64,000 nt of DNA, from positions 1 through 64,000 of the forward strand of contig JAQYWR010000012.1 in assembly GCA_029379225.1 (NCBI GenBank). Reading direction: 5' to 3'. Positions within the stretch are counted from its first letter, which is position 1; each line of letters starts with the position of its first letter. The notes under the pieces are model-generated. The model was not told the DNA's origin. It was given only the letters and a program-made list of their open reading frames with translations, and did no database searches. The position numbers were made by a program, and so were the translations under genes. Positions 1-64,000 of the stretch are shown here, in pieces. Origin of the DNA: Nostoc sp. S4. Its GTDB lineage: Bacteria; Cyanobacteriota; Cyanobacteriia; Cyanobacteriales; Nostocaceae.

Positions 1-96
1 TCCTTTTCCTCCCACACCTCCTTTTCCTCCCACACCTCCTTTTCCTCCCACACCTGCATTTGTTCCCCACACCTCCTTTTCCTCCCACATTCCCTG
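1..96. repeat. 18-bp tandem repeat (TCCTTTTCCTCCCACACC)n, degenerate at the 3' end
   Basis: The unit tccttttcctcccacacc repeats head-to-tail at the window start, followed by a tgcatttgttccccacacc variant. Confidence 0.9.
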
Positions 97-228
97 TTTA
101 GCCAATGCCCTGGCAAATATGCTAACCTAGTATGGTTAACTAATCTCGCACATCTAAGAATTCGGGTGTTTCCAATAAGGAAATACGCTTAGATGGAGGT
201 TTAACCCGAATCGGAGTTAAAAAAATAT

Positions 229-1026
229 ATGCCAGTTGTTTCATTGGCTCAAATGATGGAGTCAGGGGTTCACTTTGGGCATCAAACCCGGCGTTGGAAC
301 CCAAAAATGTCTCCCTATATTTACACTTCTCGCAATGGTGTACATATCATCGATTTGGTGCAGACTGCCCAGTTGATGGAAGATGCCTATACTTATATGC
401 GATCGCAGGCAGAACAAGGAAAGAAATTTCTTTTCGTCGGCACTAAGCGGCAAGCTGCTGGAATTATTGCCCAAGAAGCCAGCCGTTGCGGTTCGCACTA
501 TATTAACCAGCGCTGGTTAGGTGGAATGTTGACCAACTGGGCAACCATCAAAACACGGGTAGACCGTCTGAAAGATTTGGAACGCCGAGAAGAAAGCGGC
601 GCGCTGGATTTATTGCCGAAAAAAGAAGCCTCAATGCTGCGTCGGGAAATGACGAAGCTGCAAAAATACTTGGGTGGCATTAAAACAATGCGAAAAGTCC
701 CCGATATCGTGGTGATTGTAGACCAACGGCGGGAATATAATGCTGTTCAAGAATGCCAAAAACTCAACATTCCCATTGTGTCCATGCTGGATACAAACTG
801 CGACCCGGATGTAGTTGATATCCCCATACCAGCAAACGATGATGCTATCAGATCGATTAAGCTGATAGTCGGAAAATTGGCAGATGCCATTTATGAAGGT
901 CGTCACGGTCAACTCGAAGTTGAAGAGGATTACGAAGATTACGAAGGTGCTGAGTATGACGAAGACTACGATGAAGGTGAGTATACTGACAGCCTGATTC
1001 CCGATGATGATGAAGATGATGAATAA
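229..1026 (+). CDS. rpsB: 30S ribosomal protein S2 with acidic C-terminal tail
   Basis: [31 protein letters not shown]...; followed by tsf. Confidence 0.98.
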
Positions 1027-1201
1027 TGCTTGGTGCTTCAGCAAAAGTGCTGAGTAAGATAGAAATACTCAGCAAATTGGATAGTGCTGAGTCTTGATTT
1101 TTGAAGTTGTAAGTTGTGAGTCATCAATTCTAAATTGATAATTAAACACTTAAAACTCACCACTCAAAACTCAGCCAGGAGTTGAGAGCAGCTTTTGCTG
1201 T

Positions 1202-1296
1202 AGACGCGCTTTGGGCGTCTTGTCGTTCGCTGTTAGCGTCTCGTAGAGAAGAGAAGACATCTGAACTTCCCCGAAGGGAGACGTTAATAGCGAACG
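1202..1296. repeat. Nested inverted-repeat element in the rpsB-tsf spacer
   Basis: agacgc-gctttgg-gcgtct hairpin (1202-1220), and cgttcgctgttagcgtct (1224-1241) pairing with agacgttaatagcgaacg (279-296 of the same kb, i.e. 1279-1296) with 2 mismatches. Confidence 0.75.
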
Positions 1297-1359
1297 GTGA
1301 CTCAGCACTAAACTAAATAAGCGATTACAACTCGAGGTCAAGTTAGGAATTGAGGGAAC

Positions 1360-2304
1360 ATGGCGGAAATATCTGCAAAACTCGTCCAAGAGCTACGCCA
1401 AAAAACTGGTGCTGGCATCATGGACTGCAAAAAGGCACTAAAAGAAACTGATGGCAATCTCGAAGAAGCCATAGATTGGCTACGGAAAAAGGGCATTGCT
1501 TCTGGGGGTAAAAAAAGCGATCGCATTGCAGCTGAAGGTCTAGTAGACACCTACATTGAACCCGGCGGTCAGGTGGGTGTACTCATAGAAGTCAACTGCC
1601 AAACAGATTTTGTTGCTCGTAACGAAGCTTTTAAAGCTTTGGTTAAAAACTTAGCTAAGCAAGCAACAACAGCTGATAGTGTTGAATCCTTATTAGCTCA
1701 ACCCTATATTAGTGATGAAAGCGTAACTGTAGATGAATTCATTAAGCAAACTATTGGCACCCTTGGCGAAAACATCCAACTGCGTCGATTTATCAATTTT
1801 ACAATAGCAAAAGGTACCGCAGGTGTAGTGGACAGCTACATTCACACTGGCGGTCGAGTAGGTGTATTGGTAGAGTTGGGTTCCCAAACTGATTCAGCTG
1901 CTGCCAAAGAAGAGTTCCAGAGCTTGGCGCGGAACGCAGCCATGCAAGTTGCAGCCTGCCCTAATGTCGAGTATGTCAGCGTAGATCAAATTCCTGCTGA
2001 AGTAGCTCAAAAAGAAAAAGATATTGAAATGGGCAAGGATGATTTGGCAAATAAGCCAGATAATATCAAAGAAAAGATTGTCCAGGGAAGGATTGAAAAA
2101 CGCCTTAAAGAAATGGCTTTGCTAGATCAACCTTATATTCGGGATCAAAGTATTTCTGTAGAAGAATTGTTGAAGCAAGTCAAGGGACAAGTAGGCGAAG
2201 ACATCCAAGTAAATCGCTTTGTCCGCTATGTACTGGGCGAAGGCATTGAAAAGCAAGAAAGTAACTTTGCTGAAGAAGTCGCTGCACAAATGGGCGGCAA
2301 GTAG
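1360..2304 (+). CDS. tsf: Translation elongation factor Ts
   Basis: [35 protein letters not shown]-Ts signature. Confidence 0.98.
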
Positions 2305-2592
2305 TATTAGTGATTGGTCATTGGTCATTGGTCATTGGTGATTAGTTAAACAACAAAGGACAAATGACAAAGCGCAAAGTCTGAGCGCTGGCTTCCGGCA
2401 ATCAGAACTTTGTAACAGAGGACAAAGTACAAAGTGCAAATGACAAATGACCCTTTACCAGACAGGTCAAGCCAATAGCCTGACCTGTATTTTATTAGTA
2501 AAGAAGCATTTAAAATTTTTGGGAAAGTTATCTTAAAATAAATTTGTACATTTGTACTATGTAATGGTTGATATGGGCAAGAACGAGAAGTT

Positions 2593-3471
2593 ATGGCAAG
2601 AGCAATCGAGCGAATTGAGCGGGATATTGCAGCACTCAAAGAAGCGATTCGAGCGATCGCACTAGAACTACAAACCGCTTATGCTAGTTATCTAGCCACC
2701 TTGGGGCTAGCCGTACAAAAACAACTGATTCTAGCTACTTACCACCTTTGTACTCAAGGGTATCCCGAAAACTTCCTGCATTTGTCATTGAATCAGCGCC
2801 AACAATTGCAACAAGCCATCCGTAAGTTAGGTCAACTGGCAGCCGAGCAGTTCCTTACTTATATTAAAAGTGAGGAAGCAGCAGATCGGGAGGATGAAGG
2901 GGATGGAAAAGATGAGGGGAATGAGGGGGATGAAGGGGATGAGGAAGTAACATCTTCATCATCTGCTGTGTTTATTAGCGTTTCTAACCTTCAACCTTTT
3001 ACTCCAGACACATCTAGTCCTATAGAACTGGCAAAATGGCAACATAACTTAGAGCAGGTTACTCAAGAGATACTCAAGAAAGTTTCCCATGATGCTAATC
3101 TTTTATTACAGAAAGCCGGGGTATTACCCCAAAAATTACCAGAACCAATTTTAGCGGCTGCGGCTGCGGCTGCGGCTGAATCAGAATCATCTACTGAGGT
3201 AATGCCCGGGCCGCCCAACTTATTAAACTTAGTAATTGAAATTGAAAATGAGCAGCAATCAGAAGATTCTGGTCTAACGCAGATTATGGCTGTTAATTTG
3301 CGACTAGGAGAAATTGAATTTGCTGACCCTGCACTTTCATCTGAACGCAGGCAGATCCGTAGTATCTTAGTTCAGCTAAATAAGCTAGAACGAGAGTATC
3401 AAAAGAAACTTAGAGAAAGGGCAATTGCTGAAGCTGAAGCTGCATGGCGTGCTAGTTGGTTTGAGGATTAG
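2593..3471 (+). CDS. Hypothetical protein with low-complexity acidic and poly-Ala segments
   Basis: Long ORF upstream of recG; internal DEGDGKDEGNEGDEGDEE and A(8) tracts. Confidence 0.75.
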   Translation: MARAIERIERDIAALKEAIRAIALELQTAYASYLATLGLAVQKQLILATYHLCTQGYPENFLHLSLNQRQQLQQAIRKLGQLAAEQFLTYIKSEEAADREDEGDGKDEGNEGDEGDEEVTSSSSAVFISVSNLQPFTPDTSSPIELAKWQHNLEQVTQEILKKVSHDANLLLQKAGVLPQKLPEPILAAAAAAAAESESSTEVMPGPPNLLNLVIEIENEQQSEDSGLTQIMAVNLRLGEIEFADPALSSERRQIRSILVQLNKLEREYQKKLRERAIAEAEAAWRASWFED

Positions 3472-3487
3472 TCCTTTGTCCAAAGTC

Positions 3488-3548
3488 AAATGACAAATGA
3501 CCAATGACTAATGACTAATGACTAATGACAAATGACCAATGACTAATG
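3488..3548. repeat. Heptameric STRR (atgacta/atgacaa/atgacca) overlapping the recG start
   Basis: aaatgacaaatgaccaatgactaatgactaatgactaatgacaaatgaccaatgactaatg. Confidence 0.85.
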
Positions 3549-6022
3549 AAAAACCAGATTGGATACGATTGGACAAAGCCTTAGCAATAGAAGCCGAACA
3601 TGGCTTTACAGACTTGATGGGCAGACAATACCGTTTCAGCGAATTCCTGAGCTTGACTTTAGGTAAATTTCCCATCGGCTTACCCCAGACTGAGCGCCGC
3701 CGTTGGCAAGGATTAGCGGTGCAATTTGCTAGTTATCCACATCTAGCACTGGAAGAAAGACAACATTTAGTAGCGGAGACTCGCAGATATCTTTACCAAC
3801 TACAGCAAGAGTCCGAAGAGGAGGGAAGCAGAGGAACACAGGAGCAAAGGAAAATTTATCAATCCAAAACTCAAAATCCGACATCTCCAATTGTTGCTGA
3901 GGTGAATCGCAGGCTTGCTCCAAAAATTGAGCAAAAACTGAGTGATTTACCAGAAATAGGCTTTAAAAAAGCTGATAATCTAGCACGTCTTGGTTTGCAT
4001 ACCGTCCGTGATTTGCTTTTTTATTATCCTCGCGACCACATTGATTATGCGCGTCAAGTGAATATCCGCGAGTTACAGGCTGGTGAGACGGTGACAATAG
4101 TGGCGACGGTGAAGCGCTGCAACTGCTTTACTAGCCCCAAGAACCAGAAATTATCAATTTTAGAACTGTTAGTAAAAGATAACAGCGGTCAAATTAAAAT
4201 TGGGCGTTTTTACGCAGGTACACGCTTTAGTAGTCGAGGTTGGCAAGAAAGTTTAAAACGCCGTTATCGGGTAGGTAGTATTCTAGCTGCTTGTGGGTTG
4301 GTGAAAGAAAGTAAATACGGCTTGACACTAGATAATCCAGAATTAGAGGTTTTAGCAAATCCTGGAGATGCGATTGAGTCGCTGAATATTGGGCGGGTGG
4401 TGCCAATTTACGGATTGACTGAGGGCGTGGTGGCAAATACAGTACGACAAGCAGTAATTGCTGCTTTGCCTGCTGCGGCTCACCTGAAAGACCCTCTACC
4501 AAGTGGTTTGCGGCAGAAGTATGTTTTGATGGAATTAAAAGATGCGATCGCTAATATTCACTTTCCCAAAGATGGCGAAACTCTGCAAGTTGCTCGTCGT
4601 CGCTTAGTCTTTGACGAGTTTTTCTACTTACAACTCGGTTTACTACAACGTCAACAGCAAGCAAAGGCGATTCAAAAGGCCGCCATCCTTGTGCCACGAG
4701 GTCAACTTGTAGAGAAATTTCACGAAATACTGCCTTTTCAACTCACTAGCGCACAGCAACGAGTTATCAACGATATCCTCAACGACTTGCAAAAACCCGC
4801 ACCGATGAATCGTTTGGTGCAAGGTGATGTTGGTTCTGGTAAAACGGTTGTGGCTGTGCTGGCTATCCTGGCAGCAATTCAATCTGGCTACCAAGCGGCA
4901 CTGATGGCTCCCACAGAAGTTTTGGCAGAACAGCATTATCGCAAGTTAGTTAGTTGGTTTAACCTGCTGCATTTACCAGTGGAATTACTGACGGGTTCTA
5001 CTAAAACTGCTAAACGTAGACAAATACATTCTCAGTTAGAAACGGGTGAATTACCTCTTTTAGTAGGAACTCATGCCTTGATTCAAGACCCAGTAAATTT
5101 CCAGCGATTAGGGTTAGTAGTGATTGATGAACAGCATCGCTTTGGGGTAGAACAACGGGCGCGTTTACAGCAAAAAGGTCAGCAACCCCACGTGTTAACT
5201 ATGACAGCTACCCCGATTCCTAGAACCTTAGCACTAACAATACATGGGGATTTGGATGTCAGCCAAATTGATGAACTGCCGCCAGGACGACAAAAGATTC
5301 AGACAACAGTATTATCAGGTCAGCAACGCAACCATGCTTACGACTTGATGCGTCGAGAAATTGCCCAAGGAAGACAAGTATATGTAGTTTTGCCATTGGT
5401 GGAAGAATCAGAAAAATTAGATTTGCGATCGGCAGTAGATGAGCATCAAAAGCTACAGGAAAGTGTTTTTCCAGACTTTCAAGTGGGGCTGTTGCACGGT
5501 CGTATGAGTTCAGCAGAAAAGGACGAAGCGATTACTAAATTCCGCGATAATCAAACGCAGATTCTAGTTTCGACTACTGTAGTTGAGGTGGGTGTAGACG
5601 TACCCAACGCTACAGTTATGCTGATTGAAAATGCGGAGCGATTTGGCTTATCGCAACTGCACCAACTGCGGGGGCGTGTTGGTCGTGGTGCGGCTCAGTC
5701 TTACTGTTTGTTGATGAGCAGTTCTAGGAGTCCTGATGCTCAACAACGGCTGAGGGTGTTGGAACAGTCTCAGGATGGCTTTTTCATTTCAGAGATGGAT
5801 ATGCGTTTTCGTGGCCCAGGGCAAGTACTGGGAACTCGTCAATCAGGAGTGCCAGATTTTACCTTAGCAAGTTTGGTCGAAGATGAAGAAATTTTACTTT
5901 TAGCACGCCAAGCAGCCGAGAAAATCATAGAAATGGATGTTACTTTAGAGCGCTGGTATTTGATGAAAGAAGAATTGAAATATCGCTATGAGCGGTTGAT
6001 GGGTGGGGCGATTTTGACATAA
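3539..6022 (+). CDS. recG: ATP-dependent DNA helicase RecG
   Basis: Wedge/OB region, QGDVGSGKT Walker A, DEQHRFGV, LRGRVGRG motifs. Confidence 0.97.
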   Translation: MTNEKPDWIRLDKALAIEAEHGFTDLMGRQYRFSEFLSLTLGKFPIGLPQTERRRWQGLAVQFASYPHLALEERQHLVAETRRYLYQLQQESEEEGSRGTQEQRKIYQSKTQNPTSPIVAEVNRRLAPKIEQKLSDLPEIGFKKADNLARLGLHTVRDLLFYYPRDHIDYARQVNIRELQAGETVTIVATVKRCNCFTSPKNQKLSILELLVKDNSGQIKIGRFYAGTRFSSRGWQESLKRRYRVGSILAACGLVKESKYGLTLDNPELEVLANPGDAIESLNIGRVVPIYGLTEGVVANTVRQAVIAALPAAAHLKDPLPSGLRQKYVLMELKDAIANIHFPKDGETLQVARRRLVFDEFFYLQLGLLQRQQQAKAIQKAAILVPRGQLVEKFHEILPFQLTSAQQRVINDILNDLQKPAPMNRLVQGDVGSGKTVVAVLAILAAIQSGYQAALMAPTEVLAEQHYRKLVSWFNLLHLPVELLTGSTKTAKRRQIHSQLETGELPLLVGTHALIQDPVNFQRLGLVVIDEQHRFGVEQRARLQQKGQQPHVLTMTATPIPRTLALTIHGDLDVSQIDELPPGRQKIQTTVLSGQQRNHAYDLMRREIAQGRQVYVVLPLVEESEKLDLRSAVDEHQKLQESVFPDFQVGLLHGRMSSAEKDEAITKFRDNQTQILVSTTVVEVGVDVPNATVMLIENAERFGLSQLHQLRGRVGRGAAQSYCLLMSSSRSPDAQQRLRVLEQSQDGFFISEMDMRFRGPGQVLGTRQSGVPDFTLASLVEDEEILLLARQAAEKIIEMDVTLERWYLMKEELKYRYERLMGGAILT

Positions 6023-6180
6023 AGATGTCTTGTCTTGATGATGAACAGCGACTAGATGCTCCTATCTTTCCTGAAAATTGAGTTAGAAGCCCAGATGAAA
6101 CTGGGGAATATGGCAATGTTATACATAGTTTAGGTCAAGCTGTATAGAAAATTTTTTATAGTTTTCACTATAAAAATCCT

Positions 6181-8496
6181 CTATTTTTGTGCTTTGAAAC
6201 ATTCTTCAAGTTTGTTTGTATAATCTTTTGTACTATAGAATATCCTTCCAGCAGCAGGTAGATGCCCTACAGGTGCTGTCTCGTTAAATATAAGGTCACT
6301 GTTCTTTTTACCATACCAGTCAATCTTCTTTTCAAATTCATTTTGGTTATGTTTAACTTTTTCCCAAATATTCCGTTGCTTCTGAAAACCGAAGTTACGG
6401 CTGGACTGTTCCCAAAGGTTATTTATCTCTGTTAAATATCCACATTTAATATTGTTACTGTTTATACTTGTAATATAGCCTGCTTGTGTTCCAGAAAACT
6501 GGCGTATGAGATCAGAAGTGGTTTGATCTGCATCACGCCAATTCTTAGCAAATAGTTGTTTATTGAGTTTAGATATAGATGGTTTCTCTAGATTCTCTAA
6601 AGATTGATATATTAAATATCCCATGAAGCCAAATAACAGAAATGCTCCCACTACATATAATTTATTTTTGTGCTGAGAAACTTTTGCAAAATTTGATTGA
6701 GGCTGTGATACAGAGAGTTGAGGGTAGTTTAATTGTTGTGGAGAAATAATAGTAGTATTTAGACTTTCTAGCTTGAGATTAGGTTGAGTGCTAACAATAG
6801 CAGGTTTAATCCCGCACTCCTCAAGTCTTGATATGAGTGCAGAAAATCGATGCACTACCGTATTAGAATAACCCCAATTCAACCATTCTCTGCAATATGG
6901 GAGATGTCCATCAGCAGCGTTTAAGCTGAAGATTAGGTTATCTTGACTTCTCCAGTTTCCTTCTAAAGACCAGCCAACGCGATCGCCAAAACTCTTAAAA
7001 GTGTTGTATCCCGCACTTTTGCTTCCTCCAAGACTTTGCCAAATACGCTGTTGCACACTAAAACCAAAACGCCCGTTGCTGTATTTAATCCAAAGTTGAT
7101 CAATTTCACTTAGACTTTCACAGGATAATTGTCTACAATCTTCTGCTTGCAGCTTGCCCTCTTGTTCACGACCAGATAGCTTTAGCACAATAGCCCTAGT
7201 TTTTTGATCTGCTTCTTTCCACTTACCTGCTACTAATAAGTCTCGTAGTTCAGTACAGTCTGTTGTTGGCGTTGCGCTAAAGTCATCAATTAGAAATTCT
7301 GTAGAACTGGATTTTATGGTTGGTTTACCTTGAATATCAGAAATAACGCTGTTAGAGGTATCAATATTATTTACCTTAAAGCTAAATGCTTCAGTTGAAA
7401 ATACATTTTGATTGCTATTACTCGATTCTCTGTCTGGAATAATTCGCGCTTCAATCGATACTACATCCTCATCTTTAAGTCCCCAAAATTCTTGATAGTC
7501 TTTTAACTTGTTGCGAGTGTAGTTACTTATAGGATTTTCAGCTTGAAGTGCTTCAGATAATACCTGCTCGTATTGCTGCAATTTTGCCTTGTACTCTCGA
7601 TACGGTTTGAGAACTTCTGCTTCAATGACAGCAGCTTCTTCAGGAGTTAGTTGCAAAGTATCTCGTTTAAGGTCTAGCAATTTGTGGACAATAGGGGGAA
7701 TATTACCGTCTTTGAGGCAATGCTCAACATCTTGGCGATATTTCAGCTTTGGATCTTCAACTCGCACTTTAGCCAGTAGTATCTTACTGCCTTCTCTAAT
7801 TGGATAGATTTCAGGCTTCATTATACCAGGAGCAGTTTCTTGTACTTTTTCGCTAGCATATTCATGCAACTCATCAATAGAAACAGCTCCATCTTGATCT
7901 TTATCTGCTATTCCAGTTTTAATACCTTCAACTAAAAAATGCGTATAAACTGAGAGGTCGAAACGCTGACTCTCAAAAGAATACTGAGTTGAGGTACTAG
8001 ATGTGAGAACAGCTCGTCCTTCTCCACCTAATTGTTGCTTGACAGGCACAGAACCATCATCTTTGGCCGTCATTCCTTGGGCAAAAGCGCCGCTGAAGCA
8101 ACAATCCAGAATCACTACTTGTCGCTTCGAGCGGCTACTGCTCATAATATTTTGTACATAACTCGCTGCTACCGCTGTAGGTTGAACGAGTGCTTCTTGT
8201 TCTTTGCGGGTATTATGAGCAGCCAAATAAAGATTGCCATTATCATCTTTTACTCCATGACCAGAGAAAAAAAGTAGCAAGAGATCATCTTTTTTACGAT
8301 TTGCAAACAATCTATAAATTGCTTCCTCCATCGCCTGTCGCTCAGGATCAATCAGCGGTGTCACTCGATCAAAACCGCCAATTTCAGGATTTTCCAATAC
8401 TTGGCGCATCGCTTCCACATCCTTGCGAGCCGCAGGCAAGGGAGAAAGACCATTTCCATATTCGCCAACCCCAATCAGCAATGCTACCTTAGCCAT
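6181..8496 (-). CDS. Caspase-family (peptidase C14/metacaspase-like) protein with two GUN4-like domains flanking a transmembrane helix
   Basis: FFSGHGVKD (His) and VILDCCFSGAF (Cys) catalytic motifs; DKDQDGAVSIDEL EF-hand-like loop; FGFSVQQRIWQSLGG and FGFQKQRNIWEKV GUN4-like repeats; LYVVGAFLLFGFMGYLIYQ TM. Confidence 0.88.
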   Translation of the reverse strand: MAKVALLIGVGEYGNGLSPLPAARKDVEAMRQVLENPEIGGFDRVTPLIDPERQAMEEAIYRLFANRKKDDLLLLFFSGHGVKDDNGNLYLAAHNTRKEQEALVQPTAVAASYVQNIMSSSRSKRQVVILDCCFSGAFAQGMTAKDDGSVPVKQQLGGEGRAVLTSSTSTQYSFESQRFDLSVYTHFLVEGIKTGIADKDQDGAVSIDELHEYASEKVQETAPGIMKPEIYPIREGSKILLAKVRVEDPKLKYRQDVEHCLKDGNIPPIVHKLLDLKRDTLQLTPEEAAVIEAEVLKPYREYKAKLQQYEQVLSEALQAENPISNYTRNKLKDYQEFWGLKDEDVVSIEARIIPDRESSNSNQNVFSTEAFSFKVNNIDTSNSVISDIQGKPTIKSSSTEFLIDDFSATPTTDCTELRDLLVAGKWKEADQKTRAIVLKLSGREQEGKLQAEDCRQLSCESLSEIDQLWIKYSNGRFGFSVQQRIWQSLGGSKSAGYNTFKSFGDRVGWSLEGNWRSQDNLIFSLNAADGHLPYCREWLNWGYSNTVVHRFSALISRLEECGIKPAIVSTQPNLKLESLNTTIISPQQLNYPQLSVSQPQSNFAKVSQHKNKLYVVGAFLLFGFMGYLIYQSLENLEKPSISKLNKQLFAKNWRDADQTTSDLIRQFSGTQAGYITSINSNNIKCGYLTEINNLWEQSSRNFGFQKQRNIWEKVKHNQNEFEKKIDWYGKKNSDLIFNETAPVGHLPAAGRIFYSTKDYTNKLEECFKAQK

Positions 8497-8709
8497 CTGT
8501 GACTCTCTATCTTGCTACAATTTTCTATATTGTGGTTAATACTTAGGTTATCATGAATACCTTATACAATGCAGCTAGCGAGCATTCCAGACTTGATCGC
8601 TGTGCTGAGATTTGCCTACAGGTAGAGCGATCGCAATCCTATTTTTATAATTAAGAATCAATACAATTGTTGATAGCTAATTTAACACCTCACTTTTCAA
8701 TCCCGATGC

Positions 8710-9669
8710 TTACTGCATTTCGGCATAGGCTTCATAAACACCCTTGACGTTGTACCAGTTGAGAAAAATTCGGGCAATTTCTAAAGCCAGTTGAGGTTTA
8801 CCTAAGTTAATCAACCATTGCAAAAATGGAGCCATTGTCCGTTCGTTTAGTGCGCCATTGAGTGAAAGAATACCCCAAAGTAAGCGATGCAGCCAAGTCA
8901 TTTGAATCATCATTCGCACTTCCCATGTGGGATGTTTTTGATAAAACAAAACTCCCATGCGTCCGCGTTGAATTTCTTTGTCGATTAAGCTTTTAATTTG
9001 TTCTAAGTTAAATGGTGGATGCCAGTGATAGCCAACAGCTTCCGGACATTTAATTAGTGTCAAACCTAGTTTTTTCAGCCGCACACCTAATTCTAAATCT
9101 TCCCAACCATAAAGTTGGAAACTAGTGTCAAAAAGTCCAGCTTTTTCTAACCAATGTTTGGGAATTGCTACATTTCCCGTAGCAAAAAAAGCCGCTGAAA
9201 AATCAGTGACTTTGTAGGGTTCAGCCGTTGGGTTGTTGAAATTACAAGTATTAATAACTGCGCCGTAGGTGAAAAAGCGATCGCTTCCCAATTTATCTTT
9301 CCCCTGCATAAGTGCGTTACCATGAGCTTGCAGGAAATTCTTCAGCACTACTAAATCACTATCAATAAAAATAATTGTGTCTCCTAGCGCCTGTTCTACT
9401 CCCAAATTTCGCGCCGCAGCTGGGCCAGCATGATTTTGCTCAAACCATCGCACATGGGGAAACTCTTGTTTGTGTCCTGCTAACCACTCCAATGTGCCAT
9501 CAGTAGAACCATCATCCACCAAGACAATCTCATAACCAATAACTGAACTTGGCTGACTTAACTCTTGCATCTCCAAAGCACGGAGGCACTTTTCTAAAAT
9601 CGGTTGGCGATTATAAGTCGGTATCACAACGCTGAAAAACACAGTCTCACCCATAACACATTTATCCAT
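8710..9669 (-). CDS. Glycosyltransferase family 2 protein
   Basis: FFSVVIPTYNRQPILEKCLRAL...VLVDDGSTDGT...IIFIDSDLVV. Confidence 0.93.
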   Translation of the reverse strand: MDKCVMGETVFFSVVIPTYNRQPILEKCLRALEMQELSQPSSVIGYEIVLVDDGSTDGTLEWLAGHKQEFPHVRWFEQNHAGPAAARNLGVEQALGDTIIFIDSDLVVLKNFLQAHGNALMQGKDKLGSDRFFTYGAVINTCNFNNPTAEPYKVTDFSAAFFATGNVAIPKHWLEKAGLFDTSFQLYGWEDLELGVRLKKLGLTLIKCPEAVGYHWHPPFNLEQIKSLIDKEIQRGRMGVLFYQKHPTWEVRMMIQMTWLHRLLWGILSLNGALNERTMAPFLQWLINLGKPQLALEIARIFLNWYNVKGVYEAYAEMQ

Positions 9670-9995
9670 CTCCAGGATAGGACAGATGGGGCACTGACTC
9701 TGTTCCTTACCTGATAACTTCTGATTCGGAAATTTCCTACACTTTAGTCAAGTAGACAAGAAATCTCTATTAATCAAGATATAACCTAGCATTAATTTTT
9801 GCTCATTAGATTATGTGACAAACTGGAAAATTTTTGTCTAGTTAAGTGACCTAAATAACAAACAAGCTTTTGTTAAGAACAGGTTATTGACTATTCAAAA
9901 TCTGTGGCATTTCACGTCAAGAATTGATGGCTTTTTCTGTCAGTAATCAAGATTTGCCTTTACGAGATTTTTTTGTCACAAGAGAGGAGAGTTTG

Positions 9996-12356
9996 ATGTC
10001 TACATTTAGTCGCAGACAAATTTTAGTATTTTTTGCTGGCAGTGCTGGTGCTGCTGTGTTGGGAGACACCATTCTAGATGGTATTTCTAATATTGCAGGA
10101 GCAAATAATACGCCATTGAGCTTTACACCAGTACGTTTACCTCATCCGCTACCTGTTTATCAACAGCAAAAAAGTTTCTTGCCAACGGGAATCGGTCAGG
10201 GACAGGTACTTAATCCATCTGCAAATACGAAGTTAAATAGCTACAACGTAGTTGATGATCTGGTAGTACCACCAGAGTACGATCGCTATGTAATTATAAG
10301 TTGGGGCGATCGCGTATTTCCCAACAGCGATGATTATTTCGGCTATAACAACGACTATACAGGTTTTATTCCCCTTGGCAGAACCAACGATGTAGGCTAT
10401 CTGTGGGTCAATCACGAATACGTGAGTTTTCCTTTTTCCGATCTAGCACCAGAAGCCCCAGCTGATGTTAAAGGATTGCTTACCACCTTTGAATCAGTTA
10501 TTGGCTGGGCTTTACCTGCCACTAGAGGTCTTGAATTTGATGGGGAAGTTCTATATAACTTAGGCGGTTCAATAGTCCGTATCTCCAGCCGTAATTCTAA
10601 TAACCGTTATGCTGTGGTTAAAGGTGATGCGAGAAATCGCCGCCTTCACGGTCTGTCTGGGTTGGGAATTAATAGCCAAAGAACTGATGAATATAAAAAT
10701 GTCACCTCTTGGGGAAGTCGCAGTTACCAAAAAGGCGACCAAAATTATTTAATCGCAACTGGCCCAGCCGCCACCCAAGTATTTAACCTCTCCTTGGATG
10801 GACTAGGTAACAAAATTATTGGCACTGCCTTTAACTGTTCTGGTGGTACAACTCCTTGGGGAACTATTTTAAGTGGTGAAGAAAACTTTCAAGGAAGTGC
10901 GGCAGCTTTCGTTGGTGTTACAGAATCAGTCAACCCTAATGGAACTCAAACAGGTTATACCGATGGTACTACAGGCAAAACCTTCGGCTTAGTTGGGGAA
11001 AAATACGGTTGGATTGTAGAAATTGACCCCGTTAATCCAAATTTCCGCCCTCGCAAACATACTTCATTGGGTCGTTTTCGCCATGAAAACGTCGCCATCC
11101 GTGCCGAAGCTCGGAAGCCATTAATCGCCTACATGGGTGATGATAGGCGTGGGGGACACACCTGGAAATTCGTCAGTGCAGGTGTGATTTCTTCACCAAC
11201 CAGCAAAGCCAACAGCAGTTTGTGGGAAAGTGGTACTTTATATGTCGCCCGCTACAATCCAAATGGTACGGGTCAATGGATACCCTTAAATTTAAATAGT
11301 CCCACCAATCCTATTGCGCCATCAGTAATTTCTTCTGTGGAGTTTGCCGCTTTGGGTTCGGCTCAAAGAAATGGTCTTTTACCCCTACCAAAACGCAATG
11401 GAATTGCAGGTCAAACCACAGATGGGGGTTCCCTCGCAGTCGATCGCACCAATGAAGCAGTTATACTACCTGCTTATCAAAGTAAAAAGCTATCTGATTT
11501 CTACCCTTCCCAAGGTGCTATTCTCGCTGATGCTTTCTTAGCAGCCAACTTGGCTGGCGGCACCCCCACCGCACGTCCAGAAGATATAGAAGTTCATCCA
11601 ACCACCAAAGAAGTGTTTATTTCCTATACTGATGGTGCGCCAGGAGGCGACGGTTATCCAGATTCCCGGATTTTCCAGGTTGCCAAGTTAAGTACAGATC
11701 CAAACGCAACGCAGCAATCGGGAGGATTGTACAAGATTATTGAAGATAGTGCTGATAGTACAGGTCTAACATTCCATTGGCAGAGATTTGCCCAAGGAGG
11801 AGAAGCCGGGTCGATTTCTGGTGCTGGTTTTGCCAATGTGGATAACCTAGTATTCGACAATAAGGCAAATATTTGGGGTGTGACGGATATGTCTACCACC
11901 ACTCATAATGGTTTTAATGTCGGTGCAGCCGGCACTGTAACTATCATCGACCATACAGCCAGTGGTAATGTTTCCAACTTGACAGGAGTTTTCGGTAATA
12001 ACTGGCTATTTTACATTCCTACTACTGGTACTCATGCAGGAGAGCTAATACCTTTTGCTCAAGGCCCAGTACGCTGTGAGATGACTGGTCCAACTTTTGT
12101 GGAAGACACTCTGATTATTTCGGTACAGCATCCCGGTGAAGATAGCCCAGTCAACGATGGTACGACACTGAGTCGTGATATTGAAATACTGAATTTGAAT
12201 GGTATTACATTTAATCAGGCTCGTACTGTACCTCGTGGCAGTAGTTGGCCAACTAACATCCCAACCGCTGATGGTGGTAAGGGTCAACCTAAAGGTCTTC
12301 CCAAACCATCTGTGATTGCCATCAGACGTAAGAATCCTACTGGTAGTTTTACTTAA
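9996..12356 (+). CDS. PhoX/DUF839-family phosphatase with N-terminal Tat-like signal (ORF can extend to 9924)
   Basis: SRRQILVFFAGSAGAAV signal; WGTILSGEENFQ, GRFRHENVAI, YMGDDRRGGHTWKFVS motifs typical of DUF839/PhoX. Confidence 0.88.
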   Translation: MSTFSRRQILVFFAGSAGAAVLGDTILDGISNIAGANNTPLSFTPVRLPHPLPVYQQQKSFLPTGIGQGQVLNPSANTKLNSYNVVDDLVVPPEYDRYVIISWGDRVFPNSDDYFGYNNDYTGFIPLGRTNDVGYLWVNHEYVSFPFSDLAPEAPADVKGLLTTFESVIGWALPATRGLEFDGEVLYNLGGSIVRISSRNSNNRYAVVKGDARNRRLHGLSGLGINSQRTDEYKNVTSWGSRSYQKGDQNYLIATGPAATQVFNLSLDGLGNKIIGTAFNCSGGTTPWGTILSGEENFQGSAAAFVGVTESVNPNGTQTGYTDGTTGKTFGLVGEKYGWIVEIDPVNPNFRPRKHTSLGRFRHENVAIRAEARKPLIAYMGDDRRGGHTWKFVSAGVISSPTSKANSSLWESGTLYVARYNPNGTGQWIPLNLNSPTNPIAPSVISSVEFAALGSAQRNGLLPLPKRNGIAGQTTDGGSLAVDRTNEAVILPAYQSKKLSDFYPSQGAILADAFLAANLAGGTPTARPEDIEVHPTTKEVFISYTDGAPGGDGYPDSRIFQVAKLSTDPNATQQSGGLYKIIEDSADSTGLTFHWQRFAQGGEAGSISGAGFANVDNLVFDNKANIWGVTDMSTTTHNGFNVGAAGTVTIIDHTASGNVSNLTGVFGNNWLFYIPTTGTHAGELIPFAQGPVRCEMTGPTFVEDTLIISVQHPGEDSPVNDGTTLSRDIEILNLNGITFNQARTVPRGSSWPTNIPTADGGKGQPKGLPKPSVIAIRRKNPTGSFT

Positions 12357-12364
12357 AAATGTAT

Positions 12365-12395
12365 GTATAGAGGCGTTAAATTATAACGTCTCTAC
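12365..12395. repeat. Palindromic GTAGAGACGTTA-type element between convergent genes
   Basis: gtatagaggcgttaaattataacgtctctac, imperfect inverted repeat. Confidence 0.7.
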
Positions 12396-12414
12396 GTTAA
12401 TTTTCATGCTGACT

Positions 12415-12990
12415 CTAATTTGCTAGTCCAGATACTTTTTTCTTGCGCTTCATTCCCAAGGCCATAGCACCAGCGATCGCTGTCCCACCAATAGTCATCG
12501 GTTCTGGTACTGATGTACTCTTAGTGTAGGTTACTCTACCCACCTCTGTTGTAGACAATAAGTCAGCACTGAGAATGCTATAAAATTTTGTTCCTCCTGT
12601 ATTTGGATTACCTGGGTCGTTACCAATAAAAAATCGATCTTCAACCAAATAACTCAGTCCTGACAGATTGCCATTTGTAAAGGTGACTACAGGAGATGCT
12701 GGGTAATCAAAATCACTTGCCTGCGTATATTGAGTACCCAAGTAGTCAAACAAAATGGATAATCCATTGTTAACCTTTAAAGTTTCCTCACCTATCCCGG
12801 TTAAAGTTGAGTCATCATATTGAAAAGAGCCAAAATATTGACCGGGGTTATCGCCAGATGTCGCATTCACGGTGAAACCGTAATTAACCAAGGCAGCTTG
12901 TGTTGGTTTAGCTACAGCAGCAACCAAGATAGCAACTGCAAAAGCAGCAATGCTAATATCTTTAGCTAATTTCATTAGAAAATACTCCAA
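12415..12990 (-). CDS. PEP-CTERM sorting-domain protein
   Basis: N-terminal signal peptide; C-terminal VPEPMTIGGTAIAGAMALGMKRKKKVSG. Confidence 0.9.
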   Translation of the reverse strand: MEYFLMKLAKDISIAAFAVAILVAAVAKPTQAALVNYGFTVNATSGDNPGQYFGSFQYDDSTLTGIGEETLKVNNGLSILFDYLGTQYTQASDFDYPASPVVTFTNGNLSGLSYLVEDRFFIGNDPGNPNTGGTKFYSILSADLLSTTEVGRVTYTKSTSVPEPMTIGGTAIAGAMALGMKRKKKVSGLAN

Positions 12991-13243
12991 AGCTCAAAAA
13001 TGAATAATTTTGTAGTTTCACTTAAATAAGCTTTGAACCAATGTATATAGGTTAAGAAATAACCAACAAAAGATGATCTTCGTTAAAAACCAGATCAAAA
13101 AATATTTGATCGGTTTATGAGCAGACTGGGATCTGAATTCTAACTCCTAACTCCTGCTATAGGTTGTTGCATGAAGAAAGTATATATGGATTAGTTTCGA
13201 TATAATAATGACTCATTCTTTGTTTTCCTAACTGGAGAAATTA

Positions 13244-14446
13244 ATGGGTCGCGCCAAAAAGGTTGTTCTGGCATATTCTGGCGGAGTAGATACCTCAGTT
13301 TGCATCCCTTACCTAAAACATGAGTGGGGTGTGGAAGAGGTAATTACCCTAGCAGCAGATTTGGGTCAGGGAGATGAATTAGAGCCAATCAGAGAAAAAG
13401 CTCTCAAATCGGGTGCAAGTGAATCCTTAGTAGCTGATGTTAAAGACAGCTTTGTTAAAGATTACGCTTTTGGAGCAATTCAAGCCAACGCCCTTTATGA
13501 AAATCGTTATCCTCTAGGAACTGCCCTTGCCCGGCCGCTGATTGCTAAGGTATTAGTAGAAACAGCCGAAAAATATGGTGCTGATGCGATCGCTCACGGC
13601 TGTACTGGTAAAGGTAACGATCAAGTTCGTTTCGATGTTTCTGTTGCTGCTCTCAACCCCAACCTGAAGATCCTTGCACCAGCCAGAGAATGGGGAATGA
13701 GCCGCGAGCAAACCATCGCCTATGGTGAAAAGTTTGGTATTCCTTCACCAGTCAAAAAATCTTCTCCTTACAGCATTGACAAGAATTTGCTCGGTCGTAG
13801 TATTGAAGCTGGTTTACTCGAAGATCCCTCATTCGAGCCACCAGAAGAAATCTATGAGATGACTAAAGCCATCGCTCACACTCCCAATGAACCAGAGTAC
13901 ATCGAAATTGGTTTCTATCGTGGTATTCCCACCACACTTAATGGTTTAACTAAAAAGCCGACCGAGTTAATTGAACAACTTAATCAGCTTGTAGGAAATC
14001 ATGGTGTCGGACGGATTGATATGATCGAAAACCGTCTAGTGGGCATCAAATCACGGGAAATCTACGAATCACCTGCGATGTTAGTTTTAATTCAGGCACA
14101 TAGGGATTTGGAAAGTTTGACTCTTACAGCAGATGTTACTCATTACAAGCGTGGGATTGAAGAAACTTACAGCCAAATCGTTTATAACGGCCTGTGGTAC
14201 AGTCCACTCAAAGCTGCACTGGATGCTTTTATTCAAAAAACACAAGAGCAAGTATCTGGAACTGTGCGCGTGAAGTTGTTTAAGGGTAATGCCACCATAG
14301 TTGGACGCTCTAGCGATAATTCCCTCTATAGTCCTGATTTAGCAACCTACGGAGCCGAAGATCGATTCGATCATAAAGCTGCTGAAGGCTTTATCTATGT
14401 TTGGGGACTACCAACTCGTATTTGGTCGCAGTTAACTAAGGGTTAG
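13244..14446 (+). CDS. argG: Argininosuccinate synthase
   Basis: [24 protein letters not shown]...; full length. Confidence 0.98.
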
Positions 14447-14572
14447 GGAGACGCAAAGAGTGGGAGACGCTCCGATCTGAAGACGCGACAACACAGAGAG
14501 TGTTTGCGATCGATTCCCTGCATCCCCTTTGGCGATGTCTGTGTGTCAGAGCGTCTTTATGTCTGCTCCCTC

Positions 14573-14641
14573 ATATCATGTCCGTTTAAAGAACTATCAT
14601 TTAGGCGATTTTAATCACAAGTAATTAACGGGACATGATAT
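14573..14641. repeat. Inverted repeat ATATCATGTCC-GTT between convergent argG and dedA-like genes
   Basis: atatcatgtccgtt (14573-14586) and aacgggacatgatat (14627-14641). Confidence 0.65.
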
Positions 14642-15273
14642 CACTCTTCATTGCCCATTTGTTTAACTTGACGAGACTCTAACCACACTGGTACGAAAAT
14701 TAAAGCTGCCAGGATCAGTAGTGCTACGATCGCAAATTTACTCGCCCAAGCAACCAATTGTTCTAAGGAGATAATTTTGCCAGCAAAGAAAGCTAATGTC
14801 ACCATTAAACTAGCCCAAGCAACTGCTCCTAACAAGTTATATAAAAAGAATTTTCTGAACGGCATTTCGGCTATACCAGCTAGTGGTGCAGCCAAAATCC
14901 GCAGCAATGCCACAAAACGTCCGACAAATACTGCTTTTGCACTATTTTGACTAAATTGCTCTTTAATATTCAACATTCGCACTTCCGAAATCCGAAAGAT
15001 GCTACCAACTTTTACCAGGAAAGCCCAACCGCTAACTCTACCAATCCAATAACCACAAACCCCCCCAATTACAGCACCCATAATTGCGTTACCGAGAACC
15101 AGCCAGAAATTCAGTTCCTCGCTACCAGCTAAAAATCCACCCACTAAGGTTACGGTTTCGCCTGGAACAGGAATGCCTAAATTTTCTAGCAAAATTCCCA
15201 AAAAAATTGCCCAATAGCCGTAGTTGTGGGCGACTTCCTGGATATTTTCTAGTGAAATCAGTTCTAAAGACAT
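14641..15273 (-). CDS. DedA family membrane protein
   Basis: LENLGIPVPGETVTLVGGFLAG...FVGRFVALLRILAAPLAGIAEMPFRKF. Confidence 0.93.
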   Translation of the reverse strand: MSLELISLENIQEVAHNYGYWAIFLGILLENLGIPVPGETVTLVGGFLAGSEELNFWLVLGNAIMGAVIGGVCGYWIGRVSGWAFLVKVGSIFRISEVRMLNIKEQFSQNSAKAVFVGRFVALLRILAAPLAGIAEMPFRKFFLYNLLGAVAWASLMVTLAFFAGKIISLEQLVAWASKFAIVALLILAALIFVPVWLESRQVKQMGNEE

Positions 15274-15754
15274 CCCGCACCGCCGTCTTTACAAATTTTT
15301 ACTTTTACTATATCTTTGCTTGTTTTTGGCTAGGCTGTCAATGCAAACCGCTACATAGATTTATTAAGTCAATTTTAATTCGCCATTATATTTTTATCTA
15401 TGGTGATTATCAAATTTGGACTATTAATTCTCATATTTTTAGCATTCACTACCACAAAGCTATACGTTTTTTAAAAAAATAAAAAATATTTATAAAAAAT
15501 TTATAAATATCTAGTTAAATTATGAAAATTGTGTAAAAGACGCAGTTGATACCGAATTTGTTAGGCGCTTATGCCTATATTGGGAAAAGTTATTACAAAT
15601 TATACGACATGAATACTGAAAAAAGCTCTCTCAATTTCACGGCTGGAATTACCTAAATTTTCAGGTAAGACAGTGATTTTGCTGTTGAAAGAGAAAACGT
15701 ATTTATGTCTTTTTTTGGTTTTTTGTTAAGTGTTCCAACTACCCTGTTAAATTC

Positions 15755-16108
15755 ATGATTCTCACACAAGAACTTCAAGTGATTTTGTTCAAACCCCAAG
15801 CAAGCATCGATTTGGAAGTTGGTATGGCTTTGAGCGAACAGATGGCTGGAGTAGTGCCCGAACCCCATCAACTCTGGGTTATCGACTTAGCAGAAGTTAA
15901 TTTTATGGATAGTTCTGGTTTAGTTCCTCTAGTAAAAGGTTTAAAAGCTGCACGTCAGAGCGGTTGTCGTTTAGTTTTATGCAACGTGCAAACTCCTGTA
16001 AGATTAATTTTGGAACTTACCCAATTAGATACAGTATTTGAGATTTTTGACACTTACGAAGACATCTTTACCACTATTAAAGATAAGAGTCTGGTGCTAG
16101 CAGGCTAA
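15755..16108 (+). CDS. STAS-domain protein (anti-sigma factor antagonist family)
   Basis: LWVIDLAEVNFMDSSGLVPLVKGLKAAR. Confidence 0.92.
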   Translation: MILTQELQVILFKPQASIDLEVGMALSEQMAGVVPEPHQLWVIDLAEVNFMDSSGLVPLVKGLKAARQSGCRLVLCNVQTPVRLILELTQLDTVFEIFDTYEDIFTTIKDKSLVLAG

Positions 16109-16222
16109 TAAATAAATCTACCTTGAGAAGGATGGTGGAGTCAAGTGAATTTGCATTTATTTACACTATGTTGTGTATCCTCACCTCGTCTAAAGATAAC
16201 AGTCTGGTGCTAGCAGGCTAAT
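16078..16222. repeat. Duplicated 32-bp 3' end of the STAS gene (16078-16109 and 16191-16222)
   Basis: taaagataa[g/c]agtctggtgctagcaggctaat occurs twice with one mismatch. Confidence 0.9.
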
Positions 16223-16508
16223 CTCCTATTTTACCTAGAGAACAATATTGAGGAAAACTACGAGTTTTCCAGCTACTCATGTAGTATAGGAAATGACCAA
16301 AATTGGTTAAAACAGATGCAATTGTTTATTAGACTCCCCAGCCTCATGAAAGTACAGCTTTTCAAACATCCTTCGAGAGCAGTTTGAAAAGTCTATTGTC
16401 GTATACACATATTTTGGAATAACCCGATCAAAATCCTCTTTTTAACAAGACGAGTAAGGGTATCTACAGTTTTTAATCCATCAGCTACTACTTTGAAAAC
16501 ATCCTCAT

Positions 16509-17069
16509 TTAGGCATTCTGGGGAGTTGAAATTTGAGTTTGTTCAGATGCAGTCCGGGGAAAACTTGGCAAATCAATGCCGCTGTGACTAGCATTGCGGG
16601 TTTTAATTGCTAAGCGGTAACTAACACTTTGCAGTTCTGCTTGTAGTTGGCGGTTTTCCCGTTGTAACATTGCTACTTTTTCTCTGACTGGTGTCATCCG
16701 CTCCTCAAACTTCCGACGGTAAATTTGAGGCAACTCTTGGACTACCTGCTCCAACATCCGACTGCGATCGCTAAGTTCTTGAACTGACTGTCGCAATTGG
16801 TAAATTTCGGAGTCACGAGTTGATATTTGCTCTTGATAGAATCCTACCTGCTCTTCCACAGCTTGCAGCTGTTCTTGTAAAGCTTGTAACTGCGTGATAT
16901 CGCGCTCAACATCTGGTTGCTGGGGCATAAAATTTGTATTGCCTTTTACCAGCCGAAAGAGTTCTTGAGATAACTGTTGCACTAATTGATCGCGAAGTTG
17001 CAACTCTTGGCGTAGTTGCGATACTTCAGTCGAGAGAACTTGAATGTTGGGTGTATTAGATTGGCTCAC
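16509..17069 (-). CDS. Hypothetical coiled-coil protein
   Basis: Gln/Glu/Leu-rich heptad-type sequence upstream-oriented with rpsF. Confidence 0.75.
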   Translation of the reverse strand: MSQSNTPNIQVLSTEVSQLRQELQLRDQLVQQLSQELFRLVKGNTNFMPQQPDVERDITQLQALQEQLQAVEEQVGFYQEQISTRDSEIYQLRQSVQELSDRSRMLEQVVQELPQIYRRKFEERMTPVREKVAMLQRENRQLQAELQSVSYRLAIKTRNASHSGIDLPSFPRTASEQTQISTPQNA

Positions 17070-17258
17070 AGTAGCTTACATCTCCCATTTGGTATCTTGT
17101 CCAATCTAAGGTATAACTGCGGGAGTACTACCTTTGGCAAGTATTTGTTAATTTAGCATTGCAAGCCAAGTTACTGGTAAAGAAAAAACAAAATTTTATT
17201 CAAGGGCATTGGACATTGGAAAGTAGAAAACTATTCCCTATGCCCTATGCCCTATGCC

Positions 17259-17591
17259 CTATACAGTTGCATTCGCAGCCACTTTAGCAGGTTTAGTCTC
17301 TTCGAGTTCTTGCTTAATTGTCAGATAGCGAATCACTTCTTCACTTAAGCGCATAGCACGTTCAAAGGGAGCGATCGCAGTTGCAGGTGCAGTGTAGTTT
17401 AACTGGATATAAATCCCATCCCGGTGTCTTTTGATTTCATAAGCTAGACGACGCTTACCCCGATTTTGAATTTGGATCTCCTCAGCGCCTTGTTCGCGAA
17501 GCAAATTCTGATATTTAGTAACTGCTTGCTCTACTTGTTCGTCTCCCAAGTCAGGACGCAGGATGTACATTGTTTCGTAACTTGTAGTCAT
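17259..17591 (-). CDS. rpsF: 30S ribosomal protein S6
   Basis: [24 protein letters not shown]...[20 protein letters not shown]. Confidence 0.97.
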
Positions 17592-17996
17592 TTTTTGGTC
17601 TCCTTATGGACAAAAATGGTCGCTAGTGTCAATTTATACTAATATTATAAAAATACTAGTATCGCTCAACATCTGAAGCAACAAGGAACTATAATCTTAC
17701 CAGTTTTCAATTTGAATCATTAGCCAATCCGCCGAACTTTGGATTTCATTTCTTGGATGTCCCTAATGAAATACTAGGTCGGCCGCCGACCCCCAGATTA
17801 ATGCAAGCAAGTAAGAATCCAGCTTTTGGTGTTCGCCAGCAAATCGATCTAGCTATCAGCTTAGCCTTTCCCCAAGGACATCTGTAGCGATCGCTTTTTT
17901 GCTCAAGGCTCAATCGGTTCGCCAAAAAGCTAACTGAGGATTGCTACTGGGCGTTTACAAGTTTTAATAAAAAACAAAAGGATATCGATCGAGGTT

Positions 17997-18770
17997 ATGG
18001 CGCAGCGCTATGTACGAATTCAAAATCAAGAAGGACAGATTTACTATGGGTTACTACAACTATCCCTCGACGTTCAAGTGCTAGATGCTCCGCCCTGGTT
18101 ACAAGGGCAACCCACTGATTTGACTTTGACACCAGGAAATTACCAAATTTTGGCTCCCTGCGCTCCGTCGAAAATTGTGGCGGTGGGCAAGAATTATGCA
18201 GATCATGCCGCAGAAATGGGAACTCCAGTGCCTTCTGAGCCGCTTATTTTTCTCAAGCCAACTACATCGATTATTCCCTCTGAAACGGAAATTAAATATC
18301 CTCCCCAGTCGCAACGAGTAGATTATGAAGGAGAATTAGCATTAGTGATTGGCGATCGCGTTTTTGACTGTACACCAGAAATCGCCCAAACTAAAATTTG
18401 GGGCTATACAATCGCTAATGATGTGACAGCCAGGGATTTACAAAAACAAGATGGTCAGTGGACACGAGCCAAAGGTTTTGATACTTTCTGTCCCTTAGGC
18501 CCTTGGATTGTCCGAGAATTAAATCCGGGAGCAAGATTGCAGACTTTTGTAAATGACGACTCCAATCCAGTCCAATCTGCCTCTATCGACCAAATGGTAT
18601 TTCCGCCAGATGTTTTAGTGTCTTATATTAGTCAGGTAATGACGCTATTACCGGGGGATGTGGTGCTTACAGGAACGCCAGAGGGTGTAAGTCGATTGCA
18701 ACTAGGCGATCGCGTCCGTGTAGAAATTGAAGGTATTGGTCGCTTGGAGAACACCGTAGCGACCCGTTAA
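17997..18770 (+). CDS. Fumarylacetoacetate hydrolase family protein
   Basis: KIVAVGKNYADHAAEMG...FLKPTTSI...VDYEGELALVIG...LTGTPEGV. Confidence 0.95.
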   Translation: MAQRYVRIQNQEGQIYYGLLQLSLDVQVLDAPPWLQGQPTDLTLTPGNYQILAPCAPSKIVAVGKNYADHAAEMGTPVPSEPLIFLKPTTSIIPSETEIKYPPQSQRVDYEGELALVIGDRVFDCTPEIAQTKIWGYTIANDVTARDLQKQDGQWTRAKGFDTFCPLGPWIVRELNPGARLQTFVNDDSNPVQSASIDQMVFPPDVLVSYISQVMTLLPGDVVLTGTPEGVSRLQLGDRVRVEIEGIGRLENTVATR

Positions 18771-18773
18771 GGA

Positions 18774-19253
18774 CTAGCGCACTTGCATGTACACTGCATC
18801 AGAAATCGCTGGAATTTCTGCATAACGCCCAATCAAAGACTGGATGACTGAATATCCAACTGCTAGCACTACACCTAAAAAGATAGTGTTAGCCACTGTT
18901 TCTATTGCAAAACCAGTACCAGGAACCTGTCCTAAAATTTGCACTAGTATGGAACATAAAAATATAACTATATCCAGAAGAATTGCCTGCATCGTGTTAA
19001 AACGAATGAAGTGACTGATTTTTTCGTTTCTTACCACCAATAAAAACAAGGCAAAGAACACGATTAGTTGTCCAAATTGTCCTAAACTACCATAAATTAT
19101 TAGTACTGGTTGCAGCGGTAAAAGCAGGACTCGTAATGCTGGAAAATCATTCAATAAAAACCTGCTAAAGATTAAACCATCTATTAGGGGCAGCAGGTAA
19201 GGCAAGCAAGCAAAAATTCGATCCCAAACTGTTGTAGACCCGCGCCAAGACAT
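18774..19253 (-). CDS. Tic20 family protein (ORF can extend to 19328)
   Basis: WDRIFACLPYLLPLIDGLIFSRFLL...FIRFNTMQAILLDI; ATG at 19253. Confidence 0.9.
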   Translation of the reverse strand: MSWRGSTTVWDRIFACLPYLLPLIDGLIFSRFLLNDFPALRVLLLPLQPVLIIYGSLGQFGQLIVFFALFLLVVRNEKISHFIRFNTMQAILLDIVIFLCSILVQILGQVPGTGFAIETVANTIFLGVVLAVGYSVIQSLIGRYAEIPAISDAVYMQVR

Positions 19254-19334
19254 TATGGATTCTCCTATGGTTATATTTGAACAGCTACTTGACCTTAGGA
19301 TAACGCAGTTGCTTGCTCTTGCTGGCAAATTAAA

Positions 19335-19517
19335 TTATTCTACATGGGCTATGCGAAAACCCATTACACACTCATACTGGTCTGGCTGCTGTTGAGTAAG
19401 TTTGCGAATGGCTTGACCACAACGCAGTTGACCGCCACGCCAACGGGGTTGACCACTGTCATCAGCGAGTAAACAAGACTGGCAAACTTGCTCAGGGGCA
19501 AGGATTTGCTCGTCCAT
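19335..19517 (-). CDS. Small Cys-containing hypothetical protein
   Basis: MDEQILAPEQVCQSCLLADDSGQPRWRGGQLRCGQ; ATG at 19517. Confidence 0.65.
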   Translation of the reverse strand: MDEQILAPEQVCQSCLLADDSGQPRWRGGQLRCGQAIRKLTQQQPDQYECVMGFRIAHVE

Positions 19518-19937
19518 TAAAATGACTAGCATCTAATCCCTCCTGGAAATTTTCATCGTCACCTACATTTCACTTCAAGAAGCACACTCGTTGTAGCAGT
19601 CTAAAGGACAGCGCACTCTCAGCTATGGTGATTTGCGAGCGCCAACTATACTTAAGAGCTACATCCTAAGTGTTAGTAGCAAAAATGCAGGTGTCACAAT
19701 TAAATCAAAATTGTCAAGTGAATCTTAATTTATTGTATGTTCTGTTCTGTTGCAGATTGGATTGTTTATTAGAAAAGGCTGATTCCAAGGTATTGACTTT
19801 AGAAAAATTTAAGTATATGAAACTAAGTTAACTTGATAGCCTTTTTAAGGATGCAATTACAAATTAGTGGAGTAAACTTGCAAACAAGCTAATACACAAT
19901 ATTACTGGGCGGCTTGTCGGTCTGGGTATCACTTACA

Positions 19938-22900
19938 ATGGAACACTGGCAATTTCTGATACAGAAGCAAGGCGATCGCTCCTGGCATATCCTAGAATCG
20001 CCGAATTTAGAAATTTTGCAAGGGCAGTATAGAGTTCTGGCTCGTTCTAGCCTACGGAATACAAATGTAGAAATCCGGGTTACTCACTTTTCAACAGAAG
20101 TTACATCAAAACAGCGAATTTTCAAGCGATTGCGTCGCACTAACTCAGAAGGCTTAATGGCGGTAGTTCCCTTTACCTACTTTGAGCCAGGAGTTTGGGA
20201 ATTACGCTGTTCGGGCGATTTGATGTCCGATATGCTTGGTAAATCTTGGCAATACTGCGTCCAACTGCAAGTCCTGTCCCAGGAAACACGAGGAGCAGGG
20301 GAGCAGAGGAGCAGGGGAGAAGTTGCAGTAAGTCTTTCTTCTGTGTCTCTTGGCAATGACGCCACTTGCTCTACTTTAGGAGATACGCCGGTTCCTCCAA
20401 TTGAGGAGACCCGAAGACCTGAGCAGCTCGCCAAGACCGCAGTGGCTCCTGCATATCCCATGCTTGATGCTCCATACGCTGTGGAAACACCAGAGCCGGC
20501 GATGGCTATCTCGACAGAACTACTAATTCCTATAGATAGCAGTGCTGACACCGTTGTTGTGCTAGATGTAACTAAACAAGAAGATACAGATAGTACAGTT
20601 GACACAGTTGTTGTGCTAGATGTAACTAAACAAGAAAATACAGATAGCAGTACTGCCACTGAGGCTGTGCTAGATATCACTAACCACAAAAATATACATA
20701 GCAGTGCTGACACCGTTGTTGTACAAGATGTAACTAAACAAGAAAATACAGATAGTACAGTTGACACAGCTGTTGTGCCAAATGTAACTAAACAAGAAGA
20801 TACAGCCATCGATCGGCCTGTCAGTCCTGTATGGTTCAAAGGTGAGACGGCAGAACAGATTTTACAAAATTTAATAGAATTAGCCTTACCGATTTCTGAA
20901 CCGCTGTCTGAAGATGAAAAGGTTATAGATTCTTCAGTAACACAACCCCTGCCACCATTATTGCTAACTTTAGATCGGGATAGTTATATTGCTCGTTGGG
21001 GACAAGCTCTCACAATTAATGGGCAGGTAGAACTTGAGGAAAAAACGAATTTAGAATTAGCTGAAGTATTATCTCTAAAAAGTGTCCGTGGACTCGAACT
21101 AAAAATTGAACTGCGATCGCCTTTAGAGTCGCAAATCTTGACCCAGGTACGCCAATCCTTACCAGACCAACACCTGCCTTTCACCATCAATACTTCGATT
21201 GATATTCCTGCTGAATGTGAATCTAAATTAATTTTGGCAGATATCAGTTTATATGGTAAATTCGGCGACATTGGTGAAGTTATACATTTAGCCAGCCAGT
21301 CCTTCACCATTACAGCAGATGTAACACAATTACTGGCAATCACAGCCGTAGCAAAATCCAGCACATCATCAAATGACCTGATAGAACCATCGTCTTCTGC
21401 TAGTTCCACAGAACCAAAGGCAGCTGCTAAGCTCGATTTAAAACTATTGAATCTGGTCAAACTGCGAAAAACAGACCAGCCTTTGCTAGTCAATTCATCG
21501 CCAAACACACCCCTACCACCGCAAATTAACCTGCAAGTTCTCCGAGAAACCACCCTACGGACATCTCAACTGAAGAATTCAGCTAGTTCGCCTCAATTAC
21601 CAAAACTGCCCCCCATTCAAACTGATATCAACACTCCCACAGATGTTGTTGCTGAATTTCCTACACACAGCGAACTTCTAGAAAAGGATGCTACTATAGC
21701 TGCCATTAACTTGGAGCAGTTAGTCATCAGGCAACGTCGAATACCAGTACTCGACACGACTTTTCCATACTTGAAACGGCTACAAATACCAAGTCCTACA
21801 GAAGAAGTAAAAGATAATGCCCTAGATACATCGGAAATTCAAGCAACTGACGACATACCGGATTCGGACACAATTATCACTGAAGATAAAAATACAACTG
21901 AATTACTAGCTCAACCAAATTCAGAAATCCAAGAAGAATCCGTTGCTCAAGTACTAGCTCAACCAAATTCAGAAATCCAAGAAGAATCCGTTGCTCAAGT
22001 GCTAGCTCAACCAAATCCAGAAATTCAAGAAGAATTTGTTGCTCAAGTACTAGCTCAACCAAATTCAGAATTCATTCAAACAAAACTTTACTCCTCTCCC
22101 TTGCTTAGGAAATGGATGCACAGCCAAGGATATTCTTTGCCTGAACCCATAAATGAACTGCCACCACAAGGATACGATAACTACGTTCCAACCCAGCAGA
22201 CGCCGCTTTCTGTTAGCCTAGAAACTGCCAATAGTGAAGTTGATGTTATTGATATCAACTCGTCATTAAGTATAGATATTAACACAGAAATACTTGAAGA
22301 TACAGATATAGGAGAAAAAACAGACCCGATCGTAGAGGAAAATACAGAAGTAGAAAAAATCTTAGAAGAACCGATATTTTCACCACCTTTATCACAAATA
22401 CCGCCCCCTCCTCCGATAAACATAAATACACCATCAGCTTGGTTGGCGCAAGAAATTGTTGTAGATGATACCTATAGTGAACTAGAAGCCGATGCAACCA
22501 AGAGTTATGCCTTGGAATATCAAGAGCAACCAGCATTAGATTTATCTCGTATTCTACCTATAAATACAGTAGCCATTGAGCCTTTACCAATTCCCCAACT
22601 GCATGTACCAGAGGGCGAACTAATAGCTGGCAAGTCTGTGATAGTGCGTGTAGTATTGCCTGAAGTATCTCGACAAGTTGCTATCAAATTATGGGTTGAA
22701 GATTATCAAACTCGTTGGTTATTAGACGGTCCCCATTTACTGACAAATTTATTACCTAACGCCTTGGGAGGACTGGAAGTGATGACCCAATTAAATATTC
22801 CCTTTGGCTGTTTGGAAATTCGCTTAGAAGCGATCGCTCTAGAGACGACAACCCAACAGGAGAGTCACAAAGTCACAATACTACGAACTGTCATTCCTCC

Positions 22901-22943
22901 AGACTTGCCAAACTTAGAGCTAGATGAGCTATTGGGTATTTGA
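19938..22943 (+). CDS. Large hypothetical protein with two internal tandem-repeat regions
   Basis: Single ~1000-codon ORF; 18-aa and 16-aa repeat blocks; conserved-looking N- and C-terminal domains. Confidence 0.8.
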   Translation: MEHWQFLIQKQGDRSWHILESPNLEILQGQYRVLARSSLRNTNVEIRVTHFSTEVTSKQRIFKRLRRTNSEGLMAVVPFTYFEPGVWELRCSGDLMSDMLGKSWQYCVQLQVLSQETRGAGEQRSRGEVAVSLSSVSLGNDATCSTLGDTPVPPIEETRRPEQLAKTAVAPAYPMLDAPYAVETPEPAMAISTELLIPIDSSADTVVVLDVTKQEDTDSTVDTVVVLDVTKQENTDSSTATEAVLDITNHKNIHSSADTVVVQDVTKQENTDSTVDTAVVPNVTKQEDTAIDRPVSPVWFKGETAEQILQNLIELALPISEPLSEDEKVIDSSVTQPLPPLLLTLDRDSYIARWGQALTINGQVELEEKTNLELAEVLSLKSVRGLELKIELRSPLESQILTQVRQSLPDQHLPFTINTSIDIPAECESKLILADISLYGKFGDIGEVIHLASQSFTITADVTQLLAITAVAKSSTSSNDLIEPSSSASSTEPKAAAKLDLKLLNLVKLRKTDQPLLVNSSPNTPLPPQINLQVLRETTLRTSQLKNSASSPQLPKLPPIQTDINTPTDVVAEFPTHSELLEKDATIAAINLEQLVIRQRRIPVLDTTFPYLKRLQIPSPTEEVKDNALDTSEIQATDDIPDSDTIITEDKNTTELLAQPNSEIQEESVAQVLAQPNSEIQEESVAQVLAQPNPEIQEEFVAQVLAQPNSEFIQTKLYSSPLLRKWMHSQGYSLPEPINELPPQGYDNYVPTQQTPLSVSLETANSEVDVIDINSSLSIDINTEILEDTDIGEKTDPIVEENTEVEKILEEPIFSPPLSQIPPPPPININTPSAWLAQEIVVDDTYSELEADATKSYALEYQEQPALDLSRILPINTVAIEPLPIPQLHVPEGELIAGKSVIVRVVLPEVSRQVAIKLWVEDYQTRWLLDGPHLLTNLLPNALGGLEVMTQLNIPFGCLEIRLEAIALETTTQQESHKVTILRTVIPPDLPNLELDELLGI
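20541..20810 (+). repeat. 5 x 54-bp coding tandem repeat (SADTVVVLDVTKQEDTDS-type)
   Basis: Five consecutive 18-aa units. Confidence 0.88.
21905..22068 (+). repeat. ~3.5 x 48-bp coding tandem repeat (LAQPNSEIQEESVAQV)
   Basis: Near-identical DNA units ctagctcaaccaaattcagaaatccaagaagaatccgttgctcaagta. Confidence 0.92.
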
Positions 22944-23132
22944 GTGTTAATGGTTAACTGTTGACTGAGGAGTTAGGAATTTTCCCTCGGCCTCCCTTAT
23001 CTCCTCATCCCTACTCCTGACTTCCCACTCGCAATATGGGCTGTGTTAAAAATCTTTAGAATTTAAAAAATCTGGCACACTTTGCAGTAAGCTCATCTTG
23101 AATTGTAGTGTGATTTAACAGGAACTTTTACT

Positions 23133-23273
23133 ATGGCATTTGAATTTTGGCCTACGATGTTGGCTAGCACTTCCTACCTGCCTGCTATCTTCGTTCCGAT
23201 CGTTGGTTGGATTGTACCAGGTGTAGTATTCGCATTTCTGTTTTTATACATAGAAAGCGAAGATATTGCTTAA
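23133..23273 (+). CDS. psaI: Photosystem I subunit VIII (46 aa, below the ORF track cutoff)
   Basis: MAFEFWPTMLASTSYLPAIFVPIVGWIVPGVVFAFLFLYIESEDIA. Confidence 0.9.
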   Translation: MAFEFWPTMLASTSYLPAIFVPIVGWIVPGVVFAFLFLYIESEDIA

Positions 23274-23593
23274 TAGGTTTATGAGTTAATTGGTAATAGA
23301 TTGCTTAGCTTTTTACCAATTACCTGAATATTACAGCAGAATTCAGAAGTCAGAATTGGTAAATTCTTAAGTAAATAAGCTTTATACCTAGCTTTAAGAC
23401 TTAGCTTGTTACTTCACCTTCTGGGAATCTGCTGTAATTTTCTAATAACTTCATCAAATTTATTATAGAGGTAATAAATATACACTATAATTGGTAAATT
23501 CACAAGTCAAAATTGGTAAACAAAACAGGCTAGACGCCAAGGTATCAAGCTTAAGTTTTGTAATTCACCTTGCTTTAAATTAGCTGTAATAAT

Positions 23594-23625
23594 ACCGCCT
23601 ATCTCAGAGAGACAGGCGGTTTTTT
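23594..23625 (+). terminator. Rho-independent-type terminator
   Basis: accgcct-a-tctc-aga-gaga-c-aggcggt followed by T6. Confidence 0.8.
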
Positions 23626-23687
23626 AATGCTGATTTCTCAACAAATGCTAAAAAATTCAGACTTATACTATTCTGTTCAAACTAGTT

Positions 23688-23807
23688 TTAGATTGAAGAA
23701 CCAAGTCCGGCGTAGGCACCATAAAAGAAAATGCCTAAGACTGTAATTACACCTAATCCTGCGACCGTAGCGACGACCCACAGGGGAATTCTCCCACTTC
23801 CAGACAC
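23688..23807 (-). CDS. psbJ: Photosystem II protein J (GTG start)
   Basis: (V)[45 protein letters not shown] upstream. Confidence 0.92.
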
Positions 23808-23877
23808 AGCTTATTTCCTCCCTTAACAACAAATCAACACACGTTCAATAAATAAAGATTAACAACAGTAGTCCTAG

Positions 23878-23997
23878 TTAGTTAAAGAAGTAACTAGAAA
23901 ACAGAATTCCCAGAACGAAAATCATCAATAGTCCCAGGTATAGCGAAGTCCGGTTTAATTCAACCGGTTGATTATTAGGATTGGGCGATCTTTCCAT
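23878..23997 (-). CDS. psbL: Photosystem II protein L
   Basis: [39 protein letters not shown]. Confidence 0.95.
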
Positions 23998-24006
23998 AAC
24001 TTGCTC

Positions 24007-24144
24007 CTAGCGTTGAATAAATTGCATTGCGGCGATCGCGCCTAAAAAGAATACAGTTGGTACACCTAAAGTGTGAACAGCCAACCATCTGACAGTAAAA
24101 ATTGGATAGGTAACTGGTTGATTGATGTTATTACCGCTAGTCAT
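24007..24144 (-). CDS. psbF: Cytochrome b559 subunit beta
   Basis: [45 protein letters not shown]. Confidence 0.96.
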
Positions 24145-24153
24145 GATCTCAAA

Positions 24154-24402
24154 CTACTTTCCGATAAATTGTTCAACTTGCTTTTTCGCTTCAAAACGGT
24201 TCTTCACAATTGGTACTTCCTGCCGCGTTGGTGTGAAATATTCATTAGGACGCGGTGTGCCAAAAGCATCATAAGCCAGTCCAGTGCTGACAAATAACCA
24301 ACCAGCAATAAATAATGCGGGAATGGTGATGCTATGAATTACCCAGTAACGAACGCTGGTAATGATGTCCGAAAATGGACGTTCTCCAGTGGTACCTGAC
24401 AT
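24154..24402 (-). CDS. psbE: Cytochrome b559 subunit alpha
   Basis: [56 protein letters not shown]. Confidence 0.98.
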
Positions 24403-24558
24403 TTAGATCCCTACCTTCACAAAGAATGTATTGAGTTTATTATCCTACAAAGTTTAGAAAGAGTTACAAGTTGCAACGTTCTTCTCAGAAATAGAAATTG
24501 GGTATTGGGTATTGGGTGTTGTGAAAACTCTTCCCTGGTTCCCAGTTCCCAGCCTCCA

Positions 24559-25578
24559 TTAAGCTGCTTCTGAAGAAGTAGTTTTCGTGTTTGGTAGATA
24601 TTTGAGCAAGACACCGCGATCGCCAATCACAAATCCTTGGTCTGGTTGGAAGAAAACAATCTTGTACAAATTAGCAGCTACTCCTTCTACCTCACGGTCT
24701 TTTTCCCAGGTTTGGCCACCGTCGGTACTCCGTAGCAAATTACCGCTACCGCCACCGAGCCAAATTTCATTGGGTGTGCGGTATGCCAAATCCAGTAAAC
24801 CCCAACTGGTGGATAACTCTGGATTTTGTGCTTTTTGCCATTCTTCAGGTTTAGTTGGTTCGCTGAACTGGATTTGACCTCCTCTGGCTAGCATCCATAA
24901 TTGACCACTGTCAGCAAAACCCATGTTTTCTACCCGCCGGGAACTATTGCGGTTATGAGGAACCCAAGCATTTTGCCCTGGTTCCCAAGTTGAGTAGAAG
25001 TTACCCTTAGCGGAAACAGCAACATATTTGCCATCAACAGAACGTTCTAAGTTACGCACTACACCAACTGCTGATTCCACTTGAGCTTTCCAGTTTTTGC
25101 CGCCGTCTGTAGTCTGATAGATGGCTCCCACATCAGTAGCCAACTCGGCTTTGTTGTCTGCTAATGCCTTAATTGCGATCGGGTTACCCGGTAGCTTTTC
25201 GCTCAGAGCAATCCGCGACCAAGAAGCACCATTATCAGTGCTATGAATTAAAAATCCAGGTTCTCCGGCAATCCAGCCTTCTCTCCCCAAAAAACTAACT
25301 GAGTTAAAGCGATATTTTTGCTCATCTAGTTGCAGTGTTATTGGTTTCCAAGTATCACCTCCATCATTGGTTTCCAATAGTGTGGCACTGCTACCTACTA
25401 AGTAACCATGCTGAGGATTATCAGTAAAAGCAATATCCAGCAACTTCGCATCTGTTGGCACAGAAATGATTTTCCAAGGGTTGTAGTTAATAGAGGTAAC
25501 TTTGCTACAACCTATACACATCAGAACTACGAGTAACAAGGCAAATATTCGTTGCCAACTTTTCACAATTGAATGCAT
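24559..25578 (-). CDS. ycf48: Photosystem II assembly factor Ycf48/HCF136
   Basis: Lipobox-like MCIGCS; repeated NDGGDTWKPI/TDGGKNWKA BNR-like motifs; upstream of psbE. Confidence 0.95.
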   Translation of the reverse strand: MHSIVKSWQRIFALLLVVLMCIGCSKVTSINYNPWKIISVPTDAKLLDIAFTDNPQHGYLVGSSATLLETNDGGDTWKPITLQLDEQKYRFNSVSFLGREGWIAGEPGFLIHSTDNGASWSRIALSEKLPGNPIAIKALADNKAELATDVGAIYQTTDGGKNWKAQVESAVGVVRNLERSVDGKYVAVSAKGNFYSTWEPGQNAWVPHNRNSSRRVENMGFADSGQLWMLARGGQIQFSEPTKPEEWQKAQNPELSTSWGLLDLAYRTPNEIWLGGGSGNLLRSTDGGQTWEKDREVEGVAANLYKIVFFQPDQGFVIGDRGVLLKYLPNTKTTSSEAA

Positions 25579-25760
25579 CAGTATCTCTTAGATTGGTTCT
25601 AAATTTGTGTAGGGGTTTTCTAAAAGGTTTAGCTTAAAAGCTACAGTCGCTTTATAGACTTGGTAAAACAGGATGAGGGTGTGTTGAGAATTCAGAATTC
25701 ACAATTGAGAACTCCTAACTCAGCAGTTAACACTCAACAATCAGCACTCTCAAGCGGGTC

Positions 25761-26096
25761 TTATTGTAAGCCGTAGAGACTGAGAAAAAATAAAAATGCA
25801 ACAGCCAAAGCGCCAAAAATTAGGACATTTTTTTGGATTGGCGTTAGGTTATTGACACCCAAACCGTAACCGAGATTTTCTTTAAAGCCGGATGCAGTAC
25901 CCGCAGGACCAATATTGGCAAAAACCGCTTTCTTGGCACTACAAACTGGACAGCGCCAAGTTACCGGTAGTTCTGCAAAAGCTGTTCCTGGAGTAATGTC
26001 ATTTTTGTCGTCTCCCTTTTCGGGTTCGTATACATAACCGCAGGCGCGACACTCATAGCGGTCTAACACTGGAGTCTCAACAGCTGGTTCGCTCAT
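25761..26096 (-). CDS. rubA: Rubredoxin with C-terminal TM anchor
   Basis: YECRACGYVYEPEKGD...WRCPVCSAKK; hydrophobic C-terminus; ATG at 26096. Confidence 0.94.
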   Translation of the reverse strand: MSEPAVETPVLDRYECRACGYVYEPEKGDDKNDITPGTAFAELPVTWRCPVCSAKKAVFANIGPAGTASGFKENLGYGLGVNNLTPIQKNVLIFGALAVAFLFFLSLYGLQ

Positions 26097-26452
26097 GGCT
26101 AAGGCCTCGCAGAGGAGAAATCTTAAATATACGTTAAAAATTATGACATAACTGTTAGACTTTTCTATCAATACCAAAAACGAATCAAATACCTGAAATG
26201 CATTTGTTTCGTAGATTTCAGAAAAATCAAAAAGATATAATGTAAAAGAAAGTAACGCAATTCAAGGGATTGGGTACTGGGGATTAGATATTGGGAATTG
26301 GGCATTGGGAAGAAGCAGAGGTCTAAAGCAGAGGGGCACAGGAGAAAAACTTGCTGCAACTTCTCTCCTGCTTTCCCAGTCCCCAGTCACCAGTCCCCAG
26401 TCCCCATGCCCCATTCCCAACTTAAATACTTCATAAGCGGTAGATACTCATT

Positions 26453-26815
26453 GTGTTTGTCCTCAGCGGTTACGAGTACTTTCTAGGCTTCTTAATAGTC
26501 TGTAGCCTAGTTCCTGCCTTAGCGCTCTCAGCATCCAAGCTCCTACGACCCAGTGGTTACAGCCCTGAACGGCGTACCACTTATGAATCTGGGATGGAAC
26601 CCATCGGGGGAGCCTGGATTCAGTTCAATATCCGCTACTACATGTTTGCTCTGGTCTTTGTCGTTTTTGATGTAGAGACTGTATTCTTGTATCCTTGGGC
26701 GGTAGCTTTCCATCGTCTAGGATTATTAGCATTTATTGAAGCGCTAATCTTTATTGCAATTCTTGTAGTCGCTTTAGTTTACGCATGGCGTAAAGGAGCT
26801 TTGGAATGGTCTTAA
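26453..26815 (+). CDS. ndhC: NAD(P)H-quinone oxidoreductase subunit 3 (GTG start)
   Basis: [40 protein letters not shown]. Confidence 0.97.
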
Positions 26816-27543
26816 ATTCTAACTTAATAACCCAAGACAAAGAGCGAATCATCAATCCTATTGACCGTCCGACAATCACTCAAGACCTTTCGGAAAATGT
26901 GATTTTGACCACGGTTGACGATCTCTACAACTGGGCGCGGCTTTCTAGTTTGTGGCCGTTGCTATTTGGTACTGCTTGCTGCTTTATTGAGTTTGCAGCT
27001 TTAATTGGCTCACGATTTGATTTTGATCGTTTTGGACTAATTCCTCGTTCTAGCCCCCGCCAAGCCGATTTAATCATTACGGCAGGGACAATTACCATGA
27101 AGATGGCACCCCAACTGGTGCGGCTTTATGAACAAATGCCAGAACCGAAGTATGTAATCGCAATGGGAGCTTGCACGATTACTGGCGGGATGTTCAGTGT
27201 TGATTCTCCGACAGCAGTGCGCGGAGTTGATAAACTGATTCCTGTGGATGTGTACTTACCTGGTTGTCCTCCTCGTCCAGAAGCAATTATCGACGCGATT
27301 ATTAAGTTGCGGAAGAAAATCGCTAATGATTCGATGCAAGAGCGGAATAAAATTAAGCAAACTCACCGCTATTACAGCACAACTCATAACCTCAAACCAG
27401 TAAAAGAAATTTTAACTGGTAAGTATTTGCAGTCAGAAACTCGCTCTGTACCACCGAAAGAATTGACAGAAGCGATCGGTATGCCAGTACCACCTGCATT
27501 GCTGACAGCAAAGACACAAAAGGAGGAACAAAGCCGTGGCTGA
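26806..27543 (+). CDS. ndhK: NAD(P)H-quinone oxidoreductase subunit K
   Basis: [18 protein letters not shown]...[14 protein letters not shown]...[15 protein letters not shown]. Confidence 0.98.
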
Positions 27544-28066
27544 AGAAGAATCTAAACCAGTACCAGCAGCGAAAGAAGAGTCATTGGTAGAAGCTGGTAA
27601 AGTTTCTCAGTGGTTAACAGAAAATGGTTTTGGGCATGAGTTTTTGCCACCAGACAAAAATGGGGTAGAGATAATTAAAGTGGAGCCAGATTTCTTGCTC
27701 CCTACCGCTACAGCCCTCTATGCTTATGGGTTTAATTATCTCCAGTTTCAAGGTGGTATTGACCTTGGTGCAGGACAGGAATTAGTGAGTGTATATCACT
27801 TGATTAAAGTGGGTGATAATAGCGATCGCCCCCAAGAAGTCCGCTTAAAGGTGTTCTTACCACGAGATAATCCAAGAGTGCCTTCAGTATATTGGATTTG
27901 GAAGACCGCTGATTGGCAAGAACGCGAGTCTTACGATATGTTCGGCATTATTTATGAAGGACACCCAAATCTCAAACGACTTTTGATGCCAGAAGATTGG
28001 GTAGGTTGGCCTTTGCGGAAAGATTATGTCTCGCCTGATTTCTACGAATTGCAAGACGCTTATTAA
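27536..28066 (+). CDS. ndhJ: NAD(P)H-quinone oxidoreductase subunit J
   Basis: [46 protein letters not shown]. Confidence 0.98.
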
Positions 28067-28225
28067 TTAGTGCTGAGTTTCACTAGTTAATTAACCCCTT
28101 TCCGGTGGCGGAGAGGGGTAATGTTTTAGCATTTTGGATTTTGGTTTGCAACATTTGAGATAATGGTGCGTTGTCGCAAACACTCAACGCACGCAAAAGG
28201 ATGCGATTACTGTATTGTCTTGTCG

Positions 28226-28918
28226 CTACTTTGAAGGCTTACTCAATGCTTTAACAAGCTCGTCTTTTTTCATTTTAGTGATGCCAATAATCCCTTGTTT
28301 TTTTGCCATCACTTTTAGCTCGGCTGTTGTCATTGTTTTGAGAATACCGATATCAGTAGTTGTATCTGGCATCGGTTGAGGAGTTAGATAAAAAACTTGA
28401 TTTAAAGCATCAAGTTTTTTACCTTTGGTAATACCACACTTTAAATCAACAATTGGTTCTAATGTCTTCCAATATTCACGAGGAGCTTCATCAATTCGGT
28501 TTGTAGCTATAGCAGGTTTAACTGCTTTGAGAACGCTATCTGGTTGCTTGACTAAATACTCTAATGCTGCTTTTATTTCATCCCTAGACGCCTTAGAGAG
28601 ATTGATTTTTGGAATTTCTTCTCCTGCCAGTACTTTTGTGACTTCAACTGTCTCATCACTACCATCAGTAATAATGCACCAAACGCGATCTAAACGAGCG
28701 GCTTCTGCAATTGCATAAATGAAAGAGTTACCAATGACTTGATACTTATTTTTGCCAGTTTCTTTTACAATTACTGGAATCCAATTTCTTCCACCTTTTT
28801 GATTCAGTAAATGAGCTGAAGCTTTAATTAAAAATTCAGGTGCATCAGTTCCTTCACCAGGGTCAATTTCATCCAAATATAAATGCATCAAGTTTCCAAT
28901 ATCGCTGAGGCTACTCAT
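28226..28918 (-). CDS. Hypothetical protein with ParB/Srx-like N-terminal region and SAP/Rho-N-like C-terminus; partner of the ParA-like gene
   Basis: WIPVIVKETGKNKYQVIGNSFIYAIAEAARLDRVWCIITD; C-terminal TTAELKVMAKKQGIIGITKMKKDELVKAL; overlaps the upstream gene by 4 nt. Confidence 0.75.
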   Translation of the reverse strand: MSSLSDIGNLMHLYLDEIDPGEGTDAPEFLIKASAHLLNQKGGRNWIPVIVKETGKNKYQVIGNSFIYAIAEAARLDRVWCIITDGSDETVEVTKVLAGEEIPKINLSKASRDEIKAALEYLVKQPDSVLKAVKPAIATNRIDEAPREYWKTLEPIVDLKCGITKGKKLDALNQVFYLTPQPMPDTTTDIGILKTMTTAELKVMAKKQGIIGITKMKKDELVKALSKPSK

Positions 28919-30252
28919 TGTAAAAAATATTCCTTTGCTAGATTTTTGTAATATTCATGAGCAGATCGATCTCGATAAACCGCAGGAATACGCGAGAAAG
29001 CTGAACCAGCTATGTTAGCGTAGCTTGGAAGCTCATGAATACGAAGGTCTCTGTTGGCATTGGTATACTTGGGATAGAAGTAGGACAGTAAATCAAATCC
29101 CTCTTTTTGAGCATTTTTAAGAATATTATTAATTTCTTTTTGAGCAACTTCTAATTGAAATGGTGTAATCTTTTCCCCATTGAAAAAAATTGGTAATGGA
29201 ATGGGGCTACCATCACCTTTTTGAGATTGGACTTCAGGAATGAATTTCTTCATTACTATTGCTGCATTTTCTAAAGAGAAAAGATTGTTATGCTTTGTGG
29301 GAATGAGAACGACATCAGCCGCATATACAGCTAGCTGGCTAAACACTCGCCAGTTGGGTGGCGCATCTATCAAAATATAGTCGTATTCTTGTCTTGAAAA
29401 TTCTAACTTGTCATAAAGAGTGGGAAATTTAAAGTAATTACGCAACAGATTTTCAGATACATCTGTCAGTTCTCGATCGGCAGGAATAATATCAAATCTA
29501 AGTTCTGAATTAACCTTCCTTAGAGGAAATTTATAAGGATGTAGAGTACTTTGAAGTTCTATATTCCGTTCCTTAAGAGCCTCAAATACACTACCTTTAC
29601 TTAATGGAAGACCTAAAGAACTTGTTAAATCTTGTTGATTTGGATCGAAATCGATCGCTAGAACCTTTTTCCCTAAAAAAGTTAAAATAGCTGCTAAATT
29701 AACGGTAGTTGTCGTTTTACCTACTCCACCTTTGTTGTTATAAAGCGCGATGGTTAAAGCTTTAGTGGGATTTTCAATTTTTTTCCGAATTGAAGCGACT
29801 ACATTATCAATATTATCTGCATCAAGTGGAAGACACTGTGTTGCAGGATAAATCACTTTTCCATGCTTGCGAAACAGTTGAATATGGCAAGAATTAGTAA
29901 TAATTCCCCACTGGATTGTTTGACAATTAGGTGCAAGTAGATAATTTTTTAGTTGTTTAACCGTTTTTTGATACTGTGCAGCATCTTCAGATAAGTTAAC
30001 ATCCCTTCCCTTCAACTCCAGCAGAAGGTATGGATTAGATTTTGTATGTAAAAAGATATCATCTCCAATAGTTCTCCTAGCGGCTTTATCAACAGCTCCA
30101 TCACCAGTATTATATTGCGGATGAATTTCTTCAGATTCAAACCCTAATTCTCTCAGCAAGTGAGAAGCGAAAAGATGGTCTACAACAGCTTCTGGTGCAT
30201 TTTCGGGCAGGCTTTGTAATGCCGCTCGAAGACTTATAATTGTCATGCTCAT
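28915..30252 (-). CDS. ParA-family ATPase fused to an N-terminal HsdR_N/PD-(D/E)XK-like domain
   Basis: N-term GDGAVDKAARRTIGDDIFLHTKSNPYLLLELKGRD; ParA motifs YNNKGGVGKTTTTVNLA, DFDPNQQDLTSSLG, YDYILIDAPPNW. Confidence 0.88.
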   Translation of the reverse strand: MSMTIISLRAALQSLPENAPEAVVDHLFASHLLRELGFESEEIHPQYNTGDGAVDKAARRTIGDDIFLHTKSNPYLLLELKGRDVNLSEDAAQYQKTVKQLKNYLLAPNCQTIQWGIITNSCHIQLFRKHGKVIYPATQCLPLDADNIDNVVASIRKKIENPTKALTIALYNNKGGVGKTTTTVNLAAILTFLGKKVLAIDFDPNQQDLTSSLGLPLSKGSVFEALKERNIELQSTLHPYKFPLRKVNSELRFDIIPADRELTDVSENLLRNYFKFPTLYDKLEFSRQEYDYILIDAPPNWRVFSQLAVYAADVVLIPTKHNNLFSLENAAIVMKKFIPEVQSQKGDGSPIPLPIFFNGEKITPFQLEVAQKEINNILKNAQKEGFDLLSYFYPKYTNANRDLRIHELPSYANIAGSAFSRIPAVYRDRSAHEYYKNLAKEYFLQ

Positions 30253-30443
30253 AGTGTGGGGTGACTTCCAGCAATGTCTAAGTCTAGTGTTCCCACTTCA
30301 GGACAATTATTTATTGTGTTTGTCTATCATTTATCGGAAAAGGTTACAAAATTACTCTAATAACCAGACAAAAACAGACGCCAAACTTAGTAATTTGGAG
30401 GTAGATTGAGGAACTAAACCCAACATTACCCATCCCAGATAAT

Positions 30444-30584
30444 TGGGTTTCACTTCGTTTAAACTAACCTACAATTAAGTCTAATTTTAAGTTTGAAAAC
30501 ACGCTCTAGTTCTTTTGCGATCGCTCTTTTGCATTTCCATCATCATTGATGCCACAGCTACACCCCTCGTAGACATTGCACTGG
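30444..30584. repeat. Direct repeat, copy 1, flanking hicAB
   Basis: tgggtttcacttcgtttaaactaacctacaattaagtctaattt...ctctagttcttttgcgatcgctcttttgcat; aligns with 31271-31408. Confidence 0.85.
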
Positions 30585-30654
30585 GTTTTATTCACAACGA
30601 GAAACGTCTCTATAAGGATTAACAGAAATTTTATCTGTACAGATAAGTAGTAGG

Positions 30655-30831
30655 ATGAAAGTACGCGAAGTTATCAAACGACTATAAGCTGATGGTTGGT
30701 ATCTTGATAGAACTAAAGGTAGTCATCAACAGTTCAAACATCCAGATAAACCTGGTACTGTAACAGTGTCCGGTAAGCCAAATGTGGATGTGCCAATTGG
30801 TACTCTGAAAAATATCTGGAGACAAGCTTGA
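30655..30831 (+). pseudogene. hicA: HicA-type mRNA interferase toxin with in-frame TAA at codon 11
   Basis: MKVREVIKRL*ADGWYLDRTKGSHQQFKHPDKPGTVTVSGKPNVDVPIGTLKNIWRQA*; stop at 30685-30687. Confidence 0.88.
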
Positions 30832-30845
30832 TTGGAGGAAGACTG

Positions 30846-31070
30846 ATGCGTTATACAGTTGTGATTGAAAAGGGAGAAACTAGCTATGGCGCTTATATCC
30901 CTGATTTACCAGGTTGTGTAGCTGTGGGCGAAACTTTAGAAGAAGTCAAGCAGATGATTGCAGAAGCTATTATATTTCATATAGAAGGAATGCTAGAAGA
31001 TGGTTTACCTATACCTAAACCTACAAGCATTGCTCATGAGGTTGAAGTTGCAAACTACAGCAAAATATAA
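30846..31070 (+). CDS. hicB: HicB-family antitoxin
   Basis: MRYTVVIEKGETSYGAYIPDLPGCVAVGETLEEVKQMIAEAIIFHIEGMLEDGLPIPKPTS. Confidence 0.92.
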   Translation: MRYTVVIEKGETSYGAYIPDLPGCVAVGETLEEVKQMIAEAIIFHIEGMLEDGLPIPKPTSIAHEVEVANYSKI

Positions 31071-31270
31071 TTATAGTAAATCACAAAATTAGCCCTAAAT
31101 AATCCTCCTAGTACAGTAGGCAGAAATAAACAGACCATCTGGAATTGATAAAAGGGTTATGGTATAGGTATTCTTTCTTTTTACACTTTGACTTCGCTTA
31201 GTGTAAACTTTTGACTTTTGACTTTTGCCTTGTTGTACTAATACACTGTGATGGAAGTCAACGCTGATGT

Positions 31271-31408
31271 TGAGTTTCACTTCGTTTAACCCAACCTCCA
31301 ATTAAGTCTAATTTGCAGTTTGAGAACACCTCTAGTTCTTTTGCGATCGCTCTTTTGCATCTCCAGCTTAATTGGTGTCGCAGCTGCACCCGTCATAGAT
31401 ATCGCTGG
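31271..31408. repeat. Direct repeat, copy 2, flanking hicAB
   Basis: tgagtttcacttcgtttaacccaacctccaattaagtctaattt...cctctagttcttttgcgatcgctcttttgcat. Confidence 0.85.
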
Positions 31409-31940
31409 ACTCAATAGCTATGATAAGATGCTTGGATATGGAAATTGAACAAAAAACAGGAAATCCTATATAACTAAGACATATCTGACAAAACTTTAAA
31501 TAAAATACAATGATTAGACATCATTTTACACGTCTTTACCAAAAAAATTACGCTCTTCCAAGAGATAAGAAATGCTAAAATACTCGATTAAATAATTAAT
31601 TGATTATTTGAAGTATCAAACTATATCTATATAAATCAATTCATCCCTTCATTCAGCAATGCTCTAAAAATATCCATTGGAGTATTGATTTTTAGTAAAT
31701 ACCTAAGTTAGATTAGTGAGTATTTTTTGTTACTTGTAAGTACTACTGAGTTGGTCTTTTTTATTAAAGTTTTTAAAAGCTTGAAAGCTTTGCTATCGCT
31801 GGTTTTGAGTGTTAGTTTATGAGCAAAAAGACAATTTTTCAATCAGAGATGTTGTTCTAAAACGTGGACAAATTGAATCTTTACTGTAGAATCAAAACCA
31901 ACTTCAGACATATAAAATACGTATTAATTTTGGAGGTAGG

Positions 31941-33311
31941 ATTATTAATCCTTCTAGCAGCTTACCAGATGCCAAATTTGCTCCCAAAGCAGACTCCTCA
32001 GTCTTGCAAATTTGGGGTGGGCATCCTTTGCGAGGTAATGTAAAAATTAGCGGGGCAAAAAATGCAGCATTAGTAATCATGGCTGGAGCCTTGCTGTGTC
32101 CAGGTGATTGTCGCATCCGTAATGTTCCCTTATTAGCGGATGTAGAGCGGATGGGTCAGGTGTTATCGGCTTTGGGTGTACGTTTAAAACGCCAGGGTGA
32201 CATCTTAGATATCAACGCCAGCGAAATTAAAACATCAAAAGCTCCCTACGAACTAGTTACCCAGTTGAGGGCGAGTTTTTTTGCCATTGGTGCGATTTTG
32301 GCAAGACTGGGAGTAGCGCAGATGCCCTTACCAGGTGGTTGTGCTATCGGGGCAAGACCAGTTGATTTGCATGTTCGGGGACTGCAAGCAATGGGAGCGG
32401 AGGTGCAGATTGAACATGGCATTTGTAACGCCTATGTTCCTGGTAGCAATCGGAGATTGAAAGGAGCGAAAATTTACTTAGACATCGCCAGTGTCGGAGC
32501 GACGGAAAACTTGATGATGGCGGCTACCTTGGCAGAAGGTGAAACAATCATTGAAAACGCTGCTAGAGAACCGGAAGTAGTTGATTTGGCTAACTTCTGT
32601 AACGCGATGGGAGCAAAAATTACTGGGGCAGGGACTAGCAGAATTATCATCGAAGGAGTCCCCAAGTTGCATTCTGTTGACTACAGTATTATCCCCGATC
32701 GCATTGAAGCAGGAACGTTTTTAGTGGCAGCAGCAATTACCCGCTCAGAACTTAGCCTCTCACCTGTGGCTCCAGAACATCTCATACCAGTAATTGCCAA
32801 GCTGCGCGATATTGGAGTGACAATAATCGAGGAAGCGCCCGAACATTTACGTATTCTCCCAGCAAAAACCTTCAAGGCAACTGATATTGAAACCCAATAC
32901 CATCCAGGTTTTCCTACAGACATGCAAGCGCCGTTCATGGCTTTGCTGACATTGGCCGAAGGCGACAGCGTAATTAACGAATCTGTCTTTGAAAATCGCT
33001 TGCGTCATGCCTCAGAGTTAAATCGTTTGGGAGCAGATATTCGTGTCAAAGGTAATGCTGCTTTCGTTAGAGGAGTACCGAAGCTGTCTGGCGCACCAGT
33101 ATTAGGCACAGACTTGCGAGCATCCGCAGCACTAGTCCTAGCAGGACTAGCAGCAGAAGGACAAACTACAATTCAAGGATTACAGCACCTCGATCGCGGC
33201 TACGATCGACTTGATACGAAGTTGCAGCAATTGGGAGCTAGAATCCTACGAGTGGGGGAGGCATCAGCAGATGCACAAATTGCTCCCAGTGTCACTAGCC
33301 TGTCAAGTTGA
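31941..33311 (+). CDS. murA: UDP-N-acetylglucosamine 1-carboxyvinyltransferase (start uncertain: TTG 32004, or ATT at 31941/31944 behind GGAGG)
   Basis: [31 protein letters not shown]...[31 protein letters not shown] at 31932-31936. Confidence 0.93.
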
Positions 33312-33326
33312 AATTGATGCTCTGAT

Positions 33327-33490
33327 GAGGAGATGGGGTGATGGGGAGATGGGGAGATGGGGAGTGTGGAGAGTGTGGGAAGTGTGGGGAGTGTGGGGAG
33401 AGAGGGGGGCAAGATTTCTTCCCCATCCTCCCACACCTCCTTTTCCTCCCACACCTGCATTTGTTCCCACCACCCTATCACCCCACCACC
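33327..33490. repeat. Purine-rich/pyrimidine-rich low-complexity element with potential intrastrand pairing
   Basis: gatggggagatggggagtgtggagagtgtgg... followed by cctcccacacctccttttcctcccacacc. Confidence 0.8.
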
Positions 33491-33631
33491 CTACACTCCC
33501 AATGCCCAATGCCCCCCTGCATACCTAGCGTGGGTAATGCCGACCCGACTTAATCGCTATACTATGTTTGGGAGGCTGTTTCATTTAACCAGCCAGCTTC
33601 CATAGTTGTATTTTTTATCGCTTGCTGCACT

Positions 33632-34510
33632 ATGTCTTTCTTCAAAACCCCCCTGATTGGTTTAAAAGCTGACTCATTTCGTCATCCATTAGATCTGGAA
33701 GCTACTAATGCGCTCAAGCAGATACCAGGTATCGATATGTTGGTGCGAAATTGGCTCGGCCCAATGGCAGAGCAGGTTTTTTATGTAGAAAATATTGCCT
33801 CAAGCGTTCTGGTGAGTGAGAAACAATTGCCTGATTTACATCAGCTGTTGTTACAAGCCTGCAAAATCTTGGATATAGAGCCTCCCCAGTTGTACGTCCG
33901 ACAGCATCCAGCTCCCAACGCTTATACCTTTGCTGTGCGGGGTAAACAACCTTTTATAGTTCTGCACACTTCCTTAATTGATATCCTCACGCCAGAGGAA
34001 ATCCAAGCAGTAATTGCCCACGAGTTGGGACATCTCAAGTGTGACCATAGCGTTTATTTGACGCCTGTAAATTTACTAATATTAGCTGCGGCAATTGTGC
34101 CGAATGTCGGAGCCTTTATTGCCCAAGCAATACAAGCACAACTATTGGAATGGGTGCGCTGTGCTGAGTTTACCTGCGATCGCGCTGCATTGCTAGCAAC
34201 CCAAGACCCCAAAGTTGTCATGTCCGTATTGATGAAACTAGCTGGTGGTTCTCCCACCTTAGCACCGCAATTAAACCTCGATGCCTTTGTTGCCCAAGCC
34301 CGCGCTTACGATGATATTAGCAAGACTGAACTTGGTGAAATGGTCAAAGCTGCCCGCACAGCCCAATTAACTCATCCAGTACCAGTGCTACGGGCGCGAG
34401 AAATTGACCGTTGGGCAAGCAGCACAGAATATCAATCTCTAATTCAAGGTCACGGACTTAAATCTACCGATAGTCAAGTTGTACCCCAAGGCGGCTGGCG
34501 AAACTGGTAA
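33632..34510 (+). CDS. M48-family zinc metalloprotease
   Basis: AVIAHELGHLKCDHSVYL (HExxH); EFTCDRAALL. Confidence 0.94.
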   Translation: MSFFKTPLIGLKADSFRHPLDLEATNALKQIPGIDMLVRNWLGPMAEQVFYVENIASSVLVSEKQLPDLHQLLLQACKILDIEPPQLYVRQHPAPNAYTFAVRGKQPFIVLHTSLIDILTPEEIQAVIAHELGHLKCDHSVYLTPVNLLILAAAIVPNVGAFIAQAIQAQLLEWVRCAEFTCDRAALLATQDPKVVMSVLMKLAGGSPTLAPQLNLDAFVAQARAYDDISKTELGEMVKAARTAQLTHPVPVLRAREIDRWASSTEYQSLIQGHGLKSTDSQVVPQGGWRNW

Positions 34511-34569
34511 ATTTACCACAATCACCAAACAAGGCAATATCTTTTGAGCAAATAATTTGTAATTCGTAA

Positions 34570-34605
34570 TTCATAATTCATAATTAAGAATTTATGAATT
34601 ATGAA
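34570..34605. repeat. Perfect 14-bp inverted repeat overlapping a start codon
   Basis: ttcataattcataa (34570-34583) / ttatgaattatgaa (34592-34605). Confidence 0.8.
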
Positions 34606-34816
34606 TATAAGCTTTTTAATTTTTAAGAAAAAACCGGAACAAGCAATAGAGGGACTAGAAGCACTTCCCTCAAATAATCCTTTACGTTCCAAAGCGATAA
34701 ATTTATTATTGACTTTAAAGACGACGTTAGAAGTAAATAAAAATATAGAAGATGAGGAGAGAGATTTAATTATACGTTTATCACCTATTTACGAACAGAA
34801 ATTAGAAGAATTATAA
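34601..34816 (+). CDS. Small hypothetical protein
   Basis: 71-aa ORF, helical, between M48 protease and FMN oxidase genes. Confidence 0.5.
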   Translation: MNISFLIFKKKPEQAIEGLEALPSNNPLRSKAINLLLTLKTTLEVNKNIEDEERDLIIRLSPIYEQKLEEL

Positions 34817-34893
34817 ATAGGTTCCTTAGCGATATATCATAACTTTGATGGAATTAATAAAGACATCCCATCGCTTAACCCACGGTCGCTACT

Positions 34894-36015
34894 ATGACAG
34901 TTGTACCTAACGACGATCGCTTTCAACCCATTAACCTCTTTGAATACGAAAAACTTGCAAAACAGTATTTATCCCAAATGACGCTTGATTACTACAGCAG
35001 TGGTGCTTGGGATGAAATAACTTTGCGAGACAATCGTATTGCCTTTGAGCGAATCAAGCTGCGACCTCGGATATTAGTTGATGTTAGCGATCGCCATCTC
35101 AATACCTCCATTTTAGGACAACCTCTGCAACTACCTTTACTGATTGCACCGATGGCTTTTCAATGTCTAGCTCATCCCGATGGAGAAATTGCCACCGCCT
35201 CAGCCGCAGCATCAGCTGGTGTGGGCATGGTGTTAAGTACAATGGCAACAAAAAACATTGAAGAAGTAGCAAGCGCTTGCGAGCAGTTTCCAGATTCTCT
35301 GTGCTGGTTCCAGCTTTACATCCACAAAGACCGAGGCTTGACTCGTGCTTTGGTAGAAAAAGCTTATAAAGCAGGTTACAAAGCACTTTGTCTGACTGTA
35401 GATGCACCAGTTCTCGGACAGCGCGAAAAAGATAGACGTAATGAGTTTGCTTTACCTCAAGACCTACATTTGGCTAATCTTGCAACTATATCAGGACTAG
35501 ATATTTCCCATGAAAAAGGCGAATCTGGGTTATTTACCTATTTTGCCCAACAGCTAAACTCAGCAGTTACTTGGAGGGACTTGGAATGGTTGCAGTCCAT
35601 ATCTCCACTACCTCTAGTACTCAAAGGAATTTTACGCTCAGATGATGCATTGCAGGCTGTAGAATATGGAGCCAAAGCAATTATTGTTTCTAATCATGGA
35701 GGCAGACAACTCGACGGTGCGATCGCTTCTTTAGATGCCTTAGATGAAATAGTATTAGCAGTCAATGGTAGGGTAGAAGTACTGTTGGATGGAGGCATCC
35801 GTAGGGGCACAGATATTCTCAAGGCTTTGGCATTAGGAGCAAAAGCGGTACTTATCGGACGACCCATTTTATGGGGACTAGCGGTAGCAGGACAAGTCGG
35901 TGTATCTCATGTCATCTCACTTCTCCAAGACGAGTTAAATTTGGCAATGGCACTTACCGGCTGTGCCAAGCTAGAAGATATTGACCCTAGTTTATTAATG
36001 TTTCCACGCCTTTAA
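34894..36015 (+). CDS. FMN-dependent alpha-hydroxy acid oxidase/dehydrogenase (lactate/glycolate oxidase family)
   Basis: LIAPMAFQCLAHPDGE...WFQLYIHKDRG...IIVSNHGGRQLDGA...VLLDGGIRRGTDILKALALGAKAVLIGRP. Confidence 0.95.
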   Translation: MTVVPNDDRFQPINLFEYEKLAKQYLSQMTLDYYSSGAWDEITLRDNRIAFERIKLRPRILVDVSDRHLNTSILGQPLQLPLLIAPMAFQCLAHPDGEIATASAAASAGVGMVLSTMATKNIEEVASACEQFPDSLCWFQLYIHKDRGLTRALVEKAYKAGYKALCLTVDAPVLGQREKDRRNEFALPQDLHLANLATISGLDISHEKGESGLFTYFAQQLNSAVTWRDLEWLQSISPLPLVLKGILRSDDALQAVEYGAKAIIVSNHGGRQLDGAIASLDALDEIVLAVNGRVEVLLDGGIRRGTDILKALALGAKAVLIGRPILWGLAVAGQVGVSHVISLLQDELNLAMALTGCAKLEDIDPSLLMFPRL

Positions 36016-36255
36016 GCGCTGAAGTTCAGTGAATCCCCACAAGAGTAAATAAATAAAAATACAGGACTCAAATCATTCAGACATGCTGAGCAAAGAATTT
36101 CTAGTTTGGAAATACTTTCCAGCTATGTAATACAGCTAAATAGCATTTTGGCGCAATTACTTAAAACTATTAATCCAGCAATACTTTGAGAATCAATCTT
36201 GAGATTTGTTGTTGCAAAATCACTGAGTAGAGTATAATAGTGAAGTTGAATATAA

Positions 36256-36339
36256 GGGCGGGTGGCGAAACTGGTAGACGCACCACACTCAAAATGTGGC
36301 GACCTTGCGGTCATAGGAGTTCGATTCTCCTCCTGCCCA
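36256..36339 (+). tRNA. tRNA-Leu (anticodon CAA), CCA not encoded
   Basis: gggcggg...gaaactggtagacgc...ccacactcaaaatgtgg...ggagttcgattctcctcctgccca; class II variable arm. Confidence 0.93.
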
Positions 36340-36631
36340 CTAATTAAAAATTTAACCTTAAGCTAACTAGTTGAATAACCTCTACTAGCTATGATGAATA
36401 GCTTTTAACTATTAACAGAATTCGACTCACAGCTAGCCAGCGCTAGAGTTTTTTTGTCAGGGGACAGATGGTGATTAGTTATTAGGGTGATGTCAGCAGA
36501 GGGGCTACGTCAACGCATTCAGGAGTGATGACAGCACAACTAAATCAAAACATTAGCGATCGCTTTTTGCTTAAACCTCGCATTCAAAGGCGATCGCTCA
36601 ATTTTACTCTGACAACTATATTTTACAAAAT

Positions 36632-37867
36632 TTAAAATTGACTCAAAAGTAAAAATCCTGTTTGAAATAATCCCACAACAAAACCTAAAACACCGCCTAA
36701 AGTTACAATTGCCTGTAATTCGTTTTTGACAATTCCTTCAATAGCAGCTTCTAAATCAGCAGGAGAAGTAGATTTCACACGGTCAACAATCACTTGATCT
36801 ATGGACAAAATCGGAATCACTTGTGCCACTATTGCCTCTAAATCTTTTTCCAAATACTTCTCTAAAATAAAAGCCAATTCTTGACTCATTACTTCTAAAG
36901 AAGTATTGACAACGGGTGAAGTACTCAGACGATTCAACAGCACTACAGCAATATTTTCCCAATTCACAGAATCAGTTAACCCTTGTAGTAAATCGCTGCC
37001 ACTTGTTTGCACGTAATGGCGCACACTTTCACGTGTGGTCTTTTGTAGTTGGCGTACCGTTCCAATTGGTAAGTTTTGTAATGATAAATTTTGCAGTAAT
37101 TTCCGAATGCGATCGCGCACTTGCAAATCTTGAGTTAATTCCTGCAAGCGAGTGTTGGTAGCCTCTTTTTCATCTAAGCAAAAAGTCCTGAGTCGGGTGA
37201 GAGTATTACGTAAACCAAATAAATTCGCCACTACCCAGTAAGTACCACTGGTTTTTTCCCGAAAGCCTTCATCAATAATTTGAATTGTGCGATCGGTCAA
37301 AAAATCAACTATTGCTTGCCGCAATACATCTGGCGGTAATATTACTTGCAATAACCAATCAGCAAGCCGTGTGGCTTGTTCTTCAGTTAGTTGAAATTCT
37401 AGCAATATCTGGTCAAAAACTTGATTGATTTGCGCTTCCAAAAAGTCTTCTCGTCGTGCCAAAACTTTCAGTAATCTTGGCAAGGATTCTCCTATTAAAT
37501 CCCGCAAAATTCCGGCTACGATTTTGGCACTCTTTTGGTTTTTATCTGTTTTGATTTGTTCGACCGCTAACCGCAATAACCAGAGAATTGCTGCTTGTAC
37601 CCGTTCTGTTTGTAACAGACGCCGTGCCAGATTTTGCAATTCTTGTGGCGTTAGTAGCGACCCCATAATTGTATTGGAAATGTTCAAAGCCAGACGTTCC
37701 TGGTTGCGGGGAATTAATCCAGGGGTGAAGGGTAGTCTTCGTCCAGCAATATAAATTGCTCGGTAGGGACGGAACAACATTTTGATGGCTATATCATTTG
37801 TAAAATAGCCAATAATTCCACCCAGTACTGGGGGAGAAATATAAAGCCAAAGATGAGACCAGTCCAC
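36632..37867 (-). CDS. DUF445 family membrane protein
   Basis: [49 protein letters not shown]. Confidence 0.9.
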
Positions 37868-38037
37868 AGAATTTGGGATTTAGAATTTGAGATTTTGAAT
37901 TGTAGATGAGAAATTAGGTATTGGGAATTGGTAATTGGCGGTTATTAGTCGTGAGTTATTTTTCAATAACTACTAACGACTTTCAATTAGCTATTACCTA
38001 TTTCGCAGCCCCCAATCCCAAATTGCAAATCTAAAAT

Positions 38038-38730
38038 TTAAAATTTACTGACTACTAGCACTCCCATCATACCGTTCGCAATGGGGTAGTGTGTGGCAAC
38101 GGCAAAACCAACTTGATGAGCTAACTCTACTTGCTTTTTGCCGATGGGAAAGCGGTCTAAGCTGGGACTAATGTAAGCATATTCTTCCTTTAAGCCCAAA
38201 TAATCAGCAACTGGCACCACGAAACTGTCCAGATACCATTGCTGAAAGCTGCGTAGCTGAGGATTACTCGGTCGATGAAAGTCTAAAATCGCCGCTTTAG
38301 CACCCGGCTTCAGCACACGGTATAGCTCTTGCAGACTGCGGGGAATATCTTTAACATTTCTTAAACCATAGCCCATTGTGGCGGCATCAAATTGGTTATC
38401 GTCAAAGGGTAAATTTAACACGTCGGCTTCTACCCAGGCAATAACAGGTTCGGGGTACTGCTTTTGCGAGCGTTCTTTAGCAGTTTTTAGCAGGTTTGCA
38501 GAAAAGTCTACTCCATACACCCGTCCTGTTGCTCCCACACGCCGTGCTAAACGAAAAGCTAAATCACCGCTACCGCAACACAAGTCTAGTGCAGTATCAC
38601 CCGATTTAGCCGCACTCCATTTGACTGCCATTTCTTTCCAGATTCGGTGTTGTCCCAAACTCAACCAATCGTTCAACTGGTCATAAACTGGAGCAATGCG
38701 GTTAAAAATGGACTGAATTTCGTTAGTCAT
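38038..38730 (-). CDS. menG: Demethylphylloquinone/demethylmenaquinone methyltransferase (MenG/UbiE family)
   Basis: IFNRIAPVYDQLNDWLSLGQHRIWKEMAVKWS...LDLCCGSGDLAF. Confidence 0.93.
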   Translation of the reverse strand: MTNEIQSIFNRIAPVYDQLNDWLSLGQHRIWKEMAVKWSAAKSGDTALDLCCGSGDLAFRLARRVGATGRVYGVDFSANLLKTAKERSQKQYPEPVIAWVEADVLNLPFDDNQFDAATMGYGLRNVKDIPRSLQELYRVLKPGAKAAILDFHRPSNPQLRSFQQWYLDSFVVPVADYLGLKEEYAYISPSLDRFPIGKKQVELAHQVGFAVATHYPIANGMMGVLVVSKF

Positions 38731-38799
38731 TAGTTATTAGTCATTAGTCATTGGTCATTAGTCATTTCCCAAGGACAAAGGACAAATGACTAATGACAA

Positions 38800-39756
38800 C
38801 TACACAATGGTTTGATGGCAGCGACTACTAGTCAGTGCGATCGCCACTAGTTGGGCTGATAAATCAATCAGCTTTAATTCATCTTCTCGCAAAATGCACG
38901 GTTGTTTCCACTGTAGCGACAATACGCCCAATAGTTGATTGCGGTAGCTAATCGGCATCACTAAATGTGCTTGCACACCACTGCTTTGATAATGAATAAT
39001 ACTGTTTAATTTAGTATCTTTAAGTATATTCGAGCAAACTTGCATTTGCCCTGTGGCGATCGCTTCTTGAACGAGCGGGTCTTGGGAAAGCCAGTTTTCT
39101 ATTGTACCTGTATCACTATAATTTCCTTGAATCTCAAGCAGACTATTTTTATCTATAAGTTGTATAATAGACCTTTGAGTACCGAAAGTTTCATTGAAAG
39201 CCCTAGCAATTGGGGTAAGAGTTTCCTCTAAGCTACAAGCTGCTTGAGTTAGCTGCACCAAAACACTCAGCAATGCCATTTGAGCATGAGCGCGGCGTAA
39301 TTCTTCTGTACGTTGCTTGAGTAAGTCGTAGGTTTCTGCTGCTCTTTGCACCACTGCCTTGAGTTCTCCTGGGTCCCAAGGCTTGGTAATATATTTGTAG
39401 ACTTGTCCAGCGTTAATCGCTTCTACCAAGTCTTCGATATCAGTAAATCCGGTAAGAATTATCCTGACTGTATCGGGAAACTGAGGTACAGTTTTGCTAA
39501 GAAACTCAGTTCCTTTCATTTCTGGCATCCGTTGATCGGAGATAATCACCGCTACCTCCCCTTCTGCTGCTAAAACTTGTAGGGCATTCATCCCACTATC
39601 AGCTTTCAAAACATTAAAATCGCGTCGAAAAGTACGATAAAGTAGATCGAGATTATCTGGCTCATCGTCAACTACTAGAATTTTCAGCTTTTTTGGTCGT
39701 TCGAGAGTCATCACTTGATACTGGAGTTTATTTATTTCGAGGCTAGGATTATCCAT
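38800..39756 (-). CDS. Response regulator receiver + GAF-like domain protein
   Basis: KILVVDDEPDNLDLLYRTF...VIISDQRMPEMKGTEFL...KYITKPWDPGEL; C-terminal GAF-like region. Confidence 0.9.
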   Translation of the reverse strand: MDNPSLEINKLQYQVMTLERPKKLKILVVDDEPDNLDLLYRTFRRDFNVLKADSGMNALQVLAAEGEVAVIISDQRMPEMKGTEFLSKTVPQFPDTVRIILTGFTDIEDLVEAINAGQVYKYITKPWDPGELKAVVQRAAETYDLLKQRTEELRRAHAQMALLSVLVQLTQAACSLEETLTPIARAFNETFGTQRSIIQLIDKNSLLEIQGNYSDTGTIENWLSQDPLVQEAIATGQMQVCSNILKDTKLNSIIHYQSSGVQAHLVMPISYRNQLLGVLSLQWKQPCILREDELKLIDLSAQLVAIALTSSRCHQTIV

Positions 39757-40038
39757 AAGATATTTTCCTTATATATTTCATTATCTTGTTATATTCCATA
39801 CCAAGCTTAATTGAGAATAGCGCGATTTTCTCATGGGTTATTACGGAGTCACTCTATCTTTTTAGACACATTTAATTATTCAACACGGAAAAAATTGCTT
39901 CCGGAAATAACTTAATGATTCAGTTGAACTTGCTACAAATCAACTTAATAGAGTAGCTGTGCGTAGTTGATAGATTAGAATAAAACTTGCTCATGAAGTA
40001 TTAATCAACCTCTCAAGTTGAAGCTCACACACTGATTT

Positions 40039-41124
40039 ATGACTGATCTACCACCCAACGCTCAGAATCCCGAAAATACTACCAGCGATGTAGCACAAGA
40101 GTTACTGCGAAAGTTGAGGCAAAAGCAAGGCAATTGGGTGGAATGGGGGTACGCGATCGCCTCGTTGCAGAAAACCGGCTACAATCCCCAAGAAATTTTT
40201 GAAGCCACTGGATTTGAGCCGATTCAACAAAATCAGGTGATTGTTGGCTCTCAAGTTTACAATTCTTTAGAGAAGTCAGGAGTTTCGTCAGCAGTGCAAT
40301 CGCATTACACGACACGAGGTAGTGATGTTTTATACGAGTTGCGTTTGCTTACCCAAGAAGAACGCGCTGCCGCCGCCGAACTGATTTTTATCCACAAACT
40401 CGATGCTGATGAAGCGCGGGAAGTTGCCAAAGCAATCAAAGAATTCTCTTATTTGCGTACTTTGCCAGAAGGATTTTCTAGTCATCCAGGGGATGCGGTT
40501 GCTCACCAAGTTTGGAAACTAGCACGCCAAAACTCAGATTTACAAGAGCGCTCGCGCTTAATAGCCAAAGGTTTGCGTTTTGCTCACACGCCAACAGCCA
40601 GAAAACAAATCGAACAATTACTAACTGATTTTACTACTGTTCCCAAGCGTCCGGCTCCAATTTTACCCTTTTACCGCCTGGAATCAGAAGAACAATTGCC
40701 TCGAATCGTGCCAGTGGTGGGCGAGTTACCATTATCACCACAAGATTTGCAAGCTGTGCCCGTAATCACAGAAATTGAACCATTTCGGATGGTCAAATTT
40801 GCTGGAGAGCAAGCTTGGCTTTCGTTACCAGGTTGGCAAGTACTGTTGGCAGCAGAAGATCCAGTAGCAATTTTAGCTTCTAGCGATCGCTTGCCCAACC
40901 AAAATCAAAGTCAAATAGAATCAGTGGTAGTAGTAGTAGATCGTGCTCAACGACAATGGGATGCTTCCAACTATTTTATTGTTGAAAACGCTGGTGAATT
41001 AGATTTTCAATGGTTTGAAACTGAGCCAGAAATTCCTTTATTAGGACGAATCATTATTATTGTGCGTCCTAAGAAAATTCTTGATGAAGAAATAACTAAA
41101 GATTCATGGCAGATTGACGAATAA
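40039..41124 (+). CDS. raf1: RuBisCO accumulation factor 1
   Basis: ELLRKLRQKQGNWVEWGYAIASLQKTGYNPQEIFEATGFEPIQQNQVIVGSQVYNSL. Confidence 0.88.
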   Translation: MTDLPPNAQNPENTTSDVAQELLRKLRQKQGNWVEWGYAIASLQKTGYNPQEIFEATGFEPIQQNQVIVGSQVYNSLEKSGVSSAVQSHYTTRGSDVLYELRLLTQEERAAAAELIFIHKLDADEAREVAKAIKEFSYLRTLPEGFSSHPGDAVAHQVWKLARQNSDLQERSRLIAKGLRFAHTPTARKQIEQLLTDFTTVPKRPAPILPFYRLESEEQLPRIVPVVGELPLSPQDLQAVPVITEIEPFRMVKFAGEQAWLSLPGWQVLLAAEDPVAILASSDRLPNQNQSQIESVVVVVDRAQRQWDASNYFIVENAGELDFQWFETEPEIPLLGRIIIIVRPKKILDEEITKDSWQIDE

Positions 41125-41184
41125 AGTCATTGGTCATTGGTCATTATTTAACTAAGGACAAATGACCAAGCTCCTTTGGGGGGT

Positions 41185-41212
41185 GTAAAGACGCGATTAA
41201 TCGCGTCTTTAC
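41185..41212. repeat. Perfect 28-bp palindrome
   Basis: gtaaagacgcgattaatcgcgtctttac is its own reverse complement. Confidence 0.9.
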
Positions 41213-41438
41213 TATTAAGGAGGACAAAGCCTCGGAAAGCGTAGCGTCTCGAAGAGAAGGAAAAAGTCAGTAAAATCCTAAACTTTTAAGTAAAAAACAG
41301 TGATATGTTTTGAAATACGTAGAGCAAGAAACATGCTGTGCTTGGAGAGAAACGAAAGGCTGTAAATGAGTCTCCACAGCCCACACTCTGAACCTATAAC
41401 CCTGGTCATTAATGACAAAAATCTTGTATAATAAAGAG

Positions 41439-41780
41439 ATGTTGAACAACCGTAATAACTCTCAAGCTAATCAAGCTGGTATGCTTTATAGACATGGCGA
41501 TGTTCTGCTCAGACGAATTGCAAGCTTACCGATGAACGCTCAAAAAGGTGTAGGTGCGACTCTGGCTCATGGTGAACTCACAGGACACAGCCATCGCATT
41601 CAGCAATCGGATGCTATTCAGTTGTGGGAAAATGGTAGCGAACTTTTTCTTGAGGTTAAACAACCAACCGCGACCTTAGTTCATGAAGAACATCGGGCGA
41701 TTGAATTACCCCAAGGACTTTACCGCGTCTGGAGACAACGTGAATACCGCCCTGACGCTTACGTAGAGGTCGCGGACTAA
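41439..41780 (+). CDS. Hypothetical protein, first gene of a coupled pair (ORF can extend to 41412)
   Basis: MLNNRNNSQANQAGMLYRHGDVLLRRIASLPMNAQKGVGATLAHGELTGHSHRI; stop overlaps next start. Confidence 0.7.
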   Translation: MLNNRNNSQANQAGMLYRHGDVLLRRIASLPMNAQKGVGATLAHGELTGHSHRIQQSDAIQLWENGSELFLEVKQPTATLVHEEHRAIELPQGLYRVWRQREYRPDAYVEVAD

Positions 41781-42478
41781 TGCTGAAGATAATGTCAAAT
41801 GGGCGTGTGCCGAATAAACCAGTTCAGCAGCGCCCAAAAGAAAGCCACGAGCCGATGTCGGGTGAACGTGCTAGAAAACTCATCCTTGAGCATCGTGCAT
41901 GGGATGGTATGCACGTTTTAGGTCATTTGGATTTAAGCGGTGCGTTGCAACTTCACAATTTACCTGAAAATCTTACTTGTGAAAGTCTGGATATCAGCGA
42001 TTGTGTGAACTTGACTTCTGTTTCCAAAGGTCTCCACGTTACCCATTGGATTGAGTTAGCCGGGAGCGGGATTACTAGTTTACCTAAAGGGCATGGTTTT
42101 GTTTTGCGCTGGCGAGGTGTACAGGTGAGCGATGCCATTGCCTTTGAATCGGACTCGATAAGCGGGCAAGATATTCTCAATATCGAGAACGTTGAGTTAC
42201 GGCGCGTACTAATTGAACGTTTGGGATACGAGACATTTTTGCAGCAAGTGGGAGGGTTAGTCCGTCATCGAGATAGAGACGCTGGTGGAGAACGTCAACT
42301 TATCTGCATTCCTTTTGAGGATGACGAGCCGTTTATGGTTTTGAAAGTCACTTGTCCATCCACAGGACACATTCATATCTTGCGCGTTCCCCCATATATG
42401 CAAAGCTGTCATCAAGCTGCTGCTTGGATTGCAGGCTTTGACAACCCAAATGATTACGAGCCGGCGATCGAGGCGTAA
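41780..42478 (+). CDS. Hypothetical protein with LRR-like segment (resembles DUF6745-type proteins)
   Basis: HLDLSGALQLHNLPENLTCESLDISDCVNLTSVSKGL...IHILRVPPYMQSCHQAAAWIAGF; TAATG coupling. Confidence 0.7.
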   Translation: MLKIMSNGRVPNKPVQQRPKESHEPMSGERARKLILEHRAWDGMHVLGHLDLSGALQLHNLPENLTCESLDISDCVNLTSVSKGLHVTHWIELAGSGITSLPKGHGFVLRWRGVQVSDAIAFESDSISGQDILNIENVELRRVLIERLGYETFLQQVGGLVRHRDRDAGGERQLICIPFEDDEPFMVLKVTCPSTGHIHILRVPPYMQSCHQAAAWIAGFDNPNDYEPAIEA

Positions 42479-42637
42479 TAGCTTAGCAACACTGTGTTTC
42501 TCAAATAGTTATTGATTTTGGAATTGAGTTCAACAACTGAACTACTAGATATCCAGCTTGGTCAAACTCAATCCCGACTTAATTAATAACAATCGTTGCA
42601 ATTTACTTTTTCATAAAACTAGCTCCAAGAGTGAAAC

Positions 42638-42955
42638 CTACTTTGCTCTTGAGCCAGCTTGCTTAAGCAACGATCCAAGCTGCTGTACTTTTGCAGCAAC
42701 ATCAGTAGGAAGATCTGTCGCAACTCCTGTTGTATCCTCACCTAAGTCAGTGAGAATTCTAGAAATAGCGGCGGTGTCTCGACTTTGGATAGCTTCTTTG
42801 AGTTCACCCAAGTCTTCAGCAATGTCATCACCTTCAAGTTTTTGCTGCCAAGCCTCAATGATGGCGAAGGCTTTGTTGCTTGAAATTTTAGTTGGGTCTT
42901 GTTGCAGTGCAGCAATGGTGGTGTCGAGATCGACGGATTGAATCGGATTAACCAT
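42638..42955 (-). CDS. Conserved-looking small hypothetical protein
   Basis: MVNPIQSVDLDTTIAALQQDPTKISSNKAFAIIEAWQQKLEGDDIAEDLGELKEAI; acidic helical. Confidence 0.7.
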   Translation of the reverse strand: MVNPIQSVDLDTTIAALQQDPTKISSNKAFAIIEAWQQKLEGDDIAEDLGELKEAIQSRDTAAISRILTDLGEDTTGVATDLPTDVAAKVQQLGSLLKQAGSRAK

Positions 42956-43612
42956 GAGAAATTCCTTTGTTGAGTTGATATTGGTTGAACAAAATCAGAA
43001 CTCTCCCACACCCCCTTAATACTTCTCAATGTCATAGCTGAAATCTTCATTCTTAAGACATACACAGTGGGCATAATCGCTTAGATTATGAAGTGTGTTC
43101 TATTTAACAGCTGGCAACTTGCTTTTAAATTTAAACTTTAGAGTCATCACGTACAAACACTCTCCCCGAAAAGAGCGATCGCATTATAAATGGATATGTA
43201 GCTATATATGCGCTCCTATTACCAATAATCTTGGCTAGGTTGAACTGTACTTGGTAAAGATACTCTGACAAAATACTTGGAGCAATAAAACAGCACTTTC
43301 TTTGATGATTTTAATTAAAAGAGGCTTGATTCCTTAATTTTAGCCGCTTCATGAGCAGTTATTATCTGCGTAGTAGCAAGATTTCTTGAGATTTATATCA
43401 AAAATCTCTTGAATATTTTATCTACTTTGTTGGTAATATTTAGACCGTGTTAAACAATCTATCTGATGCAATACTCCTAATTTTTCAAACATGAATCTTG
43501 AAGTGAGATTGTTATAGGTTTGTGATAAAGGTAATAAGTTTTCCACTTAGCCTTTATACCTTAACTTAGCGTGTAGTGAGCGACAAATTAGCAAGTGTGT
43601 GAGGAAGATTCA

Positions 43613-46279
43613 ATGAAGCCGCAGAGATTAAACTATTTTTTCTGGCAGTGTCTATTGCTAACTACTTCAGTAATGTCTTTTATTGAGCCTTTGCGTGTTA
43701 TTCCGATTATAGTGGCAGAAATACCAGGAAATAAAGGGCAACTATTACCTCGAAAAACAACTACAAAGTCAGTTGCACTGATTAGAGAAATTAGGAGTCT
43801 CAGCCGAATAGAGCATCCGCTTACCAATGCCCAAAAGTTGGTAACTGTACCAACACCTAGCAAAACAGAAGTCATACCTGTGACGGGGGTGAAGGTGAAT
43901 AGTACCAATAAGGGTTTGGAGGTGATTTTAGAGACGGGTGTGAACAGCGATCGCCTGCAAGTAACGCCAAGAACTGAGGGTAACTCCTATATTGCAGATA
44001 TTCCTAACGCTCAGTTGCGCTTGACTAGTGGCAATACATTTCGGCAATCAAAGCCAGTAGCGGGAATTGCTGAGGTAACTGTTACTAATGTTGATGCTAA
44101 CAGTATTCGAGTGACAGTGGCGGGTGAGGCAAGTGCGCCAGCTGTGGAGTTGTTTGATAGTACTGAAGGTTTGGTATTTGGAGTAACTAGTACTGCAACT
44201 ACTGGGCAGCAACCAACAACGCCGCTGCAAAAACTCCCATCTGAGCCAAACCAAGCACCGATTGAACTGGATGTGACAGCATCACCAGATATAGACTACA
44301 ACCCAACTGATGCGGCTATCGGAACTCGAACGAATACACCACTACGCGACATTCCTCAGACAATTAATGTCATTCCTCAACAAGTTATCAAAGACCAACG
44401 CGCTCTGACCATTGGGGAAGCGTTAAGAAATGCTGGTGTAGTAGGCGGAGGTACTTTTGCTCAGTCAGACAGATTAATTCTTCGAGGCTCTGGTACTAGT
44501 AATATTCTTACCGACGGTTTGAGGAATTATTTTGCTGGGGTCAGAGACCTAACTAGCATTGGCAATGTTGAGCGAATTGAGGTGCTGCGAGGCCCGGCTT
44601 CTGTACTTTATGGACAAGGAGACCTAAGCGGAACAATTAATTTAGTCACCAAGCAGCCTCTAATAGATCCTTTTTACGCGGCTTCTTTTTCTGTGGGTAA
44701 TTATGACACTTATCAAGGCACACTTGATTTATCTGGGCCGCTGACAACCGATAAAAAGCTCTTGTATCGCCTTAATGGTTCCTACCTAACTTCAAACGGT
44801 TTTGTTGATTTTTATAGCCAGCAGCGATCGCAGATTGCCGGGGCGCTAGCATGGAACATTAGCACAAACACGAAACTGACATTCTATACAAGCTATGCCG
44901 ATTTTAGTCGTAGCGCTTACTATCAAGGGATACCTGCTTTGGGAACTTTATTTCCTAATCCCTTGGGTAAACTCCCTCGAAGTCGATTTTTGGGCGAACC
45001 AGATAAAGAAAACCAAGACACTTCAGATACTCGATTGAGTTACAGACTAGAGCATCGCTTCAATGATAACTGGTCTTTGCAAAATGCTTTCCAAGCAATT
45101 TTTACCAAATATAGTAACGATTTGAAAACACGTCCCATAGGTCTATTACCAGACAACAGAACCTTAAGACGAGATGTATTTACTAATCCAGAAGGTGTCA
45201 ACTACTACGTTTATGATTTAGATACTCACGTTGCAGGGCGGTTTAAAACTGGAAGTATTGAACATCAAGTTGTTTTTGGGACAGAATATGCTTGGAACCA
45301 GTTTTATGCTGTTCAAAACAGGTATGATTTCCCTTCTATTGATATTTTCAATCCTGTTTATGGGAATACAACACTTGGTACACTTCTTAGTTCCAATGGA
45401 AGTGGAGTCAAAGTGGATAACTTGGGTGTATATGCTCAGGATTTGATTGCCTTGTCTGAAAACCTAAAACTAGTTTTAGGCGGTCGTTATGACTGGTCAT
45501 CGCAAACAAGCTATACGGTCTTTGATTTATTTGGTTCTCCTTCTTCAACTTCAACAGCAAGCGAAGCTTTTAGTCCTCGTGTTGGTATAGTCTATCAACC
45601 GATTAAACCGCTTTCGCTCTATGCTAGCTACAGCCGCTCTTTTATTCCCCAGACTACTCGCACTTTTAATAACGAGTTATTTAAACCCGATCGCGGTACT
45701 CAATATGAAGTGGGTGTCAAAGCTGATTTGCTCGGTGATAAACTTTCAGCTAACTTAGCTCTTTTTCAGTTAACTGAATCTAACGTTCCTACGGTCGATT
45801 TAAACAATCCTGATTATTCTATCCCCGTAGGAGAGGTCAATACTCAGGGTGTGGAATTGTTTGTCACAGGTCAAATCTTACCAGGCTGGAATGTGATTGC
45901 TTCCTATGCATACGCCGACCCTCGGATTACTAAAGATAATAGTACTCCCTCCCCTGTTGGTAAAGCACAAACCGGAGTGCCGCTCAACCAAGCTAGTCTC
46001 TGGACGACATACACGATTCCCCAAGGTAACATGCAAGGGTTAGGGGGTGGTATTGGTATATTTTATGTGGGCGATCGCTTCATCGATACCCTTAATACTT
46101 TGAAAGTACCCAGTTATGTCAGAACTGATGCGGCCCTGTTTTACCGTCATTCTAAATTTGATGCAACCCTCAACTTCGAGAATCTATTTGACCTTGCATA
46201 TTTTGAAAGTGGTACTAACACATCAGTGACTTATGGTAGTCCATTCACTGTTACTCTGACATTGGGATGGAAATTTTGA
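43613..46279 (+). CDS. TonB-dependent siderophore receptor with N-terminal AMIN-like domain (ORF from 43595)
   Basis: VTGVKVNSTNKGLEVILETG (AMIN); TRTNTPLRDIPQTINVIPQQVIKDQ...ERIEVLRGPASVLYGQGDLSGTINLVTKQP; C-terminal beta-barrel. Confidence 0.95.
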   Translation: MKPQRLNYFFWQCLLLTTSVMSFIEPLRVIPIIVAEIPGNKGQLLPRKTTTKSVALIREIRSLSRIEHPLTNAQKLVTVPTPSKTEVIPVTGVKVNSTNKGLEVILETGVNSDRLQVTPRTEGNSYIADIPNAQLRLTSGNTFRQSKPVAGIAEVTVTNVDANSIRVTVAGEASAPAVELFDSTEGLVFGVTSTATTGQQPTTPLQKLPSEPNQAPIELDVTASPDIDYNPTDAAIGTRTNTPLRDIPQTINVIPQQVIKDQRALTIGEALRNAGVVGGGTFAQSDRLILRGSGTSNILTDGLRNYFAGVRDLTSIGNVERIEVLRGPASVLYGQGDLSGTINLVTKQPLIDPFYAASFSVGNYDTYQGTLDLSGPLTTDKKLLYRLNGSYLTSNGFVDFYSQQRSQIAGALAWNISTNTKLTFYTSYADFSRSAYYQGIPALGTLFPNPLGKLPRSRFLGEPDKENQDTSDTRLSYRLEHRFNDNWSLQNAFQAIFTKYSNDLKTRPIGLLPDNRTLRRDVFTNPEGVNYYVYDLDTHVAGRFKTGSIEHQVVFGTEYAWNQFYAVQNRYDFPSIDIFNPVYGNTTLGTLLSSNGSGVKVDNLGVYAQDLIALSENLKLVLGGRYDWSSQTSYTVFDLFGSPSSTSTASEAFSPRVGIVYQPIKPLSLYASYSRSFIPQTTRTFNNELFKPDRGTQYEVGVKADLLGDKLSANLALFQLTESNVPTVDLNNPDYSIPVGEVNTQGVELFVTGQILPGWNVIASYAYADPRITKDNSTPSPVGKAQTGVPLNQASLWTTYTIPQGNMQGLGGGIGIFYVGDRFIDTLNTLKVPSYVRTDAALFYRHSKFDATLNFENLFDLAYFESGTNTSVTYGSPFTVTLTLGWKF

Positions 46280-46322
46280 TTGACCATTGACAATTAACGG
46301 TCAGCGATCGCTAAGAATAGTT

Positions 46323-47285
46323 ATGCTCATCCGCACTATTTCTGTTTTTTGCCTTTTGTCATTGTGTGCTTGCAGTTTATTTTCAAACCCATACAGCCCG
46401 TTACCTAAATCACCATCTCAGGCAGATGTCCGTATAGTCAAACATACAATAGGTGAAACAGCAGTTCCCCTGCACCCCCAAAAAATTATCTCACTAGATC
46501 CCCAATCTACAGAAGTAGCTATTAGCTTGGGGGTAAAACTTTTTGGCTATCCTCAAAAAGAAATACCAGCATCATTGCGGCGTTCTGATGCTGTAGACAT
46601 TGGCTTACCACCTAACTTTGAGAAGGTTCTTTCTATAAAGCCCGACTTGATAATAAGCATCGATTTCGGTTTTTTAGAAAGCTACAATTTCTGGTCGCAC
46701 ATTGCGCCTACTGTTGTATACCAAATTATCAAAGATGGAGGAGGCTGGAAAAAATTATTCATGCAATTAGCACAAGCATTAAATCAAACACAAAAGGCAA
46801 AACAAATAGCAGCGCTCTACAATGCACGAATAGCTCAATTTAAAGCAAGCATGGGCGAAAAACTCAAACAAACTCAGGTATCAGTTGTACATATTTTTCC
46901 AGGTAGGATAATTATCCGCACTGAAAATTCATTTTCTGGTTCAATCTTGCAGGAGCTTGGTTTAGACCGTCCACTCTCACAAAAACCGAGTGCTGTACCA
47001 AACTTTACTAAGATATTTGGTAATACTAGTTGGTACTTTATATCCCCTGAACTTCTGAGTTTGATAGATGCAGATGTTTTATTTGTTGTAACTTCTAACT
47101 TTTCTCAACCCGACGATGCAAAGTTGGCAATTCAACAGTTAACGGCACAACCTTTATGGTCAAAACTCAATGTAGTCAAGCAAGGAAAAGTTCATGTAGT
47201 GGGGCAACATTGGCTGATTGGTTATTATTTATCTGCGAATCTTGTGCTGGATGATGTGTTTAAGTATTTGGTGGAGAACAATTGA
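46323..47285 (+). CDS. Iron-siderophore ABC transporter substrate-binding protein (lipoprotein; ORF from 46287)
   Basis: LLSLCACSLF lipobox; VRIVKHTIGETAVPLHPQKIISLDPQSTEVAISLGVKLFG. Confidence 0.9.
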   Translation: MLIRTISVFCLLSLCACSLFSNPYSPLPKSPSQADVRIVKHTIGETAVPLHPQKIISLDPQSTEVAISLGVKLFGYPQKEIPASLRRSDAVDIGLPPNFEKVLSIKPDLIISIDFGFLESYNFWSHIAPTVVYQIIKDGGGWKKLFMQLAQALNQTQKAKQIAALYNARIAQFKASMGEKLKQTQVSVVHIFPGRIIIRTENSFSGSILQELGLDRPLSQKPSAVPNFTKIFGNTSWYFISPELLSLIDADVLFVVTSNFSQPDDAKLAIQQLTAQPLWSKLNVVKQGKVHVVGQHWLIGYYLSANLVLDDVFKYLVENN

Positions 47286-47331
47286 TTGAGTTTTTGTTAA
47301 TTTAAACAAATTAGCATTGACTACAGCACAG

Positions 47332-48330
47332 TTATTGTGTGATAGTTGGTTTCATTGGTTTTGTCAAATATCGCACTAAATCATCTATGACTAGGTTTGC
47401 GGAGATTGGACCCATACCACGCCAGTGAGAGCCAACTTCGTAGACCTTTGAGTGCTGTACAACTTTTAACTTATGCCACAGTGGAGATGCTAGCAAATGC
47501 TGTTGTATTGAGTTAAGATTTGGACTTGCTGCTGACCAATCCTTAACTAGAAATAGGATATCTCCATCAACTTCATGCAAAAGTTCCTCAGATATGGGAA
47601 GAAAAGCATAGCGTCCTCCTAAGCGCAAGCGGATGCTCGTTTCAAAGCTGAGTAACTGATTTGACGGACGTAGAATACCAGCATCGCGGAAAACCTCCCC
47701 CTCAAAAGAAGCAGCTTCCGGTAGGAAAAGCCCATCACCACGCAATTCAACCACTGACACGACAGTACGCTGATTCATAGAAGCTCTCAACTGTGCTAAA
47801 CGTGCATAATAGTTAGCCATTAACTGCTGTGCTAAGTCAGTTTTTCCCAAAGCATCAGCAGTAAAAGCCAAGAAACCTTTCCACGGTGCATTTGAATCAA
47901 AAGTACCTAAAACTGTAGGCGCAATGTGAGACAACAGATTGTAGATGTCTTGATGGGAACTAAAGCCTAAAATTAAGTCTGGCTTGATTCGTAAAAGTTT
48001 CTCTAGATTCGGTGATTCAAAATCAATATCTTCAACATCTTTAAGCTTGCCTACTAATTGCTGCAAGTCAGAGACAGTATTTTTTGGGGCAACAATGGGC
48101 TTGACTCCCAAGGCAAAAGTAGGTTCTACTAAAGCAGGCATCAAAACAGCAACTCGTTGTGGATGGCTAGGAACCATAGTTTCACCCATGACGTGTTTAA
48201 CCACACGCATACTTGTTTTATCGGGTGATTTAGTTAATAGATAACCTTTATTAGTTGGGAATGTCCACAAGTTACAACTACACAAAAATAAAAGTAGTAA
48301 CAATGCCATTAAAGATAGCCACTTAGGCAT
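47332..48330 (-). CDS. Iron-siderophore ABC transporter substrate-binding protein (lipoprotein; ORF to 48354)
   Basis: LLLLFLCSCNLW lipobox; MRVVKHVMGETMVPSHPQRVAVLMPALVEPTFALGVKP. Confidence 0.9.
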   Translation of the reverse strand: MPKWLSLMALLLLLFLCSCNLWTFPTNKGYLLTKSPDKTSMRVVKHVMGETMVPSHPQRVAVLMPALVEPTFALGVKPIVAPKNTVSDLQQLVGKLKDVEDIDFESPNLEKLLRIKPDLILGFSSHQDIYNLLSHIAPTVLGTFDSNAPWKGFLAFTADALGKTDLAQQLMANYYARLAQLRASMNQRTVVSVVELRGDGLFLPEAASFEGEVFRDAGILRPSNQLLSFETSIRLRLGGRYAFLPISEELLHEVDGDILFLVKDWSAASPNLNSIQQHLLASPLWHKLKVVQHSKVYEVGSHWRGMGPISANLVIDDLVRYLTKPMKPTITQ

Positions 48331-48341
48331 GATATTTACTT

Positions 48342-51032
48342 TTACAATTGCCACTTTAAAGTTGCCTCTACCTCAAACGGCTCGCCTCGAAAAACCCGAT
48401 TAATATTAAAAGCACCTTCATAATAAAGAACATCAAACAGATTTTTAAAATTGAGTGCTGCCTGGAATTGATTGTGGCGGTAGTATAAAGCAGCATCAGT
48501 GCGAACATAGCTCGGTAACGTGTAAGTGTTGGTCAAATCACCTTGCCTGTCCCCAAAATAGAAGACACCCAAGCCGCCTCCGAACCCTTTGAGTTTACCT
48601 TCAGGAAAAATATAAGTTGTCCATAAAGAAGCGCTATTCTCTGGAGTGTTGGCAAGTAAATTTCCAACATTAAAAGTGTTGTCACGAATCACACGAGCAT
48701 CAGTATAGTTGTAAGCGGCAATAATATTCCATCCTGGGGCAAGTTCTCCAGTAAAAAATAGCTCAACGCCTCTACTTCTCTGCTCACCGACCTGGATTGC
48801 GAAGGTGGGATCGTTGGGGTCTGTTGTTACAATGTTGCTTTGGGTGAGTTGGTACAAAGCGAGTGTAGCCGAGAGCTTATTATTGAGCAAGTCGGTTTTG
48901 ACTCCAACTTCATACTGAGTGCCACGGGTGGGTTCAAAAGGATTGCCGTTGGCATTTGTACCCACAACTTGATCGAAAGATTGGCTGTAGCTGGCGTAGA
49001 GTGAAACAGGTGAAATCGGTTGATAGACAATGCCCAAGCGTGGGCTAAATGCAGAGTTGGATTGTTCGGTAACAGTTGTGGGGTTGTTCAAGGTTGTGGC
49101 GGTCGTCTTTTCATCCACAAAGTCCCCACGTCCACCTAAGACTAACTTTAGATTAGGTGCGATCGCTAATTGGTCTTGAATATAAACTCCTAATTGATCG
49201 AGTCTCTCCTTATTTTTACGAGTCGCAAAAATATCTCCTGGTGTTTGTCCATAAACTGGATTGTAAACGTCAAGCGCCGGAAAAGTTCGTATTGTCCAGC
49301 TGTAAGGTGAAACTATACGCTGATACCAATCAATGCCAAAGAGCAGTTGGTTTTCTAGACCAAAAGTGTTGAACTTACCCACCACATGAGTATCTTGAGA
49401 AAAGTTGCTGATGGTAGTAGGACCCCAGACCTGGTTAAAGCGATTGACTGTACGGTTGTCTGCCTGTAAACTCGTTGGTTGGGTGTCAGTACTGTAAGGT
49501 CGCTCTACAAACGCATAGCTCAAGCTATTGTACAAAGACCACCGATCGCTAAAATTATGCTCAAATTTATAGCCAGCTCGTCCTACTGTCACCTTCACTT
49601 TGTCTTGTGTCGGATCTCCAACATAAGTGTTAGGAGGAATCTTGCCATTGGGATTAGGTAGAATTGTTCCAATTGCGGGTAACCCTAAAGGATTGATTTC
49701 CAATTGTCGTGAATTGAGATACTCCCCAGATATAGTCAACTTTGTGTTACGACTTGGTTGCCAACTAATCACGGGTGCGATAAAAGTCCGCTCGTAGTAA
49801 GCATTATTAATAAAGCTGCCTGAATTTTCGTAGTCAGTATTCAAGCGATACAAAAGCTTTTTGTCAGTCGTTAAAGGACCGGAGAAGTCTAGGGAAGATT
49901 TATATAAGCTATAGTTTCCGACGTTACCCTCTATTGAGTAGTAAGGTGTACTCAAGGGCTGTTTAGTCACCAGATTATACACCCCTCCCGGTGAGCCATT
50001 ACCGTAAAGCACTGAAGCTGGTCCACGTAACACCTCTATGCGTTCTATGTTGGCAAGGTCATTTTGAAATGGAGTAGCAATGAAACTAGTGAGATTATCC
50101 CTCAAACCATCCCTAAGACTATTTGAAGCCTCAACATCGAAACCGCGAATAATCACACTCTCACCAAGGCGGCTTGGTTCCGCAGTCTGACCAATGCCAA
50201 GATTTCTCAGGACATCGCCAACGCGCTTGTCTGCTTGGTCTTCAATTACTGCTCTTGGGACAACTTGAACCGTTTGGGGAATATCTCGGTTGGGCGTAGG
50301 AGTTCTCGTTCCCGTAGTAGTATCAGGCACGCGATAGTCCGTGTCTGATGGAGCAGTTACTTCTAGTTCTATAACTGGTTGGTTCTCTGGCTTTGTTTGC
50401 TGTGACGACGTTGGTTGTTGTCCAGTTGTTGCAGTCGGAGTGACTCCAAATACCAACCCCTCAGTTTGGCTATCAAACAATTCCACTACTGGTACTGCGG
50501 TTTCTCCAGTCACTGTTAACCGCAGTGTATTGCCATCCACAGGTGCAACTATTACATTGGCAATGCCTGCTGCTGGTTTCTGTTGTCGAAAATTCCCACT
50601 AGCCAATTGCAACTGGGCATTTTTAATCTCTGCAATATAGGAATTACCTTCAGTTCTTCCAGAAACAAACAATTTTTGAGAATTGGGTGTGACTAAAATT
50701 ACCTCTATTCCTTTATTTGTGGTATTTACTTTCACATCTGTCACTGACACTACCGGAGTTACTGCTTGGCTAAGTTCGGTGACAGAGTTTTGCTTACAGG
50801 GTGTCCTTAATAAGGATGTAGCGTTGGTAAGAGCAGATTGTACATCGCTGAGATTTAAAATCTGATGACTGAGTTCAACTTGATTAGCTGCTGTCTGTTG
50901 GTCTGACGGTTGCTTAGAGGTTGCATTTGCTGTCTCCTGGCCGAGAACAGGATGACTATACGTTACTATTGAAGCAGTTAATAAAAGACACTGCCAAAAC
51001 CAGATAGAAAGTTTTTCTAAAGCCACTATCAC
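48342..51032 (-). CDS. TonB-dependent siderophore receptor with N-terminal AMIN-like domain
   Basis: VTDVKVNTTNKGIEVILVTP; TRTPTPNRDIPQTVQVVPRAVIEDQADKRVGDVLRNLG...GSPGGVYNLVTKQP. Confidence 0.95.
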   Translation of the reverse strand: MIVALEKLSIWFWQCLLLTASIVTYSHPVLGQETANATSKQPSDQQTAANQVELSHQILNLSDVQSALTNATSLLRTPCKQNSVTELSQAVTPVVSVTDVKVNTTNKGIEVILVTPNSQKLFVSGRTEGNSYIAEIKNAQLQLASGNFRQQKPAAGIANVIVAPVDGNTLRLTVTGETAVPVVELFDSQTEGLVFGVTPTATTGQQPTSSQQTKPENQPVIELEVTAPSDTDYRVPDTTTGTRTPTPNRDIPQTVQVVPRAVIEDQADKRVGDVLRNLGIGQTAEPSRLGESVIIRGFDVEASNSLRDGLRDNLTSFIATPFQNDLANIERIEVLRGPASVLYGNGSPGGVYNLVTKQPLSTPYYSIEGNVGNYSLYKSSLDFSGPLTTDKKLLYRLNTDYENSGSFINNAYYERTFIAPVISWQPSRNTKLTISGEYLNSRQLEINPLGLPAIGTILPNPNGKIPPNTYVGDPTQDKVKVTVGRAGYKFEHNFSDRWSLYNSLSYAFVERPYSTDTQPTSLQADNRTVNRFNQVWGPTTISNFSQDTHVVGKFNTFGLENQLLFGIDWYQRIVSPYSWTIRTFPALDVYNPVYGQTPGDIFATRKNKERLDQLGVYIQDQLAIAPNLKLVLGGRGDFVDEKTTATTLNNPTTVTEQSNSAFSPRLGIVYQPISPVSLYASYSQSFDQVVGTNANGNPFEPTRGTQYEVGVKTDLLNNKLSATLALYQLTQSNIVTTDPNDPTFAIQVGEQRSRGVELFFTGELAPGWNIIAAYNYTDARVIRDNTFNVGNLLANTPENSASLWTTYIFPEGKLKGFGGGLGVFYFGDRQGDLTNTYTLPSYVRTDAALYYRHNQFQAALNFKNLFDVLYYEGAFNINRVFRGEPFEVEATLKWQL

Positions 51033-51162
51033 CCCTCACAATTTGCTATTTTCTTTGAAGTCAGCACACCACAAAATATGCTACAGATATGGCGATCGCA
51101 TCAGCAATCAACCTTTATCTTTTTGCAACAGGAATGCTAATACAATACCAACTATCACGCAT

Positions 51163-51183
51163 ATTACCAACATTTTTGGTAAT
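51163..51183. promoter_or_regulatory. Candidate operator palindrome ATTACCAA-N5-TTGGTAAT upstream of the TonB receptor
   Basis: attaccaa-cattt-ttggtaat, perfect 8-bp arms. Confidence 0.45.
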
Positions 51184-51372
51184 AGAACTTTGACAAATTA
51201 CAACTAAATGCGATCGCCACTAATGTAGTATTAGGAGTAGTTTAACCAACTATATTGGTAAATTTTTATAAACTGGTATTATCTTTCACTATTTTTATTT
51301 AAGTTCAGGTGATAAATTTAACTATCTATCTCAGTTAAACTTTTGAATTAATCTTAGTAAGAATGTATAGTC

Positions 51373-52203
51373 ATGAACAGTGAACAAACAAATAGCTCTT
51401 GGATAGAGCATTACCGTCAGCACGGTTACGTCGTACTTGAAAAGATTCTGCCTTTAGAACTAATAGATGCTCATGTAAAAGCCTGTGAGGAAATTCAACG
51501 GCGACATGGCATTTATCAGAAATTTCCTTGGAGAAAAGAGCCATCGGAAAACGAAAAAGCCTTTCAAGAGGAACTACTCGCCCTTGATGATAACTATGAA
51601 CCCACAAAAAATCTTAGAAACGCTCCCACACTTCGCGAATATTTAAATGCCCTATTTAGAGAAGAGGCGGTACTCGCATACGGCTCTACAAGTTTATGGG
51701 AGAGAGGTCGCGAACCACACTCGGATACAGTGATGTTGTTCCGCGACCCACCTGAGAGCGTTTGTCGTGCGTGGTGTGCGCTCGAAAACATCGACCCGGA
51801 TTGCGGAATGTTTTATGTAATACCTGGGACGCACAAAAATGAGCGCCTTCGTATTTATGACGAGGTTCTTAACAGCCATCCTGAGATTTTTGATTTGCTT
51901 CGCTCACCGTCACTGAATGATTCAGAGAGTGCATTTCTTGAAAACCGAGCTATTTGGAAGGTAGTTTGTGAGAAGACGATTTCCCTCACACAGGGACTAC
52001 CAAGAGTTCCTTTCCCAATTAACAAGGGCGATGTGGTGCTGTTCGATCCAAACATAATTCATGGTACTATGCCTGCACGCAATCCATTGCTTACCCGCAA
52101 GGCTATTATCACCGAATGGCACACCCAGTCGGTTTACAGCTACTCCTACTTTGAATATTTTGGTTCGCAGCACGATAAAAGGCAGTTATCACCAGCTAAA
52201 TAG
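51373..52203 (+). CDS. Phytanoyl-CoA dioxygenase (PhyH) family protein
   Basis: REPHSDTVMLFRDPPE (HxD), GDVVLFDPNIIHGTMPARNPLLTRKAI. Confidence 0.88.
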   Translation: MNSEQTNSSWIEHYRQHGYVVLEKILPLELIDAHVKACEEIQRRHGIYQKFPWRKEPSENEKAFQEELLALDDNYEPTKNLRNAPTLREYLNALFREEAVLAYGSTSLWERGREPHSDTVMLFRDPPESVCRAWCALENIDPDCGMFYVIPGTHKNERLRIYDEVLNSHPEIFDLLRSPSLNDSESAFLENRAIWKVVCEKTISLTQGLPRVPFPINKGDVVLFDPNIIHGTMPARNPLLTRKAIITEWHTQSVYSYSYFEYFGSQHDKRQLSPAK

Positions 52204-52861
52204 TACTTGGTCATGCAAATTCAGTAGACCAAAAACTTTTGAAAGTTGATGAAAGAATAAGGATTTGGGCTGTCGTTTTTGAGACTGGCGATCGCGTGTG
52301 GTTGCGATCGCGCTTTAAGTTCATTCAGAATATAGGATCGCGCCTAATCGTAATTTATCACAAGTTAGAGGATAAACATTCATTTGCTCAAGATTAAGGC
52401 TAATCGAATTGATACATGGCTAACTTCCTACTGTAAACTAGATATTCTTAAGTATAAAGCTTGAGTATAGTAGATAAAATAATAACTACAAATACTGAGA
52501 TAGGGAGATAGAAAATCTTTAGATATAACAAAATTAGAGTTTTAACTCAAACTCTTAGTAAGGAGTAAATAATTCAGGATTAAATTTTAACAATAAATAA
52601 TTGAAGAGTCAGGAGCTAGAATTCAGCTTGAAAATTCTATGTGACTAGTGGATGAATAAACAGTGAAACAGAACATTAAATATGTAGATTTAAGTGAAAC
52701 AAGTTGGATGGTTGAAAAAGGAACAAAAACTGAGACTGTAATAACTGCAAAAATGAGAAAACGTGCGCCTTATTTAGAGACTCACGTTTGATTACTAACG
52801 GATTAAGAGCCGCTACTAATTAATTCTGAATTCTGTATTCTTGTTTAATTTGTTGCTGATA

Positions 52862-54709
52862 CTAATTGGTGATTGTAGGTTGTACAAATCGCTTAATTTC
52901 ACCACAAGCAATATAGGACTTGCCATCGGGTGCTGTTTTGATTTCATCAACAACGTAAAGCATTCCTTCCTCACGAACCGATCGCGGAAAACGCATGTTC
53001 CAATCTGGTTCATATCCGTCGGAAACTACCCTAGCACGGAGCTTGCTGCCATCTTTGACACACTGAACGAGAATACCATCCTTTGTATTGTCAGTTGTCG
53101 GCAGGTCAGCGGCACTGGCAGGGCCTTTGGAGGCTTTGCCTGTACTAGTTGACCTCGATTGCCTATGGGCAACGAAGATATCTGCTTCACCAGGTCGAGC
53201 AAGACGGGTGATGTTACCACGGACACGGTAGAAACTGCCATCGCTTGAAACTTCCAATCCTTCAACTACATAGCGTGCGCCCTCGGCACGAATTGCTCGA
53301 GGAAACTGGACGTTCTTGGTGGAATCGTAGCCATCGGATATGACCTTAATCCGCAGCTTACCCCCTTCACGAATGCAGTGTAGTTCCACACCTGAACCAA
53401 CTTCATTGACAACTGGCATCGCGTACACTTCATCGCCGGCTGTGACACCGCGACCTGCCAAATCACTGCGATTGCGCGTCATTGTCTGGTAACTCTGATC
53501 CCGCAGTTCTTTACGTCCGGCATTGCCCAGAGCTTTTTGGGCAATTCGACCCGCAAAATACTCTAGTTGATCTATCTCTTCAGCTATTTCAAAATTCTCG
53601 TTCAACCCTTGAGCGCGCAAATCTTTTACCAGTGCTTGGAGAATTTGCTCAGCTTCTTGATGTCTGCCATGCTCAGCTAGCTCGAGGGCTATCTCTTTAG
53701 CTTTTGCGATAGTAAGGCGGCTGAGTTCAAGGATGATATGGCTCGAAGAGGCTAGAGCTGCTTCCTCAACAGTACCGACTTTGGCGACGACATCCGCTGT
53801 GCCGGACACACTTTGAATTACATCATTTTGCACAACATCAGCACTGTAATGCAGCTTCATCACAGGTAATTCGCCGACTTGAGCAGAGGGTATTTCTAGA
53901 CTCAACCCCAAAAGTTTGTCTTCACCTTCATAAAGTTCTCCTAAGGTGATGACAGTTTGACCAGCCTTATTCTGGCTGACTTTAGCCAAACTTAACGTGT
54001 CAATGAGGCTAACGCCATCAGCCAACTCAAGTGTCACATTGAGATTTTGACCTACTACTGCTCTAAGACTATCTAACTCAATGCTAAAAACTTCAGTTGC
54101 TTCATCGATACTTTGAATGAAGTAAAAGTTGCCGTTAGCAGCCCTTGCCATACCAATCAGCAAGTCTTCATTGAAACCTTGATCGAAACCTAAAGTAGTT
54201 GTGGCGATCCCTTCCTCGGCTTTTTGTGCTGATGTCGCTGTTAGTATTTTCGGGTCTTGAATACCCATATTGGCATGACCATCGGTAAGCAACAGAACAC
54301 GGTTAATTTTTTGCGGATCGAGTTGCGTCTTTACATGTTCGCAGCCTTTGAGCCATCCGCCGGATAAGTTAGTAATACCACCTGCTCTGACTTTGTTGAT
54401 CGAATTTTTCAGTGTAGCTTTGTTAGTCACAGACTGGGGGGTTATTACTGTGTCCACTTCATCATCGTAAACAACAACAGAGAAAATGTCGTCTGCCTCA
54501 AGTTGCTCCACCACAGACTCAGCGGCTCTGAGCGCATGATGCAAGGGAGCGCCTGCCATAGAGCCTGAGCGGTCAATTACCAGGGAAAGATTCAGGTTAC
54601 GTCGGGGAGATTCAGCTATGTCAGCACGAAAACGTAGCAGAATATTAGTCTTTAATGAAGATCCTGCGGGTAGGACAGCCTGGTCAAAATTGTAACTTAT
54701 CTTCAGCAT
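52862..54709 (-). CDS. VWA-domain protein with C-terminal duplicated domain
   Basis: LSLVIDRSGSMAGAPL (MIDAS); two ~65-aa C-terminal repeats. Confidence 0.92.
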   Translation of the reverse strand: MLKISYNFDQAVLPAGSSLKTNILLRFRADIAESPRRNLNLSLVIDRSGSMAGAPLHHALRAAESVVEQLEADDIFSVVVYDDEVDTVITPQSVTNKATLKNSINKVRAGGITNLSGGWLKGCEHVKTQLDPQKINRVLLLTDGHANMGIQDPKILTATSAQKAEEGIATTTLGFDQGFNEDLLIGMARAANGNFYFIQSIDEATEVFSIELDSLRAVVGQNLNVTLELADGVSLIDTLSLAKVSQNKAGQTVITLGELYEGEDKLLGLSLEIPSAQVGELPVMKLHYSADVVQNDVIQSVSGTADVVAKVGTVEEAALASSSHIILELSRLTIAKAKEIALELAEHGRHQEAEQILQALVKDLRAQGLNENFEIAEEIDQLEYFAGRIAQKALGNAGRKELRDQSYQTMTRNRSDLAGRGVTAGDEVYAMPVVNEVGSGVELHCIREGGKLRIKVISDGYDSTKNVQFPRAIRAEGARYVVEGLEVSSDGSFYRVRGNITRLARPGEADIFVAHRQSRSTSTGKASKGPASAADLPTTDNTKDGILVQCVKDGSKLRARVVSDGYEPDWNMRFPRSVREEGMLYVVDEIKTAPDGKSYIACGEIKRFVQPTITN

Positions 54710-55053
54710 TTTTTATACCCCTTCGAGTTGTCTGCGCTCGGCTCCAATCCTTATATTGCTAGGATAGCCAGTGCTGTTTTTAGTTTACCCAGAAACCAGT
54801 GTGTTCAGTGTCTAAGGAAATATTTAATGTAAAGTTTTATAGCTTTGGGATTTTAAAGCTTTAGTTGCAATATCAGGGATGAGGAGGTGAGTTAAAGCTC
54901 TTAAAGTGAGGCTTTCATCGCTTTGCAGGGTGGCTTGTGTGCATTGCCTATCTACTTCTAAAATCAAAACTAGATTTGATCTTTCATTAATACATTCCCT
55001 ATATAGTCTTATATAAAGACATTTATAACTCGAAGAATTTAGCGCTTTTATAC

Positions 55054-55995
55054 ATGGCAAGGATGACCATTGACCAGTTACAGATTTTTCTGGCGGTGGC
55101 GCAGCATATGCACTTTACTCGCGCTGCTGAGGAACTTTACATCACTCAACCTTCTGTAAGTGCTGCCATCCAAAGCCTTGAAGAACAATATGCGGTGAAA
55201 CTGTTTAATCGCATTGGCCGTCGCATTGAACTAACTTTAGCTGGCAAAATCCTCCAAGTAGAAGCACAAAAAATTTTGACTCAGGTGGAGTTGACTGAGC
55301 GAGGATTGCGAGAATTAAATGACCTGAGACGGGGTGAACTCAAGTTAGGTGTAAGCCAAACCATAGGTAATTACTGGCTTCCACACTTCATTAGCTTGTT
55401 TAAACAAGAGTATCCTGATATCTCTGTGGATTGTACATTAGGTAACACTACTGAAATTAGCGAAGGAACGGTTACAGGATTGTTTGACCTCAGCCTAGTG
55501 GAAGGGGAAGTTGAACAATCCGTTTTGGCTCTTCTGGAACAGAAAATTGTCGGCGGAGATTGTCTGCAAATTGTTGTTGGTCAATCTCATCCTTGGTTTG
55601 GACAAATGGCAATTGAGGTAACAGAATTAACAAACACTGCTTGGGTAATGCGGGAGAAAGGCTCAGGAACCCGTCAGCAGTTTGAGCAAGTGCTAAGACA
55701 GTGGGGTATTGAACCAACCGAGTTAAATGTAATTTTGGAGATGAAAAGCGGTGATATGGTCAAAGCAGCCGTTGAAAGTGGGGTAGGAGCTGCGGCGATT
55801 TCCAATCTCATTATTACCAAGGAACTACTTCTTGATATGCTTCGTTGTATTCAAGTTACAGGTATAGCGAGAAATACTAATGATATAAATCTACTCTCAC
55901 GATCCTTCTTTTTATTAAAACACCGGGAGCGCTTTCAAACCCGCATTTCTCAAGTGTTCGAGCAATTGGTATTATCGGTTGGGTCTGTGAAATAG
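55054..55995 (+). CDS. LysR family transcriptional regulator
   Basis: MTIDQLQIFLAVAQHMHFTRAAEELYITQPSVSAAIQSLEEQYAVKLFNRIGRRIELT. Confidence 0.95.
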   Translation: MARMTIDQLQIFLAVAQHMHFTRAAEELYITQPSVSAAIQSLEEQYAVKLFNRIGRRIELTLAGKILQVEAQKILTQVELTERGLRELNDLRRGELKLGVSQTIGNYWLPHFISLFKQEYPDISVDCTLGNTTEISEGTVTGLFDLSLVEGEVEQSVLALLEQKIVGGDCLQIVVGQSHPWFGQMAIEVTELTNTAWVMREKGSGTRQQFEQVLRQWGIEPTELNVILEMKSGDMVKAAVESGVGAAAISNLIITKELLLDMLRCIQVTGIARNTNDINLLSRSFFLLKHRERFQTRISQVFEQLVLSVGSVK

Positions 55996-56019
55996 CTGTA
56001 GCTGTTAATGAACCTCTTT

Positions 56020-56256
56020 TTACTTTGACATTGACTGTAGCTGAATCTGCACACGCATTCCTGGAACATCGTCCTTCAATGGTACGATTACTAAATAGCG
56101 ACGAGATTGTGCACCTGCATCACCCTTGACAACTTGCCCAATTGGCTCCAGTGTCGTCACAATTGCTGCGCCAGATTGGTTAGTTTGGAACTTTGCCAAC
56201 GGCTGTAGTTTGCCATAAGGTTGGCTAGAACGCTCTGTTAATGCCAATTGATACAT
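56020..56256 (-). pseudogene. C-terminal fragment of a larger hypothetical protein
   Basis: [60 protein letters not shown]; no signal or N-terminus, overlaps the AOX fragment end. Confidence 0.5.
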
Positions 56257-56492
56257 ACTAGTGACTCAGCAATGAGTAAATGATGTAACTCATTCCAAGA
56301 TTCAGCAAAATGAACTTTCAGCCAGTCAGATTTTCGCCACCAGCCGAGGCTCTCATAAAAGTGAAGGACTAACAAAAAGGCAAAATAGGGAACTCTCGCT
56401 ACCGTTTCCAGTACATAAAATCGTGCATACAAACGCTTGCGGTAAAAAGCATTCAAAACAAATTCTAAGAAATCAACTAGTAATCGAATCAT
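56238..56492 (-). pseudogene. Truncated alternative oxidase (AOX/PTOX-like), N-terminal part only
   Basis: [55 protein letters not shown] then frame runs to stop; later di-iron motifs missing. Confidence 0.85.
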
Positions 56493-56911
56493 TTTCTTGA
56501 ACTCCTTTTAGTTGCATTCAGATAAAGGTAAAAATTAGGCTGCTTGAGTAAATTAATTTCAAACTCTGCAAATTAATGCCCAACAATGCAGAGATTGGCT
56601 GTGATTACAATCAACTTTTTCCTTTGACTATTTCAGCTTAGATAAATCCATCAATAGAAGCAAACGTTCTTAACTATGTAAACAATAGTTTTAATCTATT
56701 GATATTGAGAAGAATTCTAGATGCATTTGAGGGTAATACAGAAATTATGCATATTTGCAATAACTGTAGTTTAGTTTTCTTCACCTTCAAGTTTTAAATA
56801 ACTTTCATGTTCAGATTTAATAGTTTAAAACTATCGTATTTATAGTTAACAACGTTTGCTTCTATTATTTCAAGCGCTTAGAGTTATACCAACCCTAAAT
56901 ACGAGGTTGAT

Positions 56912-57922
56912 ATGAAACAAGATATTAGAAGCAACAAGAAAGTGCAGATACCGCAATTCAATTCAGAACAAAAGCTACTGTATCAAAAAATTGTGTTTCT
57001 CTTGGCGGCTGGATTTTGTCTGACTCCTTGGGCTTCACCACCAATAGCACTAATGTTAGGGATTTTTTTAGCACTGACTCACGAGAACCCATTTCATCGG
57101 ATTAGCCGCCCAGCCGCTAAATATTTACTAGAGGCATCCGTAATTATGCTGGGCTTTGGGATGAACTTAGCGGTTGTGTTAAAGGCAGGTGCAAGCGGTG
57201 CTTTGTTTGCAGTTGGTAGTATCACAGCAACCTTTATTCTTGGCTATTTTCTAGGAAAATGGTTGAAGATTCCGATTAAAGCCTCTGCCTTAATTTCAGC
57301 CGGAACAGCTATTTGTGGCGGAAGTGCGATCGCGGCTGTTAGTTCAGTAATTAACGCCGCTGAAAGCGAGATTTCCGTAGCAATGGGCACAGTATTTATC
57401 CTCAACGCTGTGGCTTTATTCGTATTTCCACCTCTGGGACACGTACTGCACTTGACCCAAGCACAATTTGGAACGTGGTCAGGTGTAGCAATCCACGACA
57501 TTTCTAGTGTGGTTGGTGCAGCATCACATTATGGTCAGAGTGCGCTATACACAGCCACAGCAGTCAAACTTTCCCGCGCCTTGTGGATTGTACCTATTTC
57601 AGCAGCAGCCAGCTATATATTTCAGCGTCAGCAGGCAAAATCATGGGAGATTGTGCAACATAAACCCCAAGTACCCTGGTTTATTGGCTTGTTTATTCTT
57701 GCTTCGGTAGCGCGGACATTTATCCCGGAAGTTGCTTCTTGGTCGCCAGTGGTGACACACGTCTCAGAAGCGGGTTTGACGCTAACGCTGTTTTTAATTG
57801 GTGCAGGGCTATCGCAACGGATGTTGAAAGCAGTTGGTTGGAAACCGATGCTTCAGGGAGTGCTGCTGTGGATATTTATTAGTGCTACTTCGCTTGGTGT
57901 GATTCTATTAGTAGTGCGTTAG
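56912..57922 (+). CDS. YeiH family putative sulfate exporter
   Basis: ISAGTAICGGSAIAAVSSVINA; TWSGVAIHDISSVVGAASHYG. Confidence 0.92.
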   Translation: MKQDIRSNKKVQIPQFNSEQKLLYQKIVFLLAAGFCLTPWASPPIALMLGIFLALTHENPFHRISRPAAKYLLEASVIMLGFGMNLAVVLKAGASGALFAVGSITATFILGYFLGKWLKIPIKASALISAGTAICGGSAIAAVSSVINAAESEISVAMGTVFILNAVALFVFPPLGHVLHLTQAQFGTWSGVAIHDISSVVGAASHYGQSALYTATAVKLSRALWIVPISAAASYIFQRQQAKSWEIVQHKPQVPWFIGLFILASVARTFIPEVASWSPVVTHVSEAGLTLTLFLIGAGLSQRMLKAVGWKPMLQGVLLWIFISATSLGVILLVVR

Positions 57923-58206
57923 TAACAAATATACCTGAGAAAGCTAAGTCTTCCGTCTCTAACATCGTACAGAGTTTGTGTACTTCATCAACTTGAAATC
58001 TCTGTATCTTGAAGAATTCATTAAATCAATCTATTAATTTGACACAAAAGAATGATTGTTAATATTGCTTCGCTTATCTAAAGTCAAATTAAGTACTCTA
58101 TCCCCGGTAAAACTGTTATAAATTCACTAAAAAAACAAGTATTAGGTGAAAGCTATGGATAACATTTATAACACCTCAATAGCAACTCAAGTAATATAAA
58201 ACTGAC

Positions 58207-59043
58207 GTGAATATTTTAGAATTTTCTTCACTAGTATGGCTTAGTTCCTTAACCGCAGGTTTTCTCGGTTCGCTAACTGGGTTAGGAGGTGGAGTAGTAA
58301 TTGTGCCAATGTTAACTTTGGCGTTTGGGGTTGATATTCGATATGCTGTTGGCGCTTCACTGGTATCTGTGATTGCCACTTCTAGCGGGGCTGCATCTGC
58401 CTATGTTAAGGAAGGCTACACTAATCTGCGGTTAGGGATGTTCTTGGAAATAGCGACGACAGCAGGGGCATTAGTCGGGGCAATTGTGGCGGGGATGGTT
58501 TCTAGTAGAGCGATCGCGATTGTCCTCGGTATAGTTTTAATTTATAGTGCCTACCTGTCACGTCAACCCCGTGTTGAACATCTTGACAGCGAACCGCCAG
58601 ATCCTCTAGCAACTTCTCTCAAACTCAATGGTAGTTACCCAACTCCTGATGGACTGCAATCTTACAATGTCCGTGCAGTACCAGTTGGATTTGGATTGAT
58701 GTTTATTGCTGGGATACTTTCTGGATTACTCGGCATTGGTTCAGGAGCTGTAAAAGTGCTGGCAATGGATCGTGCGATGCATATTCCATTTAAGGTTTCT
58801 ACCACCACCAGCAATTTTATGATTGGCGTGACGGCCGCAGCTACTGCTGGAGTGTATTTGAGGCGAGGTTACATCGATCCGGGACTGGCAATGCCAGTAA
58901 TGTTGGGGGTACTAGTTGGTGCTTTATTGGGCGCAAAAGTACTAGTTAGAGCCAGAATTGAACTGTTGCGAAATATCTTCAGCCTCGTTATTCTAGCGCT
59001 GGCAATTGAAATGATCTACAAAGGTTTAACAGGAGGGATTTAG
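58207..59043 (+). CDS. Sulfite exporter TauE/SafE family protein
   Basis: LGSLTGLGGGVVIVPMLTLAFGVDIRYAVGASLVSVIATSS; GILSGLLGIGSGAVKVLAMD. Confidence 0.95.
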   Translation: MNILEFSSLVWLSSLTAGFLGSLTGLGGGVVIVPMLTLAFGVDIRYAVGASLVSVIATSSGAASAYVKEGYTNLRLGMFLEIATTAGALVGAIVAGMVSSRAIAIVLGIVLIYSAYLSRQPRVEHLDSEPPDPLATSLKLNGSYPTPDGLQSYNVRAVPVGFGLMFIAGILSGLLGIGSGAVKVLAMDRAMHIPFKVSTTTSNFMIGVTAAATAGVYLRRGYIDPGLAMPVMLGVLVGALLGAKVLVRARIELLRNIFSLVILALAIEMIYKGLTGGI

Positions 59044-59044
59044 A

Positions 59045-59434
59045 ATGTCTCAACCCAGACGTAGATGGAGCGAACATCAAGTTGAACAGTTCATTGGCAA
59101 CTTGTTAAGATTTGGAGTACTTTTTGCTACTATTGTGGTTGTGGTCGGTGGAGTTTTGTATTTGATTCACTATGGTACAAGTCCTGCCAATTACCAATTT
59201 TTTCGGGGAGAACCCGCAGATTTTAACTCTTTAAAGGGAGTAGAAACAGCAGTTTTGTCAGGTCGTCGTCGTGGCATCATCCAATTTGGATTACTACTAT
59301 TAATTGCCACACCAATTGCACGAGTTATATTTTCCCTGTTTGCTTTTGTACGACAAAGAGATTTGACTTATATAATTGTGACTTTAATTGTACTAACTGA
59401 GTTAATTTATAGCCTTGTGGGGGAAAATTCCTAA
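59045..59434 (+). CDS. DUF1634 domain-containing membrane protein
   Basis: Three hydrophobic segments; LLIATPIARVIFSLFAFVRQRDLTYIIVTLIVLTELIYSL; immediately follows TauE. Confidence 0.88.
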   Translation: MSQPRRRWSEHQVEQFIGNLLRFGVLFATIVVVVGGVLYLIHYGTSPANYQFFRGEPADFNSLKGVETAVLSGRRRGIIQFGLLLLIATPIARVIFSLFAFVRQRDLTYIIVTLIVLTELIYSLVGENS

Positions 59435-59490
59435 AAAAGATAGCAGTATGCGATCAACGCTATATTCAAAACAATAACCTCACTGTTACT

Positions 59491-61926
59491 GTGCCTCAAG
59501 AACATCTCGATTCAGAAGTATTGCTGCTTCTGCCCGTGTCATCTCTCCGGGCAGAAGCTATTGCACGTATCCGCAATAGTCTGCGGCCTGGACAGCAACA
59601 AATGGCTGACTGGCAATCTGGGCCTCTGGCTATTTCCGCCGTTCCTGGTGCGGGTAAATCTACGGGGATGGCGGCAGCAGCAGCGATCGCGCTTGCACGG
59701 CAGTATGAACGCTCTGCTGAGTCGCGCTCATCTTCGCGGCGTCAGTTAGTGGTTGTCACTTTTACTCGCTCCGCCGCTGCCAATATTAAAACCAAGATTC
59801 GCAAATACTTACGAGATGATTTATCTTTACCTCAAACAGGCTTTTTTGTCTATACCCTGCATGGTCTAGCATTGAACATTGCCAGTCGCCATCCCGATTT
59901 ATCAGGGTTGCAGTTAGAATATGTCACATTAATTACACCAACTCAAAGTCACCGCTTAATCCGCACAGCCGTAGAGCAATGGATTGGAAATAATCCAGAA
60001 CGTTATTTGCGGTTATTAGAAGGTCATCAATTTGATGGAGAAGAGACAGAAAGGTTACGTCGTCAATCGGTACTGCGGACAGAAGTCTTACCAGAATTAG
60101 CTAATACAGTAATTCATGAAGCCAAAAGTTCTGGGATATCGCCAGAATTGTTGCAAGAATGGAGTCAACAAACCACAGATGAATATGTAATTTTAAGTGT
60201 AGCCGCAGGATTGTACGAGCAATATCAAAATTTAATGCGATCGCGCGACTTCATTGACTACGATGAGATGATTTTAGCTGCACTACGGGTTTTAGAAAAC
60301 GACAGCGCCCGCCGCATTGAGCAAAACCAAGTTTTCGCCGTCTTTGAAGATGAAGCCCAAGATTCTAGCCCGCTACAGACGCGGTTGTTGGAAATTTTGG
60401 CGAGTAATTCCGAAGATGAGGAGATGGGGAGATCGGGAGAATTTCTAACTCAGCACTCAGCACTCAATTTGGTGCGCGTCGGCGACCCCAACCAGGCGAT
60501 TAACTCCACTTTTACCCCAGCCGATCCAATTTATTTTCGGCAATTTTGCGAAGAGTGCGATCGCATTCAACGATTGGCGACGATGGATCGAGCCGGTCGC
60601 AGTACGAGAATAATTATTGAAGCTGCTAACTTTGCCCTCAAATGGATCAATAATCAGTGGTCAACAACTAACCGTAACCCAGATGCGATGAATCGCGTCT
60701 CTACAAAGTCTCCATTCCCCGATACTGATAATCGACAAGTACCATTTCGCTTACAGACGATTCGCCCTGTTGATGCTGGCGATCCGCAAACGAATGCCAA
60801 TCCAGCACCAGTAGGACGAGGACTGGAATTATATACTCCGCGTGATATTCATCACACCGTTGAATTGTTATCTCAAAGAGCGATCGAGTTATTTGGCAAA
60901 GATCCCACAAAAAATAGTGCAGCGATTTTAGTGCGAGAAAATCGTCAAGGACGATGGCTGGCAGAGGCTTTAGAACCTGTGTGTAAAGAGCATAATATTA
61001 CACTTTATGATGTGGGAGAACGCGATCGCCGTTCTCATGTACCCCAAGAAATTTTGGCACTGTTACAATTTTGCGATCGACCCCACTCTCCTGATTACCT
61101 CAAAGCTGCACTAGAAACATTGGTGCAGCGTCAGCTAATTTCTACCCAAGACCTCAACGCCCTTGCTAGTCTCCCAGAAGAATTTTTATATCCGAGTCCT
61201 CTAGCAGCACCCCAGCCAGAACCAGTACAAAAAGCCGCACACTTATGTCGCAGTTTACTCCGCGCCCGTTTGGAACTGCCCCTATATCAACTAATTTCTT
61301 TCCTCGCCTTGACCTTAAATTACGACCAGGCGGAATTGGCAACTGCTGATAAATTAGCAGAACGAGTAAATCAGCAGGTAGCTAGCAATAGTTCAATGAG
61401 GGCAATGCTGTCAGCTTTAAGTGAAATCGTTAGTTCTGAACGGTTTGAACCAGTGGAAACCGAAGATTCCGAAGAACGTTACACCCGTCGCGGTCAACTA
61501 ACCATTATTACTATGCACAAAGCCAAAGGGCTGGACTGGGATTATGTTTTTATTCCCTTTCTGCACGAAAACTTAATTCCGGGAAGATTTTGGGTTCCTC
61601 CCCAAAGTCAATTCTTAGGCGATTTTACCTTATCAGAAGTAGCCCGTGCCCAAATTCGTGCTGCTCTCCACGGAGAATCTTCCATACCGGATGTGACGCA
61701 AGCATGGGAACTAGCAAAGCAGTTAAAAATATCTGAAGAGTACCGTTTACTCTACGTTGCTATGACACGAGCAAAGCTTTTGTTATGGATGTCTGCGGCG
61801 CAGAAAGCCCCCTTTACTTGGAGTAAGCCAGAAAATTTACAAGAACAAGCGCCTTGTCCAGTTTTTCCAGCATTAAAGCGCCAATTTCCTGAATGTGTTG
61901 CCACTTCAGCGATGATAGCCAAATAA
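59491..61926 (+). CDS. UvrD/Rep-family ATP-dependent helicase
   Basis: AVPGAGKST, TFTRSAAANI, VFEDEAQDSSPLQTRLLEIL, ITMHKAKGLDWDYVFIP, LLYVAMTRAK. Confidence 0.94.
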   Translation: MPQEHLDSEVLLLLPVSSLRAEAIARIRNSLRPGQQQMADWQSGPLAISAVPGAGKSTGMAAAAAIALARQYERSAESRSSSRRQLVVVTFTRSAAANIKTKIRKYLRDDLSLPQTGFFVYTLHGLALNIASRHPDLSGLQLEYVTLITPTQSHRLIRTAVEQWIGNNPERYLRLLEGHQFDGEETERLRRQSVLRTEVLPELANTVIHEAKSSGISPELLQEWSQQTTDEYVILSVAAGLYEQYQNLMRSRDFIDYDEMILAALRVLENDSARRIEQNQVFAVFEDEAQDSSPLQTRLLEILASNSEDEEMGRSGEFLTQHSALNLVRVGDPNQAINSTFTPADPIYFRQFCEECDRIQRLATMDRAGRSTRIIIEAANFALKWINNQWSTTNRNPDAMNRVSTKSPFPDTDNRQVPFRLQTIRPVDAGDPQTNANPAPVGRGLELYTPRDIHHTVELLSQRAIELFGKDPTKNSAAILVRENRQGRWLAEALEPVCKEHNITLYDVGERDRRSHVPQEILALLQFCDRPHSPDYLKAALETLVQRQLISTQDLNALASLPEEFLYPSPLAAPQPEPVQKAAHLCRSLLRARLELPLYQLISFLALTLNYDQAELATADKLAERVNQQVASNSSMRAMLSALSEIVSSERFEPVETEDSEERYTRRGQLTIITMHKAKGLDWDYVFIPFLHENLIPGRFWVPPQSQFLGDFTLSEVARAQIRAALHGESSIPDVTQAWELAKQLKISEEYRLLYVAMTRAKLLLWMSAAQKAPFTWSKPENLQEQAPCPVFPALKRQFPECVATSAMIAK

Positions 61927-62582
61927 ATATTCTACAAACGCGTAATAAGCAGCATAACGACCAAGCTTAACGGTAGCAATAGAGCGTAAAGGGTGGTTCT
62001 GAGAGGATTAAAAATAAAATTAGCTGCTTTAGCCTGTTTGCTTAACTAACTCAGCAACACACAAATTTCTTACTTTCAGGCATTAATTAATTATAGTTAC
62101 ATTTACTTTTTTTGTATAAATACTTAAGTAAAGTTATATATTTCACAGAATATCTTTACTAAGTCTTTAAAAAATATAGTTAAGTAGGTCGGGAGAATAA
62201 AACCAAACTATATTAAAAAAATGAACGAGGCTAAAACCCACTTCCCTCCTAGCTCCTGACTTGAAAAAGGGTGTAGGGTGTGGGGTATGGGGTGTAGGGG
62301 ATATTCCTTTTTCATGCATGGCGGTGAAACTTGTTTCATCGGGACTGCCTTATCCCAACGACAAATATTTACGCCCACCTACTTGGGATAACATTGTGCT
62401 TTTGTCATAACAGCACCAATCTAGTATTTTTACTAATGGTATAAACCTTGCGATCGCTCCCCAAATTTCCTGTCAAGTTCCCTTTTACAACTTTGTGATT
62501 GGTTAGAATCGTTGAATTAATTGCCATTGAAGCAATCGAGATGGTATATAATGAGGGATTGTGTCGAATTAAAGCTAGACTA

Positions 62583-62780
62583 ATGCCTAAACTCAAGACT
62601 CGTAAAGCAGCAGCCAAGCGATTCCGTGCCACCGGCAGCGGCAAAATCGTGCGTCGCAAAGCTTTCAAAAACCACCTTTTAGAGCATAAAACTTCTAACA
62701 AAAAGCGTAACCTGTCCAAGACTACACTTGTACACGAACGCGATGAAGACAATGTGCGCTTGATGCTTCCATATTTGTAA
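62583..62780 (+). CDS. rpmI: 50S ribosomal protein L35
   Basis: [46 protein letters not shown]. Confidence 0.97.
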
Positions 62781-62802
62781 GTCCTTGTAGGAAATTAAGT
62801 AT

Positions 62803-63159
62803 ATGACACGGGTAAAACGCGGTAACGTAGCTCGCAAACGCCGCAATAAAATTCTCAAACTAGCTAAAGGTTTTCGCGGTTCCCACTCAACTCTGTTTAG
62901 AACTGCCAACCAACAAGTGATGAAGGCACTGCGGAGTGCCTACCGCGATCGCAAAAAGAAAAAGCGCGATTTTCGTCGCCTATGGATTACTCGGATCAAC
63001 GCTGCTGCAAGACAACATGGCTTGAGTTACAGCCAGCTGATTGGCAACCTGAAAAAAGCTGATGTGCAACTGAATCGCAAAATGTTGGCACAACTAGCAG
63101 TACTCGATCCTGCAAGCTTCGGCAAAGTAGCCCAATTAGCCAATCAAGCTAAAAGATAA
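62803..63159 (+). CDS. rplT: 50S ribosomal protein L20
   Basis: [58 protein letters not shown]. Confidence 0.98.
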
Positions 63160-63171
63160 AGGTGGTAACGG

Positions 63172-63987
63172 ATGAATAACCGATGTAACAGATGGCAAGA
63201 AAATACTCGGTTACATCTGGTATTATCCGCTACAATTATCTTGATTTGCTGCTTTTGCTTTTTGGGCAGAGGATTAATTGCATTTGCCGCCGAAATGCCA
63301 GAAATACAGCGACGAGGTTATTTAACCATTGCAGTTAAAGATAACTTGCGTCCTTTGGGATTTAAAGATGATAGCGGCAATTTGCAAGGCTTAGAAATTG
63401 ACTTGGCACAGCAGTTAGCAGTTGACTTGCTAAGTAAAAAAGATGCTGTCAAATTTAAACCCGTAGCGAATCGCGATCGCTTGTCTGTAGTCTTAGACAA
63501 GAAAGTTGATTTAGCGATCGCTAGGGTAACCGCAACTGCTTCACGCGCCCGGATAGTTAATTTCAGCGTTCCTTACTACTTAGATAGCACTGTATTAATT
63601 ACCAAAGATGCTTCTGTGCAGCAGTTAAAGGATTTGGCAAAACAAAAAATTGCCGTACTCAATAACTCTAGTACAATTGCCAAACTACAGTACTATTTGC
63701 CAAACAGCGAGTTAGTAGGAGTTAATTCCTACCAAGAAGCGCGAGAGCAAACAGAAAATAATGCCGTTGCAGCCTTTGCCGCAGATGCTAGCGTTCTCGG
63801 CGGTTGGGTAGAACAATATCCGCAATATCATCTACTGCCAACCAAGCTATCAACTGAACCCTTATGTGTAGTAATGCCCAAAGGATTGCAGTACGATGAA
63901 TTAAGACGACGAGTCAACGAGGCGATCGCTCGTTACATAGCAGAAGGTTGGCTCGCTCAACGCGCCCAATATTGGGGTTTACCATAA
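63172..63987 (+). CDS. Extracellular solute-binding protein family 3 (amino-acid type)
   Basis: IQRRGYLTIAVKDNLRPLGFKDDSGNLQGLEIDLAQQLAVDL. Confidence 0.92.
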   Translation: MNNRCNRWQENTRLHLVLSATIILICCFCFLGRGLIAFAAEMPEIQRRGYLTIAVKDNLRPLGFKDDSGNLQGLEIDLAQQLAVDLLSKKDAVKFKPVANRDRLSVVLDKKVDLAIARVTATASRARIVNFSVPYYLDSTVLITKDASVQQLKDLAKQKIAVLNNSSTIAKLQYYLPNSELVGVNSYQEAREQTENNAVAAFAADASVLGGWVEQYPQYHLLPTKLSTEPLCVVMPKGLQYDELRRRVNEAIARYIAEGWLAQRAQYWGLP

Positions 63988-64000
63988 GTTAATCATTGGT

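Follow-up and report, generated by a model that had tools for sequence, protein, structure and literature searches.

What would a ParA-type ATPase do with a restriction-type nuclease domain at its N-terminus and a ParB-like partner encoded directly behind it? The question is raised by two adjacent genes in the window analysed here, a stretch of 64,000 nucleotides from the 7.66-Mb assembly of a Nostoc-type cyanobacterium. Gene A (28915..30252, minus strand, 445 aa, ATG start) encodes a ParA ATPase that carries a PD-(D/E)XK nuclease-like domain at its N-terminus. Gene B (28226..28918, minus strand, 230 aa, ATG start) overlaps A by 4 nt (ATGA), an arrangement that recurs in many homologous loci. 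The two genes lie downstream of ndhCKJ and are convergent with it. The original prediction had described both ORFs correctly in their coordinates, strand and 4-nt overlap, and all the motifs it quoted were found: KGGVGKTTTTVNLA, DFDPNQQ, ILIDAPP and GDGAVDKAARR...LLLELKGRD. DNA comparison between loci extended the homologous block beyond the coordinates first given, since it starts about 45-135 bp before A; at the other end, similarity stopped at about the stop codon of B.

A HicA/HicB-type pair was also observed upstream of A (30653-31070, plus strand; family assignment by eye). Its hicA-like frame was broken by an early in-frame stop and its hicB-like ORF (30828-31070) was intact. The segment is flanked by two near-identical 59-bp stretches (30514-30572 and 31340-31398); sister locus L165 lacks it at the corresponding position.

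The nuclease-like domain of A spans residues 8-164 (29761..30231, minus strand) and was recognised by Pfam, AlphaFold and Foldseek. The Pfam family HSDR_N_2 (PF13588) matched residues 21-130 just above its cut-off (26.0 bits vs 25) and was found in 34 of 39 A homologs. A search of the PDB by sequence alone, with a profile of the nuclease domain, gave merely short chance matches, so that a fold comparison was needed. The AlphaFold model of residues 1-164 (mean pLDDT 90.4; input of 39 window and locus sequences) showed a helix at 21-35, strands at 43-48, 53-58 and 76-80, a helix at 92-105 and a strand at 115-119. This helix-3 strands-helix-strand order is the alpha-beta-beta-beta-alpha-beta core of PD-(D/E)XK enzymes. 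The best Foldseek match was the type IIG enzyme BpuSI (prob 1.00), and the HsdR fragment 3h1t (prob 0.97), other HsdR fragments and two restriction-endonuclease-like proteins were matched as well, with 3ijm among the matches.

The predicted D...ExK active site consists of D55 (30088..30090, minus strand) and of E79-L-K81 (30010..30018, minus strand). D55, E79 and K81 were kept without exception in 39 aligned A homologs. Together with E21 in the first helix of the core (30190..30192, minus strand), they were also invariant in a diverse set of 20 sequences reaching down to 24% identity. For the window pair compared with three unlinked Nostocaceae copies, dN/dS was 0.09-0.16 for all parts; with L009-L011 the nuclease-like part gave 0.09-0.13 and the ATPase 0.14-0.16. 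Judged by these ratios, purifying selection on the nuclease-like part is as strong as on the ATPase. Fold match, invariant residues and purifying selection together indicate that the N-terminus of A is genuinely of the nuclease type and that its active site is intact, cleavage itself being predicted. The strict conservation of the nuclease residues further argues that the fusion serves to cut DNA or, failing that, to bind it in a metal-dependent way. The original prediction had read this N-terminus as PD-(D/E)XK-like and listed, among the findings that would speak against it, a missing nuclease-fold match and D/E/K residues unconserved across homologs. The match exists, the residues are conserved, and fold and active site both bear the reading out.

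The remainder of A, residues 165-445 (28918..29760, minus strand), is a ParA/MinD-type ATPase. AAA_31 was assigned to residues 167-342 (2.9e-33, Pfam), phmmer matched ParA/Soj structures, and McdA structures were weak matches. The deviant Walker A motif KGGVGKTTTTVNLA (K174 onward; 29707-29733, minus strand) is followed by Walker A' (DFDPNQQ, residues 201-207) and Walker B (ILIDAPP, residues 293-299), and K174, K179, D203 and D296 were invariant in the 20 diverse sequences. In the most distant A homologs, on plasmid loci L091-L094, the sequence KGGVGKT is replaced by KGGVAKT or KGGVSKT.

Three parts can be distinguished in B. Residues 10-97 (28628..28891, minus strand) adopt a ParB/sulfiredoxin fold in the AlphaFold model (pLDDT 91.2); Foldseek matched it to ParB, Noc, PadC, KorB and sulfiredoxin, with E values of 1.5e-6 to 6e-5 for ParB, Noc and PadC, and the Pfam match to ParB_N was weak (16.3 bits, below the cut-off of 26.3). 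Residues from about 105 to 189 (28352..28606, minus strand) form an unfamiliar helical module, NLSxAS...YWxxL...KCGITKG, which is duplicated in some homologs and is possibly a DNA-binding unit. Residues 193-225 (28244..28342, minus strand) are a Rho_N/SAP-like tail, for which the Pfam Rho_N score was 30.4 bits vs a cut-off of 24.9. At relaxed limits, Rho_N and ParB_N were both matched in 42/42 B homologs; the Rho_N tail was missing from B of the most distant plasmid homologs (L091-L094). No consistent Pfam match to an HTH was obtained among the B homologs. The ParB/sulfiredoxin-like stretch and the C-terminal SAP/Rho-N-like motif that had been suspected in the partner were both supported, the former by AlphaFold and Foldseek, the latter by a score above the Pfam cut-off. 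A divergent A-B pair was seen in two small cyanobacterial genomes of 1.7-1.8 Mb (L114, 3321-5695; L115, 3169-5537), where B has about 310 aa and a duplicated middle module.

As defined in PMC12704722, canonical ParB proteins carry the ParA-binding motif LG[KR]GL ([LFI]G[KR]G[LFI]) and three CTP boxes; GERRxR was reported as essential for CTP binding in Streptomyces ParB (PMC12207404). The N-terminal ParA-binding motif, by the definition of PMC12704722, was present in 0/54 B sequences, and so was GxRR, the mark of the GERRxR CTP-binding patch. Where GERR is expected, the 42 closer B sequences have [GA]N[STA]F, in which N64 is invariant, and in the model just 9 residues precede the first long strand. 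With the ParA-binding motif and the GERR patch missing in all 54 sequences, B is, as judged from model and alignment, a ParB-fold protein but not a canonical ParB.

Do A and B belong together? B lay immediately downstream of A in all 44 testable loci, those where the contig continues past A, and the tree distances of the two proteins correlated with r = 0.90. Clustering of neighbouring ORFs over 45 loci yielded no third shared gene common to more than a few of them. We rejected the idea that the pair travels within a discrete mobile element, because no other gene recurs and homology ends at the stop codon of B. The idea of a two-gene system stood as far as the adjacency is concerned, but not as an obligate pairing: one genus, as well as the two further genomes G280 and G306, has an intact A and no detectable B. 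Homologs lacking the partner, the third finding that the original prediction had listed as counting against it, thus do occur in part. The genus in question has small genomes, and the A-only form was found in 11/11 of its species, with the active site intact. The gene adjoined rpsB-tsf in the three loci inspected (L113, L118 and L119). In the A homologs of these three loci, the ExK motif is followed by an insertion (ARRSRNTPSQTV).

Upstream of A, about 35-53 bp before its start, we found an imperfect dyad, TGTCCTGAAGTGGGAACA (30288..30305, minus strand), that may act as an operator. It is conserved in the subgroup L009-L029 with a consensus of about TGTCCCCAnnTGGGnACA. The exact dyad was single-copy genome-wide and other matches were at about control level, so that no multicopy parS array was detected. 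Subgroup L035-L045 has a different dyad, located after a TACACT box. Dyads can be made out by eye upstream of A in this second subgroup, but RNAalifold detected no consensus in the alignment, and the idea of a conserved RNA hairpin there was rejected.

The species-genome scan returned 46 relatives of A that were complete or nearly so in length; they were cyanobacterial except for one on a contig titled 'Tatlockia' (L023). Since L023 groups with Chlorogloea/Aliterella, it is probably a mis-binned cyanobacterial contig. Among 386 species of the cyanobacterial phylum, A was present in 42 and B in 37; within the genus, A was present in 13 of 53, from at least three subfamilies. The full architecture of A was found in none of 1,094 sampled genomes of Pseudomonadota, Bacillota and Bacteroidota (E <= 1e-40), a search that contained no positive control from these three phyla.

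Small plasmids of Nostoc UHCC 0870, Leptolyngbya boryana and Pseudanabaena carry the pair, as does a 27.9-kb contig of genome G409. One copy comes from an IMG/VR contig that also has genes for a portal protein, an endolysin and a sigma factor. In the plasmid records the products are named 'AAA family ATPase', 'ParA family protein' and 'Rho termination factor N-terminal domain-containing protein'. Chromosomal copies occupy differing sites. At the window's own site, sister genome L025 has an intact pair, G278 has only a stub of B beside ndhJ, and the other inspected genomes of the genus have nothing of A-B. Decay was seen elsewhere too, with broken A frames in L048, L049 and L054, an A-to-B deletion in L117 and several broken copies within the genus. 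A search of 147 neighbouring ORFs for a defence island gave scattered matches only, the neighbours being mostly ordinary metabolic genes; matches to DndA/SspA among them are probably ordinary cysteine desulfurases.

The reading that we favour, with slightly less than even confidence, is that A-B is a transferable accessory module whose ParA-type ATPase switches a PD-(D/E)XK nuclease, its purpose most likely being conflict between genetic elements. ATP-bound A would dimerise on DNA as ParA proteins do, and dimerisation would bring two nuclease domains together. B would mark particular DNA or DNA-protein complexes through its middle module and Rho_N/SAP tail and would govern the place or the time of cutting by A, which would then be reset by ATP hydrolysis. 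The presumed benefit would be the restriction or exclusion of incoming plasmids, phages and sister elements. Defence and plasmid exclusion, both suggested in the original prediction, are reasonable as putative functions of the pair. A conflict module would fit because the pair is patchy, occurs on plasmids and a phage contig, has no other linked genes and decays frequently. We are more tentative about an anti-element system in which the ParA ATPase cycle directly gates the restriction-type nuclease fused to it, with guidance from a ParB-fold protein that has lost the CTP-switch motifs; the segregation machinery's recognition of plasmids and phages would here have been turned into a weapon.

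Several points count against the conflict reading. Neither a methyltransferase nor any other gene for self-protection is found repeatedly near A-B, a weakness that leaves the sparing of self DNA unexplained, and the ordinary neighbours, with no clear defence island, are another. Retention of A alone throughout one genus points to a housekeeping role in that lineage. Residues of the D/ExK type, even where conserved, can also be used to bind DNA without cutting it. Finally, a ParB-fold protein encoded next to a ParA ATPase usually marks a partition system. Partition and host DNA processing may both be regarded as serious rivals.

A non-canonical cassette for plasmid partition or maintenance, to which we give a rather low probability, would have A move DNA over the nucleoid with B as its centromere-binding adaptor. 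The nuclease-like domain would merely bind or process DNA, taking the place of the HTH found at the N-terminus of larger ParA proteins, and the chromosomal copies would be plasmid relics or co-opted. The single operon of a ParA and a ParB-fold protein, the occurrence on several small plasmids and the G409 contig, and a dyad upstream of A that resembles an autoregulatory site or a single centromere would all agree with it. However, this dyad is single-copy, the Nostoc UHCC 0870 plasmids that were inspected already have ParM and/or other ParA-type systems, and many copies are single and chromosomal with no recurring replication gene. Such a cassette would also leave the invariant nuclease site unexplained, and it is opposed by a B that has neither the ParA-binding motif nor GERR and has so few residues ahead of its first long strand. 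Ordinary ParAB-type partition of an element, one of the functions first suggested for the pair, is weakened because B has lost the ParA-binding and CTP-binding motifs.

Alternatively, A might be a host enzyme for DNA processing or repair, acting for example on replication or transformation intermediates, that is easily spread and lost, with B as a modulator dispensable in some lineages. The genus that keeps A alone, with its active site intact and, in the loci inspected, beside rpsB-tsf, would be explained in this way. Elsewhere, however, the gene is patchy, linked to B and carried by mobile elements, and we consider a host function of this kind improbable. A toxin-antitoxin addiction pair, with A as DNA-damaging toxin and B as antidote, would suit an overlapping, patchy two-gene operon found on plasmids, but it was rejected as the main reading and is very improbable, since A survives without B in one entire genus as well as in G280 and G306, the gene of the supposed toxin precedes that of the antidote, and A and B are both large proteins under strong conservation.

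All in all, A-B looks like an uncharacterised cyanobacterial system of DNA conflict or DNA maintenance. It is a pair of the ParA/ParB-fold kind, and the possibility that it represents a new anti-element system is a real one. ParA ATPases move or position cargo; if the fused nuclease domain with its intact site is functional, a ParA switch can also control DNA cutting. In B, a ParB fold has been kept beside a ParA gene yet lacks the ParA-binding and CTP-binding motifs, which makes the role of such a fold without CTP directly testable; the module is small, and cyanobacteria that are not pathogenic can serve as hosts.

How does the pair compare with known systems? No description of a ParA-HsdR_N fusion was found in the open-access literature. 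PADLOC-DB 2.0 gave no full-length match: A had weak partial ones (PDC-M28B on the ATPase, Drt4 with E 0.004) and B had none. In line with the original prediction of an undescribed system, no named system matches the pair, the nearest named families covering single domains only. With ParABS (ParA/Soj and ParB/Spo0J) it shares a ParA with deviant Walker A and a ParB/Srx-fold partner directly downstream in one operon. It differs in the nuclease-like domain of A, in a B without LG[KR]GL, GERR or any recognised HTH but with a C-terminal Rho_N/SAP, and in that a multicopy parS-like site was not found. With the N-terminal nuclease of type I HsdR (HSDR_N_2, PF13588) and with BpuSI, A shares the fold and a D...ExK followed by a QxxxY motif, but the nuclease domain is fused to a ParA ATPase and not to a helicase motor or a methyltransferase. 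A type I restriction-modification system was rejected on account of this ATPase, the lack of any other recurring neighbour and the absence of HsdM and HsdS from the commonest neighbour families of the A-B loci. The cyanobacterial positioning ATPases of the McdA/MinD type belong to the same ParA/MinD superfamily as A, but the matches have no nuclease-like domain and the partner here has a ParB fold. Closest to B in character are the divergent ParB-CTPase-fold proteins (orphan, plasmid and phage) which, in the passages of PMC12704722 consulted, are enriched on mobile elements, lack the ParA-binding motif and carry extra domains. These passages report a single fusion, ParB-CTPase-DUF3850, as consistently co-encoded with parA. 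Compared with the proteins described there, B has a Rho_N/SAP tail, and its ParA neighbour is itself a nuclease fusion.
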